In this document: piece by piece, positions 1 through 64,000 of the stretch
How the letters are laid out: each line of letters opens with the position of its first letter
Numbering within the stretch: the stretch's first letter is position 1
From: Prosopocoilus inquinatus
Taxonomy: Eukaryota > Arthropoda > Insecta > Coleoptera > Lucanidae
DNA length: 64,000 nt
Assembly (NCBI GenBank): GCA_036172665.1
Contig: CM069874.1
Coordinates: forward strand, 25,875,946-25,939,945
Direction: 5' to 3'
Made by a program: the position numbers and the translations under genes
Notes under the pieces: model-generated
Databases searched by the model: none
What the model was told of the DNA's origin: nothing
The model's input: the letters and a program-made list of their open reading frames with translations, nothing else

Positions 1-453
1 TATTTTTGGAATTGGAATTCACCTGAACTAACATTTGGGTTTACGGGGGAAAGAAGTAAGCTTGTTGCTCGAATGCCTCCATAAAGATGAACTATTGGGG
101 AGAGAGGGGATCCCAAGGTTAAAGTTAAATAAAATTCTATTAAGGGAGAGTTGCTGGATGATTGTAATGGTGTCGGGAATTAGAACTTTGGTGAACAAGG
201 ATTATACGTCGAAGCTGAACAGAATGTCCTGCACGATTAAGAATACATCGTGAATTTTTTGGACGAAATGCTGGGAGTTGAAGACAGAGCTTTCACTTTT
301 GCCTACGAATGACTTGAGGATGTGTGCTAGATATTTAGAGATTCTGTGGGTTGGTGAGTTGATTGCGCTGACTACGGGACGTAAGGGTGTATTTGGTTTG
401 TGGATTTTAGAGAATCCGTAAAATTTGGGTATTAGAGAGTCACGAGGGATCAA
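1..453 (-). pseudogene. Penelope-like element reverse transcriptase fragment, broken
   Basis: Read on the minus strand from 453 downward, the frame gives a PKFYGFSKIHKP block, then LRPVVSAINSPTHRISKYLA, then a VGKSESSV stretch. This order is characteristic of Penelope-like retroelement reverse transcriptases (family knowledge: a LYGLPKIHKP-type motif followed by RPIVS and GSPTY-type motifs). The frame continues into an SFDV motif, where a TAA codon (202-204) interrupts what should run on as SLFT; the same frame resumes afterwards to the window edge. It is therefore a decayed piece of a retroelement, cut by the left border of the window and with no intact endonuclease domain visible. Confidence 0.65.
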
Positions 454-828
454 AGTTTTTTATGTGTCGTAGGGATAGAGGAACAAATTAAACATACCAA
501 ATTTTTGTCCGAAATCCGAGACAAGCGGTTGCAACCGGAAGCCAAGAATTCAACCACTACAATTTGCTTTACTTTCTTTGTGCTTGAGGTCCAAGATACA
601 ACTTGGTTCAAGGAAGGAAATGTATTAAAAACTGGAATATACGACGGTAACGTTAGAGTAGACACCTAACGGTCAGGCGCCAAAATAAATGTTATTTCTA
701 CATCGTAATTTAAAAAGCAAGATTAATAGCGTAAAATAGAGCAAGCAGTAGCCAAAGCCATTGGCTTTCTGCCACAAGAGATTTTACGAAACCAATAAAT
801 GATATAAACATAAATTAAATTTCTAAAA

Positions 829-1146
829 TTAGCGCATCAATAAACGCCGGCTAGAAGCTTTTCCACATAACTTCTGGTAATCTTTGCATTCCTCCTGGCG
901 CATATCCACAAAACAACTTCCGTCGCTTTCGTGTGTTCTTGCCGTCGATAAATCTGCACCAAACACGTTGCCAAGGTTTTCCGGCCCTCCCAAATGATGT
1001 CTACCTTTTAATCGATGCCTCCTGTTTCTTTTGGCACAGATTTCCATAGGTATCCTGGCAGGATGCATTTCCGTTCTTTTTGGAACGGAGTATTTCGTCG
1101 CAGGGATCATTAACTCTGTTTGTGTAATTATCCCGCGGAAATACAA
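829..1146 (-). other. Unidentified open frame in GC-richer block, possible exon
   Basis: A 105-codon minus-strand frame lies in DNA clearly richer in G+C than its surroundings (about 830-1460). It has no convincing ATG at its 5' end; the first internal ATG is 12 codons in. The predicted peptide is basic (KRTEMHPARIPMEICAKRNR) with four scattered cysteines in its C-terminal part, including GSCFVDMRQEEC. I do not recognise it. It could be an internal or terminal exon of a gene running off to the right on the minus strand, or chance. No partner exon was found. Confidence 0.2.
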
Positions 1147-4100
1147 ACGTACGCATTTGCTCTTCAGATCATCGAAGTCGTTTCGGCGTTAATTGGGCGT
1201 TTGTTAAGCGGGTGCTAACGTGATCGATTGTATTTACGGTACGGCGTCGAGACGGCGAAAACTTCTATTAAGGACGCCTGCAGAGTCCATGTTTATTCAG
1301 GTCTTGCAGCAGATATTAAATCAGTTTCATGTTAATTAAGGACGGGTTAATTAGTTTGCCGAGGAGGTCCGATACGTAGTTCTGGTGCAGGGCTCTAATA
1401 ATAGAACAGGAACAGATGCAGGCGTTAAATATTCATAATTGCTTCGCAAAGGATCAAATGTGGGCAATGAGTTTATAAATATAAAGACATATGGTTAGGC
1501 GTTTTTTCTTATTTGTAAATTGAGTTGTAAACATGAATATTTATGAATACGACTGAACAAATGCTTGCATTAATATTACGAAGTAAAAATGTCATGTTAC
1601 GGAAAGTAATAAATAGCTTTACTGTTACTCGAAAGAAAGAAAAAATAAACGAAAGATACTTAAAATAAAAAAAAAATAAAAAACTTATTACAGAATAACT
1701 ATTTTTAAACTAAAATAAAAATTTATGAACATTACACAATATCAACTTCTTTATTGTAAACTAAATGATCGTTTATCTTTAAGGATATGGTAGTCCTCAC
1801 TATTCTGATATCTTAATCACCTTTTTATCCTTTTCTTAATTATAATTCCAATTTCGTTACGTTAAACTAGTTCTAATCTTAACAAAATAATCGATTTAAT
1901 TGGTACTGACAATAATTGCTTACATAAATAAGAAGCTAAGGGCTGTTTTCTCTAATCAAATTTAGACCTCCTTTTAAAAAATGTTCCTCCTATGTTGGAA
2001 GTTACTTTCTCGGCCAACGCCGAAACATTAACCGGCGGCTAATTAAACTTAAACACATATTACTGACGTTCTCTCAGGCAGACATCATCAATCAGTATTT
2101 TTTGAAGCAAAATAATCACAAATCACGAAGGCAGCGGCGCAACGCATACACGAAACAGCAATAATAAATAATGTTCAAACGGATTCCACGATTTTTATTT
2201 CGGTGTTTTGTCAATTCGTAAACGCGAAGAACGTTTAAATATTAACGAGAAGAAATCGAATATGTTTGGGTATACAGTCGAGTAAACAGTTTGACGCGGC
2301 AAATAAAGAAGGTGTAACATCTGCCGAGGGGGCCTAAAAATACCCCCGATGCAGTAACAATGCATTCCTGGCAAGTAAAAAGTGAATTAAATAAAGTATA
2401 AACAAATATGATTTACTGGCAAATTTTGGGCGCGAAAAGAAATGCACGCAATCCGAATGATTTGCGTTATAATTCAGATCGTGTTGTGGCGATTTTATAG
2501 AAATAGGTCAGTCAGTTGCTAAAACTGTACGCGTTACGTTAATCTGCGGCCAGAAAGTTATTTGAAAACAAATCAGAAATAGATTTTCGGCTTTCATTCA
2601 ATGTTATGGTTTCAAAACGAAGTTTTACAATTGGTAGTCTACATTGTTCTTTCTTCTAAAATTTCATCTTTAAAATCTGCACAAGGAAATTATATTGATA
2701 TCGTTTACGTGGACGTTTATTGTTTAACATCGATGAATATTTACATTACATTCTTGTTCGATGCAAATTTGCGTAATACGTATGTACAATACCGATTTAG
2801 CTTGCAAAACAGTTAAATTATAATTTAAAAAAATGGAAGATGAAATGAACACAAATCTTCTCCATATTAAATTTCGTAATCACTTTACAAAAGTAGTTTC
2901 CAAATTTTATGTTCGCACGCCACCCTTTAAAAAAATCTACCTTGATGCCTCCGCTTCTTCATTTATTTCAAAAAGTAATACAGAAGATTACTTATAACAA
3001 TATATTTTGTTATTAATTTATGTTATGATTGTTACAGTTCTGTCAATTTTTGCGCCTCGTTTTGCACCTAGCCGCGCCTCCCAGTTTGGAAATCGTTGCT
3101 TTTCACGGACATCTTAAAAATCGTATCTGTACTATTTTATAAATGAAATAACACACACGATAGGTATACTTTTTATAGTACAAAGGGTATCCCTGAAAAA
3201 TTCACAGGACAGAAAGAAAACAAAGGAAAGAAAATACAAGAAATCTAATTTAGATTAAAAGTGTGAACATAAAGTATAGGAAATAAGAAATCTAAAAATC
3301 CACGAAAGAAAAAGAATAAGGAATTGAAGTTAAGTGGATACTTAATATCTTGAGATTTTGTCACACAAATGCTTGTAATGACTAATTAAGTTGTTCATCA
3401 TCTGTGTAAACACGTTTACTGCATTTAAAACAACAGATAACATTTGATCTTTGCATAATTACAATGATATGTCATATAATAATGATTTGCAATGAAAATA
3501 TCGTAACTAAAATACGATTGTTTTCGACTATAATGAAGTTCTTTATTGCATGTTACGTTAAAAAATGCAGAAATAAATACGCTACAGTGTACCTAAAGAA
3601 ACATAAAATATAACATACGTCATAATAAAATATTCTTATTATTCTTAAATGAAATCTTCTACATATTTCTTTGACTTCTGATTACATATTTATTTAGTCA
3701 AGAATGATAGGGCAAAACATTGTTGGCTTGTCAGCAAGGCATATGTTTGTTTGTTTATTATATAGCACTTGCTAATAATACAATTAGATGTGGTCGTCAA
3801 CTTAATCTAATACACAATATTATATTGGAATTAAATATTCACGAGCAATAGGATCTTATGATCTGACGTAATCATATACAGTATAGTACGCTTTCTTTTA
3901 ATCGTGTTTTGAATAAGTTGTGATTCTTAATCATTCTTAACTCCGCTTCATTAAATTAAAAACTACTTTTGATAAATGCAAGTTTCAAAAGATTTCGAAC
4001 TGATGCTTAAATAAATATATTAAAAACAAAAAAAAGTATAATATTTAGCTCCGGTTCTGGCGTGTGACAAGTCATTCAAATTTAAACTGGAAATTAAAAA

Positions 4101-5750
4101 TTTCAATCAAGTTTATAAACCATCACAAGTGAATTGAGAAGACTATTAGTTTTTCAAGCAAAAAGTTAGTCAGCGACAGTTTCACAAATAAACTTGACAC
4201 TGACGCACTTCGAATGAAGATAAATCAAGTCCGAGAAAAAGAGCAGTTCATGAATTCTTCTGGTGTAATTAACAGTTCTTATTTTCGTCCGTCTTAACAA
4301 CCTCTTATGCTAATTGCATTTGTTGTCGCCGGATGAACGAAACGGAAAAGCTAAAATTATGGTTATTTTAAAAATAGGAAAGGAAAGGATAAAAGATAAT
4401 TCTAGTTATACAAAATTTTGATTGAACAGTTTGTCGTAAGGCGCAAAAAATGTTAGTATTAAAGTTAAAAATACAAAGACATATCGAAACTACAAACATA
4501 CTAATCTGTAACTGTCACGTATGTCTAATAAATTAATTTAATAAACAAATTTATAACAGAATAAAAAATGGAGTTTAGGAATTTATAGTAGTTCCTGTTC
4601 TGCAAAAAACAAAAAAGTTTCCACTATATTTTATTTTATTATAAATTCGTAAACTAGAACAGTTTATTGTCCCCCATAAAGTGTACCAGGTCCCCAGGTA
4701 CTTTTGATTTATAACCACATATTCCAAGAATTTTAATGTGTTTACGCACCTACACCAAATTTCCTTACGAAAAGCTCTGTAAAATAGTTAACTTTTTATA
4801 TTAAAAAATGAGTGGTGTTTGAAACACTTTATTTGATGCTTGAAGTAGTTTTCAAAAAATACACATTTGAATTTGGTGAATACAAGCTTTGTTCCAAGAG
4901 CAGTTCCGGGCTACTCTGAAAATGTCAGATACAAAAAAATATTTGACCGTCGAATTAACTATAGCTTTCAAGAGCTGCGTCAAATGTAAAACTTTGATCG
5001 ACACTTGCTTTTAACAGTTTCGGACTAGTCACAGACTGTTGTTGAAACAGGCCTGCAATTATTTTGAAGATATCAGGATCTGAAGTACTTCTGTCCACAA
5101 TTTTAAATATATGTATTCACTGTTAAAAGTAATGTCTCCCAAAACAAGATATTTATAGCCTAATCACTGCTGACCACCACAATAAGTGGATGGCCGAGCG
5201 AGCTTCAATATTTGATAGGAGTATAAAATTTTATATTTTCAAGACAATCAATTTTTTTAAAAAACACTTGGACTCGTCAATCTTGTCTTTTAATATTATA
5301 CGGTGTTTGCAAAAAGCTGAACCAGTGTAACTTTATTTGTTGATGACCCTCCTCAACCCCCATTTAAAACGAATGAATTCTGTTAAAAATTTTACATATT
5401 TTTCAAGTCACCACATGTTTAAAGCAAACTTTTTTTCGAGATACTGATTCATTAAACAGTTGATAACTGTCAACATTTACCAGACAGGGCCCAGTTTCTG
5501 GAACTGGTCAACCACTTTAACTAAGAGTTAGAATGTGACATCCAATATTGTGTTACATTGTAATCATTAGTTAAACTAATCGACCAATGAATCACTTCCA
5601 GAAACCGGGCCTGGGAAATTAATGCAATAATACAATAATAATTAATACACATAAAATAAATAATTATTGATAACAAGAAAACTAATGGAAATAGGTATAG
5701 GGAATGCTACTACTATTTAATGTAGAATTTGCTTTTGCATCTCACGATGC
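1147..5750. other. AT-rich intergenic DNA, no gene seen
   Basis: No frame here has domain-like content; open frames are short and low-complexity. Long A/T runs are common. No tRNA, satellite or long inverted repeat was recognised, although old repeats may be present. Confidence 0.5.
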
Positions 5751-6242
5751 AAAAATATACACGGTGTTCCATTTACGAAAACTGAACTTCCCCCGAGAAC
5801 TTTTAATAGGCCATACAACTTGGGAGACCCTGTATAAAAAATATGTAAAATTTTGAGAATTCAAAATTACAGAAAAAAATGGGGGTTCTATTTCATTATT
5901 AAAAAATAAATAAAAGTTTTTTGCATATATCATGTAGTAATAAAAATGTTACTAGGATAAGGCAAGAATTTAGGCCAAATTGACGGGTCTAGGCGTTTTT
6001 TAATAAAATTAATCATCTTAAAAATATCGAATTTATCCGTTACTTTATCGCAACCTTGTATATTTAGATATTCCAATTATTTTCCTAAATGAAAGATAAT
6101 TAACAATGCATTATTTTGTATTTGATATTTATTCTAGCTTTGATCTCCGTGAAAACATTAAATTCCACCAGAGTATTAAACGTAGGAAATTAGAACGTTA
6201 AGCTCACAACAAACGGTATCTTCGATCGTCTGCTTGTATACA

Positions 6243-6407
6243 ATGGGGGAACGGAAAAAAAAACCATCAAACATGTGGCCCGGTCCTCAACAAAATGCCT
6301 GCTACTACGAGCACATTAAGAACCACCATCAATGGAAACGTGGAAGTGTGTCTGAGCAGCACGAAACGTGCTCCCTGGCGAGGAGAAGAGGACCTCAAAT
6401 GATGTAA
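6243..6407 (+). other. Small unidentified open frame (54 codons)
   Basis: An ATG-started frame in a local GC-rich island (about 6240-6500) would give a basic peptide starting MGERKKKPSNMWPGPQQNAC and ending RRRGPQMM before a TAA stop. Its composition is more protein-like than neighbouring frames, but there is no recognisable domain, no clear splice partner and no similarity I can name. It could equally be a fragment of a repeat. Confidence 0.15.
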
Positions 6408-6744
6408 CAAGAGCAAAATGGGCGCACACATAGCCGAAGGTATTTTTAGGCGGCTGCGCGCCCGGACGCATCTTCCTGTGCGAGAGACAAACATTAGCAA
6501 AAAAAGAATCCGTCTATTACGGATTGAGTCGGAAAATAATCGTTCGTTTGATGTTATTTTGATTAAAGCGAAGAAGAAAAATTTGAAAGTCGAACGAAGA
6601 AATAATAGAGTTACCAACCAAACAAAAATTAACATTAAACAGGAAAACTACAAAGCAAAGCTTATTTATAAAATTTAACAAAACAACAAATACAATTAAC
6701 GCAATCAAACACTAAATAGATAATAAAGAAACAAATACAGAGTA

Positions 6745-7037
6745 TCCCGACAGTGCGTTCTCGGGCAATATCTCGATAACTATTGAAGATACAAAAATAT
6801 TTCAGGACGTTTCAAGGTCTACAACATAAAATTATTTTCATGTATACGAGAAGAATCAAAAGAATTGTTGGAAGCAACTTCTTTGTTTCAAATAGTACAA
6901 CTATGTACGATACCAAATTTGTATTGCCCAAGAAATTCTACATATTTTTTGTATACCACAATCAAAACAAAAATGTGTTGAAACTTTTTGCATCTTCAGT
7001 AGTTATCGAAATATTGCCCGAGAACACACTGTTGGGA
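6745..7037. mobile_element. MITE-like hairpin element with ~58-bp terminal inverted repeats
   Basis: The left end (TCCCGACAGTGCGTTCTCGG and the following ~38 bases, containing GATAACTATTGAAGAT) matches the reverse complement of the right end (TCCCAACAGTGTGTTCTCGG onward, containing GATAACTACTGAAGAT) with few mismatches. The 293-bp element has no coding capacity. Superfamily is not assignable from what I can see. Confidence 0.7.
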
Positions 7038-7939
7038 CCCCGCGTACAGCAACATAGCCCTATTTAAAAATCACATCGTTTTACTCCGTGTAAGTACATA
7101 CAGTTAAAAAAAAACGTACTCACATTCTTATTCATACTCAAACGATTGTAAAATTGATATTAATTTTCTATAATTACTTTCTCAAAATCGCGTAAAAATT
7201 TTGTTTATAATCTAGTTTTATTCGATCAGATCGCACTTTCTTTAAGTGATGTTGTAAAATCCCTTTCGTTTCCAAATTCCTTTAATTTAGGTTTCTGGAA
7301 CTTTGACAAGTTATACGCGTAAGCGACGTAAATTCCAAAATTTTTGGCAGTGACATTCAATGTTTCATAATAATACATCGGCTTATTAGTTCAAACGTTT
7401 TCGACAAAATATTATCAGTCTTCAATTTATTATCTATTTAAATTTTCAATATATTTTAATTTTTTGTTTATTCCTCTACTTAACATGTTTTTATTTAATT
7501 CTCGCTTGCGTATATGTATCAATTTTTGTTCTTTGGAAAGCTTAAAATTACATTTCCTTTTCCTTGTAATACGTCTTAAAATTATAAATACAATAAATAA
7601 GTTAATTAAATTGAAAAACTTTGAAAAGCAAAGACAATAAAGTGCTATAGCAAGAAAACTTTAAATAACATCAGTGCAAAATGTTTCAATAAGTAAAAAG
7701 GTGGAATTAACAAACAAATCCTCATATTGTAGGCAAAACATAAGAATACGTACTTTATATTGAACATAAATGTACAATGTGTCCAAGAAGGTACGCAAGA
7801 AATGGAAAACCGGTTTATTATTAATTTCTCGAAAATTTTTTTAAATTAAAATTTTTATAATTATAAAAGTTGATGCTTTATCTAAAGCTCATAAAAAATA
7901 CAAACTCTTAGGAAATTGTATTTATTGATTATTAAAAAT

Positions 7940-8110
7940 AAAAATTAAGTAGCAACATCTTGCGATGACAGTGCAATGTCAAGTCAAAAAGAAATCGCTA
8001 CTTAAGCTTTTCATTATTTTTAACCCCAAAATAAGGCTGAAACAGAGGATACTGGAGGGATCCACTGCAATTAAAAAAGATTTGCAGAATCATGTACTTA
8101 AAAAAACTTA
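7940..8110 (+). repeat. Relic of the hammerhead repeat family (right arm plus flanking module)
   Basis: The segment carries the family's flanking module (GACAGTGCAATGTCAAGTCA) and, after unrelated sequence, the right arm of the ribozyme unit (GGCTGAAACAGAGGATACTG, then GGGATCCACTGCAATT). The CTGANGA core half and the left arm are missing, so no ribozyme can form. It shares both parts with the repeat at 44481-45060. Confidence 0.5.
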
Positions 8111-8314
8111 TTATGATTATTATGCCGTTCTTCTGCTCTCTGTTGTGAAGTTTATCATTCTGCCGTACTTAGGTACTTGTATAAAATTTGTTACCACAGT
8201 GTAGGTTTATTGATTGATTTGATACTTCTTAGTCTTAGTCTTAGTTTTAACAAATTATCACTAAATTAGTTGCCAGTAAAAGTCAGTTTCGATTGCAGTG
8301 AACTTCCTGAGCAA

Positions 8315-8361
8315 CTCTTGGACAGCTGTTTCGGCCCTGTTTTGTACCTCCTCAGCAAAGG
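8315..8361 (-). ncRNA. Hammerhead ribozyme, partly decayed copy
   Basis: On the minus strand: stem I CTTTG, core CTGAGGA (8355-8349), a weak stem II, GAA (8332-8330), then A-C, loop AGCT, G-T and cleavage base C17 (8321), then CAAGAG as the other stem I strand. All invariant core bases of the type I hammerhead are present. Stem I pairs for three Watson-Crick pairs plus a wobble; stem II begins GG/CC. The outer arms (AGATTGCAGCGGAG and TTCACTGCAATC) are complementary, as in the 44.6-kb copies, so this is the same repeat family. Catalytic competence is doubtful because both helices are weakened. Confidence 0.5.
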
Positions 8362-9318
8362 TGTAACGCGTAAACTCCGCTGCAATCTAAGTAATTCTGA
8401 TTTCTAAATCGAGTGAACATGTCGACAACAGTTTATGTCGCGTCATCGCGCGGCCAATTTTTGACCTAACCTTGTGTCAGAATGACAAATAGTAACTACA
8501 TAGTTTGCTACCTAAAATATAACGTGTTCATTTGAATTTGTGGTCAAGTGAGCTTTGACGGCTGTGTACCATCGTAATCAGAAAAACCGATTACATTAAA
8601 AATTGTTGTTTATTGAAGCGTACTTCAAAGGAACTTTTGCCATTTTCACGTTAATATCAATATGTCAGACCAAATAAAAATGCCGCACTTAAATGCGATT
8701 CAAAAGACGATAATTCAAATGCGATTGCAAGAGAATCAATTTTCGAGCAATTTCAGGGATTGCAACTAAAACAATAATTAGTCCTGTACCGTTTTACGCG
8801 CGAATGAAATAGATGAGAATTTATAATTGGAAAATAAAAGATAAACATTGTCAAAATTAACGTTACACAATTAAAATTTTTGAAAACGGAATAGTCTGTT
8901 TCACTTCGACGTAGTCGGTTTTTATCATTACGTATGTCGTAGCGTATGTCAACACGCACTCTCACGTCGCGTCAGTCTGTTTACCGGCCTGTGTCAAACA
9001 GGTTTGTTTCTAATCTAGAAAAATCGTGCTTAAAACGAACGTGTATTTCTCGCAATGAGGTTAAAATAAATGGTATTTTGTAAATAAAAATAATTGTTAA
9101 ATTTGTGCATTCTTTTCGGCGAATGTCAGATTAAAAGATAAGCCGTATGATTTGATTCACGACAGAAATTTAACAGTTCCAAAGATCACAAGACAACAAA
9201 TTCAGATGAATACATGTTACCTTTCTGTACGAACGGTCAAATCATGCCATTGCAGCGAATTTTGAAATGCAATAAATTAGTTGGAAGACAGTTTCGATTA
9301 CAGTGGACTTCCCCAGTA

Positions 9319-9367
9319 TCCCTCGGACAGCTGCTTCGGCCCCGTTTGGGCCCTCCTCAGCTAGAGA
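9319..9367 (-). ncRNA. Hammerhead ribozyme relic with A15.1 changed to G
   Basis: Minus strand: core CTGAGGA (9360-9354), stem II GGCCC/GGGCC (5 bp, with an extra G), then GAAGC where the family has GAAAC, loop AGCT, GTC (9328-9326) and CGAGGGATACT, which pairs imperfectly with ACTCTCTAG. The change of the conserved A after GAA to G and one stem I mismatch suggest a decayed or weak ribozyme. The flanking arms carry the family words ATTGCAGC and TCCACTGTAATC. Confidence 0.4.
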
Positions 9368-9469
9368 GTAGTTTGTGACTCTGCTGCAATCAACTGCCCT
9401 AACCTAAAAGCCTAACCGTGTTATCTCAAAACCGAATTATTATCCTACATTTTATGAATATGCAAATTT

Positions 9470-9780
9470 TGAAATGCAATAAATTAGTTGAAAGTTAGTT
9501 TCGATTACAGTGAACTTCCCGAGTATTCCTCGGACAGCTGCTTCGGTCTTATTTGGGCCCTCCTCTTTACAATGTAATTTAAACGAGAAACTGTGACTTC
9601 ATAAGATGCAGGATAGTATACACTGGATTTCGAAATAACCTGGGCAGGTTTTTTGCTTCGCGTGTTAAGTCCGTTTGCAGTAGAGTTCACGAGCTACTCT
9701 CTAACTGAAGAAGCCGTGTTGCAATCGAAAATGTCTTGTAACTAATTTATTGCATTTCAAAATTCGTCACAATGGCGTGA
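9470..9780. repeat. Two further decayed members of the hammerhead repeat family in inverted orientation
   Basis: 9470-9560 (minus) retains CCGAAGCAGCTGTCCGAGG but its CTGANGA box has become AAGAGGA. 9690-9770 (plus) retains CTCTCTAACTGAAGAAGCC but then jumps to TTGCAATCGAAAATGTC. Neither can form the ribozyme. They face each other and share the sequence AACTAATTTATTGCATTTCA. Confidence 0.4.
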
Positions 9781-9899
9781 TTTAACCGTTCCTGCAGAGA
9801 GATATTTTGGGTATCAAACTAGTTACTATTATCTGATACAAGGTTAGGTCAAAAACTGGCCGCGCGACATACATCGAAAAGTTGAGTTTAAAGTCGCCT

Positions 9900-12160
9900 T
9901 TTCGCTGTGTGTTTCCTGAAGAAGTCTTCAAAATTTAAAAATTTGTGAAAATTCAACTCAAAATTTTTAAAGTGAGATAAAAAAATAATTAAATAATAGG
10001 AGTACAAGATTAGTTAATTTTGCGATTCCTTATCTACCAACGCCATCAATCATCACTTTAACCATCATCAGGTAAAAAAAAACTGATGTACCGTCATATG
10101 TAAATAAAAGTAAACGACTCCTAAGGGCATACATACCATTTTTGCTTTACCTTAGTTTTATAAAACCGGTTTTGTGCAGCATTGAAAAATCAAAGTTAGA
10201 CATACAGTACCACCAAGCCATGGGATATTGTTATGAACCAGATTTGAATGAGAGAAATAGTACCAACGCCTCAACCACGCCCACCCAGAGCTGTTGTGCG
10301 CTTGGTGGCACCTGATGGTACTTTTAATTTAAAAATAAAATAATAAAACTTATTTTCTATTATTTTTCTTTTTCCAGGAAATATTTTTAATACTAAGGGT
10401 GCCCGCAAAAAAATAGCTCAGCGTTAACTCTGTTTTTGAAAAGACATCTCCCAATTTCTTATTTGTAATTTTGAACTTTTGTAATCGCAACCGAATCAGT
10501 AGTGTTGGAAATCGCTGGAAAGCAGTCAAAAAATGTTTTAACAAATTAGAATGTTTACTTGTTTTTAATAAATTAAAAAGTAGGTGAATACTTTAATCAC
10601 ATTTATCTCCGAGAAACCTTCTCATTTTATGGTATACTTTTCCTTTTGTCATAAGTTGTTTTTTTATGAAGTTCGTCAAAAAGAGATGAAATTTTAAGTA
10701 ATTTTTTTATTTGTATGTGTTTACATAAAAAATGTTTGAGAATTTGTAACTTTCATCATAATTTTCCTGCGACAACTAATTTAATTTAATTTTCATTTTT
10801 TCAGATTTAAATTATCAGTTTATTACATGCAACTAATCATATATTTGTAGAAGCATTTAATTTTTTTACGATGAACTGTAGACAACACACACGTTTACAG
10901 GTGCTTTTACAAGACCGTATATTCAGACTATCTAAATATTTTCAAATACATAAAAAAACATAAATATTTTCGAATTAGCCAAAATATTTAGTGTCTAACT
11001 GCATAAAAAACATCTTGTCATCTGAACAAATACTTGTTAGTTTATTTCTACAAAATAAAACCGTCATATTTAGCTAGTTTATCACGATATTAACAACAAA
11101 CTCGGAAAATTGGTTGAATATTATTAGTCAAAGAATGATTCACGCATTAAGAAACAAGATCAAATGACGTCGCATGTCTTTGATGAATCTGTTCGGACCG
11201 AATATGTGATATTTATTAGCCATTAAGCATTCAACAGACGTGATGAAAATGCCTATTTTTAGTTGGCAGACGATCAATTGCTTCCTAGAACACTAACATT
11301 ACACTACATCTTGTTATGTCTTAAGACATGCCAAGTAAACCGTGTTTATAGAAACTCAGATGACAATCTTGATGTAGTACCAATTACGTGCAAATTGAGG
11401 GATTTTAAGTATTACGACGATTTCTTTGTGACCAATTGGACGCAATTTCATCTTCTTAAAGAATACTCTGTTTTAAACGGTAAATAATTCTTGACCGCAA
11501 AATTAAAATGAAAAATTCTTGGAATGGTTAACCACATGTATTTAGACGTGTTTCCGTTAAATTGTCAATAAGTTTACAAAATATCGATTTCTTCGATAGC
11601 GCCCTAACTATTAAATAGGTATAAAAGAAAATATTTACAAAATTTATCAGGTTCTATATTAGAATATTATTTTCACATATATAGCATGTTCTACAAATGA
11701 CTTATCCACTAAATTTATACTTTTTATAAATGGTATGCATACATTTTGATTGCATATTTCAGTAGATTTCTAAAAGCAAACAATTCTTATTCACCAAATC
11801 AAAGTATTCGCGTTTTACTGTTAAATATTTAGTAACTGCATTAAAGAGCTGAATGTATTCATAGTTAGCGTCAAAAAAACTACTTTTACTGTGCCTAACT
11901 AATTATTAATAATTAATTATAATTAATTAATTCAGTGTAGAATAACTTTTTCGAGTTAATAGTAACGTTTTTAATGTGTATTTGCAGAGAAACAATTGAA
12001 AGTTGAAAGTTCTTTTTTTCAGGAAATATAAAGGAACGCCGTGTATATTTTCACACATTTAAATAACTATGTAGTTAAATTCTATTTCTAACAAATGTAA
12101 AATACATTAGTTTTAAGCTAAAGGTTTTCGAGATATCTACATTTAGGCTTACATTATACA
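9900..12160. other. AT-rich DNA, no gene seen; one short hairpin
   Basis: No supported gene. At about 10203-10323 a hairpin is formed by AGTACCACCAAGC and its near reverse complement (GCTTGGTGGCACC...GGTACT), a MITE-like structure of roughly 120 bp. The remainder is AT-rich single-copy-looking DNA with only short, low-information frames. Confidence 0.4.
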
Positions 12161-12469
12161 TATTGTTACACAGGGTGAACTCAAAAGGACTTCGTCAAAT
12201 GCCGGGGGGTGAATGGTAAATATAAACAAACAAAAAAAAGTTGTACCCCAATATTCATTTGTCATTACTACTACAATTACTTTAGGCTACTACGTATAAT
12301 AATTTTTTAAAAAACCACTCAAGGTACGTTTACGAATACCATCCGTTACTCTTCCTCGGTTTTCTCTTTGTTTTCCCTTCTTCTTTTCTTTTTCACACAG
12401 TGTTTATATATAAAAAAAACATTATTTTCATATTTTAAGTTTAACTTGATTACATTTATTTATAAAAGC

Positions 12470-12600
12470 TTAAGTAGCGATATCCTGCGATAGCTTTCTC
12501 ACCTGATATTGCAACAGGATTGAAACAGCTGTACAGAGGATGCTCGAGGGATCCATTGCAGTCAAAACCAATTTGTAACAAAATACATGTTTGTACTTTT
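12470..12600 (+). repeat. Hammerhead-family relic directly upstream of a LINE tail
   Basis: The family module AGTAGCGATATCCTGCGATA is followed by GGATTGAAACAGCTGTACAG and AGGATGCTCGAGGGATCCAT, the right half of the ribozyme unit. The left core (CTGANGA) is replaced by CTGATATTG, so the catalytic core is incomplete and C17 has become A. It abuts the reverse-transcriptase tail that starts about 12610. Confidence 0.45.
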
Positions 12601-12609
12601 AAGTTGTAA

Positions 12610-13050
12610 TTGAAAACAAATGAATATTGTATTACAAGACACAAAGTGTTCGCAATGCAAAAGAAAGTCATAAGACTAATGATGGGAGTACCACTACAAA
12701 CATCGTGTAGGGAATTGTTCAAAGCTTTAGAAATATTACCTTTTCCTGCTTTGTATGTGTATTCTCTGATTATATTCACGAGAAAAAAATCCAGACAACC
12801 AAAAAGGTCAGATTTACATCAGTACAATACAAGAACAAACAACGAAATACAAGTTCCATTTTCAAGACTTACGGCAGGCCAACAGAACCCCAATTACATC
12901 GGACCAAAACTCTACAACAAACTGGTGACGTTGGATGGCGAATTTCAAAAATGTAGTATAAACACTTTCAAAACAAAGCTTAAGACCTTGCTGTTAAAAA
13001 ATTGCATTTACTCTGTAAATGAATTTTACGACTTCAAAATTAATAGTTAA
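12610..13050 (+). pseudogene. C-terminal tail of a non-LTR retrotransposon ORF2
   Basis: A 146-codon plus-strand frame ends in a TAA at 13048-13050. Its sequence order, QKKVIRLMMGVP then CRELFKALEILPFPALYVY, then HQYNTRTNNEIQVPFSRL and NPNYIGPKLYNKL, is the pattern found after the reverse transcriptase in many insect non-LTR (LINE, jockey-type and relatives) ORF2 proteins. No reverse transcriptase catalytic core is present, so this is a 5'-truncated insertion, typical of LINEs. An AATAAA occurs about 80 bases downstream (13129-13134). The clade cannot be fixed from this piece. Confidence 0.55.
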
Positions 13051-13204
13051 TTTACATTTATATATGCATATATACACTGACGAGTCCGATTATATTATAT
13101 TTGTGTTTTTGTACTGTATAATATGGACAATAAAGCATCACTCACTTATAAGTATTTACGAGCAAAATCTCAGCCCTATTGCTTGGTAAACTCATCATGA
13201 CACA

Positions 13205-13450
13205 CTCGGTATACTGGGTGTCTTTAAATTCCATGGACATGGATTAACTACAGATTTCCGAACCCAAAATAAGACGATTTAATCAAATTTATCTATACAT
13301 ATAGTTATAAACAAGTAATTCTATTTAAAAAGAGAAGCAATTAAAGTAAGGGTGGAAAGGGGCGAAGTAATTTCGACTTTCCAGAAAATAAACTGTAACT
13401 TGTGTCCAGCAACCCGTAAAAAAACAGGGTTGAGAAACTATTTTTCGCTT
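13205..13450. mobile_element. Single-arm copy of the 690-bp foldback family
   Basis: The text from ACTGGGTGTCTTTAAATTCC through GGACATGGATTAACTACAGA and AAAATAAGACGATTTAATCA to the AACAGGGTTG word (about 13427) matches one arm of the foldback at 45384-46075. The complementary arm is absent, so this is a half element. Confidence 0.55.
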
Positions 13451-13595
13451 TAATTCAAAAACCAAAAGTTTACAAACAAGGAAATCATGACTTAAGCTTT
13501 GCATAGATGAGTTAATCGAATTTGGTAAAAGGGATAGGAAAGAAATCTATTTCGTCGTTGATGTTAACGTAAGGATATCTTATTTTGTTTCTTCA

Positions 13596-13740
13596 TCACC
13601 TTCTGAACCCCCTTCTTTACGTTAGAGTATGTTTAATAAGTCGACAATTCTTCACCTTCTCAACCCTCATCTATACGTTACTCGAAAATTCAACACCTTC
13701 TCAACCCCCATCTTTACGTTACAGTATGTTCAATAACTCA
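13596..13740. repeat. Short tandem repeat, three degenerate units
   Basis: The phrase CACCTTCTCAACCCCCATCT followed by TTTACGTTA occurs three times with small changes at about 13596, 13651 and 13692, spaced 41-55 bases apart. Two of the units continue with AGTATGTT(T/C)AATAA. Confidence 0.6.
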
Positions 13741-13777
13741 ACAAATAAACTTCGTGTAATACGAAGAATAAATTCGT

Positions 13778-14059
13778 TTAGAGAGCAAAAACGTTTAATC
13801 TGAACCGATTTCTTTGATGGAATTTATTCTGTCGGCATTTCCTGTTATCGAAAAACACGGAATAGTTTACAGAAACGATTCGGGCGATTATTTCTTTAAA
13901 ACATACACCAGTCAGCACGCCAATAAGAATAAAATTTAACGGCTCCATTATCAACAGTATTCCTTCTGCTGGTTGATCACAATGTCGTCCAAAAATAGCA
14001 CCGAAATCTCTTGCCCCACGAGTTGCAGTTACAAGTGTATCACTGGAACGCTTCCGCAT
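13778..14059 (-). other. Possible first exon or chance frame in GC-richer block
   Basis: A 93-codon minus-strand frame contains an internal methionine followed by a hydrophobic stretch (MEPLNFILIGVLTGVCF), which could be a signal peptide or membrane anchor. The DNA upstream on the same strand (about 13970-14240) is unusually G+C-rich and CpG-bearing for this window, as a promoter or 5' UTR might be. No following exon was found and I do not recognise the protein. Confidence 0.15.
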
Positions 14060-14599
14060 CCCAAGACTGGTGCCTCGTCTGCCGAAGAAATTCTAGATTT
14101 TATTGTCTCCAAAATATTCACGTCCAGCGTCCGCGCTCGCGGGAATTCTTCGTGGTGTGGCGCTATGGCGAAATTAAATATAGTGGAGGCGCAGACAGTC
14201 GTTCACTGGAACGTGGGGGTTCATTGAACCGCCCGTTTTTAAAAACTTTAAATTGTCAATTAAAATGCGTTATCTCCTGCGGCACGTCGGGAAACAAATT
14301 CACTTTTTGTGTCACGCGAGCTATTGGATTTTGAATTGTTTATCTTGGTAATTATAGGTTGGAAGATGCATATTCGGTCACGTATACAAACGTAAAAGCT
14401 GAAAATAAAGCTAGCCAAAGCATGCTTGGAATGACTTAGATTCTTTGTGTTAGACTTAAAAATTGTAATACAAAATTTTCTGCATATTCCAAACATTTGG
14501 CAGTTTAGCCTCTAGTGCTAACATTTTTTTAAGCCTTCCGTGGCCAAACTCTGAAAAATAATAAAATAATCTAAGCGGGATAATTGATTTTTCACTTTA

Positions 14600-15030
14600 T
14601 ATGCGAATTTGTACATGAATCGATGAAGCGATCCATCGATAAAATATTGGAACGATGAAGCTACGCATTGATAATGTGATGGAGTGATGTGGCCATGAAT
14701 CTACGAAGTATATACCGATGAATTACTGAAGCACTGAAGCAATGGAACGATACAGCGTGTATGGATGAATCGATTGATCGGTGAAGTCATGGATTGGTGG
14801 ATAAATTAAACGATGGATAGATGAAGCGGTAGTCCGATGAATTAACGAAGAGATGGATGGACGGAGCAAATGGATGAATGAAGTGATAGATCGACAAAGC
14901 GAAGGATTAGTTGAATCGATGATGGATAAGTGAAGTCTTGGATCGATGACGCTGTAGAATTGATATACGATGAATCAAAGAAACGATGGATTGATGAAAC
15001 GATGAACTGATGATCCGATGTATCGACAAA
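14600..15030. repeat. Degenerate GATGAA/GATGGAT satellite
   Basis: About 430 bp are made of loosely repeated words such as GATGAATCGATGAAGCGATG, ATGGATGAAT and GATGGATTGATGAAACGATG, with no strict unit. The same composition reappears at 15672-15750, as if an old tract had been split by the sequence between (15050-15660), which includes a terminus-like ACAGGGTGACTACGTG at about 15099. Confidence 0.65.
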
Positions 15031-15671
15031 TTAACATGGCCTACTGGAATGCTAAAGATCGTGAATGACTTATTTATTTATCCAGTTTTGCGCATGTACA
15101 GGGTGACTACGTGAGAATTCCTACCCCCTTTAATTTTAGGAAAAAATGCTTAATACAAAACTTAAAGGGACTAATTCAAAGTTTCTCGATCTGCTCACAA
15201 AAAAAAAACAATTGATGGTCGGATAAACGAGATATATACTAAACTTAAATTTTTCTTAATGGAACACTGTATATTATTACGTATTACGATTCTAAAGTAA
15301 ATTCTAATGGGCTTGTATGTATAATAAAGCTAATAATGTAGAAGGTGTCTATAAAATAATTCCTACTTATTTTTTTATTTTTGATTTTTAGAAAGAAACA
15401 AAGATAAAAGAAGTTGCAGAATTTATTTCAGTACTGCTCAGATTTTAACAAAAAAAAAAACAATTGAACGTCGGATACCCAAATAAATAAACGTAGTTCT
15501 GGTTTTAAATAAAATAACATCAAATAAATTTTTAACATTAACATATTAAGTCGGTTTAGATGTTTTCTAAAAATTAACTTTTAAACTAGAAACGAATTTA
15601 ACTTAAAGGAATGTCTGAAAATTTAACGTAAAACATATTTAATCATACCAACATATCTATTATTGTTATAT

Positions 15672-15750
15672 TGATTTTCTGGATCAATGAAGTGATGGAT
15701 CTATGCAACGAGAGACTGATGAAGCGATTAAACTATGGATCAGTTAAATT
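15672..15750. repeat. Second piece of the GATGAA satellite
   Basis: Words such as GGATCAATGAAGTGATGGAT and ACTGATGAAGCGATT match the tract at 14600-15030 in style and strand. Confidence 0.5.
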
Positions 15751-16341
15751 TTGATTTTCATAAACATGACTGGAGAAGCTCAAGCGAAATGTTTGTCGTC
15801 ACAGAGGTAATTAAGTTACTCCAATGATAAAAACCCCAAAAATTTAAAATGTAAATAAAATAAATAGTAAATGATAAATTATCATTTTTAGTTCATAATT
15901 CAAGAAAATATCTACAAACACTTACATTCATTTGAAGTTTTTTAGTTACCCCCCCTTGGGTACGAAAGCGTTCAGAAGTTGACTCGAAAATAAAGGATTA
16001 AAGAAAATTTATTAAATATATAACTGTAAATGACAGATGCTTCTACAAATGGAAAGAGCAAAACAATGTTGACTTATGAATCAAGGAAACAGAGGAGGGC
16101 AGCATGTAAGACATAGATATCCGGTCGACGAGAAACACTTTTTGATAATTAATTAGTCGACATTGTTTGCATATCTGAAACTGTTACAAGCTAGAGACCG
16201 CGAATCTTGCTAGGCTCCAGGATAAATAGTGTTTGAAAATTTTCAGAAAAATTGATTGCCAGGAATAATAGAAAAAAAAACAAGGAAAAAAGAAAACGTA
16301 AATTTTTGGAAACATTGATGCCTTCATACTTTAGTATTTCT

Positions 16342-16600
16342 TTGCTATGCATATGAAAAGCATACATGCAAAATTTGATAAGTCAAGAATGACGAATTTC
16401 GAGTTAGACATAAAATCAAGGGTTTATTATTCAGTTGCATTGTCCGGTAATTCCTCATATATTACGATATATTATACAAGAAATAAATGAATTAGGCCTC
16501 ACCAGACGATTCATATCAATAATAAGCCCTTGATTTCATGTCTAACTCGAAATTCGTTATTTTTTGACTTATCAAGTTTTGCGTGAATGCTTTCGTATGT
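16342..16600. mobile_element. MITE-like hairpin with ~60-90-bp arms
   Basis: The left arm (TTGATAAGTCAAGAATGACG then AATTTCGAGTTAGACAT and AAATCAAGGG) is repeated in reverse complement at 16521-16580 (CCCTTGATTTCATGTCTAAC then TCGAAATTCGTTATTTTTTG and ACTTATCAAG). Homology weakens outward but still includes the CATATGAAAAGCAT region. No coding capacity. Confidence 0.65.
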
Positions 16601-17439
16601 AGTTTGAAAAGCAAATGAAGTTATTGGTTATTACCAAATTATTATTATTTACCAAATAGTTAATCAATTATAATAAGATGTAGCTAGAAGTACGCAGGGT
16701 GGGAATATCTAATAAAATAAACATCGGTGTTAAAACAAAAACATCGATCTATGAAAATATCGATTATAAAATATATCGGAAAACGAAAAAATAAAAAAAC
16801 TATTCCGAAAATTAGAAAAAATAAAATCAATTCTGAAAAAAAAACGACTAATACATAAGTTGTATAAAAACAACGAAGAAAGTACAGAAAAAAAAACAAA
16901 CAACAACATGGACATATCTCAGAGGGAAGCGGAAAACGAGATAAAAATAAATCTAAAGTAAAAAGGGTGTTCCAAAAAGCCAATTGTTTCGCCCTATGAA
17001 GAAAAAACTGAAGAAAGAGAGTTTTGCCCTAAATTTTCTGTTTTTTTTTTCGAAGCCTTAAAACACTAACTACAATCTGCACCACTGTAAAAAAATCACA
17101 TTCAAGAAAATTGTGCCTCTCACTAATAAAAAAAGGAGAGAACTGCCGATTGCCTCGATGTCTTCGAATGCCTAAGATGGAATAATTCTAAGTATTTGCT
17201 TCTCCCATCTCGACTTTGTACGCATTAAAAAAAAAGATTTTACTTTTTTGTACCAAATTTACATTCTATTTTTCTTTGTTTAAAAAAATAATCAATAAAT
17301 CATCTCATTGTTATTAACATAATTACACAAATCTCAAGTAATTTTTTAACGCCCATGCGTATTAAGACACTTTACGCGACATTACTCATCCAAGGCATTA
17401 CTTGGTGCTTTTATTAAACCTCCACGTCATTTACAAGAG

Positions 17440-17830
17440 CCACTGTTTGTTTTATCAGCGTGGTTGTTGTTTAGAAACGCACAACTTAGTTTATCAAATA
17501 TGTATCTAAAGCAAACATTTATAATCAGTAAACGTCGTCGTCAAAGTGTATCATTTGCTCTCCCTTCGTCCAACAAATACCCAAACTCTGCAAATTAAGA
17601 TTTCCTTGCACTTCCGGATTGGCCTACAACTTGGTTTGGTTCCAACCACTGTTTGTTTTCTTAACGTAGTTGTTGTCTATGGACGCACAAGTAAACATTT
17701 AAGTACAATTAGTAAACGATGTCGTCAGAGTATATCATTTTGTCCCACAAATACATAAATAATTTGCTCTGCAAATGAAGTGCAGTTCCGGGTTGGTTTT
17801 CAATTTACTCGTAGTTTGAGCGAGATAGAT
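17440..17830. repeat. Tandem duplication, unit about 206 bp
   Basis: CCACTGTTTGTTTTATCAGC then GTGGTTGTTGTTTAGAAACG at 17440 recurs as CCACTGTTTGTTTTCTTAAC then GTAGTTGTTGTCTATGGACG at 17646. The similarity continues through the AGTAAACGTCGTCGTCA / AGTAAACGATGTCGTCA words. No coding function is evident. Confidence 0.6.
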
Positions 17831-18796
17831 CTTGGAAACCATAATCATTATTCTTATGACGATGAAATAGGGTCTTGGAAATAGTTACGTCAGTGTATTA
17901 TCGTTATCGGTTGAAAGAAAACTGTTGAGTTTGTTTAAGGATAACATTAAGACGAATTTTTATCTGCTGCCGTCAGCTGAATTTACAGTCAATGTGTATA
18001 ATAAAAAATGCTGTAAAAGTACCTGCCTGTGTGATTTTAATATTAATTCTTTATGCTTTAAACTATTCTTTTACTATTTGATATTGCAGTACGCTGTGAA
18101 AGTATAGTGAGAATATGGTACTTATGTAACTAAATTTTGACAGTACGTACAGTTGTGAGCAACAAACTTTGGTCTTCATGGATTGTCAAAAATTGGTACC
18201 TGACTTGTATTTTACTAAAAGTAAGGAGAATGACGTCTTAATTTTCTTAAAAATTCAAATTGTTTTCGATCTTTTCTTGGAAAATTATCTGAAAATGCTA
18301 ACTTCTGGAATCGAAACTGACGACCAAAATTTAATGCTCGCGATTGTACCTATATGTCATCTCGATTTAGGTTTGAAGATTACTCTGAATTAGGCAATGT
18401 TTTTCATTGCGAGATCTGTTCACGTCCGAATTTATATATGTTAACACCGCTTAATTTGACGTAAGTTATAATATACTAAGGAAGGAAAATGTTATCGCCA
18501 GGAAAAATACACAGTGAAAGAGGTTAATAGGGACATAACATAATAAGACCGAAACGTACGTTGACTGTTTATTTTTGCTTGCCAGTTATGCAGCTTATGC
18601 AACTCCTTTCATTGTAAGTTATAATGACATTTATCTGATTTATCATTATACCCAATCTACTAACTTGAAATCACAGCCTACTGTTCTAGGAAATACAGTT
18701 TTTTTTCAACTGTTGCTATGAAATCTTAGCTTTATAAAGTCAAGACGCTTAAGCTAAGATATCCCGTCCAAATTTCTACAAACCATCCAGTGGTAA

Positions 18797-19092
18797 AGGT
18801 AGCTTTACACGATGCCTTATTTCTTGCATCTTGATGCATGCGTTCATAACGCAATAATATGCATGCGTGATTTTATAGCGCAGTGCACTATTTTCTGAGA
18901 GACAAGGTGACGCAAGCAAGAACTCCAAAAAGCTCTGCGTCCATTATGATATCCGCAGTGAAACCAACTCTCGTATAAATATGTTCACACATATTTAAGA
19001 CGCATGCATTTCTTGCGTCCTATTGCATGCGTAGATGCATCCAATTAGCGCTTGCGTTGTCGCACGAAATGAGGCATCGTGTAAAGCTAGCT
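18797..19092. mobile_element. MITE with 20-bp terminal inverted repeats and TAA duplication
   Basis: The left terminus AGGTAGCTTTACACGATGCC and the reverse complement of the right terminus, AGCTAGCTTTACACGATGCC, differ at one base. The element is flanked on both sides by TAA (18794-18796 and 19093-19095). A 3-bp TTA/TAA target duplication with short inverted repeats is typical of PIF/Harbinger-derived MITEs (family knowledge); the assignment is inference. Confidence 0.7.
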
Positions 19093-19099
19093 TAAGGGA

Positions 19100-21500
19100 A
19101 TGGTTTATACACATAAGTTAGCGTCCAAAAATGCATTGTATTAATAATTCTTTCTAGTGGCAATTGTTACTACAGCAATACACTGAATGTTACAGTTAAT
19201 TTGTAATGAATAACCGGGTCTAAATAAAATAATCTAAATTTAAAAATATCTTCACATGATATTGCGCATCAAACTGTGAATAAAAGAAATATTTATATAC
19301 AAATGGAAGTAGGTGAACACTGTATGGACAATATTAAATTTCATCCTATTATTACTGCATGGCCAATTTCATTATTCTCGTTAATCCATCTGCTACATTT
19401 TAGGTGTCTGTGTTCTCGAATGGACCAAATTGCATTCATGGTTTACGACGTTATCATTCGTATATTTGAACTATGACCTGTCTACTTTAATTCCGAAACT
19501 TTAAACCTGTTCACTTTTTGAAGTTATCTCTTATACATTTCATAGACACAAAAGAAAAGAAGGTGCGAGGTCAGGTATACGACCATTTTTTTGTTTCCTT
19601 TCAATTCTATCCTTTCCTGGAAATCATCGTGCACGTGGTACGCAGGTAAGTTATAATAAACATCCAGAATTGATGTCCCGCAATAATCATTCCAGGAACG
19701 TTCTTAATGTTTATACGATTAGCCGTTCTTATCACTACCCATTCGTATCTTTTAAATAAATAGAACGGGAGGTTTATTTACACGGTTCGTTTTCCTGTAC
19801 TGTTTCTTTAATCGAAAGGAAGTGCGTCCTTATCATTTCAGGTCAGAAAACCCACATGCTTCGTACTTGCTTGATTATTGACATGAAATCCAACGACCTC
19901 ACAATACTTGTTAACCGTTGACTTGGCGGATTGTTTAATTTGGTTTTGTACACGATTCAGAATGAGTTATTTAAGAATCTGGCGCAAAATGAAACTCCAA
20001 GGCTGAAATACTAAATCTGCAATTAATTTCAATATTACTTTTTAAAGAATTAATGCAAGGATATACGTAAATAAAAGAGTGGGTGAAACTAGAATATAAT
20101 AATTAACTTTAATAAAGTTGTTCATTAAGGACATGGAGCAAATTTATTTATTTATAAAGTCTAAGTATTAAAAGTCTAGATATTGAGCCCTAAATAACTT
20201 CGATGTTCAAATTTTATTTTATTTTTCTAAAATTACTTAATTTTTCTGCCTTAAATAAAATATGTGTTCATAAAAATCTCTTTTTAAATTACTTTCTAGC
20301 ACAATTATTTTAATAAACTATTTTAAAAATTGGCTACTTTTACTTAAAAGTTTTCCATTTATCTAGTCACTGATCTCAATGATGATCCTATCACTCTTTC
20401 TTTTTTAGTTTTACTTTCGTTATGGCTTCTTTTTTTATCAATTTTTATTACATATATGCATTCTTGTGGAATTTAAACTTTTTCTTTTGACCCGAAATAT
20501 GTTTTTAACAATAGGAACTTTTTCAGTTTTCATTCTTTATAAATGAATTATGTACGTAAGTGTTCCTTCCAGTAATGTGTAGCAACAATTCCGCTACCTA
20601 ACTATTAAATTTTTTTCTTTTCTGAATGTTCCAAGTCAGATACATCGTTTTGATACAATCAACTTCTCTTCTACGGTCAATAAAATTGTCAACAATACTA
20701 CTAGAATCTAGAAACTAGAATCGTGTAATTTTCCTGTCAAGAGGAATATACCACAAGATTATAAATAGTTTACTCAAAGCTAATACAATTCCAACTGGTA
20801 TCAGGACAATTGCATCCCCCTACACATTTTTTCGATATACAGAGCGTCCGGTGGCACCACAGCCGCAGTTTAATAAGGTATTGCTAAGATCATATAAAGT
20901 CAAAAATTTATTATCTACACCTGTTTGCAACTCATTCGTAACAGATATACAAGATGAGCTAAAATGTGTAAGGCTAAAATTAGATAAGCACTCCTAACTT
21001 AATAAACGTATTAAGGAAACAATCAATTTGAATCTAGTAGGGTCCCTAAATTTGACTGACATTTAACATGTTGGAGAGGGTTTGGAAACGCAGTGTCAGT
21101 TTCGCCATTTTGCGAGCTCCATTCGATTACAAAATAGCAAAACTATTTTTTATTCTTTCTAATCTAGTAACTTAGTGAGAAATTACTGTGGACAGTCATA
21201 TCAAATTAGGTCAGTCTATAAAACTTGAAATTAATAATGAAAATGACGTGTTTCCGAACCCTTTCCGACATGTTGAAATGTTAATAAAAGTTAGGGACCG
21301 TACAACCTAGTACAACAAAAATTACCCAAAATGCCCACCTAATTTTTGTGTATACATTTTAACCCTTAACACCGTTAACACCTTACGAATGAGTGTTGGA
21401 CGTACCATTACTATCATAAAAAACTTGGACACGGCTTTCTTGGCTGCGTAAATTCCCATTTACAATGCCAGTTTAACTTCAAGTCAATGTAAGTGGAAGG
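19100..21500. other. AT-rich intergenic DNA, no gene seen
   Basis: Frames are short (66 codons or fewer) and without recognisable domains. No structured repeat was recognised. Confidence 0.4.
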
Positions 21501-21530
21501 GAGTGAATGACAGCTGGCAAAGAAAAAGTA

Positions 21531-21575
21531 ACTGTCGACGTATGTTTCGGTCTTATTACACCTCATCAGGACAGT
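21531..21575 (-). ncRNA. Hammerhead ribozyme, complete type I core
   Basis: On the minus strand, 5' to 3': stem I strand ACTGTC (21575-21570); core CTGATGA (21569-21563); stem II GGT...ACC with an 8-base loop; GAA; a 2-bp stem III (A-C paired with G-T) closed by loop ATAC; cleavage base C17 (21537); then GACAGT (21536-21531), which pairs perfectly over 6 bp with the first strand. Every invariant hammerhead position is present. The very short stem III with a tetraloop is the architecture known from ribozymes of Penelope-like elements and metazoan retrozymes. Predicted cleavage lies between 21537 and 21536. Stem II is short (3 bp). No surrounding element was delimited. Confidence 0.75.
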
Positions 21576-21699
21576 ATAACCAAGGTATAAAGTGTGACAA
21601 CTTGGAGATAAATGAAATGCTTATTCTTTGCAATAATCAGGGGGCCCCATTTTCGAATTCGAACAGTATAGTACAGACGAAAATGCAATCATAATACAG

Positions 21700-24600
21700 A
21701 AACAAATAGACATGTCAATTTTTTATACATAAAAGAAAACAATAAGTTATAAGTGTCATCAAAGAGAAAATTTGCACTTACAGATACCAAAACAGGTGGT
21801 GTTACTAAATAAGTAGATGCAATTCATAATTTAAATCTAAAGAAATATCAATACAGAATATTACAAATGTCTTCAACGAAGAAAGTTTTTTTTTTCTAAT
21901 TCTGCTATTCACTTGCGAAAATATTATTTTAGCTTAGACTACTTTATCTGTTTTATAATTACAGAGGAAAATAAGTTTATTTTTAACAAAATGTTGCACA
22001 TATTTTCATTTGCACATTTCTTAAAAAAATATGTCTAAGGGATCGAAAATGTGCAGGTACGCACCTGATCACTGTCATCTTAAGTCATGTGGTGACCCCT
22101 CCCTTTTGGATTTGGGGGGCCCCTCAGGAAAGTTAATTATATACAAATTATATATCATAAATACATATTTATGGTGCCTATACAAAGAGGCTTAACGATC
22201 AGTGTTATTGGATCAGAGTAAAATATAGATCTTGAAAAAAATTAAGAAAAAAAATACTGAAAAGTACAGTCCAAAAAAATTAACAAAAAAATCTTTATCA
22301 AGGCGTGATATGAATTAAGAATCAGGTGGGCCATCGCTTGATGAACGGAGAAAACAATTTTAATCTAATATCTTGTAATGTATTTGCATATCATTTTACC
22401 AACAAAAACCTGCCTACTAACTTCGAGTAAGTTTCAATTGAAAATATAAAATCAAGGTATGAAATCAAAAATCGGCTGCATCATTTCACAATCGTTATTA
22501 TTTGATAATAAAATGGAGCTGGTCCTTAACGATTCATATTATTACAAGCAGGGGAAAAACTAAAAGAATTCGGAAAAATTAAAAGAAAATGCCGAAAAGC
22601 ACCGTTCAAAAAAAATTAAAAAATTTATTGTGATACAAATGACTTTTTTATGTGCAAAACGACCTATTTCGTCAAGTCATTTTCTTTGAGAATGTCACTT
22701 CCGATACTCATCATTCAAAATCATTGTAGGCACAAAAATTACAAACACAAGCTTCCGCAAAATTAAGTTAACTTTCTTGATTTGTACTGATTTTCTTTTC
22801 TTGGTACATAATAAATGCAAAATTTCTTTGTTCTACCCTTAACGTGCAGTTGTCAATCGGAGCGCCTTCGAGACAGGGGTCTTGGGCTTGGGCCCAGCAG
22901 GCCCATGCGTAAAGATGGCACTGTTCCTGATTCATTCTAACTTACTTCATTATTTCCAGATGTTTAATAATTGTGAAAGGTAAACAGGTCTTAAGTTTTC
23001 TAATTTTTTTAACTTTTCTAATGAACATTCCTATGGTAGTTAATTAATTTATAGGCAAAGTTACGACATCCTGTAATATGTTAACGTTGAGTACATTTTT
23101 GCGGAATTTCTTGGTATTTTATTTCTAAAAATTTAATTTCTTGATTTTACTCCAAAAAAAGTGTAACGAACAGTAATTTTCTTAAGAAAACTTTTACATT
23201 TTGTGAACTATGTTATCATGTTAACATAAAAAGTTAGATCAGTGGGTCCCAAAGTGGTTCCTAAGAACCCTTGGGGGTAATGAACCGTAGGTAGGTAAAT
23301 TTTCTTAAGAAAACTTTTACATTTCCTGAACAAATATTCACAAGTTAACATAAACTATGGTATATATTCCTGTTAAGACAATGGTTTCAATGGAACAGCC
23401 GAGTGGGTTCGTGGCAAATTAAAATTAATTTGGGGGTGCACGAAGACATCAAGGTTAAATTTGTAATTTTGCTGTTATACAGTTGTGCAGTTATTTCACT
23501 TGTGGGATCATGATCAGATTTTTGCTGTGAGGAGAGGGTCCAAGAGTATAAGTTTGGAAACCACACCAACATACAATAAAGAAAATTTTAGGGTAATCTA
23601 TACCCTATTTTTTTTTTTGTTTCATAGTTTCTTAGTTTGTTTGTTTTTAATTGTAGGCATTAATATTTAATATTTTGTGTTATTTTTTTGTCAAGGTTTA
23701 GATAGAAGAACAGAATTTACTGAATTTCACCTTGTGATTGTGTTATTTTTCCTTTTGTTTCTTAGATTTATATTTTTTTTTCTTCTTACAACACAAAGTC
23801 TATTACTATTATTATTAAGAAATGTATGTCTCACTTTTCTTGAAATTGTAATTTCCCAGCATAAACATAACTGTAGTTTTTATAATCAAGTTTCTCTTAG
23901 ACCCGGTATTATAAATGAACGTTAACTTTAACTCCCAGTTTTTTGTCAGAACAACAATTGTGTTCACAATTGTTACTATGGGAATAGGTAAACCAATAGT
24001 GGCTCGTGTTCTATAACTTATTAACGGGCTGCTAAAATTTAGGGGTCCTTTAAAATTTAAAACACAGTTCTATGATTGGTTGTTACCGTAGCAACAAGAT
24101 TTAACAGCTCTTTAAATTTAACGCTTTTGATATAGTAGAATAGACCCCAGTTGAGGCTAAGTTGCCTTTACAATACCGCCCCCTAGGGCCTCTTTCTCAG
24201 ATGTAGTTTAACTTTAATCTTCAGTTTATCTCTATAGAAACAATTGTTTATATAATTGTTACTATAGGAACAAATGGAAGAGAGAAACTGTTAGTGAGAA
24301 AACGTGCCCTAGACTCTGTATACGTACACAAACAATATTTGTTTTGACGATAAAAAAAATGCAATTAACTTACCAAAATGGACTAGTAGGGGATGATTGT
24401 AAAACAGACCTTCTAGGAGGGCTCTGGGGATCGGTGAATTTAAAAATCGACATTATCTAAGCAAAGTTAACAATAGTAACAGTCACAAAGATTTTTTTAA
24501 ATGTAGGTAAATCCTAGGAGTCCTTTTTGAATTTTCGCCGCATTTTAAGTCAAAATTGGTCCACATAAATTACAAATCGTCCACACAATCAAAACTAAAA

Positions 24601-25400
24601 ATGCTCAGAGGCCATTCAATCTTGGACACAAAATAAAATTAGCCTCGGAAATTTTTGGCACGTAGAAACAAACTGAAACTCTAACAAACTCCCCAACGTC
24701 CTGAACTCTACTGAAAATTGATAAACAAATCGGGCAGCTTCAGCGGTTGCTTCTGGACCACCGAAGCTAGCAAAGACGTGCGTATGCTCGTTTTTACACG
24801 CATGGAGAACCGTGCGTAAAGAGATCGGACGTTGGAGTGACGTTTGTCTGAAAACTTATAAGACGAGCGTATCGATTTAGTTTCTAAACACGTGGGTAGG
24901 AAAATTTAATATACGCTTGATAGGCTTATATTATGTACAAAGGAAATAAACAAACGGCACCACGTGCATTTAGATGCAAATCAAAGTACCCCAAGAACTA
25001 GGTTAGGTATAATTTGTAAGTTCAAAATTTAACTTTTAAATACCTATGTCACTATATTTAATTAATGCACCTAATAATACAACGATAATTTATTCTAGGT
25101 TCTAAGAACTGAAATAGTAACAAATAAAACGCAGGTACGACCGTTAAAAAAAAATTAAGATAAGGGGTTTACTTACTATTCCAGTACATTTAAAGTTAAT
25201 TCTGTAACATCTGGGACTTCTTCAACATTCATTTCGCCGCACTTACTTTAAAAACCCTTTTAAAATATCTGCTTAAAATTCCTGGACCGTTGCACTGACA
25301 TTAAAACACCTTTTAATTCGTGTGTTGTGATTGGTCGGTTACTTGGACACTCATGCTTGCAACTGAAATACCTTGCAAAAATGTTACTAAAAAAAAATTA
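21700..25400. other. AT-rich intergenic DNA, no gene seen; one short direct repeat
   Basis: No supported gene. A repeat of about 60 bp (AATTTTCTTAAGAAAACTTT then TACATTT) occurs at about 23176 and again at about 23298 in the same orientation. A G+C-richer stretch with CpGs lies at about 24740-24900, possibly a promoter or old coding remnant, but no frame stands out. Confidence 0.4.
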
Positions 25401-25420
25401 AAATACTAAATCTTTATCAT

Positions 25421-26620
25421 TTATTTTCCTTCCAATTCATTTACAGTTCGTAAGAGGTTTTCTAATCTGCTGTTATTGTGCAATTTATTACTTAAATCCT
25501 CTAAGCTCTGGCGTCCTTCAAAAAATGATTTGAGGTTATGAAAGTTGCAGCTTTGCAGGCGATGATCAGTGATCCTGTCCTGACTGAAATTGTAAGTCCT
25601 AATCTTTTCGTTTCTAAAATTGGACTTCACCTGGCTTCTTTTCGTGGATTCGATTTCCGCAAGTTGTTTATGTAATTTGTCCTGGTACAGTTTCGCTCTA
25701 AGCCTCTGCAAGGCAATTTGGCGGTTCTTTATTTGAGAACGATCCACTTGACACTCGACTGCAATTCCAGTAGGAAGATGTATAAGCCTTACAGCACTAT
25801 CTGTTGTATTTACATGTTGGCCTCCCGCTCCCGTTGACCTCTTAGTCTCAATCTTCAAATCTTTTGGCTGAATTTGTATTTGAATTTCAGTAGGTTGTGG
25901 TAGAGCCAAAACTGAGACGGTACTCGTATGTATTCGTCCAGATTTTTCAGTTGCAGGTATACGTTGTACTCTGTGAACTCCAGCTTCATATTTAAAGTAC
26001 CTGTGCACATTCTCTCCATCGATCAAAAGACTTCCATGCCTAATTCCACCCAAGTCTGTCGTAATATATTCTGCGATTTCAGACTGCCAACCTTTAAATT
26101 CAACAAAATTGCAATACATCTCAAATAATTCCTTAGCAAACAGCATCGCTTCTTGTCCTCCTACTCCAGAATTGATTTCCAAAACGATTGAGTTACAATT
26201 ATCCTCGCTGTCGAAATTTAATAATGCTTCTTCAAGTTCATTATCCACATTCTTCAATTTGTCCTCGAATGTACTCTTTTCTTCTTCTGCCAATTTCTTA
26301 ATTTCTTGATTGTCATCTTGCAGTAGTTCATTCAAATTTGTAATTGAATCGATTAAGTTTCTTCTCTCTTCTAATATCTTTATCACGGGCTCTATTTCTT
26401 TGAGGCGTTGCAGTGCGTCTGTTTTGATCTTCAATTCTTCATATTCTTTCTCTAATCTTACCACATAATTATTCAGATTAATTCCGTTAATTTTTATGTC
26501 TTGGTTTGTATTATACCTTCGAACTAAGAGATGGTTGAACTTTACTGATGGATATTTTAGTGATCTGGTATGATTATGATGTAGCCCCATGTTAATTATC
26601 GTTTTTAAGACCGATCCCAT
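25421..26620 (-). CDS. mRF1: Mitochondrial peptide chain release factor 1
   Basis: A single uninterrupted 399-residue frame from an ATG at 26620. It ends mitochondrial translation by recognising stop codons and hydrolysing peptidyl-tRNA. Residues 1-40 are basic and lack acidic residues until the end, as in a mitochondrial presequence. Residues 45-135 form a predicted coiled, charged N-terminal domain. A bacterial RF1-like core follows: SGVGGQEA (151-158), the codon-recognition PAT motif (222-224) within RVQRIPATEKSGRIHTS, and the catalytic GGQ loop at 266-268 (GAGGQHVNTTDSAVRL). PAT is the RF1-type tripeptide associated with UAA/UAG reading. The length is that of normal mitochondrial RF1, and the basic tail (about 325-355) is conserved in style. 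The gene has no introns, unlike its neighbour. Antisense frames inside it are shadows. Confidence 0.95.
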   Translation of the reverse strand: MGSVLKTIINMGLHHNHTRSLKYPSVKFNHLLVRRYNTNQDIKINGINLNNYVVRLEKEYEELKIKTDALQRLKEIEPVIKILEERRNLIDSITNLNELLQDDNQEIKKLAEEEKSTFEDKLKNVDNELEEALLNFDSEDNCNSIVLEINSGVGGQEAMLFAKELFEMYCNFVEFKGWQSEIAEYITTDLGGIRHGSLLIDGENVHRYFKYEAGVHRVQRIPATEKSGRIHTSTVSVLALPQPTEIQIQIQPKDLKIETKRSTGAGGQHVNTTDSAVRLIHLPTGIAVECQVDRSQIKNRQIALQRLRAKLYQDKLHKQLAEIESTKRSQVKSNFRNEKIRTYNFSQDRITDHRLQSCNFHNLKSFFEGRQSLEDLSNKLHNNSRLENLLRTVNELEGK

Positions 26621-26729
26621 TTTATTATACTTAATTAGTTTAGTAAATATTCATTGTTATTTATTTGTTATTTAGAGGTTATAAATTTCATAACCTAAAT
26701 ATCTTCAGTGCTGACATACGTGTGACTAT

Positions 26730-26968
26730 TAGGTCGCGTTCTTTAATTCCACATTTTGTAGACAGTGATTTGAAAAGTTGAAGAAAATTCAATATCTGTT
26801 AGATTATAATCGATTTATGTTTTGTAGGAGTGTAGAACTAAGTTATTACTACATTTCTATACAACATAAATTTATTATAATCCAACAGATATGAATTTTT
26901 CTTCAACTTTTCAAACTACAGTCTACATCCATCACAGCATAATGTTGAATTAAGGAACGCGGCCCTAA
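26730..26968. mobile_element. MITE-like hairpin upstream of mRF1
   Basis: The left end TTAGGTCGCGTTCTTTAATT and the reverse complement of the right end TTAGGGCCGCGTTCCTTAAT match closely, and an inner pair of arms (GTTGAAGAAAATTCAATATC versus GATATGAATTTTTCTTCAAC) continues the palindrome. It lies about 110 bp upstream of the mRF1 start codon, so it may overlap that gene's promoter region. Confidence 0.7.
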
Positions 26969-27460
26969 TGCAAATTTGCTAACTTCAGGGGTGCGTTCAA
27001 AATTGGTTAAGGTCCAGGGGTGCGTTCATAAGCGTTTATAATGTAATGTGGTGTTGTTAAATTATCGGTAATTTATTTTTAATGTTACCTTACCGATAAT
27101 GTTACCGTAATATTACCAATTACAGCTCAAGTGGCGACATTTCGCACCGGAGTTGCTAATTACAGTTTTAATTAAAAATGTGATTTCTACTCTATTTTCT
27201 GATTAATTTGATACCGAATACGCATTACATTTTTGACTTTTGTTAAAAATAAGGTTTACAATGTTTAATATTACGTATTTCTACTAAATAAACTCATGTG
27301 TAAGCGAAAGTCATTTTTGATTATGAAGTATTTATTTCTTGTTTTATTATTTACATTTTATTTTCAAATAATCAAAAACATTCGTTGATCATTTCTTTCA
27401 TTGGTTTACTTGAATTTTGCAAGTGTGCAACTCGAAATTACGTTAATTTGACGACAGAGG

Positions 27461-28120
27461 TAGTGTTGTGAGTCGGTAATATTACCACGTTACCTTACGG
27501 TAAATTTCCAATGTTACCGGTAAGGTAAGGTTCATTTGTTACCGTTAGTTACCAATTGTTAATTCTGTTATGAACATAATGTAATTTCGAGTTGCACACT
27601 TGCAAAATACAAATAAGCCTATGAAACAAATAGTCAAGGAATATTTTTAATTAGTACAGAACGGAATTATATATTTTGTTCGGTTTATTTCGAACGAGGC
27701 GGCAACGATCATGCGTGCGTTCTCGCGTCGCCACAGCGTTTTCCGTTTGCCGCCTCGTTTGTATTTAATCGAACAAAATATATAATTCCGTTCTCTGTTA
27801 ATTAGTTAGGAAAAACGTAAATAGTAAAAGAAAATAAATGCTTCATAACCTAAAATGATTTTTTCTTAGACATAAATTTATTTAGTGGAAATACTTAACA
27901 TTAAAAATTGGAAACCTTATTTTTTAATAAAAGGCAAATATGTAATGAGTATCCGACATCAAATTAAACAGAGAATTGAATAAATATCACATTTTTAATA
28001 AAAGCGTAACTAGTAACTCCGGCGCGAGATGTCGCCACTTGAAAAGCAATCGGTAATGTTACGACAACATTACCGGTAAAGTAACATTAAAAATAAATTA
28101 CCGGTAATTTAACAACACTA
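27461..28120 (+). mobile_element. hAT-like MITE (copy A2) inserted into A1 with 8-bp TSD
   Basis: Begins TAGTGTTGTGAG and ends TTAACAACACTA. It is flanked by perfect 8-bp duplications GACAGAGG (27453-27460 and 28121-28128). An 8-bp duplication with short inverted ends is the signature of hAT transposition (family knowledge). The body is full of GGTAACATT/GGTAATATT words that also pair across the element. It contains a younger nested element at 27655-27797. Confidence 0.8.
27655..27797. mobile_element. Nested 143-bp palindromic MITE with 8-bp TSD
   Basis: The left end ACAGAACGGAATTATATATT then TTGTTCG is the reverse complement of the right end CGAACAAAATATATAATTCC then GTTCT. Perfect 8-bp duplications TTAATTAG flank it (27647-27654 and 27798-27805). 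The unoccupied sequence is preserved in copy B near 28450, confirming an insertion. The centre is G+C-rich (GCGTGCGTTCTCGCGTCGCC). Confidence 0.8.
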
Positions 28121-28275
28121 GACAGAGGTAACAAACGGTAACAAACGGTAAGAAATGAATGTTACCTTACCGGTAACATTGGAAATTTATCGTAAGGTAA
28201 CATGGTAATTTTAGCTATTCACAACACTGTAATGTAACAGAAAAGTAATGGAATCTTCATTACATTATAGTGGAT

Positions 28276-28746
28276 TAGTGTTGTGAGTCGCTAAAATTAC
28301 CTCGTTACCTTATAATAAATTTCCAATGTTACCGCTAAGGTAACATTCATTTATTACCGTTTGCTACCTCTGTCGTCAACATAATGTAATTTCGAGTTAC
28401 ACACTTGCAAAGTTCAAGTAAACCAATAAAAGAAACCGTCAAGGAATATTTTTAATTATTTAGGAAAAACGTAAATACTAAAAAAATGAAATGAATATTT
28501 CATAACCTAAACTGACTGTCGTTTACACATGAATTTATTTTGTGGAAATACATAATATTAAATATTGTAAATCTTATTTTTAACAGAAACCAACAATGTA
28601 ATACGTCTTTGGTATCAAATTAATTAGTTAATTAATTGGTAACTCCGGCGCGAGATGTCGCCACCTGAGCTGTGATTGGTAATATTACGGTAACATTACC
28701 GGTAAGGTAATATTAAAAATAAATTACCGGTAATTTAACAACACTA
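28276..28746 (+). mobile_element. hAT-like MITE (copy B), uninterrupted
   Basis: Begins TAGTGTTGTGAGTCGCTAAA and ends ATTACCGGTAATTTAACAAC then ACTA. It runs parallel to A2 along its whole length but lacks the nested palindrome, so it represents the intact family member (471 bp). No clear 8-bp duplication was seen at its borders. Confidence 0.7.
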
Positions 28747-28749
28747 AAC

Positions 28750-30416
28750 GGATACTCATAGGCTGAGTTGCTCACTGAAGGTTTAAACTACGTTTAACGT
28801 CAACTAGAGTTTTATCCTGAGCACTTCCATTAGTTGCCAGGTCGATATTACATTCAAACTTACTTGTTCTTGCTAATGGAAGTGACGTGTATCTGATCTG
28901 AGGTGAGATTTGTGGCAAAAGGAAAGCACCTATTGTCAAATACTCAAATAGAACTAAATTTACACTTGGATTTCCCTTTTTTTGGATTCGAAGAGTTGAT
29001 GATTCTCGGCCTATTCTCCAATTCCTTTTTCTCACTCTTATATGCACTAAAACATATTAGTTCTTGCTCACATTTCTGCTCTCACTGTGCCCGGAGTATG
29101 AAATGTAGAATGTCAATTTTGAAATTCTAAAAATTTAAATTATTATTATTAATAATAATAAAAAATGAGATAACAATATATTTTATTGAAAATGAAACAT
29201 TTCATGAAATTTTCATAAAATATTAAAAAAAAAATATGTTTACTACTAATTCTCAGATTTAATAACAAACGCTTAATAACTAACAAATAAGCGTTATGGA
29301 ACTATTTTTTCTGGCTACTTAATGTAACATGTAAAGCAGAGTACATGATATTACTAATTAAAAAAATTAAATTAAATTACTGCTTTAGTAACTTTTACAA
29401 ATTTATTAGAAATTAAAATCCATATTGTCTATTGTTAAAACAGTATGCAGCCTTCAAAATCTCGTTAATAAATTAATTTGAGATAAATAAATGTTTATAC
29501 GAACTTTTTTGTTTATATATTCCTTCAGATAACATCTCTAAACTACTACCGTGCAATTACGAAACACTCCGCATAGTGTTATTGTTACGACTTTGGAATC
29601 CGCAAATAATAATCGTCGACTAATTTGAAAAACTTTAATTAAACGCTAGCTTATAACAATAATGACAACACGAATAATAATTTACAACACTTATTTGTTT
29701 GCACTTGTTGCTCGCTAAATTTAAATTACGTTCAATTAATTTACCCGCTTCCAGATACGCACGGAAGCATCCCGAAATCTTCGTGCACTTGTTGGAACAT
29801 TCGATGAAGTATTATACTTTGTAGGTGGTGTGGGTCCTGGAAAACACTGTAACCAATCTGCGAGTACGAAATTTATTAGTTTTCAAACTCACGGCTATAT
29901 TATATATTTTTTAATTTTTTATAACACAATATTATTTATACCTACTTATTTTTTGTTCTTTGAAATTTAGAATTTCTTTGACATTTCACTGTTTTTACTT
30001 AATGTATTCTTTCGGAAATTTCATTGCATTTTCGGTTGAAACATTTCACTTTAAAAATAATAAAATAATGAAATTTTCACGTTTCTTTCAAAGAAATATT
30101 CTTTTGGAAATTCTTAAATTCATAGAATTGATTGTCCTGTTGAAGGGAAACTGTTTGGTCATATCTAATGGCGCTTTCGGTTAGCATGCACTGAGTCACT
30201 TGAGTCATACAGTACATCTGGTTTTAACCTCATGGAATAAAATGAGATGAAAATGTGCTCAGTGCACATAGTACATCCCACTCGAAAACGCTATAATAAA
30301 GAAAGGCACGTTTGAAAATAAAAAAATCAAGTTACAAGGCAATCAAAGTCATATAAAAATTTGTCATTTACACAGCGCATTTTACAAAATAGCAAAGCAA
30401 AGACATACAATAGGAA
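28750..30416. other. Region upstream of HYDIN, no gene seen
   Basis: AT-rich DNA with several short frames that carry no domain. It should contain the HYDIN promoter and any 5' UTR exons, but no motif can be assigned from sequence alone. Confidence 0.4.
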
Positions 30417-32038
30417 ATGGAATTCCGCTTCAAATATCCTTCAAAATCTTTCAAAATAGAATTAATGATGTTTCTACCCTTACTGTTCGATGAAAAACCA
30501 GATGACGGGCAAGTACTAGCAGTAAGTATAAACCATTAATTTAAAATAATGAAGTTCTGAGGCCTTTAAAATTTTTCGAAGGTAACTCCTTCAAATTTTA
30601 TGAATGAAATGATATTAACCACAGAAGAACGCTTAGAGAAGTTGAAGAAGGCCACCAGAAAAGTCAAAATCCGAGATGAGTTAAGCTTGAATACATTCAA
30701 AGCTGTGCCTGACATTATAATTTTTCAAAACTTTGAAGTTGGTGGTATATACGCTGTTCCATTAACGCTCTTAAATACTTATGAGGTAAAACAGTTAAAA
30801 GATGAAGTACAAACTAAAATAAACGCAAAAAATTGCAGGTGTCAAAACCTTTGAAAATTATTTGTGAACCATCTGCAGTATTCAAAATATCACATTCAAC
30901 AGAAACGGTTTGTACTAAAGTAGCTCCCGGCATGGCACATCAATTAAATGTAACCTTCTCAGTAAGTGAGGTGAGGGATCATAATCATAAAATAATTTTT
31001 GCGACTGATGGAGAAATTTTTGAAGTTCCAATTATTGGTATTTTCAGTTGCCTTTTATTTATTGAGTTTATTCATGTAATTTTTACAAGTAGCAATTGCT
31101 CCTAGACCTCTGTTGGATCTACCGGACTTTATAACAGTTCCATCAACTCTTGTAAAAATTCCGTCAGAAAGAACAATACTAGTACGGAATCTAGGAAAAG
31201 TTCCTGCAGTTTTCAGTTTATGCTCTAAGGAACCTTATTCTGTAAGCCCCACCAGAGGCGTTCTAGAGCCTAGTAAATGCATGCAAATAAGTATTTATTT
31301 CAATACAAAAACTGTTGGATGTCATCGAGGTCAAATGATATTCACCTACCAAACTGGAGAGCAATTGACCGTTGGCTTGTATGGCTGCAGTGATGAGGGT
31401 GATATTTATTTGGAAAGGAAAGAATTGCAAATGGCAGATACTTTTATGACACTGAAAAGCCGAGAATTCATTAAACTGGTAAACAAAAGCAATCACATCA
31501 TTCACTTTCAGTTTAAACTCTATAAGAACGAAGCGATTGAGGAAGAAGAAAGTAAGAAGTATTTAGAGGGTTTTGAAATGATCAAGGAAAACGAACAAAG
31601 CAAAGTTTCTGGTCTTGTGGAAACAGATATTGTAGGAAACAGGCAAACTCACGAACATGTTTATGAAAGAATTTACGTTGATGAAATACACGAATATGAA
31701 ACTACTAGTCAGTTTATTTATAAAAATCGTATTTTTGAAATTATTCCCAATGTGAGTACGTTACTTTTGTTATTTAAATAAAAATAGATTCCTTTTATAG
31801 ACGGGCGAAATCTGGCCTAATAACGATATTCAACTTTTGATTACATTTAATCCTACTGAAGCTATATCTTATGAATCAGTGACTTACTTGGAAGTTACTG
31901 GAAGAGAGAACAGAATGCCCTTGAAATTGATGGGATTAGGTGTGGGGCCAATAGTTCAACTAAATGTAGAAGAAATAGAAGCAAACAAAATTTTTCTTTG
32001 TGCAGTGCATCAATATGAAGTTACCGTTCGAAATATAG
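30417..32038 (+). CDS. HYDIN: HYDIN exons 1-5 (N-terminus and first ASH repeats)
   Basis: The ATG at 30417 starts a 35-codon first exon ending before GTAAGT. Exon 2 opens VTPSNFMNEMILTTEERLEK, the hallmark N-terminal segment of HYDIN. Exons 3-5 (residues about 104-468) contain the first ASH/MSP-like repeats, recognisable by VRNLGKVPAVFSL, FNTKTVGCHRGQM and GREN-MPLKLMGLGVGP stretches. Introns 2, 3 and 4 are 53, 55 and 49 bp. Intron phases along the run are 0, 0, 1, 0 and 1, all matching the next exon. Earlier non-coding exons cannot be excluded, and the choice of ATG is supported by correspondence with the usual HYDIN N-terminus. Confidence 0.9.
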
Positions 32039-35000
32039 GTAATTAAATTAGATATACTTACCTATAGTTCTTAGGCGCATTTTATATAAAATCAATTTTG
32101 TCTTATATTACAAGTAAGAAAGAGAAGATGCAAATTTTAACTTCTTATTGCCATTAGGTATTATTTTCTTTTAAAATTAAAATGTTTATATTACATTTCA
32201 ATATTAAAATGAGAATAGGAATTTTAATAATTAGTATTGTTTCTCGTCCGCTGAAATGTATCAAATTTTTGTATTAATTAATGTTCAAATAGTTTTCACA
32301 AACATTGAAATAATTACGTAGGCCTATTTTGTAAGCATTTCATATTTATTGTTAAGCTTGTTACGATTGATATGTAAGAAGCATAACAATTGGTTTCCTA
32401 AAAATCGTATTCTTTTCAATTGATTGTTACGTCTTATTGGTGGGTTTCTGCGGCGTTCCTCCTCAATTATTGTTAAGTATCAATTGAAATGTTGGTGCTT
32501 ACAGAATACACACGTTTGTAATGTTTGAACATTGATTTGAAACAAAATATCAAATTTTTTTTTTATTTTTGGAACAAAACAAAATTAACTCGCGTGTTTT
32601 AAGGTTTAATTAAAAAAATTACATAATGAGCATTTCGCAAATACGGTCATCGACACGAGGCTTAATAGCCGCGTATATTGACCAGCATGATTTATCTACG
32701 TTTGCTTAGTTTGCAGTTCTTTTCGAGCTATGAAACAAATACAAAATGTACATTTAACACAGGGAATTCCATGCTGATAAATGACACCAAGTCACCAATT
32801 GAACTTGTTTGAGGAATGCACAATGAACGATATCTTATATGTACACCGTTGGTTATTTTTCAACGAAATATTTCAAAGTTTGTGAACACTGTCTGATTAG
32901 GAAAGTTCGACATAATTAAACAAGTAAAACAAATAAACATTTTACCTTTTAAAAGTTAAAAGAAAAATTGAGAACATCACAATAACCCAATTAAGAAAGT
33001 TTAAATATTTTTGTTTCGGAAATTGATGAAAATTTCAAATGAGTTAAAAAAACAAACAAAGGCTAAAAGGCGCTAATAAAAGAATTAGGAATAACTCTAA
33101 AAAGCTGTGATTTAGTCATAGAATTAGTCGTAGTTCTTAATAAAAAAAAGTGGCATGTTTAAGGTTTAAGTTTTGCCCTTACATTTAATTTTTATACAAG
33201 TAGGTAACGTGCTTTGAAGAAAGTAAAGAACGAATACTGGAATTTTGCTGTCGATACGATGCATGTTAAAATAAAGAAAGGGCATCGGACCTTCCGAATT
33301 GACTGAATTTAACTGTGTAGCACGTGGCTTTAAATTAAGTTTGAGGGTCGGATCAAAATAAGTATAAAACGAAATTACTTACTCTACTTTAATGAACTGA
33401 GTTAAAATTGAGTTTAGAATTTGAGTAATACACACACAAAATAGAAAAAAATGTAACAATGGATAGTCAAATCGAGCGGGTAGCGGCACACACCCGTTCC
33501 TGAGCGAGAGCACCCTTGCACTACCTCGACTTCCTCGGGTTCCTTTGGGTTCCCGGAATTCTAAGTCCGACATTCCGCTACACACTCCCCCTCTGGCTTC
33601 GTCGACGTCCCGGCACGGAAGCCAGTTGACTCTTAGGAGGTCGTCCTCGTTTTCGTCGAGGGGCAATAGGTTCAACCATCGTAGGATCCGCCTCCAAATG
33701 GAAATGCCGCAGATCGCTGCAATGGAACTTCCCAACTGCTCTTCCTTGGGTATCATCAAGCTCGTATGTCGTCGGGCTCACTCTTCGAGTTATAACATAG
33801 GGTCCATCCCGCTTGGGTGCGAATTTAGTGGTAAACTTGCTAGCGGCATTGCTCAGGGAATGAGTGGTGACCAACACGTAGTCTCCGGGCTTGAAATTCT
33901 CAGGAGCCGTCCTTGTGGAGTCCGCAAATACTTTCCGACGATCTTGCTGGAGCTCCATCGTTTCCTTGGCCGTTTTGAGCACGCGTGCGAAATCCCGTAA
34001 ATATGGACTGACTTCCGGCACAAAATTGTCGGAATCGACAATGCTTCGGAGATCACGATTTACATCGTCGGGTGTTCTGAGTTCTCTTGCGAATGTCAGA
34101 AATGCCGGGGTGTGTCCTGTTGACTCGCACGTGGCAGTATTGATAGCAAACCTTACTGCAGCTAAGTGTTCGTCCCATTTGTGATGTTCTTTCTGGACGA
34201 GGATCGCGAGTTGAGTTTTTATATCTCGGTGTTTCCTCTCTACCGGGTTACTTGCCGGATGGTATAAAGGGATCAACGCCTGGTGCATGTTTAGGCAATA
34301 TGTAACTTGTTGCATGACGGCGCTCACGAATTCGGACCCATTGTCGCTGATAACCTTCCTCGGCGTACCATATCGCATGCAAATTTCCTCGATTAAGATT
34401 TTGGCACAACTTTCCCCCGAAGCGATTCGTAGGGGAAATAGTTCTACCCATTTGGAAGAGGTATCTTCAATGGTCAGCACCCATCTATGCTCGTTAGGTG
34501 TTTCCGGTAATGGCCCGAATAAGTCCATGGCTATGACTTCGAACCTTCTTGTCGCCGCAGGAGTCTGGAGAAATCCAGCGGGTTTTAAGTTATTTATTTT
34601 GAAACGTTGGCAGTCCGTACAATTTCGGACATACTCCGTGATATACTTGCGCATGCCGGTAAAGTAATATCTCGCTGCGATCTTCCGCAGAGTCCTCTCG
34701 ACTCCGTAGTGTCCGGCGGAAGGAGCATCGTGGTATTCTTGCAACACCTTCTGTCGTTCTTGAACAGGCGTTACCAGCCGTGGCTCTTCCGTCTCATCGT
34801 CCTGATCATAATGGTATAGTACACCTCTGGACATCACGTATCCTCGCTCTGCCCACCTCACACTGTCTAAATCATCGCAATTCTCAAAAGTATCGATGAT
34901 TTTCTTTAGATCAGGGTCGGCTAGTTGTGCTGTGCGAATTTCCGCCGCCGATCTCGTTGGTAATTCTACACTAACACTTTGCATCGTTGTAAAGGACGAG

Positions 35001-38000
35001 TCATTGCTGTCTGTCGTTGGTCGAGATAACGCATCAGCGATCACATTTGCCTTCCCGGGTGTGTACGAGATGGATAGTCGATACGACTGTAATCGAAGTG
35101 CCCACCTCGCTAACCGTCCGCTCGGAGACTTCATGGAGAACAGCCACTTTAAGGGTTGGTGATCGGTGATTACATGTATATCGCTGCCTTCGATGTAGCT
35201 TCTAAACTTTTCCACCGCCCAAACTACCGCCAAGGCCTCTCTTTCCGTGGTGGAATAGTTCCTTTCAGCTGGCACGAGTAGTCTACTGGCATACTCGATC
35301 GGTTTTTCTTCGGTGCCCTCCCCCTGCAATAATACAGCGCCTAGGGCGTACCCGCTGGCGTCCGTGCGCAGGGTGTATGGCTTCGAGGGATCGGCCTGTT
35401 GTAAAACTGGAGCCTGCGTCAAAATTTGTTTAAGTGATACAAACGCGGTATGTTCGTCGTCACCCCATTCCCAGTTTGCTGTTTTCTTCGTTAAGGCTGA
35501 CAGTGGTCTGGCGATTTCGGAAAAGTTCGGCACGAATCGCCGATACCAAGAGCACATCTGGTAAAAGCGCAAAACCTCCTTGACGTTTCGAGGTGCCGGA
35601 ATATCTAGAATTGCGCGAATCTTTTCGGCATCGACGTGTATACCTTCGCCGGATAAGATATGTCCTAAATATTTTACCGACTTTCGCGAAAACACACACT
35701 TGTCTCTATTTGCGCGCAATTTAAAAAGTACTAGACGCTCAAAAACCGCACTCAAGTCTCGTAAGTGTTCGTCAAATGTGCTCGATATCACTATAATATC
35801 GTCCATGTACGCGGCCACGGTACGATCACCTAATCCCGCACGGAAACGGTCCATTAGTCGTTGGAAGGTCATTGGGGCGTTTGTGAGTCCGAAAGGCATT
35901 CTTATAAATCGGTACGTACCGAACGGACACACAAAACACGTTTTATCGCGGTCTTGTTCGCGTACTCGCACTTGCCAATACCCGGATTGTAAGTCGATTG
36001 TCGTAATGTAGTTCATTGGTTTTTCCGCATGCAACAAATCGTCCATACGCGGCATTGGATAGCTGTCCTTAATAGTAACTTCATTCAAACGTCGGAAATC
36101 GACGCAGACACGTACTGCACCATTTTTTTTTGGCACCATTATTAACGGTGCTGCCCACGGTGACTCGCATTCCTCGATAATATTATCTTCTAACATCTGG
36201 TCCAGTTCCTGCTTCAGGATAGCTTTGTTTTTGGCATTCATGCGGTATGGGGCCACAGCGATAGGGTTATGCGTTCCCGTATCGATAGCATGTTCCGCGA
36301 AGGGTGTTGGTTCTCCCCCTAGCTGGAAAATGTCTGAGTGTTTTACTAAGAGTTGCTCCACTTGCGTCCTTTCTTCTAGTGTCAAGTCCTGTCCTTCGTC
36401 TGGGCGAAGTCGTGCTGCACTTGTTATACCTTGTAAGACTACTACTTCGGTGGACTTAAGCGGAATGTCTTCTGCAAATTCATACGTGGTTTCGGGTTCA
36501 TCTGCGAAACTCCAGGTATATTGCCCGTGGTTGAGGATTATTCCTGCTTTTTGCAAAAAATCAATTCCAAGAAGTGTTCGATTATGTTGCAATTTGGGTA
36601 GGATGATTAATTTTATTGGTATGATTCGCGTTTTCATTTCGATTTCAACATTCGCAATTAAAACTTCCTCATTTCTGGGTTCTCCGTCAGCGTACGCAAT
36701 ACTCATTTCTGTACTTGTGAACGGATATTGTTTTTGTACCAAGAAATCATAGACCTGACGTCCCGCAAGGCTGGCTTGCGCACCCGAATCGGCGAAAGCA
36801 ATAGCGTCCCTTCCTAACAGTTTGAACGGCAATAGGGGTCGACAACCGGATTCTTCACCGGGCGTCACTTGCATCACATTTGCGTAGTTTAAAGGTACAG
36901 GTGCATTCTCGTTCCGTTGTGTCGACGATTGAGTTGACCGGCCCGGGTTACAAGTAGTACAGTTTGCTCGTATTTTCCCGGGAGCGCCACATCCGCAGCA
37001 CCTTACTTGCGTTGGAAAGTTTGCGTTTCCCGTTTTCGTAGAATTTTCATTCGGTTTATCGTGTTTCAGTTTCGAACGACAGTCATCGATAGTATGGCCG
37101 AAATTTCGGCAGTAATTACAACGCGGACATTGTTTCGTTTGTGTTTCGGGTTGCTTCTGTTTGACTGTTATCTTTTGCGTTTTCGTCTCGAGTAGTTGCT
37201 GTTCCGTTTCACGCGCGGATTTTAATAAATCTTCGAATGTCTGCGCGTCGTCCCGTTTAACTCCTTTCCTAATTCGGCGATTCAGCAGGCCATAAATCAT
37301 ATCGATTTGGATATCAATCGTGGGTGGATTTTTTAAACGCGACAGTAATGCTCGAGCTTTACTTACGAATATATCCGTGGACGTATTTTCGTCCTGTTCG
37401 TGCGCGAATAGTTCGCGGTATATTTTGTACGCTGGCTTGTCAGGACCGTAAGAATTTTTCAAGGCGTCTAACGCGGATTTCCAGTCCATTATACCTGACT
37501 TCACGCCCTGCCAAAAAGTGGCTGCAGGGCCGGTTAGTAACATAGATAACCCTCGAATCGCATTTTCCTCCGAGATACCGACGTAATCTTTATATGTATT
37601 GATAGCGTCGATGAAAGCTTCTACGTTATCATCTGCTGACCCCGAGAAACGAGACGCGCATTTTGCGAAATTACCGAAGGTCGTTTGCGTTTGCGTCGGT
37701 GGCCCTTCGGTGGGCGTTTTTACGTTTACTTGCAGTTGTTGCAGTTGTTGAGTTACTTGGGCCTGGACTCCCGCTAACAACTGTTGCAACTGATCCGTGG
37801 TCATTTGTATTATCGCTGAACCGTCATTCATGTTTTCGCCCGTAGTAAATTGATTTGCTGTTGATTTTTTTTGAATTCTTTCGCTACGGCGAACTTGTTT
37901 CGGCATTCACGACGATCAACGATCAAAACGCGCCACTCATATTTCGAAAAAATAACACGTGCTAAATTCTGAGTGCGTAACGAAGACACAATAAATGTTC

Positions 38001-38582
38001 ATGGAAGGTGAAAGTTCGTACCGATTAAATAACACCCACTTACGAAATTGTCCGAGTAAATCCAAAGATTGTATCCGCTTACCTCTGTCGGAGGACTACT
38101 TGTTAATAGCAATACCGCTTGACGATCCACGATCCAATATGGCGAAGCGTATCTTGAACCGCGTGGTAGAGCAGATTTATCTTAAATTTTCTTGCTTATC
38201 TGAGTTCATCCGGTGATGTTGCACAGATTCCACGATCACAATTGTTTTATTCGTTTATCTTTTTACTTTATTTATATATTTTAATCACACTGGCCTCGAG
38301 TTGGGCGCCAAATTTGTAGCACGTGGCTTTAAATTAAGTTTGAGGGTCGGATCAAAATAAGTATAAAACGAAATTACTTACTCTACTTTAATGAACTGAG
38401 TTAAAATTGAGTTTAGAATTTGAGTAATACACACACAAAATAGAAAAAATGTAACAATGGATAGTCAAATCGAGCGGGTAGCGGCACACACCCGTTCCTG
38501 AGCGAGAGCACCCTTGCACTACCTCGACTTCCTCGGGTTCCTTTGGGTTCCCGGAATTCTAAGTCCGACATTCCGCTACAAC

Positions 38583-38636
<54 letters not shown>

Positions 38637-41600
38637 CTCGGAGATACATAGATGAGACCTTGACGTTCTAAAACTTTTTTAAACAAATAAAACTCCCTTA
38701 TGTGTTATAAAATTTATTGAGCACAATTTAGTGTACTATATTCGTCAGGGAGAAGAATAGGAGCGACAGTAGCAATAAACAATCGAATGATTTAATTACA
38801 AAAAATATAAAAACGAAAGAGTGAAAATTTTCGACATACAAAAAGTACTTTTGTGATAAACCTTGTCGTAACATTCCTGAAAAGCAAATCTATTTGTACT
38901 AGGAGAAAAGTAAGTTGAATCAGCAGATAACTTAGAGATGTTCCGGTTAAAAAACCGTGTTCAGAGTCACACTGTATATTACAATTTTGGTGGCAGTGTG
39001 ATTTTGCGTCGTTATTAACTTCCCACGCGGCTCGATATATTTTACTTGCAGCCTGCAGACTTTTTTGTTCATTGCAGGGACGCTTTCACAATAAGTTTCG
39101 CTTATTGCTATTTCAGCGTTATAATTGCAATAATCACGGCGGCCTGAAAATCTTTGTTTTTCGCGCTTGTTTCACAATTTTATTATATCGTCTGCGTTTA
39201 TTTCAAAACATTTTGTTACACTTTGTTTATCTAAAGTGATTGAGTCGAGACAGGATTATTAAACGTTCAGATGGTCAGCCTAGTTTTTGCATGGTTCTCA
39301 GGCAATTCGGTATTCTTGTTTAATGACCGTTATTACTCGATGTTTTCGTTGAAATTCTCTCACGGGTGATCTATACATGGATAGAGTACAGCTGATGCCG
39401 GTTAGTTTTTGATTGGTCGAACTTTTTCCTTAACGGTTTTGGGGCGAAGGTGGCTTTATTAGTTTGAACACGTGCGCTTTCTGCTCAGTGTCGTCTCAAT
39501 ATCCTCAGAGCATGTTAGCGTTTTAAGGGGGCTCGTACCCATTTTTGGAACGCGACCGTCTAGCGTAGACGACGCATAATTTTCGTTGTTATACGCAAGG
39601 AACCTCAGGACTTGCATCTCTACAGCTGTGGTCGGCTGTATTCTGGTGCCTTAGTAGAATAGAAGATCTTGTAGCTTGTGTCAGCCTGTTCAGACGTAAG
39701 GAAGATTTAGATAGGTACGTTCTGAGTTGGTTATTTTCGTTCAAGTATTATTGTCATAATTTTCCTCCCTTTTTAGAGGGTTTGACGCTAGAATTAGATT
39801 CAGACCGAGATTGTTGATTTACTGTATGCTTCAGGTGTCTCTATACGCTACAAGTCCTATTGCATTTGGCTTCGTTTTGTGTTACTGACGTCATCATAGT
39901 CAGATTTTTGTATATAACTGTTATCTACCGTCGCCGACGGTTCCTGCGTAACATGGCAATAGACAGACCGACTCGACTGGACGAGGAACTCTCCATGCAG
40001 CATTGCACAGGGGGGAGTTTCCAGACTTATTGCGACTTCGGCCTTATGCCGAATTTACCGTCTTACAAATTTCTCACGCCATGAATTTTATTTAAAGTTA
40101 AATATTCCTTTGCATTTATGTTTGTGTAAGACCAGTAACGAATCCGTTAATAATTGTGATTTTAAATTCACTTTCATGTAAATTGACTTTGATAACACAG
40201 CCCCACTAAAAAAATTGTCAGATCTGTAGGTCAAATTATGTCTACTATATGTTTTCGGGATTGCTGAATCCAAATCCGCGATCCATTTAACTCCATTACA
40301 TCAGGTTTTATCAATAACCCCATATAACCCTATAACCCAAGCTGTCAAGTCCTATTACACACAAGATCCTCTAAATGGAGTTATGCACCCACAATAACCC
40401 TATAACTCTACACATTTAACCCCGAACGCCCAACTCTCATAATCCTACAACCCCATAACATAATAATGCATAATTGCAGACATATCGCGAGATTTATCAG
40501 GGCTCTATAAACGGAATACATTAAAGTCTGTAATTCTCCAACACCTTACCCCATCACCCTTTAACCTCGTAACCATGGTATTTTTGAAATTGACGGAAAA
40601 TCTACGCAAGATGATGAAATTGGGAGCCAATAACGATGTAGGGTATGTTCCTTGCATCAAAGAATCGATCTACTGCGTAACGTGGTTATTGGAGTTAAAG
40701 ATTATGGGTTTATAGGGTTATGGAGTTATGAGGTTCTGGAGTTAGTGGATTATAGGATTTAATATTTTCTGTTTATAGAGCCATGATATCCCGCGATAAG
40801 AGATCAAGTCAAATTACTGAGTAACATGGTTATTGGGGTTATCGGTTATGGGGATATAGAGTTATGGAGTTAGGGCGTTTGGAGTTAAATGTATAGGGTT
40901 ACAGGTTGTGCATAGCTCCCTTTACAGGATCGTTTGTGTGTAATAGCTTGGATTCTGGGATTATATGGGGTTATTGGTAAAACCTGACGTGATAGAATTA
41001 AATGGATCGCGGATTCGGATTCAGTGAACTCGAAAACATATAGTAAACATAGCCTGACCTTCAGATCTAAATTTTTTTTTAAATTTTAACTCCGTCACGT
41101 TAGGTTTTACAAATAACCGATACCTCCAGTAACCACATTACTCTGTTATTTGACTTGATCTCTTATCGCGGGATAGAACAGGACTCTATATACAAAATAT
41201 ATTAAACCCTATAATCCCCTAACCCCATAACTCCATCACCTTATAACCCCATAATTTTTAACTCCAAAAACCACATTACGCGCTAGTTTGGTTGTTTGAT
41301 GGAAGAATAATAGTCTGCATTGTTATTGGCTCTCAGTTTCATCTTTAGTAGATTCTCCATCAATTTCGAAAATATCATGGTTACAGGGTTATGGTATTGT
41401 GGAGTTAGAGGATTATGGGGACAGGTGTTGGAGGATTATAGAGTTTAATATACTCCGTTTATAGAGCCCTGGTAAATCCTGCTGTATGCCCGCGATGAGA
41501 GATAAAGTCGAACTACTGAGTAACGTGGTTATTAGAATTATTGTTTATGGAGTTACAAGATTATGGGGTTAGGGGGTTCGGGGTTAAATGTATAGGGTTA

Positions 41601-44600
41601 TAGGGTTATTGTGGGCGCATATCTCCTTTTACACAATCTTGTGTGTAATAGGAATTGGCAGCTTGGGTTATAGGGTTATATGGGGTTATTGGTAAAACCT
41701 GACGTGATGGAATTAAATGGACCACGGATTTGGATTCAGTGATCCCGAAAACATATAGTAGACTATAGTCTAACCTTCAGATCTGAAAATTTTTTTTTTG
41801 TGTGGCTGTGTAATACTTTCGAGTTCACTTTAATAAAGGCGCTAACTTTTAAGGTGCACACACATCGTTTAGGTGTTATTGTTGTTTTAATTATCGGCAG
41901 TAAACTGTTTCATAAATTGAAGCATTTAATCCTTTCCTGAGCGCTGGTTAAGATTAGATGGCGCTCAACTTTTCGCGTTTAATGAACCCTCACGTCCGAC
42001 ACGACCGAGTTGCTGGCTGTGCTGTAAAGCTGCTTTTTCTGCTTGGATGATGAGATATTTGGGAATTGCTGCTAGTGGTTCAACGATAACCAATAACTTT
42101 CGTCAAGTGAATAACAAAAGCAATCGACAAATATCCAATACTCCAAAGCAGGAAAGGCACAATCACAATCTTGTTACGACTCAGGTAGGTAGCAAAGAAG
42201 CAAATTCCAAACAGTGAAATACCTCAGACATAGAGGATTTAAATAAGAAGTTAAGGCATCGATTTCACCAGATAATTTATGTTTACTTGTGGAATTATGC
42301 CCCAAACAACCTGCAGAAGGGTGTTCAACTCTGCGGAGGGTTCGCCAAGTTAGTCAATCTATTTCCCATCGTGTTCCATACATGTTCCATTGGAAAAAGA
42401 TCCAGAGATGTAGGCGGTCACGGTAAGATACTACACTCCATTCACGTTAAGAAAATAGTAAGAATATCTTATCTCTCCCTCCCTACGTTGACGCTAGCGC
42501 GTCATGTAGTTGTTTAATTCCTAACAACGCTGACTTAGCGGGCGATTGGAGGGAGTGTGTACGATACTCCTACTATGTTCTTAATGCGAATGGAGTATAG
42601 TGTGGGCTGCTTCAAGTAAGTTCAAATGACGTCTCGGTATAATTAGTTGTGCACTGTGATATCGAGAAAGATGTTCCAATCGTTGTTGGAACGTCGTGCA
42701 ACTTATGGAAAATTTTAAAAACCCTTTGAGGCAAAATTAATTCATTTTACCCTTTAATTTGTTTTTTTCGCAGCTTCATGACAATAGGTTATACCTGTCG
42801 GAGAACCCTATATCTTCTGCAGTAAATGTGTATAAAATCATTTTTTTGCATAATTTTAGATTGTTCTCTGATCTTTGAACAATTGTTAAAGTTAATTTTA
42901 AACATAAAATATTTAACCGATTTTACAGTACACTATTTTTCGCCCGTATTGGTCAATCCTGTATATTGTTTTTTAAAAATTTTATTACTTTGCAACTAAC
43001 TATTTTTATAATTAAAAATCTCTAGGATTTTTCAGCATTTTTTGAAATACAAGCAGATCAAGTTTTATTAATTTCAAATAATATCGTTATTGATGTTATT
43101 GTTTCAGGTGACATACCAGCAAACATTAAATATTTTCCCACAAAACTGAATTTTGGTGGAGACATATCGTTTACTCCAGAGGAATGGTACTTAGAACCGG
43201 ACGATTGCGCTTCATTTGTGATGCAATTTTCTTCTAATGTACAGGGACAATTTGTCGAAGAAATTAAGTTTGTCATAGAAGAATCTAAGGAAATTATTCA
43301 GTTCATTTTTAAGTAACGACGAAATTACATAACGGGCATTCTCAGTGTCATAACTGGTGATTTATTTTAGGGGTGACATAGTGTGTCCTGTCTTGAATTT
43401 CAATATAACGGAGCTTTCCTTCCACAATATTCCTCTTGGTACATACAGAAAAAATATTAAATATTTTTTTTTATTAATTAATGTCAAATTGTCTTCAAGG
43501 TTTTGTAGTTAAAAGAGATGTCCAGTTAATTAATACAACACAAGTACCGATTGAATTCGATATTTCCATCGAGCCAGATGGAACCTATCCAGCTATGAGT
43601 TGTGAAGAGTACGCAAAAAGTATAAACAAACCAAGAGTTTTTAATCCGAAAGAATTTTCTGTTAGTCACGTAGAAGGGATAGCAGAAGCGAACAGCGTAG
43701 TATATGTTGAAGTAAATAAATTCTAATACTTCAAGAAAAATGTTGATGTTTTCGGTCGATTTTAGGTACGTTTGTTGCCGAACAAGGAAGGACGGCATGC
43801 AAAAGAATTGACAGTGCAAATGTGGAAATCAAATAAGTATTGCATGTCACTCCCGATTAAATACTATTGTCATGTGCCTCATATAGTATGTGAAACCAAA
43901 GAGCTTTTACTTAGGGGTTGTTTTATAAATTATTTCTACAATCGGACGATTGTTTTAAAAAACAAAAACTCTTACCCTGGATATTTTGTTATATTACCAC
44001 AAGAAGTAAGTTTCTGGTACCTAATTTAAAACGATTATTTAAATAATATTGAAATAATTTAAGGATTCAAGTAGTGAAGGCGTGATATATTTTCCTAAAA
44101 TAAGCGAGGATTTCATTGAACCATATGAAGAGAAGGAAGTTGAGATTGAAATTTCAACAAACGTCATGGGTCAATCAGTCGCTCATGTATTGTAAGCAAT
44201 TTTTCTAGTTTTTTCGTTTCAATTTTAATTTTGTAATTTTCTTTGTTTAGTCTGTCGGTATTTGGCGAAAATCCGAAATTTCATCTTTGTAGTATTGTCT
44301 GCAATGGACAAGGTCCTGTACTGTCAATACCCGACTCTCTGAATTTCGGAAAAATCAAAACATTAAGAAATGTTACGGAAATAATCGAAATTATTAACGA
44401 CTCGCCAGTGGTAGCTCATGTTACTATCTCTAAGGTATGGAAATTAATATTATAAAGTACAAAACAGAATAGAAATTTTTAACAGATAAAATAGCGACAT
44501 CTTACTATCGCTTTTTGACCTGACATTGCAGTAGGGTAGACAAATTGAAGCGGGATTTGCTCCTAATAAGTTCCCCATGCAAGGCGGCCATGCGAATAAA

Positions 44601-47600
44601 TTGGGCAAGTCGTTTTTGTTTGCAGCGGGAATGTCGAGCTACGTCTCTGCTGAAGAAGCCCCAAGCAGGGCTGAAACAGCTGTCCAGAGGCTGCTCGAGG
44701 TTCTCGCTGCAATCAAAAACGATTTGCACAAAATTTTTCTAAAATCTTTCATTATGCTTTGACAGCAAGCATGGCCGCCTTGCATGGGGAACTTATTAGG
44801 AGCAAATCCCGCTTCAATTTGTCTACCCTACTGCAATGTCAGGTCAAAAAGCGATAGTAAGATGTCGCTATTTTATCTGTTCATCACTCTTACATCGCAA
44901 ATGCGAATAAATTGGGCAAGTCGTTTTTGTTTGCAGCGGGAATGTCGAGCTACGTCTCTGCTGAAGAAGCCCCAAGCAGGGCTGAAACAGCTGTCCAGAG
45001 GCTGCTCGAGGTTCTCGCTGCAATCAAAAACGATTTGCACAAAATTTTTCTAAGAAATTTTTAAGTTAAGAAAACAAGTTATTTTTGAAAGAAAGGGATT
45101 TTAATTAATAGGAAATTTCAACGACTGTTGTCTTTCTAAGGAACTAATAAAAAAAAATCTCCACGCTGAGGCCAATTATATGGGGGCGTTAGTTTGAAAC
45201 AATTAGATACTAGCGTGCTTTCTTTAAAATAAAATAAAACTTTCAATTACGATTTCATGACCACCGGATAATCAGGGAAAAGAATTCAGGCCACTTAGTG
45301 TTGGACGCTGTCAGAGCCGGCGGAAAGCGGTAAGCAATCTAAGCAAGTCATGAGGGCGCTGATGCAAGAGGGGCGTCAAAATACTGTCTCTAAATTCCGT
45401 GGACCTGGATTCACCACAGATTCATGGGTTCAAAATAAGACGATTTAACCAAACTTACCTATATCTTTAATGATCTCGTTAAGCCGGTATTCTTTTTCAA
45501 AGTTCTTGAAGAAAAAAACTATTTTTCTTATAGCAAAGGAACGCCTGGACCGATTTGGATGTACTTTGGTACGAGGTTCCACTAGAAGGTAAGTCACATT
45601 TACAAATGGTTGTAGTTACTCGCAGTGAACCCCTAGCATAAAAAACAGGGTTGCCATAACACATATCTTACTATAACTTTTTTGAGGCTAGGAATGTAAC
45701 TTTAGTTAATTTAATAATTTAAATATTTTTTACATTTTTTCTTTCTAAAAAGTTATTAACTAAAATTATTTTCCTAACCTCAAAAATATTTACTTATAGT
45801 AAGATATGTGTTGTGGCAACCCTGTTTCTCACATTAACGGTTAACTGCAAGTAACTAAAACCACCTGTGACCTTCTTGTGGAACCTAATACCAAATTTCA
45901 TCCAAATAGGTTCAGGCGTTCCTTGTTATAAGAAAATTTTTCTCTTCAAGAACTTTAAAGAAGAAAACCGGCTTAACGAAACCTTTACGGATGTAGATAA
46001 ATTTGGTTAAATCGTCTTATTTTAAGTCCAATCTGTGGTTAAGCCATGTCCACGGAATTTAGAGACAGCCTGTATATAAATTAAAAAGCGATTAACGTGC
46101 AGCTCGAACAATCTAAAGGTCAACTAAACTTCAACAAATGAACTCAAGAAAGAAATCAAAAATAAAAAAAACAATAAAAAAATTTAAGTGAATATTTTTT
46201 TTTAAATGTTCAACGTCCACCCTGAACTCGACCTAACTTCATCCGTCTCAAGTAAAAAAATAAGAAAAAGAAACAGATTAAAAGAAAAAATTAAAAGTAA
46301 AAAACCTTAAAATCAAACGGAACAAATTTCAAGGTCAACCCAAGTCAAGTGAAATCAACCTAACCTAATTAAATGTTAAGATGTAATTTCTTTTGCAGTA
46401 AACCTTAGTTGTTGATTGTCTAAGGTATGTTTGATTATTAGGCTAATATTATTATAATATACGCAAATTTATAATAAAAGTAATAGTAATAATAAATTGT
46501 GTTCAACTGAAGCAAAAAATTAAAAATGCAAAAAACTAAAAGTAAAAGATGCAAAAAGAGCGATTAAAGAGAAGTTCGATCAATGTAAAGGTCAATCAAA
46601 TTCGATCCAACAACTAAACTCGATTCTATTCATTCCAAGCAAAAAAATATTAAAAACAAAAAGCATTTTAAAAATATCAAGTTCCATCAAATTCGAGACA
46701 ACAATTAAACTCGGTTCTATTCAACCCAAGCAAAAAAATAAAATAAAAATCGAAAAATTTTAAAAAATTAAGTAAAAAATTAAATGACAAAAGATTTTGA
46801 AAGTCAACCCAACCTAACTGCACTCAACCTAATTCCATTCAACCCTAGTTAAAGTAAAAAATATATAAAAATTTTTACATTCTTAAAATGAGCATCAACA
46901 AATCTCAAGGTCAACTGAACTCACCCAACATATTATATCACATTGTACTCCATTCTACAAAAATAAAAGATTAAAAAATTACTTTAAAAAGAAAATTAAA
47001 AGTAAAAGAAAATAATTTATGGATTAGAGTTAAGCTTAATAAGTCTCAAGATCAATCCAACCCATCCGACATCAATTTCATCTAACGCAAGTGAAAGATT
47101 AAAGATTACTGAAGTAAAGATTAAAAAAAAATAAAAAATCAATTGAAACTCAAGTTCAACTAACGTCAAAGTCAATCCAATCCAACTTATCTCAACCTCC
47201 ATTTAACACAAATTTATAGTAAAATTTATATTAAAAATAAAAGTACAAAAATGATTAAAAATTAAAAATCAGTTAAAATGAAGCTCAACCAATTTCCATG
47301 TCAATATAACCTAACCCAGTTTTATTCAACCGAAGCAAAAATGTAAAAAAATGAAAATAAAAAAAATCCTTTAAATGCTAGACTTATTTTTCCATATTTT
47401 ACAAAAATCACTTACCGCCAAATAAAAATTAATTCGTCCATTTTGGTTGCCAGCCGCCATTGTTTAAAAAACTAAGCCATGGTTTATCGCCTGTTGGGTG
47501 ATATGTCTCCACCGTTGGCAACACTGTCTGACTCTAAAATTACGAAATTTTCTTATGGTGATTACTTTTTAAGTTACGAGCTAATGTCCACAGCAAACAT

Positions 47601-50600
47601 TTAAACTGGTTGAAAGTTAAGCAAAAATTTGTCAAACATTAACATAGATTCTGGAAAAATAATGGATACATTCAAATTAAAAAAGAATCTGGCAATTGTG
47701 GAAATTCACGAGAATTTGTTAATTTTTTTGAAAAAGGGCGCCTGTTACTCATTCGCTTAAGGGCGCCGACTACTCTGGCCCTGGACGCTGTGTTGGACGT
47801 CGATGTGTCTATTTACTCCTTCCGCCTTTCCGCAGCTCCAATATATCAATTGGTATTGAGTGTTATTGAGTGCAATGCGAGCGTTCGCACTTCGCAGAAA
47901 TTAGTGTGCACGAGGCTAATACAGTCCGAGTACTAAATTTTAGTACCGTTCGCGAAACAAGTGGCCCGAATTCTATTCCCTGTTGATGACATTCAAAAAG
48001 AAAATTGACGTGTTCCGTGGCTACATTAATAAATGAGTAAAATAAAGTGAAACTAACGAAAGCTGTATAAATTTACAATAAACAATTACGAGGCACACAT
48101 AAAAAGCAGGACGCCGAAATGGTAGACTCAAGCGCGAATTTGTTCGTACCAGATGCGAAATCAGCCAATTGTAAAATAGGAAAATACTCTCGGAATGAAC
48201 ACGCATGCCTGCGAGTTAGGAAAGTGCGATTTCTACAGTAAAGAAGTAATAGACGGTGTTGGCTTCACGAAATAGAGTACGTGATCTATCATGGGTGAAA
48301 TTACCGAGGTTGAAAAAGCAACTGTAACATCCTCTCTTGCAACGCCTGAAAGGAGTGTCGTAATATTACTTAATTACAAAAAATGTAGCTTCAATTCACA
48401 GCTTAAAACTTTTATGTGAATGATCATCTCTGTCTATTTTTGTTGAATAAATGATTAGACCTTATGTATACTTTCAGAAACCAAAATCAGTTTACGAAAT
48501 TGAAGAACTCGACTTTGAATTGGACGCATCTGCCAAAAAAGATTTAACAGTCAAGATGTTCTTCAGACAGCCGGGAGTATTCGTCGAAAAAATCAAATTC
48601 TTTGTTGAAAACTCAGAAAAAAAAACATGCGTTTTGAAGACCGTTGCGATAGGTTCTAGTATATTAACTGAACCCGAATTGGATGGCGAATACAATATTG
48701 GTTATGTTTTCACCTACCATTATTACAGACAAGGTTTTCGTTTTACCAACAAGGGTAGTAAACCTCACAAGATAATTTGGTCGAGGAAAAAAATTGTCAG
48801 AAGCTGGAAGGAATCAACAAATACTGCAGACGTAGCGTAAGTTTCCTTATTCTGTCTCATCATCAAATAAATTTTACTAATTAAATTAGATCCACTTTTT
48901 CATTGGTTCCAAATCGTTTTGAATTGGCTCCTGGACAAAGTATTGAATGTGAATTGGTTGGTTACACAACAGTCTGTGGTAAGATCGAAGAGGATTTTTA
49001 TTGCCACGCACTTATTGGAAAGCAAAAGCAATTTGGAGTCGTTGCATCTTTCATTGTAATAGCAGAATTTGTTGTTCCTGTTTTAGAAATTTCCAAAGAT
49101 GTAATGGAGTTTAGGATTGATAGGGGAATAAGTGATGTATTCGAGTACTTAACTGGTATAAAAAATAAAACGAAAACTCCTATGTAATTGCAAGTTCTGA
49201 TATTCCTTTGCAGACACTCTTTCCGTAAAAAATAAATCAAGAATCCCAATTGAAGCAAGAGTAACTATAGATGCTCCCTTTTACATAGTTCAGAATGAAG
49301 AACGCACGAGTTCTGCTGAAATGCTTGCCGAACACGATGAGGTTACTGAATTCAGCATAGAATTCGTGCCAGTATCACAAACAAAACGCTGTATGGTTTC
49401 AGAGGGCTTCTTTGTAATAATGTACAGTTGTCATCCAAACAAGGCTAGTCACATTAGATTGATTAAGAAATTCTTTAACGATGTATTTAGGTAAAAATTC
49501 TTCTTAGGGGCGAAGAAAATTATCCGAACGTCGAACTTGAACCGACAGTCTTAAATTTTGGATGCCTGCCGAACTTTTTCACTGCATCTCAACAAATGCT
49601 AATGCAAAATATCAGTCCCCTTCCAGTTTCTTATCATTGGGAGTGGATTCAAGAAAAGTTCGAAACAGAATACCTCGACATAGTTCCGGTACAAGCAGAT
49701 TTCCTGCTGTATTTTCATATTTCTTTGTCATTCTCTTCGCTTTTCAGATAAAATTTCCCGAGAAAACTGAAACATATTCGAGTGAAATCTCGACAATTTC
49801 CACGCCTGCTTTTAAATCCTACGTAAACGTTTTTGATTATTTAGAATCCGAAGAAAATAGTCAAGAGCAATTAGTTTATAAAAGACACGAAATAGAAGTG
49901 CCTAATTTTCCTGATAAACAAATCGAAGAAGACTTGCCTGGCCAAGTGGAAAAAATTGAAATCACTGAACCTACTCGGAAGTGTGAATATTTTAAAGAAA
50001 TTCAAGTTATGTTGTATCAGCTTGTGGCGAGGTTTGACGCTCAAGAGGATGATTCAGTAGCTATGCAGAGTTTGTACAGAGAAGAAGTAAAGACGTCGCA
50101 AGTTCATGAAATTTTAGAATTAATTCCAACCTACGGTTATTTGGGGCCTTTCGAATCTCAGAATATTTCAGTGGAATTTTTTCCATATCCAAATACATTA
50201 GTGCGAGGGGTTGCACATTGTCACGTTACTGGGGGGGATGTTGAAATTGTACCAGTTTGCGGCAGAGCTGCGAATATCAGCTTTTCAATTGATAAAACCG
50301 TCATAGATTTTGGAAGAATGGTAAGGCAAGCGAAGCAGCTATAGAAATGTCTAAGCATAACACAATATGTTGCAGTTGTTTTGTGACATGTCCGAACAAA
50401 GAATTATGTTGGAAAATACTGGTTTTGCCGAGTTTAGATACAAAGTCAAAGGTTGTTATGATAATTATAAAAAATCTGTTTTGCCTCAGATACACTCCGT
50501 ATTTGTGACACCCCCAGAAGGCTTAGTTTTGCCCAACGAAAAAAGGTGTTTACAGATAAAGTTTTATCCAGGATTAACAGGAGAATTTACGAAGCAATTG

Positions 50601-53600
50601 ACGTTGCAAGTAAGTAATTAGAAACAACTGAGAGTGCTGTAGAGTACTCTTAGGATATTCCTAATCTTCCAAGAGATGGAATTACATTCCGAAAACGAAA
50701 ACGTTATAAAATATTTGAATTCTTAAAATTATTTTAGGTTTCTTATCTCAATCCCTACACCATAACAGTGCATGGTTATGCTGTGCCAGCACAAATGGTT
50801 TGCTCTCTTCCTCGCCCATCTATTGAAACTGAAGAGATTAATTTACATTCTTATGGAGCCATAGGTGCAATAACTGAAGAATTTCTGAATGAAGTGAAAT
50901 GGTTAACACAGATTAAGGGAAAATATCAAAGCGATATACCTTACTCTTACAAAGACCATCTCAAAGATGAAGGATGGGTTGTAATTACATACAATGTACG
51001 TAAGTTGTATTCAATTTAATTTTAGAAATGAAAGATGCTTAGGTTACTAATAATAATTGGAATACCCTTCTAATTTTGACAACTTTTTTTACAATCAATT
51101 TCTTTAATTCACCTTTAAATTTGGTATATGGCTTGCTTTTTGTTTGTTTCATTCTCTTTTGATAAAGATATTTTTCGACTAACTTCGTCCTCCCCCTCTT
51201 CCTCTTCGTAGTTTAAGATTCTTACCATTTACTGGAAGTGATAGCTGTGTCATTCTTAAAACATTTCATTAGAATTCAAACAATTTACTAACTGGCGTTT
51301 AAAGGTTTGTTCGAACCATAGCATTTGAGCGGTTCGGGATGGCTCAAAACAATCGTCCAGATATTTTTTTAAATGTTCGTATCATAAGATAACTGAATGA
51401 TTACTTTGAAACATCCCAGCTAGCAGAGTGGCGTCGGAATTACGCCATTTTTAAGTTATTTTACGTCTTTAAGGTCATATGTCCCAAAAGTGACGTCAAT
51501 ATGACGAGTCATATGACACGTATTAATAACGTCGTAAAAGTGACGTCATTGTCACATCAAATTAAAGTGAAAAAATGTTACTATGTTTACTTTTGAAAAT
51601 TATTGAAAATATTTTTGGGAGTAAACAAAAAGTATAAATAAATATTTTGAATATTTATATCTAAATTAATATTAGAATTGTTAAATTAAGGTAAGTAATA
51701 ACATATAAATAGTTGTGAATATACACACAAGATAATACAATTTTAGCTTAATTTGGTAACTAATGCAGCATATATGAATACTTAAACCTTACCGAAAATT
51801 TTTAAACGAACAACGAGATCATCTCAAAGTAATTCTCAATGATCTAGTAAGTTATTATAAACAAATAACTTTTGTGAAAAGTAATTAAGACTTCTCTCAG
51901 ACGTCTTTTGGATGTTAGAATGTCAACATATTAGTGACAAAGATGACGTTATTATAACGTCCTTTTCACATTACTCTGCTACCTGAGATTCTGTACTATT
52001 TAAATGCTGTGGTTAGAATAAACTTTTGAGACACTTATCAACCGACGTTTAAGAAACATTTATGAAACGTCTTCAAGTGACGTTATTTTACCTGGGAATT
52101 ATACACGTCAGGCATACGTTATTTTCACGTCTTTTTCAAATGGCATTAGGGCGATGACTATACCTAAAAGTGACGTAATAAATACGTCTTTTTGCTATCT
52201 GGGAATTACTTAGGATCCATTGTCATGGTATAGGTGGATCAGTAGAATCGGAGATCTTTTTTTTTCTCATTCCGGGGGTTCCTTTAGTCTTCCTCACAGA
52301 CAGGGTAGTCTGTAGTTTGCTGTCACGAAGGAGCAGGTGAACATGTGGAGTGGGTGCGCGTCGGCGTTGTTGTCGGAAACTCGGTCGTCTGTAGGCGCTT
52401 CCACCGTGGATTCGTTGAAGACGAGTTCTCGGCGTGTTTGATTCCTCAGGTTGGACGACTTACTCCCAGTTTCACAAAAAAGATTTAATCACTGATTAAT
52501 TTAACAGCGTGATTAAAGCCTGTGATTGGTTGGGTGAACCTTTTAATTGGTTGCTTTAAATCCATTGTTAACTTCGTCCAATGACATTCCTTAATCCGAG
52601 AATTAAATTAATCACTGATTAACAATTTTTTTGTGAAAACCACCGTGAGAGTTGTAAAGATGCCTCAAGGTTGCTGGGAAGTCTTGATTTCTTCTAGCGG
52701 CGAGGCGGCGAGGCGGCGACAAGACCCGTGGCGATAGCGTGATTCTTTTCCTAACGACGGTGTCACCAGGGGCGAGAGAGTGAATCGTTTTACTGATTGA
52801 TTTCAGTGATTCTTCTGGAAATTCTTCTGGATTATTTTTACCAGTTGTACTTGCAAACATACACAGAAATTTGTCGAAGTATGCTCCCTTAACTGAGTCC
52901 CGTAGATTTGAAATAATAACAGGGAATGTGCGATAATGATTGCAATTATTTTCGACGTTACTGTAGTTCTGCTTCTACTAAAAATCTCACGTGACACTAT
53001 TAAACATCATTAATTCATTTTCTTGCGTAAAATAAACGTTTTATTTAGTAAAAATTAGCAAGATTCGAGCAATGACAATACAAAATAATTTCAGCATCTC
53101 TGCCCCAGTATTCATGACATCGATTTGGCAATAAATAGAAAACTCATAAACAACTACGTCCTCCAGAAACCTCTTGCTTTGGAAGAGCACACAGTACATG
53201 GAAGATTAAGAATACTCCCACAGCTTTCCTTAACGCCATATTTAGTCGATTTTGGTTATGTGGTCAGGGAATCCGTGGCACATTATACAGTCCTTCTAGA
53301 AAACTACGGGCCAAAACCAAATACTTTGCGGGTACAATTTGCAAAAGGTAACCCTTACGACACGGCATTCGACTTTCAAATCACTACTGTAAATCTAAAA
53401 GTGGGCGATGTCGCACAACTATTTATCGTATTTCATCCGATAGCTAAAATATTTCCCAGAATTAATGAAGAAATTATGCACAAAATCTTCTTGTCGGTAA
53501 GTTTTTTATAAGCAGAAGTTAAAACAAATTCGAATACTCATTCGTTTTTGTTTGCACAGTTTTCACATGCTCCGAGGATACCAATACAAATAAAGGCATT

Positions 53601-56600
53601 CCTCACTCTACCTGAAATCACCGCATCAACTGGTACCCTTACATTTGAATCAACGGCCCTAGGAAATTGTATGCGAAAATCTATCACATTGAAAAACAAG
53701 TAAGATTCATAAAAAATATTGATAACGCAAATAAATCAATCAATAATTGATTTCAGCGGGTTTGTTGATAGTAATTTTTCTTGCAAAGTACTCTGCAAAT
53801 CAAAGCGTTCACCTCCCTTTTATATTAAAACACGAGAAGGTCTCTGCGAGCCCGGCGAAAGTTTCGTACTGGACGTTTATTTTCAACCGAAAATCGGAGG
53901 GAAGTTGAAGGGATCCCTTGAGATATCCGTAGATCAAAACGAAGCTAATGTTATCGTGCAACTGAAAGGAACAAGTGTGAAACCAGCTTTGAAAATTACC
54001 GATTCACGTATTTGCTTTCCGGCAACATTGCCATATATGCAGAACGTAGAGTTATCTTTTACTGTGGAGAATATAAGTGATTTTCCAGTTGAATATTTCT
54101 TTCCTGACTTCGACGAGTAAGCATAATGTAGATTAGATGACGTAGAAATTGCTTGACTAGGATATTTAGTTACTAAACTTAACAAATGATGTGATTAATT
54201 AATTAATTATCAAGCATTTTAGTAATTTACCTTTTTTTTAAATTACAGTGTGTAGGTACGTTTAACAAAAAGAATCATCCTCATATAAATACATATTTAA
54301 TTGTTGATTTGTTATCGGAAGATATGGTAATCAGGGCTGCGGAATCGGTCCTTTTTTTATAGAGGTCGGCGCCAAATCTAGGCACCAGACGTGTTGGATT
54401 CGCCTGATTCATGCCAGGCGCCCACCAACTAAACCCCTTTTCTCTTTTCCACTCGACGCAAAGGATACCACCTACCGGTATTGCTTCTTCTGCACCTGTT
54501 ATCTTGTTGCATTCCCTTTCGTCCTCCTCACTCCTATAAATCTTTCTTCATTCCTCTTATTCCTCTTCTCTCTTTTTTCACCACTCCTTCATCTTCTCTC
54601 CTCTTCACCCTCATCTCTTCCTTCTCTTCCCCCCTCTCTTCTCTTCTAGCCATCCTCATCTATCCTCAAGACCTCCTCATCCTGTCCAGTTCCCTACTCT
54701 CCTCTCTCTCCATTTGCAAAAAGCATTGCATCCTTTTCTTTCCTTATCATAATCTCTTTCAGCATGCCTCTCGCCTCAATTCGTACCATTGCGGACATAT
54801 AAAAATGGTGCGCTCGGAAGTGTCCTTGTTCTCCTGGCAGTACCAACATTTGGCAGAATCGAGCTTGCCTATTTCGGTCAGATATTTGCAAAAAACAAGG
54901 TGACTGGTCAGCGCTTGCGTGATATAGCGGTCCACCTCCCCCTTTTTAGAACCAGGCCTCCATGTTTTCTATGAAGATCCTAACCCAGTCTTCATACTTC
55001 TGCCACCTATCTTGCCGTGCAGCAAAACGGTCTTTCCTGGCCAAGGTCTTCACAGCGTGTCCTTCGTCGTAGATATTCTTCCTTTCCCTTATCTGTAAGT
55101 TGATGGGGGGAACTTCTGCAATTACAATGGTTGCCTTTCTGTCCGCGATCCCATAAGCCGACGCCACGCGTGTCGCGGCTACCTTGTTTAGCCTTTCCAG
55201 CGTCTTAATCTGCTCTTTATATTTAGTGACTTTCTGTCAGTTTGACGCCGCATACAAGATTATTGACGACATAACTGCAGCCAACAGCTTCCTTTTCTTG
55301 GGATTCAGTCCTTCCACATTGGCTATCACCCATGCCAATGCCGTATACGCCTTCTGCGCTTACTCATTTACCTTTTTAATGTTGGTTGTGGTTATCCTAA
55401 GTTCCCGGTCCAGATATACCCTGAGATAGCTGATGTAGGGGACGGTCGTTAAAACTCCATCCTCTGTGTCTAGAGTCATTTTTCTTAGGTTCCTCTTGCC
55501 GGCAAGGACGACCACTTCCGTTTTCTCACCAGCTAGTTTGAGCCCAATTCTTTTCAGTGCCTGCTTCATTTTGGCCATTGCGAATAGCGCTCTCTCTTCC
55601 GTTAATTAATCGTTTTCGCTGTTACGACCACAGCTAAGTCGTTTGCATATGCAATCATTGTAGTACCATTCCCAAGTTGCGGGTTTAACACTGAGTTGAA
55701 CAGTATATTCCATAGGGTCGGTCTGAGAAACGACCCCTGGGGTACACCACACGTTATTCTGTGTCGCTTACCATTCGGTGTTACGATGAATCTGACCGTT
55801 ATATAAGAGTGAATTAGCCTTATCATAGGTTCCTTCTGTGTACGTGCCATATTGAAAGCGTTGCACACGTTACCATCGAGCGCTATTATAACGCAGTATT
55901 CACCGTTTTTGTCCGCTATGCGCCGCACTTTCTCCACTGTGTCCATCTCTTTTTGTAAGGCAGTTAGTGTTCCCAGTTCGGAAACTATGCTGGTCTGTGC
56001 CAATGATGCCCTCCCGATTTAATTCTTCTATAAGTGTGCTTTTAATTAGTGTTTCCAGAACCTAGCCGCCACATATAAGAGACATGTCAAGGGGTCCGTG
56101 CTCTCGTTGCTTGCGTTTTTCTTGGGCTTTTCCTCTAAAATCAGTCTTCCATATATTTGGGAAGCATTCTTGCATCCAACAGTTATTATACAGGGAGATT
56201 CAGGAAACCCTTTCATTAAAAGTTTACGGACTTTTCCTTTGAATTTCTGTTTCATACTTTGCAGTTATAAGTTAACGATATGGATCTACCAAATTTTAAT
56301 ATTTTCAAATTTCGGACACTTCCGCTTATACCGGAAGTTGCTGCCAACTTTCTTATTTTAAATGGAATACCCCAATTTTTAATGCTATTTTGAAATCTTC
56401 ATGAAATTCTAAAAATATTTTGTGCAACATGTGATGCAAGAAAAATTAACCGTTTCCGATATATTTTCATTTTTTAAAAATAACTCACACTTGTAGAACC
56501 TTGGTTATGATATTGCCATCTTTGTGCATCAAAAACCATGATGCCCATTTTTGGCCTGTAGTAGGCTACAGTAACATTCTTTCAGATCATGTCCAGTTTT

Positions 56601-59600
56601 GCACTTGATTACTTACAGGCTGGTTAAAAAGTAACTTCTATTCGAACTAATTTCAACTGTCGAAAAGTCATGTTTTTTAAATGGAACGCCTAGAATATTT
56701 TTATACCATGTGACTCAGGATTAAATGTTCTTTCGTCCTGTATTAGCATTCTCTATACCTATCTCTTATAGTTCACTCGTTATCGATGATTTCTTTTTAG
56801 CACGTAATTTTTTTTCACTTTTCGGTATTATTTTTAAATAGTGGGCTATGAAAACTAGAGAAATTATAATTTTTGAAATTTTCCGTCTAGTAGGAATAAA
56901 AAAAACAATTTAGTCGCTACGAAGAACCAAAAAATTAATAATCAAACACAGACTTATTAAATGTATTTGATAAAAAAAATCGACAATTCAACAAGTTAAT
57001 AAAAAAAGTTATTATATGGAGGAAAATGCGTTATTACTTGGATACAGTAGAAAGTTATTTCTAATAAATAATAGCCGAGGACAACTTAGAGCCAATATTA
57101 TAACCAACAATTTGTGTATTATTTTTAATATTTCTAATTTATTTATTAGTTTTCATAAAATTTTGTACTGTAAGTGTAAATTTCTCCTTGTATATGTGTA
57201 AATAGTCATGCCAAGAATTCTAATACATGCGGCATATGTAAATAAAAATTTCAGATGATAGATATGTATTAAATATTATTTCTTTTTTTTTTAAATGAAA
57301 TTGAAATTACAGTCAGAAATTAATTTGAAAACCTCAGTTTGTTAAATTTTCATAGCACACTATTCAGGAATAAAACTGAAAAGTGAGAAAATTGATGTGT
57401 CAGAGAGAAAATCGTGAATAGAAAGAGAAAGGTAAGAGATGGGTATAGGGAATACTAATACAGTTCGAAAGAACATTTAATTCTGATTCTTATGGTATAA
57501 AAAATATACTGGGTGTTCTATTTAAAAAACATGACTTTTCGACAGTTGAAATCAGTTCGAATAGAAGTTACTTTTCAACCAGCCCGTAAACAATTTTACG
57601 TAATATTAGGTATGACCTCAAAGCTTATAAGCATAGCCTACTACAGGCCAAAAATTGAAATTATGGCTTTTGTTACACAAAGACATCATAAACAAGGTAC
57701 TGCAACTTTGAACTTTTTTTAAAAGATGGTAATATCTCTAAAACGGCTAATTTTTCTTGTATCACATGTTACACAAAATATTTTTAGAATTTCATGGAGA
57801 TTTTCAGAAATGCAATAAAAAATGGGGTATTCCATTTAAAATAAGAAAGTTGACTGCAAGTTCCGGTACAAGCGGATGTGCCCGAAAGTTATGCCCGCAA
57901 AATATAAAATAGAAATTCAAAGAGAAAGTCCGTAAACTTTTAATTAAAGAGTTGCCTGAATCTCCCTGTATATATTTGACATATACTCAATTAATAGAAT
58001 CTCCTTTGCGTCCCAGAAAACCGTAGCGATCATTTTTCCCGCAGAAAATTGCGTATTTGCTTTCTTGCGTGGAGGAGAGCTCTTATGAACCCATTGCATG
58101 GACTCCTGTTCCATGGTACAGTTACAATTCTACAGAAGAAATATTCATCTTGGGATAGAGCAGTCAAATTCTCCTCCAACATTTGTCGTCTGCAAAGTTC
58201 TTGTTCAGGTATGAGCAGCTTAGGAATCCTTGTGCTCATTCTCAAATATTCGTGTAGAATTTTAAAAACACTCGTTTCTGCCCTTTATTCTATGATCCGC
58301 ATGTTGCTAGCGCTCAGGCATGCGCCTTCTCTTCCAGTTAATTTTCTGATAATTGAAATTAATCTCCGCCCACAAAAATGTTACGTCCGTAGATACGTAT
58401 TTCGGCAGCAAAGCTGCCATCTTCAGTAAGCTACCAACTTAAAAGCACCTAAAAAGATCGAAAAGTAACCTAATCATCCTAATAAAATCATAAAAATGTG
58501 AAAACTAACTACTATTTAATCATCCTAAAAGGTATATATGTCTAAATGTAAGTAAAAATAGACATATACTAGGTGTCTCACAACGTACGGAGATTGAAAG
58601 AGCAGCTATAAGACATCAAAATAAAGCTCTTTCCTTAATTCGCTTTTGACCAAAACCCAATAATAAGAAAGTTACAGCAGTTTAACTTTAATGAAACCCG
58701 TTTTTGAGTATTAAAAGAAGAAATGAAATAGTCGTTACTTTAACGTGACTATATTTTTTAAAATAGTTGTTTATTGTAAAGCAGTGTTCAATTAACCCAT
58801 AAATGCCTCAAATTAGAATTTAAAACGTAAAATGTTACACAAGAAGTAACTTTTGTTTGATAATTAATTTCACTTTAAACTCTTGTAACTTTTTAGTTAT
58901 TGTTTTTTTATCAAAAATCTATTAAAAAAAGTCTTTAATTTGATCTACCCTAGCTACTCTTTTAATCTCCTCCTTAGGTTATGAGACACCCAGTATATCT
59001 TTTATGATGATTGGATTGTTGTTAGTTTTTACATTTTTATGATTTTATTACGATGATTAGGTTATTTCTAGATCTTTTTAGGTGCTTTTAAGTTGGTAGC
59101 TTACTGAAGATGGCAGCTTTGCTGCCGAAATACGTATCTACGGATATAAATTTTTTGTGGGCGAAGATTAATTTCAATTATTTCTTAAACCACAGTCTTC
59201 TTTACTGTTTTAGTTAATTTTCTGAATTTATTCCGCTTATCCCGGAAGTGCCCGAAAGTTGGAAATATTATATTTTATTGGATCATTATCGCTAACTTAT
59301 AACCGCAAAATAAGAAATAGAAATTCAAAGAGGAAGTCCGTAAACTTTTAATGAATGTGTTTCCTGAATCTCCCTGTATATATTCTGGAACAGCGCTGGA
59401 TTTGCCACTGCGGTGGCCTTAACTACCTCCGGAGGAAGATGATTTGCAATTCCTCCTATGTGTTTCTCTGAATTGATCCCTCTGCATTTATCCCTCTGCG
59501 CATCTTGAAACTTTTTCATCTTCTACTACCTCATTTCAGTTCTCGGGAATAACTTTTTTATCTGCCATCTTCGGGGTTTAGCTGAATATTTGCTTTGAAT

Positions 59601-62600
59601 GTCAGCTTGTTAGTTACTATTTTATATGCTTTGGCTCAGACGTCACCTAGCAGATTGTTTCTCAGTTTGTCCTAACACCGAGCTTCTTCTTAATTGGACG
59701 CATGTCTTTCTCATTTCTGCTATCTCATCTGTCCACCAGTACACCCGGGTCCCCTTGTAAGCCCCCTTCTTTTTGGCTAGATGCCTATTACAGAGATCTC
59801 GATCTCTTTCTTTGTTTCTTCCTCTAAATTTCTCTCCTATTCTCTCGTCCGCTGAGTCGGTACCTACAACCTTCGACTCCGACTCCAATCTGATTCCAAC
59901 CCGGATTCTGACTCCGACTCTCTTTATAAATTCACGTTCTTTTACCGGTACGCATTTTTATTGAAAAAATACTAGCGTTAAAAATGGGTTAAGAATGTTT
60001 TTATTTCATGGTTCCAATATCTTAAAACAGGTCCTGCCTGAATGATAATACGTTTCTTAAACGTAATCAAGAAAAAATACATTCCATTCTTCGGTTACAT
60101 AAACAATCACAGGAGTCGGAGCCGGAGTCGGCATAGTTTTATCGACTCAACTTCGACTCCGGTAACGTAATAATTGGTTAAAGCTGTGGAGAATCACTTA
60201 ACCAAGTCAAACACTCCTGCTTTCAGAAAGGGTTCGTGAAACGTCAAAACCAAAAGAATGTGGCAAAATTTTCATAAAAATTACCTGATCTTTTGAATGT
60301 GGTAATCGTAACCGTAAAAGAACATAAGATTCATCAGGGAGTAAGTTCTACTAAAGTTATTGCAAGGAGTGCATTTGGTGACTATGAATACAGAAAGACA
60401 TTGAATATGCAATTATGGTCCAGAATACATGTTATTTTCATTACGGAGCCAATTTTTCAATTATGGTTGACGCATAGTAAAAATGCCCGGAGGTGATGGA
60501 CGTAAAAAGTTTATTTGTAGATGAAACAGTTAGAAAAAAAAAAATCGAGAAGTTTCCGCTAGACATGAAGTGACATTGTTGTTTCTGATATTTATGACCA
60601 GCTATACCAAACTCTTAAGGGCAACTTAACTTCACCGACATTGATTAAAGCATAGACAAGCCTTTAATCATGGACTAATTAACAATGACGTCGTTGCAAC
60701 TCAGCCTAAGTGTGGCTTATAATGTAAGTTACATTATTGTTATGTACCTTCAAATGTCACATTATATAGAGTTACATTTAAGGTCGCCTTAAGTGTTTGG
60801 TGCAACTGGCCATTGATGGTACCGGATTTATTGCCAATAAAATAAAGAATAATTGAAGGAATTGGAAGTTAACACATCTAAAAGTGTAAAATACATACAA
60901 AATAACATTTAAGGTCAAGGAAGAGAGCACTTGAGTAAATATCAACTGAAAAGTTCTTGGAGGAAGGATCTCCTTTATTGTTTAGGAATTATGGAAAAGA
61001 AAAAATGAGAATGGGTATGTTGCAACGATAAAAGTCAAATGAAGTTGACCGTAGAAATATCTAAGGGAGCTTGGAAAAAAGGACACACTGATCAAGTTTG
61101 GATAGAAAGCTTTCAGCAAAAGCAAATGGAAATCTTTCAAATCGATGTACGAGCAGTTTCATCGGTGACTGAATGATAAGATTAACAAAGGACTCAGCTC
61201 AAAAATAATTCAAAGTTGAGACACATCGACGGAATCAACTGATCAACTGATCAACTATTGAGTGAAGCGAGAAATTCGAAGGTTATCATTGCTGAAATAG
61301 AATTCGCAGAAGACCAAACTACTTAAGTCATTGTATGCTGTTTTAAGAAGAGAAAGAAGTAAGAAGCTGAAGAGATATATTTTTAAGCAGATTAAGTGAC
61401 TAAAGGATACATAAAATAGTTTTGAAATAAAAACTATTCTGAGTAATAAAAAGTACTTTGGCAACTTTGGCTGTGGTAAGTGACCGGTAAAACTAGTCAA
61501 ACTAAAACACGTGATCACTTTTCCTATTTGCTTCTGATTGGTCAAGTGGTTTGGTCTGACCGTTGACTTGATCATTTCGTGCACTTTGACCATTGGTTTA
61601 ATCAACCTTTGTGTTATTAAATACAAAACAACTGTCTTTTCTACTACCAGATTACTTGCTGATAAATAGTTTGGTTCCTCAGCATATATGTCTCGTATTT
61701 TTTTTTGGAACGGTCTATTCCTAAATCTTTGGAACATTTTTTAGAACATTATTAGCAACTCTTAGGTCCCGTTTTATAAACGTAAGATAAATTTATTATG
61801 CACTTCAATGCTTTGAATGTTAATTGCAAAAATAGTAGTTACTAGGGCATTTTACTGTACTGTACTGTGCGTTTTAAAATCGAACCTTAGACCGGTATAA
61901 AGAAAGACTACAAAGAAAAGCAAATGGCATGGAATGGTCTTCAGCAATTAATAGCAAATCTGTTTGGAAGTACTGGTTAGATGGTTACATGATTACATGG
62001 GGAGTAAACGAATATGGAGAAAGACCGGTATTTTCTTGGAAATGTGCGTAGCATCTTTTGGGGGTTATGATTCAGATAGGCGCTATCGCCCATGGGAATA
62101 GACGTCTTTCGTCTTTATCCAAAACATTACAATAACTCAGATTTTCATAAAAGAAGTAGTTCAGTTCCACGTTTTTTTTTTCTCGTAATTCCTCAGCCTG
62201 GAAGATCCACTTTTTCACAAGATAATGCCCTTCTTCATGTGGGATAAGTTTCCTTCATGTTTTTCAAGTGGCCCCTTGAATTTCCTTTTCCCCATAGAAT
62301 ATTTTTGGTACATTAAATACAGGAGATTAAATAATTTGCAATAATATCAGCCCCATTCTGTGGAGTAAAAGTCAATAATTTAGCAAACGCCCATTAGATA
62401 GATACATAGATTTTGTACGTTCTCCATTAACCACTTGGTACCAAACAATAAAAAATTGTTTACTATTTTTATTCCAAATTTTAGTCAATCAATTTTAGTA
62501 AATCTGTTCAAAATTCAGTAACCTTAACCTGGTCATTGCACTTTTTACGACACTATCAGATTCTCTAGGCATAAAATATCGCTAGAATGAATAATAATTA

Positions 62601-63456
62601 TAGAGCTATATATTTAGAAGAACAGATATTGAGATTAGTCATGGATTATTATAAAATTAAGCAAATGTATGTGCCAGTACGTACGCCCGGCAGTGGCTTG
62701 CCCAAACCCATTTTAGATTTCTACTACGATTTACTAAACAAGGTTAAAGGAAAAATAGCTGCGTCAGAAGAAAATAATAGTTCAACCGTGACTTTAACCA
62801 ATGGCAGTGGTGATAAATTATTAAATCAGAAGAAAAGGAAAAGTTCTTCCTCACGGTAATTGTCCAACATAATCAAATATTATTACTGTTGTTATTTCTT
62901 TCAAACAGGAAAAATATGTCTGGCATTGATAGCTCACCTTCGAAATGTAAGGATCCTATAGTGGAAAAAAAATCAGAAGAACTTGAAGAAATGTTATATG
63001 GTGATCCTAATAAATAAATTTGTCGTTTTAAATTTTGTTTGCATTTTTTCTTACAGAAGAAATGGTTGCTTTCAGGCAAAAATGTGTAACAGATCCTTCA
63101 ATAGATCGTCCTGATCCAATTAGGGATGCCCTCATTGAATCACGCCCCCCAATTCCAGAATATGATCCTACTGACGTACAAGGAGGAATCCTAATTATTT
63201 TTCACGGAACATCTGGAATAAGTGAGTGTTTTTATACGGCGCCATTATAATTAGGTTTGATTCTCTTCAGGCTACTGTCAGATTGCCAACAAAGCTGGTT
63301 TAACTATGAAGCTTCCCGTTTATAATATCGATCAACTTATTTTCGATTCACTGATAGAAGAAAATAGTTTGGCAGCTATCAAAATTATGGAAATAATTGA
63401 TAGCAATTTCGGAAGTGTAGCATCTGATACCGATCTTGTGAATCCCCCGTATTTTG
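30417..63456 (+). CDS. HYDIN: HYDIN, 5' part (25 exons, continues beyond window)
   Basis: HYDIN is a very large protein of the axonemal central apparatus, built from many ASH/MSP-type immunoglobulin-like repeats and needed for ciliary and flagellar beating. Twenty-five exons join in frame into about 2058 residues: 30417-30521, 30582-30785, 30839-31037, 31093-31751, 31801-32038, 43108-43312, 43371-43438, 43500-43711, 43766-44005, 44064-44191, 44251-44434, 48478-48836, 48890-49155, 49214-49443, 49491-49688, 49748-50320, 50376-50609, 50738-50995, 53095-53496, 53560-53699, 53757-54116, 62586-62855, 62909-63000, 63057-63221, 63271-63456. Identity rests on colinear resemblance to vertebrate HYDIN from the N-terminal TPSNF...EMILTTEERL block to the adenylate-kinase-like domain. 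All splice sites are GT-AG except one GC-AG (intron 14). The last exon ends in phase 1, so the gene should continue rightward. Confidence 0.92.
33316..33582 (-). repeat. 3' LTR of the gypsy element
   Basis: A 267-bp direct repeat, near-identical to 38315-38580, with TGTAGC...GCTACA ends. The gag-pol stop lies 5 bases inside it. An AGAGGGGGAGTG polypurine tract (minus strand, 33594-33583) directly precedes it. Confidence 0.95.
33578..37906 (-). CDS. Gag-Pol polyprotein of a Ty3/gypsy element
   Basis: A single 1442-residue frame. Residues about 75-245 are the gag region; CCHC zinc knuckle C263-C266-H271-C276, then a second knuckle-like cluster (C303-C306...C316) in which the histidine position is K311; aspartic protease DSGA at 373-376; reverse transcriptase about 560-760 with YMDD at 700-703; RNase H from about 840 (TDASG at 848-852); integrase with the H/C-type zinc region (about 1059-1099, ending NCTDC) and catalytic D1128, D1188 and E1223; then a C-terminal GDYVLV...DGPYVI segment. 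Gag and pol are fused without frameshift. These domains together make the element self-sufficient for reverse transcription and integration. Plus-strand frames in this interval are shadows. Confidence 0.95.
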   Translation of the reverse strand: MPKQVRRSERIQKKSTANQFTTGENMNDGSAIIQMTTDQLQQLLAGVQAQVTQQLQQLQVNVKTPTEGPPTQTQTTFGNFAKCASRFSGSADDNVEAFIDAINTYKDYVGISEENAIRGLSMLLTGPAATFWQGVKSGIMDWKSALDALKNSYGPDKPAYKIYRELFAHEQDENTSTDIFVSKARALLSRLKNPPTIDIQIDMIYGLLNRRIRKGVKRDDAQTFEDLLKSARETEQQLLETKTQKITVKQKQPETQTKQCPRCNYCRNFGHTIDDCRSKLKHDKPNENSTKTGNANFPTQVRCCGCGAPGKIRANCTTCNPGRSTQSSTQRNENAPVPLNYANVMQVTPGEESGCRPLLPFKLLGRDAIAFADSGAQASLAGRQVYDFLVQKQYPFTSTEMSIAYADGEPRNEEVLIANVEIEMKTRIIPIKLIILPKLQHNRTLLGIDFLQKAGIILNHGQYTWSFADEPETTYEFAEDIPLKSTEVVVLQGITSAARLRPDEGQDLTLEERTQVEQLLVKHSDIFQLGGEPTPFAEHAIDTGTHNPIAVAPYRMNAKNKAILKQELDQMLEDNIIEECESPWAAPLIMVPKKNGAVRVCVDFRRLNEVTIKDSYPMPRMDDLLHAEKPMNYITTIDLQSGYWQVRVREQDRDKTCFVCPFGTYRFIRMPFGLTNAPMTFQRLMDRFRAGLGDRTVAAYMDDIIVISSTFDEHLRDLSAVFERLVLFKLRANRDKCVFSRKSVKYLGHILSGEGIHVDAEKIRAILDIPAPRNVKEVLRFYQMCSWYRRFVPNFSEIARPLSALTKKTANWEWGDDEHTAFVSLKQILTQAPVLQQADPSKPYTLRTDASGYALGAVLLQGEGTEEKPIEYASRLLVPAERNYSTTEREALAVVWAVEKFRSYIEGSDIHVITDHQPLKWLFSMKSPSGRLARWALRLQSYRLSISYTPGKANVIADALSRPTTDSNDSSFTTMQSVSVELPTRSAAEIRTAQLADPDLKKIIDTFENCDDLDSVRWAERGYVMSRGVLYHYDQDDETEEPRLVTPVQERQKVLQEYHDAPSAGHYGVERTLRKIAARYYFTGMRKYITEYVRNCTDCQRFKINNLKPAGFLQTPAATRRFEVIAMDLFGPLPETPNEHRWVLTIEDTSSKWVELFPLRIASGESCAKILIEEICMRYGTPRKVISDNGSEFVSAVMQQVTYCLNMHQALIPLYHPASNPVERKHRDIKTQLAILVQKEHHKWDEHLAAVRFAINTATCESTGHTPAFLTFARELRTPDDVNRDLRSIVDSDNFVPEVSPYLRDFARVLKTAKETMELQQDRRKVFADSTRTAPENFKPGDYVLVTTHSLSNAASKFTTKFAPKRDGPYVITRRVSPTTYELDDTQGRAVGKFHCSDLRHFHLEADPTMVEPIAPRRKRGRPPKSQLASVPGRRRSQRGSV
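38293..38310 (-). other. Primer-binding site of the gypsy element
   Basis: Four bases after the 5' LTR on the minus strand comes TGGCGCCCAACTCGAGGC, which begins with the TGG expected of a sequence complementary to the CCA end of a tRNA. The matching tRNA is not identified. Confidence 0.7.
38315..38580 (-). repeat. 5' LTR of the gypsy element
   Basis: 266 bp, near-identical to the other LTR. It should contain the promoter for the minus-strand transcript. Confidence 0.95.
38585..38636. repeat. (TTA)n microsatellite
   Basis: About 17 perfect TTA units directly after the target duplication of the gypsy element. Confidence 0.95.
40213..41795. repeat. Double palindrome of degenerate TAACCC-like sequence
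   Basis: Four arms alternate: a reverse arm (about 40213-40620), a forward arm (about 40690-41075), a reverse arm (about 41080-41340) and a forward arm (about 41360-41795). Shared words are ATATAACCCTATAACCCAAG or its complement, CGCGATAAGAGATCAAGTC, GAGCCAATAACGATG-like centres, and ends such as CCGAAAACATATAGTAGAC next to AGATCT. Within arms, CCCTATAACCC, CCCCATAACTCC and similar words recur many times. Each hairpin is about 780-860 bp. There is no coding capacity. The structure fits a foldback element with internal minisatellite, duplicated once. The outer ends are near reverse complements (TCAGATCTGTAGGTC and ACCTTCAGATCTGA). Confidence 0.75.
43108..44434 (+). CDS. HYDIN: HYDIN exons 6-11 (ASH repeats)
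   Basis: Exons 43108-43312, 43371-43438, 43500-43711, 43766-44005, 44064-44191 and 44251-44434 encode residues about 469-814. Exon 6 starts by completing a glycine codon (GDIPANIKYFPTKLNFGGDI), continuing directly from exon 5. Repeats are visible as LNFGGDISF, LLRGCFINYFYNRTIVLKN and LNFGKIKTLRNVTEIIEI, the usual alternation of an FG-type strand and a hydrophobic strand of HYDIN ASH repeats. Short introns are 58, 61, 54, 58 and 59 bp. Every junction keeps the frame. Exon 11 ends AAG before GTATGG and opens the 4-kb intron 11. Confidence 0.9.
44645..44689 (+). ncRNA. Hammerhead ribozyme, complete (copy 1)
   Basis: Stem I CTCTG (44645-44649); core CTGAAGA (44650-44656; the variable position 7 is A); stem II AGCCC/GGGCT with a 6-base loop (44657-44672); GAA (44673-44675); 2-bp stem III A-C/G-T around loop AGCT; cleavage base C17 (44684); then CAGAG (44685-44689), fully paired with CTCTG. 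After an internal loop the helix continues with CGAGC/GCTCG and longer arms. All conserved core bases are present. Predicted self-cleavage lies between 44684 and 44685 in RNA of HYDIN polarity. Confidence 0.8.
44956..45000 (+). ncRNA. Hammerhead ribozyme, complete (copy 2)
   Basis: Base-for-base repeat of copy 1, shifted by 311 bp, with the same core, helices and outer arms. Predicted cleavage lies between 44995 and 44996. A transcript through both copies could release a fragment of 311 nucleotides. Confidence 0.8.
45384..46075. mobile_element. 690-bp foldback element
   Basis: The left half (TGTCTCTAAATTCCGTGGAC, then AAAATAAGACGATTTAACCA, AACAGGGTTGCCATAACACA, then TATCTTACTATAA) is the imperfect reverse complement of the right half over nearly its full length, with the turn at about 45720. 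Arms of about 340 bp and no coding capacity make it a foldback or very long-TIR MITE. A single-arm relative lies at 13205-13450. Confidence 0.8.
46080..47360. repeat. Degenerate A-rich satellite, period about 100-135 bp
   Basis: A recurring pattern of an A-rich stretch followed by words such as CTCAAGGTCAACTGAACTC, AAGTCAACCCAACCTAACTG and TGTCAATATAACCTAACCCA occurs about ten times. Units are poorly conserved. No gene. Confidence 0.55.
48478..50995 (+). CDS. HYDIN: HYDIN exons 12-18
   Basis: Exons 48478-48836, 48890-49155, 49214-49443, 49491-49688, 49748-50320, 50376-50609 and 50738-50995 encode residues about 815-1520. ASH-repeat strands include YHYYRQGFRFTNKGSKPHKI, FELAPGQSIECELVGY, TVLNFGCLPNFFTASQQ and KTVIDFGRM-LFCDMSEQRIMLENTGFAEF. 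Exon 16 is the longest (191 codons) and carries a charged, low-conservation linker (about residues 1165-1300) of the kind seen between HYDIN repeats. Intron 14 (49444-49490) begins with GC instead of GT. The end of exon 15 could also be 49682; both options keep phase 0. Exon 18 ends AAT before GTACGT. Confidence 0.9.
51414..52204. mobile_element. TGACGTCA-rich repeat with short inverted ends
   Basis: TCCCAGCTAGCA at the left is the near reverse complement of TGCTATCTGGGA at the right. Inside, TGACGT or ACGTCA occurs at least six times (for example AAGTGACGTCAATATGACG, GTGACGTCATTGTCAC, AGTGACGTTATTTTACCTGG, AAAGTGACGTAATAA). It lies in HYDIN intron 18 and encodes nothing. Element class unknown. 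Confidence 0.5.
52310..52860 (-). pseudogene. G+C-rich coding-like remnant, antisense in HYDIN intron 18
   Basis: Two stretches, 52660-52860 and about 52320-52460, are markedly richer in G+C than their surroundings. Read on the minus strand they give protein-like frames: SLAPGDTVVRKRITLSPRVL then SPPRRLAARRNQDFPATLRH, and further on SNLRNQTRRELVFNESTVEA then DAHPLHMFTCSFVTANYRL. A MITE (52466-52645) separates them. I do not recognise the protein; a retrogene, a transposon protein or a viral insertion are all possible. There is no start codon or stop-free continuity across both parts. Confidence 0.3.
52466..52645. mobile_element. MITE with ~35-bp inverted repeats
   Basis: AGTTTCACAAAAAAGATTTA then ATCACTGATTAATTT at the left matches the reverse complement of the right end AAATTAATCACTGATTAACA then ATTTTTTTGTGAAAAC. 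About 175 bp, no coding capacity. Confidence 0.75.
53095..54116 (+). CDS. HYDIN: HYDIN exons 19-21
   Basis: Exons 53095-53496, 53560-53699 and 53757-54116 encode residues about 1521-1821. Exon 19 opens HLCPSIHDIDLAINRKLINN and contains ASH strands LTPYLVDFGYVVRESVAHYT; exon 21 contains FYIKTREGLCEPGESFVLDV and VENISDFPVEYFFPDFDE. Introns are 63 and 57 bp. Exon 21 ends in phase 2 before GTAAGC, and the frame is completed by the first base of exon 22, 8.5 kb away, giving DFDEMNNNYRAIYLEE, consistent with the approach to the HYDIN adenylate-kinase-like domain. Confidence 0.9.
54690..56186 (-). pseudogene. R1-like LINE, 3' part of ORF2 (reverse transcriptase), decayed
   Basis: Minus-strand pieces in several frames give the reverse transcriptase order: VIIALDGNVCNAFN, ITCGVPQGSFLRPTLWNILF, MIAYANDLAVVV (the catalytic YADD has become YAND), then GLKLAGEKTEVVVLAGKR and VPYISYLRVYLDRELR, then EVPPINLQIRERK, and finally a zinc-finger tail CWYCQENKDTSERTIFICPQW. 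This order, with VPPI and the C-terminal CX2C finger, is typical of R1/LOA-like non-LTR elements. Frameshifts, stops and the lost aspartate show it is dead. Its 5' part continues at 59381-59890 beyond an insertion. Confidence 0.8.
58385..58430 (-). ncRNA. Hammerhead-like motif, mirror copy
   Basis: Same motif as 59100-59146 on the other strand: CTGAAGA at 58426-58420, GGCAGC/GCTGCC helix, GAAATACGTATC, then TACGGACG. Same weaknesses in stem I and next to stem II. Confidence 0.35.
59100..59146 (+). ncRNA. Hammerhead-like motif in hairpin arm
   Basis: CTGAAGA (59104-59110), stem II GGCAGC/GCTGCC around TTT, GAAA, stem III A-T/A-T with loop ACGT, C17, then TACGG. All core bases fit, but an unpaired T follows the CTGAAGA box and stem I forms only two outer pairs before mismatching, so activity is doubtful. 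The mirror copy sits on the minus strand at 58430-58385. Confidence 0.35.
59381..59890 (-). pseudogene. R1-like LINE, 5' portion of the same decayed copy
   Basis: Minus strand: KKKGAYKGTRVYWWTDEIAE then MRKTCVQLRRSSVLGQTEKQ, the linker after the endonuclease in R1-like ORF2, followed by LPPEVVKATAVANPALFQN. Joined to 56186 this continues as YNNCWMQECFP, an N-terminal reverse-transcriptase strand, so the two parts were one LINE before the 3.2-kb insertion. Confidence 0.65.
62586..63456 (+). CDS. HYDIN: HYDIN exons 22-25 (start of adenylate-kinase-like domain)
   Basis: Exons 62586-62855, 62909-63000, 63057-63221 and 63271-63456 encode residues about 1821-2058. Exon 22 gives NYRAIYLEEQILRLVMDYYK and PVRTPGSGLPKPILDFYYDL, the conserved lead-in to the HYDIN adenylate-kinase-like domain; exon 24 gives DPTDVQGGILIIFHGTSGIS, where the P-loop of the domain should be. 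The usual GK[S/T] end of a Walker A motif is absent: after the splice the sequence reads GTSGISYCQI. The nucleotide-binding site therefore looks non-catalytic in this species. Exon 23 ends at 63000 before GTGATC. Exon 25 ends TATTTTG before GTAAAC and its partner lies beyond the window or was not found. Confidence 0.85.
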
Positions 63457-63512
63457 GTAAACATCTTCACCATAAATAGAATAATATTGTGAAATTAGTG
63501 TTTGTTTTTAAC

Positions 63513-63612
63513 TTCTCCTTTGCGGTTTCCGGAGTATTACCTCATCGCCGACGCTTCAACTTTCTTGCAAGAAGAAATCAATATGGGACTCCGGAGACCG
63601 TAAAGAAGAGAA
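63513..63612. repeat. 100-bp G+C-richer inverted repeat in HYDIN intron 25
   Basis: CTTCTCCTTTGCGGTTTCCG at the left pairs with CTCCGGAGACCGTAAAGAAG at the right. It contains a short frame and an AG that mimics a splice acceptor. Confidence 0.55.
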
Positions 63613-63807
63613 GAAGATCGGCCGCGAAAGTCTTGAAAATTATCTAGCGATGACATGTAAATGGCACACAATTGAAAAACATTTCACATTTTTATTCTAA
63701 TTAGAAAATTTATTTTAAAGCAGACACTGAAGCTACAATACGATCGAATAAGCAATTAGACAAAGTTGACCATGATAAAAATGTTGCAAGTCGTTTCTTA
63801 ATTCTTT

Positions 63808-63999
63808 AAGGGTCGGTCGTACCAGTGAGGTTTAAATTGACGTTCAACTGAACCAGGTTCAAAGTTAACAAATTCGCATAAAAACTTAGACATAAGACAA
63901 TTACTGCCTTCATAAATAAAATTTGATGCGATTTTGTTCACTTTGAACTTGATTCAGTTGAACGTTGGCTTAAACCCCTTTGGTACAACTGGTCCTTAA
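63808..63999. mobile_element. MITE with ~55-bp inverted repeats at right edge
   Basis: AAGGGTCGGTCGTACCAGTG then GACGTTCAACTGAACCAGGT is the imperfect reverse complement of CTTGATTCAGTTGAACGTTG...TGGTACAACTGGTCCTT. TTA flanks the left end and TAA the right, compatible with a 3-bp TTA/TAA duplication, so PIF/Harbinger-like is possible. Confidence 0.65.
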
Positions 64000-64000
64000 T

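Follow-up and report, generated by a model that had tools for sequence, protein, structure and literature searches.

Retrozymes are a known kind of non-autonomous animal retroelement, and what is new in the case reported here is the manner of insertion. As described by Cervera and de la Pena (2020, PMC7229834), metazoan non-LTR retrozymes carry type I hammerhead ribozymes with a short stem III in units of ~170–400 nt, have a G+C content below 45–50%, occur as dimers to multimers with target duplications of more than 4 bp, have no LTR, primer binding site or polypurine tract, and are expressed as circular and linear RNA. The circles were proposed there as templates for Penelope or LINE enzymes, which was still a proposal in a December 2024 review (PMC11722881). 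Plant LTR retrozymes share with the present element a hammerhead-flanked unit thought to move via circular RNA, but have type III hammerheads, LTR features, 4-bp duplications and circles of 600–800 nt (PMC7229834). For Penelope-like elements, a purified protein was reported to cleave and extend both DNA strands in vitro, and to start at two internal sites of its own RNA (Frangieh 2024, PMC11167929). Rotifer Penelope copies are mostly head-to-head with 8–10 bp duplications, one of the inverted repeats carrying an optional 31-bp tail, and self-priming on an antisense template was favoured as their origin (Arkhipova group 2013, PMC3846280). In a literature search that included PMC7229834, PMC7761336 and PMC11722881, and that covered main texts, mostly of papers outside subscription, we found no account of a head-to-head or two-site retrozyme insertion.

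The window analysed here is a 64,000-nt stretch of the Prosopocoilus inquinatus genome (contig CM069874.1, positions 25,875,946 to 25,939,945), which contains the following features:

44435..48477, + strand: HYDIN intron holding the insertion (HYDIN matches on both sides; splice sites by eye)
44650..44684, + strand: hammerhead ribozyme 1 (core, stems II and III), predicted cut after 44684 (44684/44685)
44961..44995, + strand: hammerhead ribozyme 2, predicted cut after 44995 (44995/44996)

HYDIN acts in motile cilia and sperm tails. Translations of the open reading frames flanking the intron match HYDIN chains in order, with residues 534–783 before the intron and 924–1198 after it (whole-query E 1.5e-28), and the borders were placed by eye at the donor AAG/GTATGG at 44435 and the acceptor TTTCAG/AAACC ending at 48477. 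Between the open reading frames of the HYDIN region, a 1442-codon open frame at 33581–37906 on the minus strand resembles, by eye, an LTR-retrotransposon polyprotein.

The two hammerhead copies have the same sequence over all 35 nt. The core is complete (CTGANGA, GAA and C17), the H17 position and the A15.1–U16.1 pair are as they should be, and stem I is open-ended (type I), being formed by CTCTG/CAGAG, 7 bp long when the next two pairs are counted, and resuming beyond an internal loop. Stem II consists of AGCCC/GGGCT (5 bp), and stem III of AC/GT (2 bp) with the loop AGCT; the internal loop TACGT/GCT of stem I and the loop CAAGCA of stem II are candidate loop I/loop II elements. The core, stems, coordinates and HYDIN matches on both sides bear out an earlier sequence-only reading that two identical, complete hammerheads lie in sense orientation in a HYDIN intron, and the 311-bp spacing and the two cut positions that it predicted were also confirmed on the sequence. 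The assignment of the motifs as complete type I hammerheads, in sense orientation inside a HYDIN intron, is supported. Stem III and its loop together form eight bases, ACAGCTGT, that are a perfect palindrome, so one ribozyme could also pair with another, as was reported for salamander retrozymes (PMC7229834).

To gauge how often such motifs arise by chance, we used a descriptor (stem I at least 4, stem II at least 3 and stem III at least 2 bp), which matched four sites in the window, namely the two HYDIN-intron copies, 21537–21569 on the minus strand and 8321–8355 on the minus strand. Across 150 random 64-kb sequences drawn from a first-order Markov model, the same descriptor matched three sites, and none of the 150 held a match with stems I and II both of at least 5 bp. 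The site at 21537–21569 belongs to another sequence family; it is a complete hammerhead standing alone, with stems I/II/III of 6/3/2 bp. The check by covariance models that the earlier reading had proposed came out mixed: an Rfam scan of 77 bases at the second copy gave a clear end-to-end alignment to Hammerhead_1 (RF00163) at 44955–45001 with 25.8 bits and E 6.8e-5, below the gathering score of 34, which is a curators' cut-off and not part of the ribozyme definition, while a scan of the whole window at gathering cut-offs returned nothing. Among the hammerhead models, a scan of 801 bases returned only HH9 (16.3 bits, E 0.56); microRNA-like matches in the same scan (MIR851 and others) were put down to the long hairpin described below. 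In computed folding, the hammerhead fold (−72.3 kcal/mol) was 6 kcal/mol less stable than the best fold (−78.3 kcal/mol), tertiary contacts not being counted. A loose hammerhead pattern was found at four loci in viral contigs, whose 30-nt flanks seem, by eye, unrelated; a phage collection contained no match, which says little.

The ribozymes belong to a larger insertion of 573 nt (44481–45053), flanked by two copies of AGAAATTTTTAA as 12-bp target duplications and composed of two arms of one repeat unit:

44471..44482: left target site duplication AGAAATTTTTAA, final two bases common to the left arm
44481..44593, − strand: left arm, unit 197 down to 85, inverted, 113 nt, without ribozyme
44590..44593: arm overlap at the junction, 4 nt, ATGC (from mapping of both arms on the unit)
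44590..45053, + strand: right arm, from unit 217 across both ribozymes to unit 58, 464 nt, 1.49 laps
44685..44995, + strand: 311-nt retrozyme unit (unit position 1 = 44685), 44% G+C
44737..44745, + strand: site A (unit 53–61), a preferred outer end (end-site count over 25 insertions)
44877..44886, + strand: site B (unit 193–202), the other preferred outer end (same count)
45053..45064: right target site duplication AGAAATTTTTAA, first base common to the right arm

The insertion starts 46 nt past the splice donor. Its left arm is identical to the reverse complement of 44769–44881 at 113/113 positions, and the laps within the right arm agree at 152/152 positions. The site A end of this insertion falls on the second unit copy, at 45048–45053, and the left arm has its outer end at site B, near 44481. 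The long hairpin part of the insertion is far more stable than its shuffles (z −9.6, a figure that covers the hairpin part and not the circle), and circular folding of the unit gave −117.4 kcal/mol and a predicted rod with a branched middle. The layout was initially read as a one-off 5' inversion at the HYDIN locus, which was dropped because most fetched copies have the same layout. No reverse transcriptase or GIY-YIG gene is present within the insertion, as 573 nt of a 311-nt repeat leave no room for a reverse transcriptase/endonuclease gene. The sense ribozymes, ~250 and ~560 nt past the donor, could cut HYDIN pre-mRNA and release the unit; that the excised 311-nt RNA may become a circle is consistent with the sequence, because 311 nt is the repeat unit of a retrozyme family.

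The family was sought by querying the 650-Mb assembly, which gave 983 first-look candidates, of which 40 were scored and 43 rows returned. Among these rows, drawn from the 40 scored of 983 candidates, 40 were full-length at 98–100% identity and three were short; some scored copies stood in tandem at 310-bp steps. The scored places are not a random sample, because they are the best-scoring few and 37/40 lie on the plus strand; the head-to-head layout itself reads identically from either strand. A genome query with the middle of the unit gave no candidates, perhaps because common words were skipped, and says little. From these sequence matches, we conclude that the HYDIN-intron sequence is a young, recently inserted copy of a multicopy, dispersed retrozyme whose unit is 311 nt long. 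It shares with metazoan non-LTR retrozymes a type I hammerhead, present once per unit, a small unit low in G+C, multimers (single arms run to 5.9 laps), dispersed copies whose target duplications exceed 4 bp, and a circle predicted by the computed fold to be highly self-paired. The mapped copies (34 loci) showed no LTR layout. The element differs in its head-to-head arms and two fixed ends, which the text of PMC7229834 does not mention.

Older, diverged relatives of the unit were found on both strands of the window at 7940–9960 and 12480–12640, six window regions aligning to the unit better than 60 shuffles each. By eye, minus-strand relatives near 9330 and 9530, ~206 nt apart, lie beside a plus-strand piece and are perhaps an old head-to-head insertion. 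In older segments, defined by less than 96% identity to the unit, differences were found in 14/164 comparisons at core positions and in 306/3204 at all other positions. The free position 7 varies among the older ribozyme rows, and 9/11 of these rows have A for C at position 17 (four of them from the mirrored locus L032). Hammerheads tolerate A in place of C at this position. The older copies with A17 come from L015, L027, L030, L031 and L032, and the young ones have C.

To define the manner of insertion, we mapped 34 loci on the unit, namely 33 fetched regions, which hold the other 39 full-length places, and the window copy. By an automatic criterion (a minus arm and then a plus arm, with a gap within 30 nt), 31/34 loci are head-to-head, with the RNA 3' ends facing outward; the exceptions are L015 and L016, which have a plus arm only, and L038, which has the head-to-head order with 151 nt between the arms. 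The plus-only copy at L016:2042–2222 runs from unit 196, which adjoins site B, to 65 and has an 11-bp duplication, as if its B arm had zero length. For analysis of the ends, we took 35 head-to-head insertions away from stretch ends, including older insertions in the same stretches; in 27/35 the duplication reaches 9 bp or more, and 8/35 have none that long. Of the 27, L018 and L032 were set aside for their fully mirrored flanks (72/72 and 70/70); the mirror threshold was 60%, which L045 narrowly passes with 43/72 mirrored. The palindromic surroundings of L018 and L032 (full) and L045 (partial) reflect either a target preference or fold-back duplications. The end-site count thus comprises 25 insertions (24 young loci and one older insertion in L031), the young loci outside it being L015, L016 and L038 (layout), L034 and L035 (an arm runs off the stretch), L013, L026 and L027 (no duplication reaching 9 bp), and the two mirrored loci.

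The outer ends of these 25 insertions follow a simple rule: 12 are B/A, 12 are A/B and one, L014, is A/A, so that 24/25 combine one end at site A with one at site B (Fisher p 2.7e-6 for the A/B pairing), the sites lying ~138 nt apart on the unit. The target duplications are 12 bp long in 16 insertions, 13 bp in seven, 10 bp in one and 14 bp in one, lengths that are maxima in a search with sliding boundaries (18 by 19 positions); an exact 12-mer was shared by two in 200,000 random pairs of window places. By contrast with the outer ends, which are fixed, the inner arm ends are scattered over the unit; at the joint, the arms share at least 1 nt in 18 insertions, meet exactly in one and are separated by extra bases in six. 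The two kinds of arm are of similar length (median 362 for A-arms, 372 for B-arms, p 0.89). In the circular fold, the mean unpaired probability of 15-nt windows is 0.81 at site A and 0.66 at site B compared with 0.36 overall, ranking A 9th and B 32nd of 311 in windows chosen with the sites already known; in the site B window, the first part is paired and the end sits at a hairpin's 3' foot.

These observations are probably explained by a single mechanism, in which the HYDIN hammerheads are one young retrozyme copy made when an RNA circle was reverse-transcribed from both strands of a DNA break, starting at A and B, by a Penelope-like enzyme. Following the published retrozyme cycle, multimeric transcripts would be cut by their hammerheads into 311-nt monomers, which would be joined into circles. 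A Penelope-like reverse transcriptase/endonuclease would break A/T-rich DNA with a stagger of ~12 bp, of which the duplications are the visible trace and the enzyme the presumed agent. The 3' ends of both strands would then serve as primers for reverse transcription, one of them at site A and one at site B, and the enzymes would travel along or round the template for between a fraction of a lap and about six laps. The two cDNAs would finally be joined, often with a few matching bases; the layout, ends and junctions are read directly from the copies, and the order of the steps is conjectural. At HYDIN, the outcome would be a 113-nt minus arm and a 464-nt plus arm beginning shortly past the donor and carrying two sense ribozymes, from which HYDIN pre-mRNA could in principle release the unit again.

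Sequence variants shared between the arms bear on the template. The arms of one insertion agree in 212/216 comparisons at 11 sites in 29 pairs, compared with a mean of 81% and a maximum of 89% in 5000 shuffled arm pairings. The 11 sites were picked after viewing the variant lists, L032 was excluded, L014 fell short (right arm 94%) and L027 offered no comparable site. The four disagreements fall in L021 (two), L023 (one) and L035 (one). For example, 140T>C is found in 6/6 laps of one arm of L035 and in 2/2 of the other, and 145T>C in 1/1 and 3/3 laps of the arms of L042. The longest arm spans 5.86 laps, the two arms of L034 together span at least 10.3 laps, and the ribozyme core is unchanged in 88/90 young laps. 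Among the variants given for young arms, none lies at unit position 311 or 1, indicating a joint without a scar. Judging from the shared variants and the lap numbers, both arms most likely derive from one RNA circle. A fuller version of the proposed mechanism, about which we are more hesitant and to which we give slightly less than an even chance, holds that each insertion is made by a pair of reverse transcriptases on one circular RNA, at A and at B, each primed by one strand of the ~12-bp staggered break and each circling the same circle, so that the circle serves as template for integration and a Penelope-like protein as helper, and the HYDIN copy may be a source of circles driven by a host promoter.

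The template could instead be a long linear multimer, transcribed from a tandem array and left uncut, in the same retrozyme and with the same two-ended priming. Tandem arrays do exist, a homogeneous array would yield an equal one-haplotype signal for each insertion, and unprocessed RNA was reported as the dominant in vitro substrate for one Penelope-like element (PMC11167929). However, given the single long arms, the span of L034 and the nearly invariant cores, a linear multimer would need many active ribozymes to be left uncut, which makes this explanation unlikely; a circle as template would explain the haplotypes and laps more simply.

Penelope-like elements form a large family in this genome: 150 places were scored of 1467 candidates, and one copy has an RVT_1 match (E 3.3e-15) and a GIY-YIG match below the cut-off. 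In the window, a piece of a Penelope-like reverse transcriptase frame at 205–459 on the minus strand matches the 150 scored genome places. Of the 22 neighbouring Penelope-like hit pairs no more than 5 kb apart, 19 have the minus-then-plus order; the other three are plus-then-minus, minus-minus and plus-plus. The fetched pairs, which were chosen as pairs, are head-to-head with minimal hammerheads in 3/3 cases, one of them (L067) being a nearly perfect palindrome. Unlike in the retrozyme, both arms of these copies stop at roughly one RNA position, in TA repeats, so the analysis does not identify the fetched family as the helper. A further pair lies in the window:

58336–59225: head-to-head Penelope-like pair, arms 58349 to ~58537 and 58993–59181 (sequence comparison)
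58392–58426 (− strand) and 59104–59138 (+ strand): minimal hammerheads of this pair

This pair has a 14-bp duplication, AGTTAATTTTCTGA, and a 30-nt tail (59182–59211) on the right arm only, a combination of one-sided tail and duplication that resembles the A/B rule of the retrozyme; another repeat-like stretch lies between its arms. Overall, the retrozyme shares with Penelope-like elements type I hammerheads, head-to-head insertion, target duplication and two start sites, the last in line with the reported both-strand cleavage and extension from two internal starts, and an optional one-sided tail is known among those elements. It works like a Penelope-like element and is not a member of that group, being a 311-nt repeat without a reverse transcriptase gene, with arms filled by laps of the unit, start sites ~138 nt apart, and duplications mostly of 12–13 bp compared with 8–10 bp in rotifers.

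The head-to-head layout might also arise by self-priming or template switching of one cDNA, or by L1-style twin priming by a LINE enzyme. Self-priming is the explanation given for head-to-head Penelope copies in PMC3846280, but folding back of one cDNA does not predict two fixed, differing outer ends, as found in 24/25 insertions. In LINE twin priming, both strands prime, yielding an inverted 5' part and a joint with matching bases much as seen here. Such inversions are occasional and accompany a poly(A) end, however, whereas the present element is inverted in 31/34 loci, runs for several laps and has two fixed ends inside the unit, neither at a poly(A) tail nor at the ribozyme cut, and we regard both routes as distinctly improbable. 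Scarcely any credence is due to a functional or domesticated HYDIN ribozyme controlling HYDIN splicing, close to the view of the sequence-only reading, which could appeal to two intact sense ribozymes just behind the donor but was dropped because the same sequence is dispersed and young in the genome, with 98–100% identity across the places scored, and is flanked here by target duplications of its own, with nothing locus-specific in what was examined; nor did the analysis turn up any sign that it acts in HYDIN expression, for instance by separating exons. An assembly artefact or a genomic fold-back duplication would suit the mirrored flanks of L018 and L032 and the palindrome of L067, but is equally implausible given that the other 25 insertions have non-mirror flanks (17–43 of 70–74 identical), duplications of their own, differing junctions and unequal arms.

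With two-ended reverse transcription of a retrozyme circle as the favoured explanation, the A/B ends, head-to-head arms, duplications of mainly 12–13 bp and single haplotype would be genomic traces of the integration reaction itself. They make the earlier proposal exact, specifying two RNA start sites, priming by both DNA strands and a single template per insertion, and tie retrozymes to the two-sided in vitro reaction of one Penelope-like protein. The same two-sided reading offers an alternative for the head-to-head Penelope copies that were earlier ascribed to self-priming.
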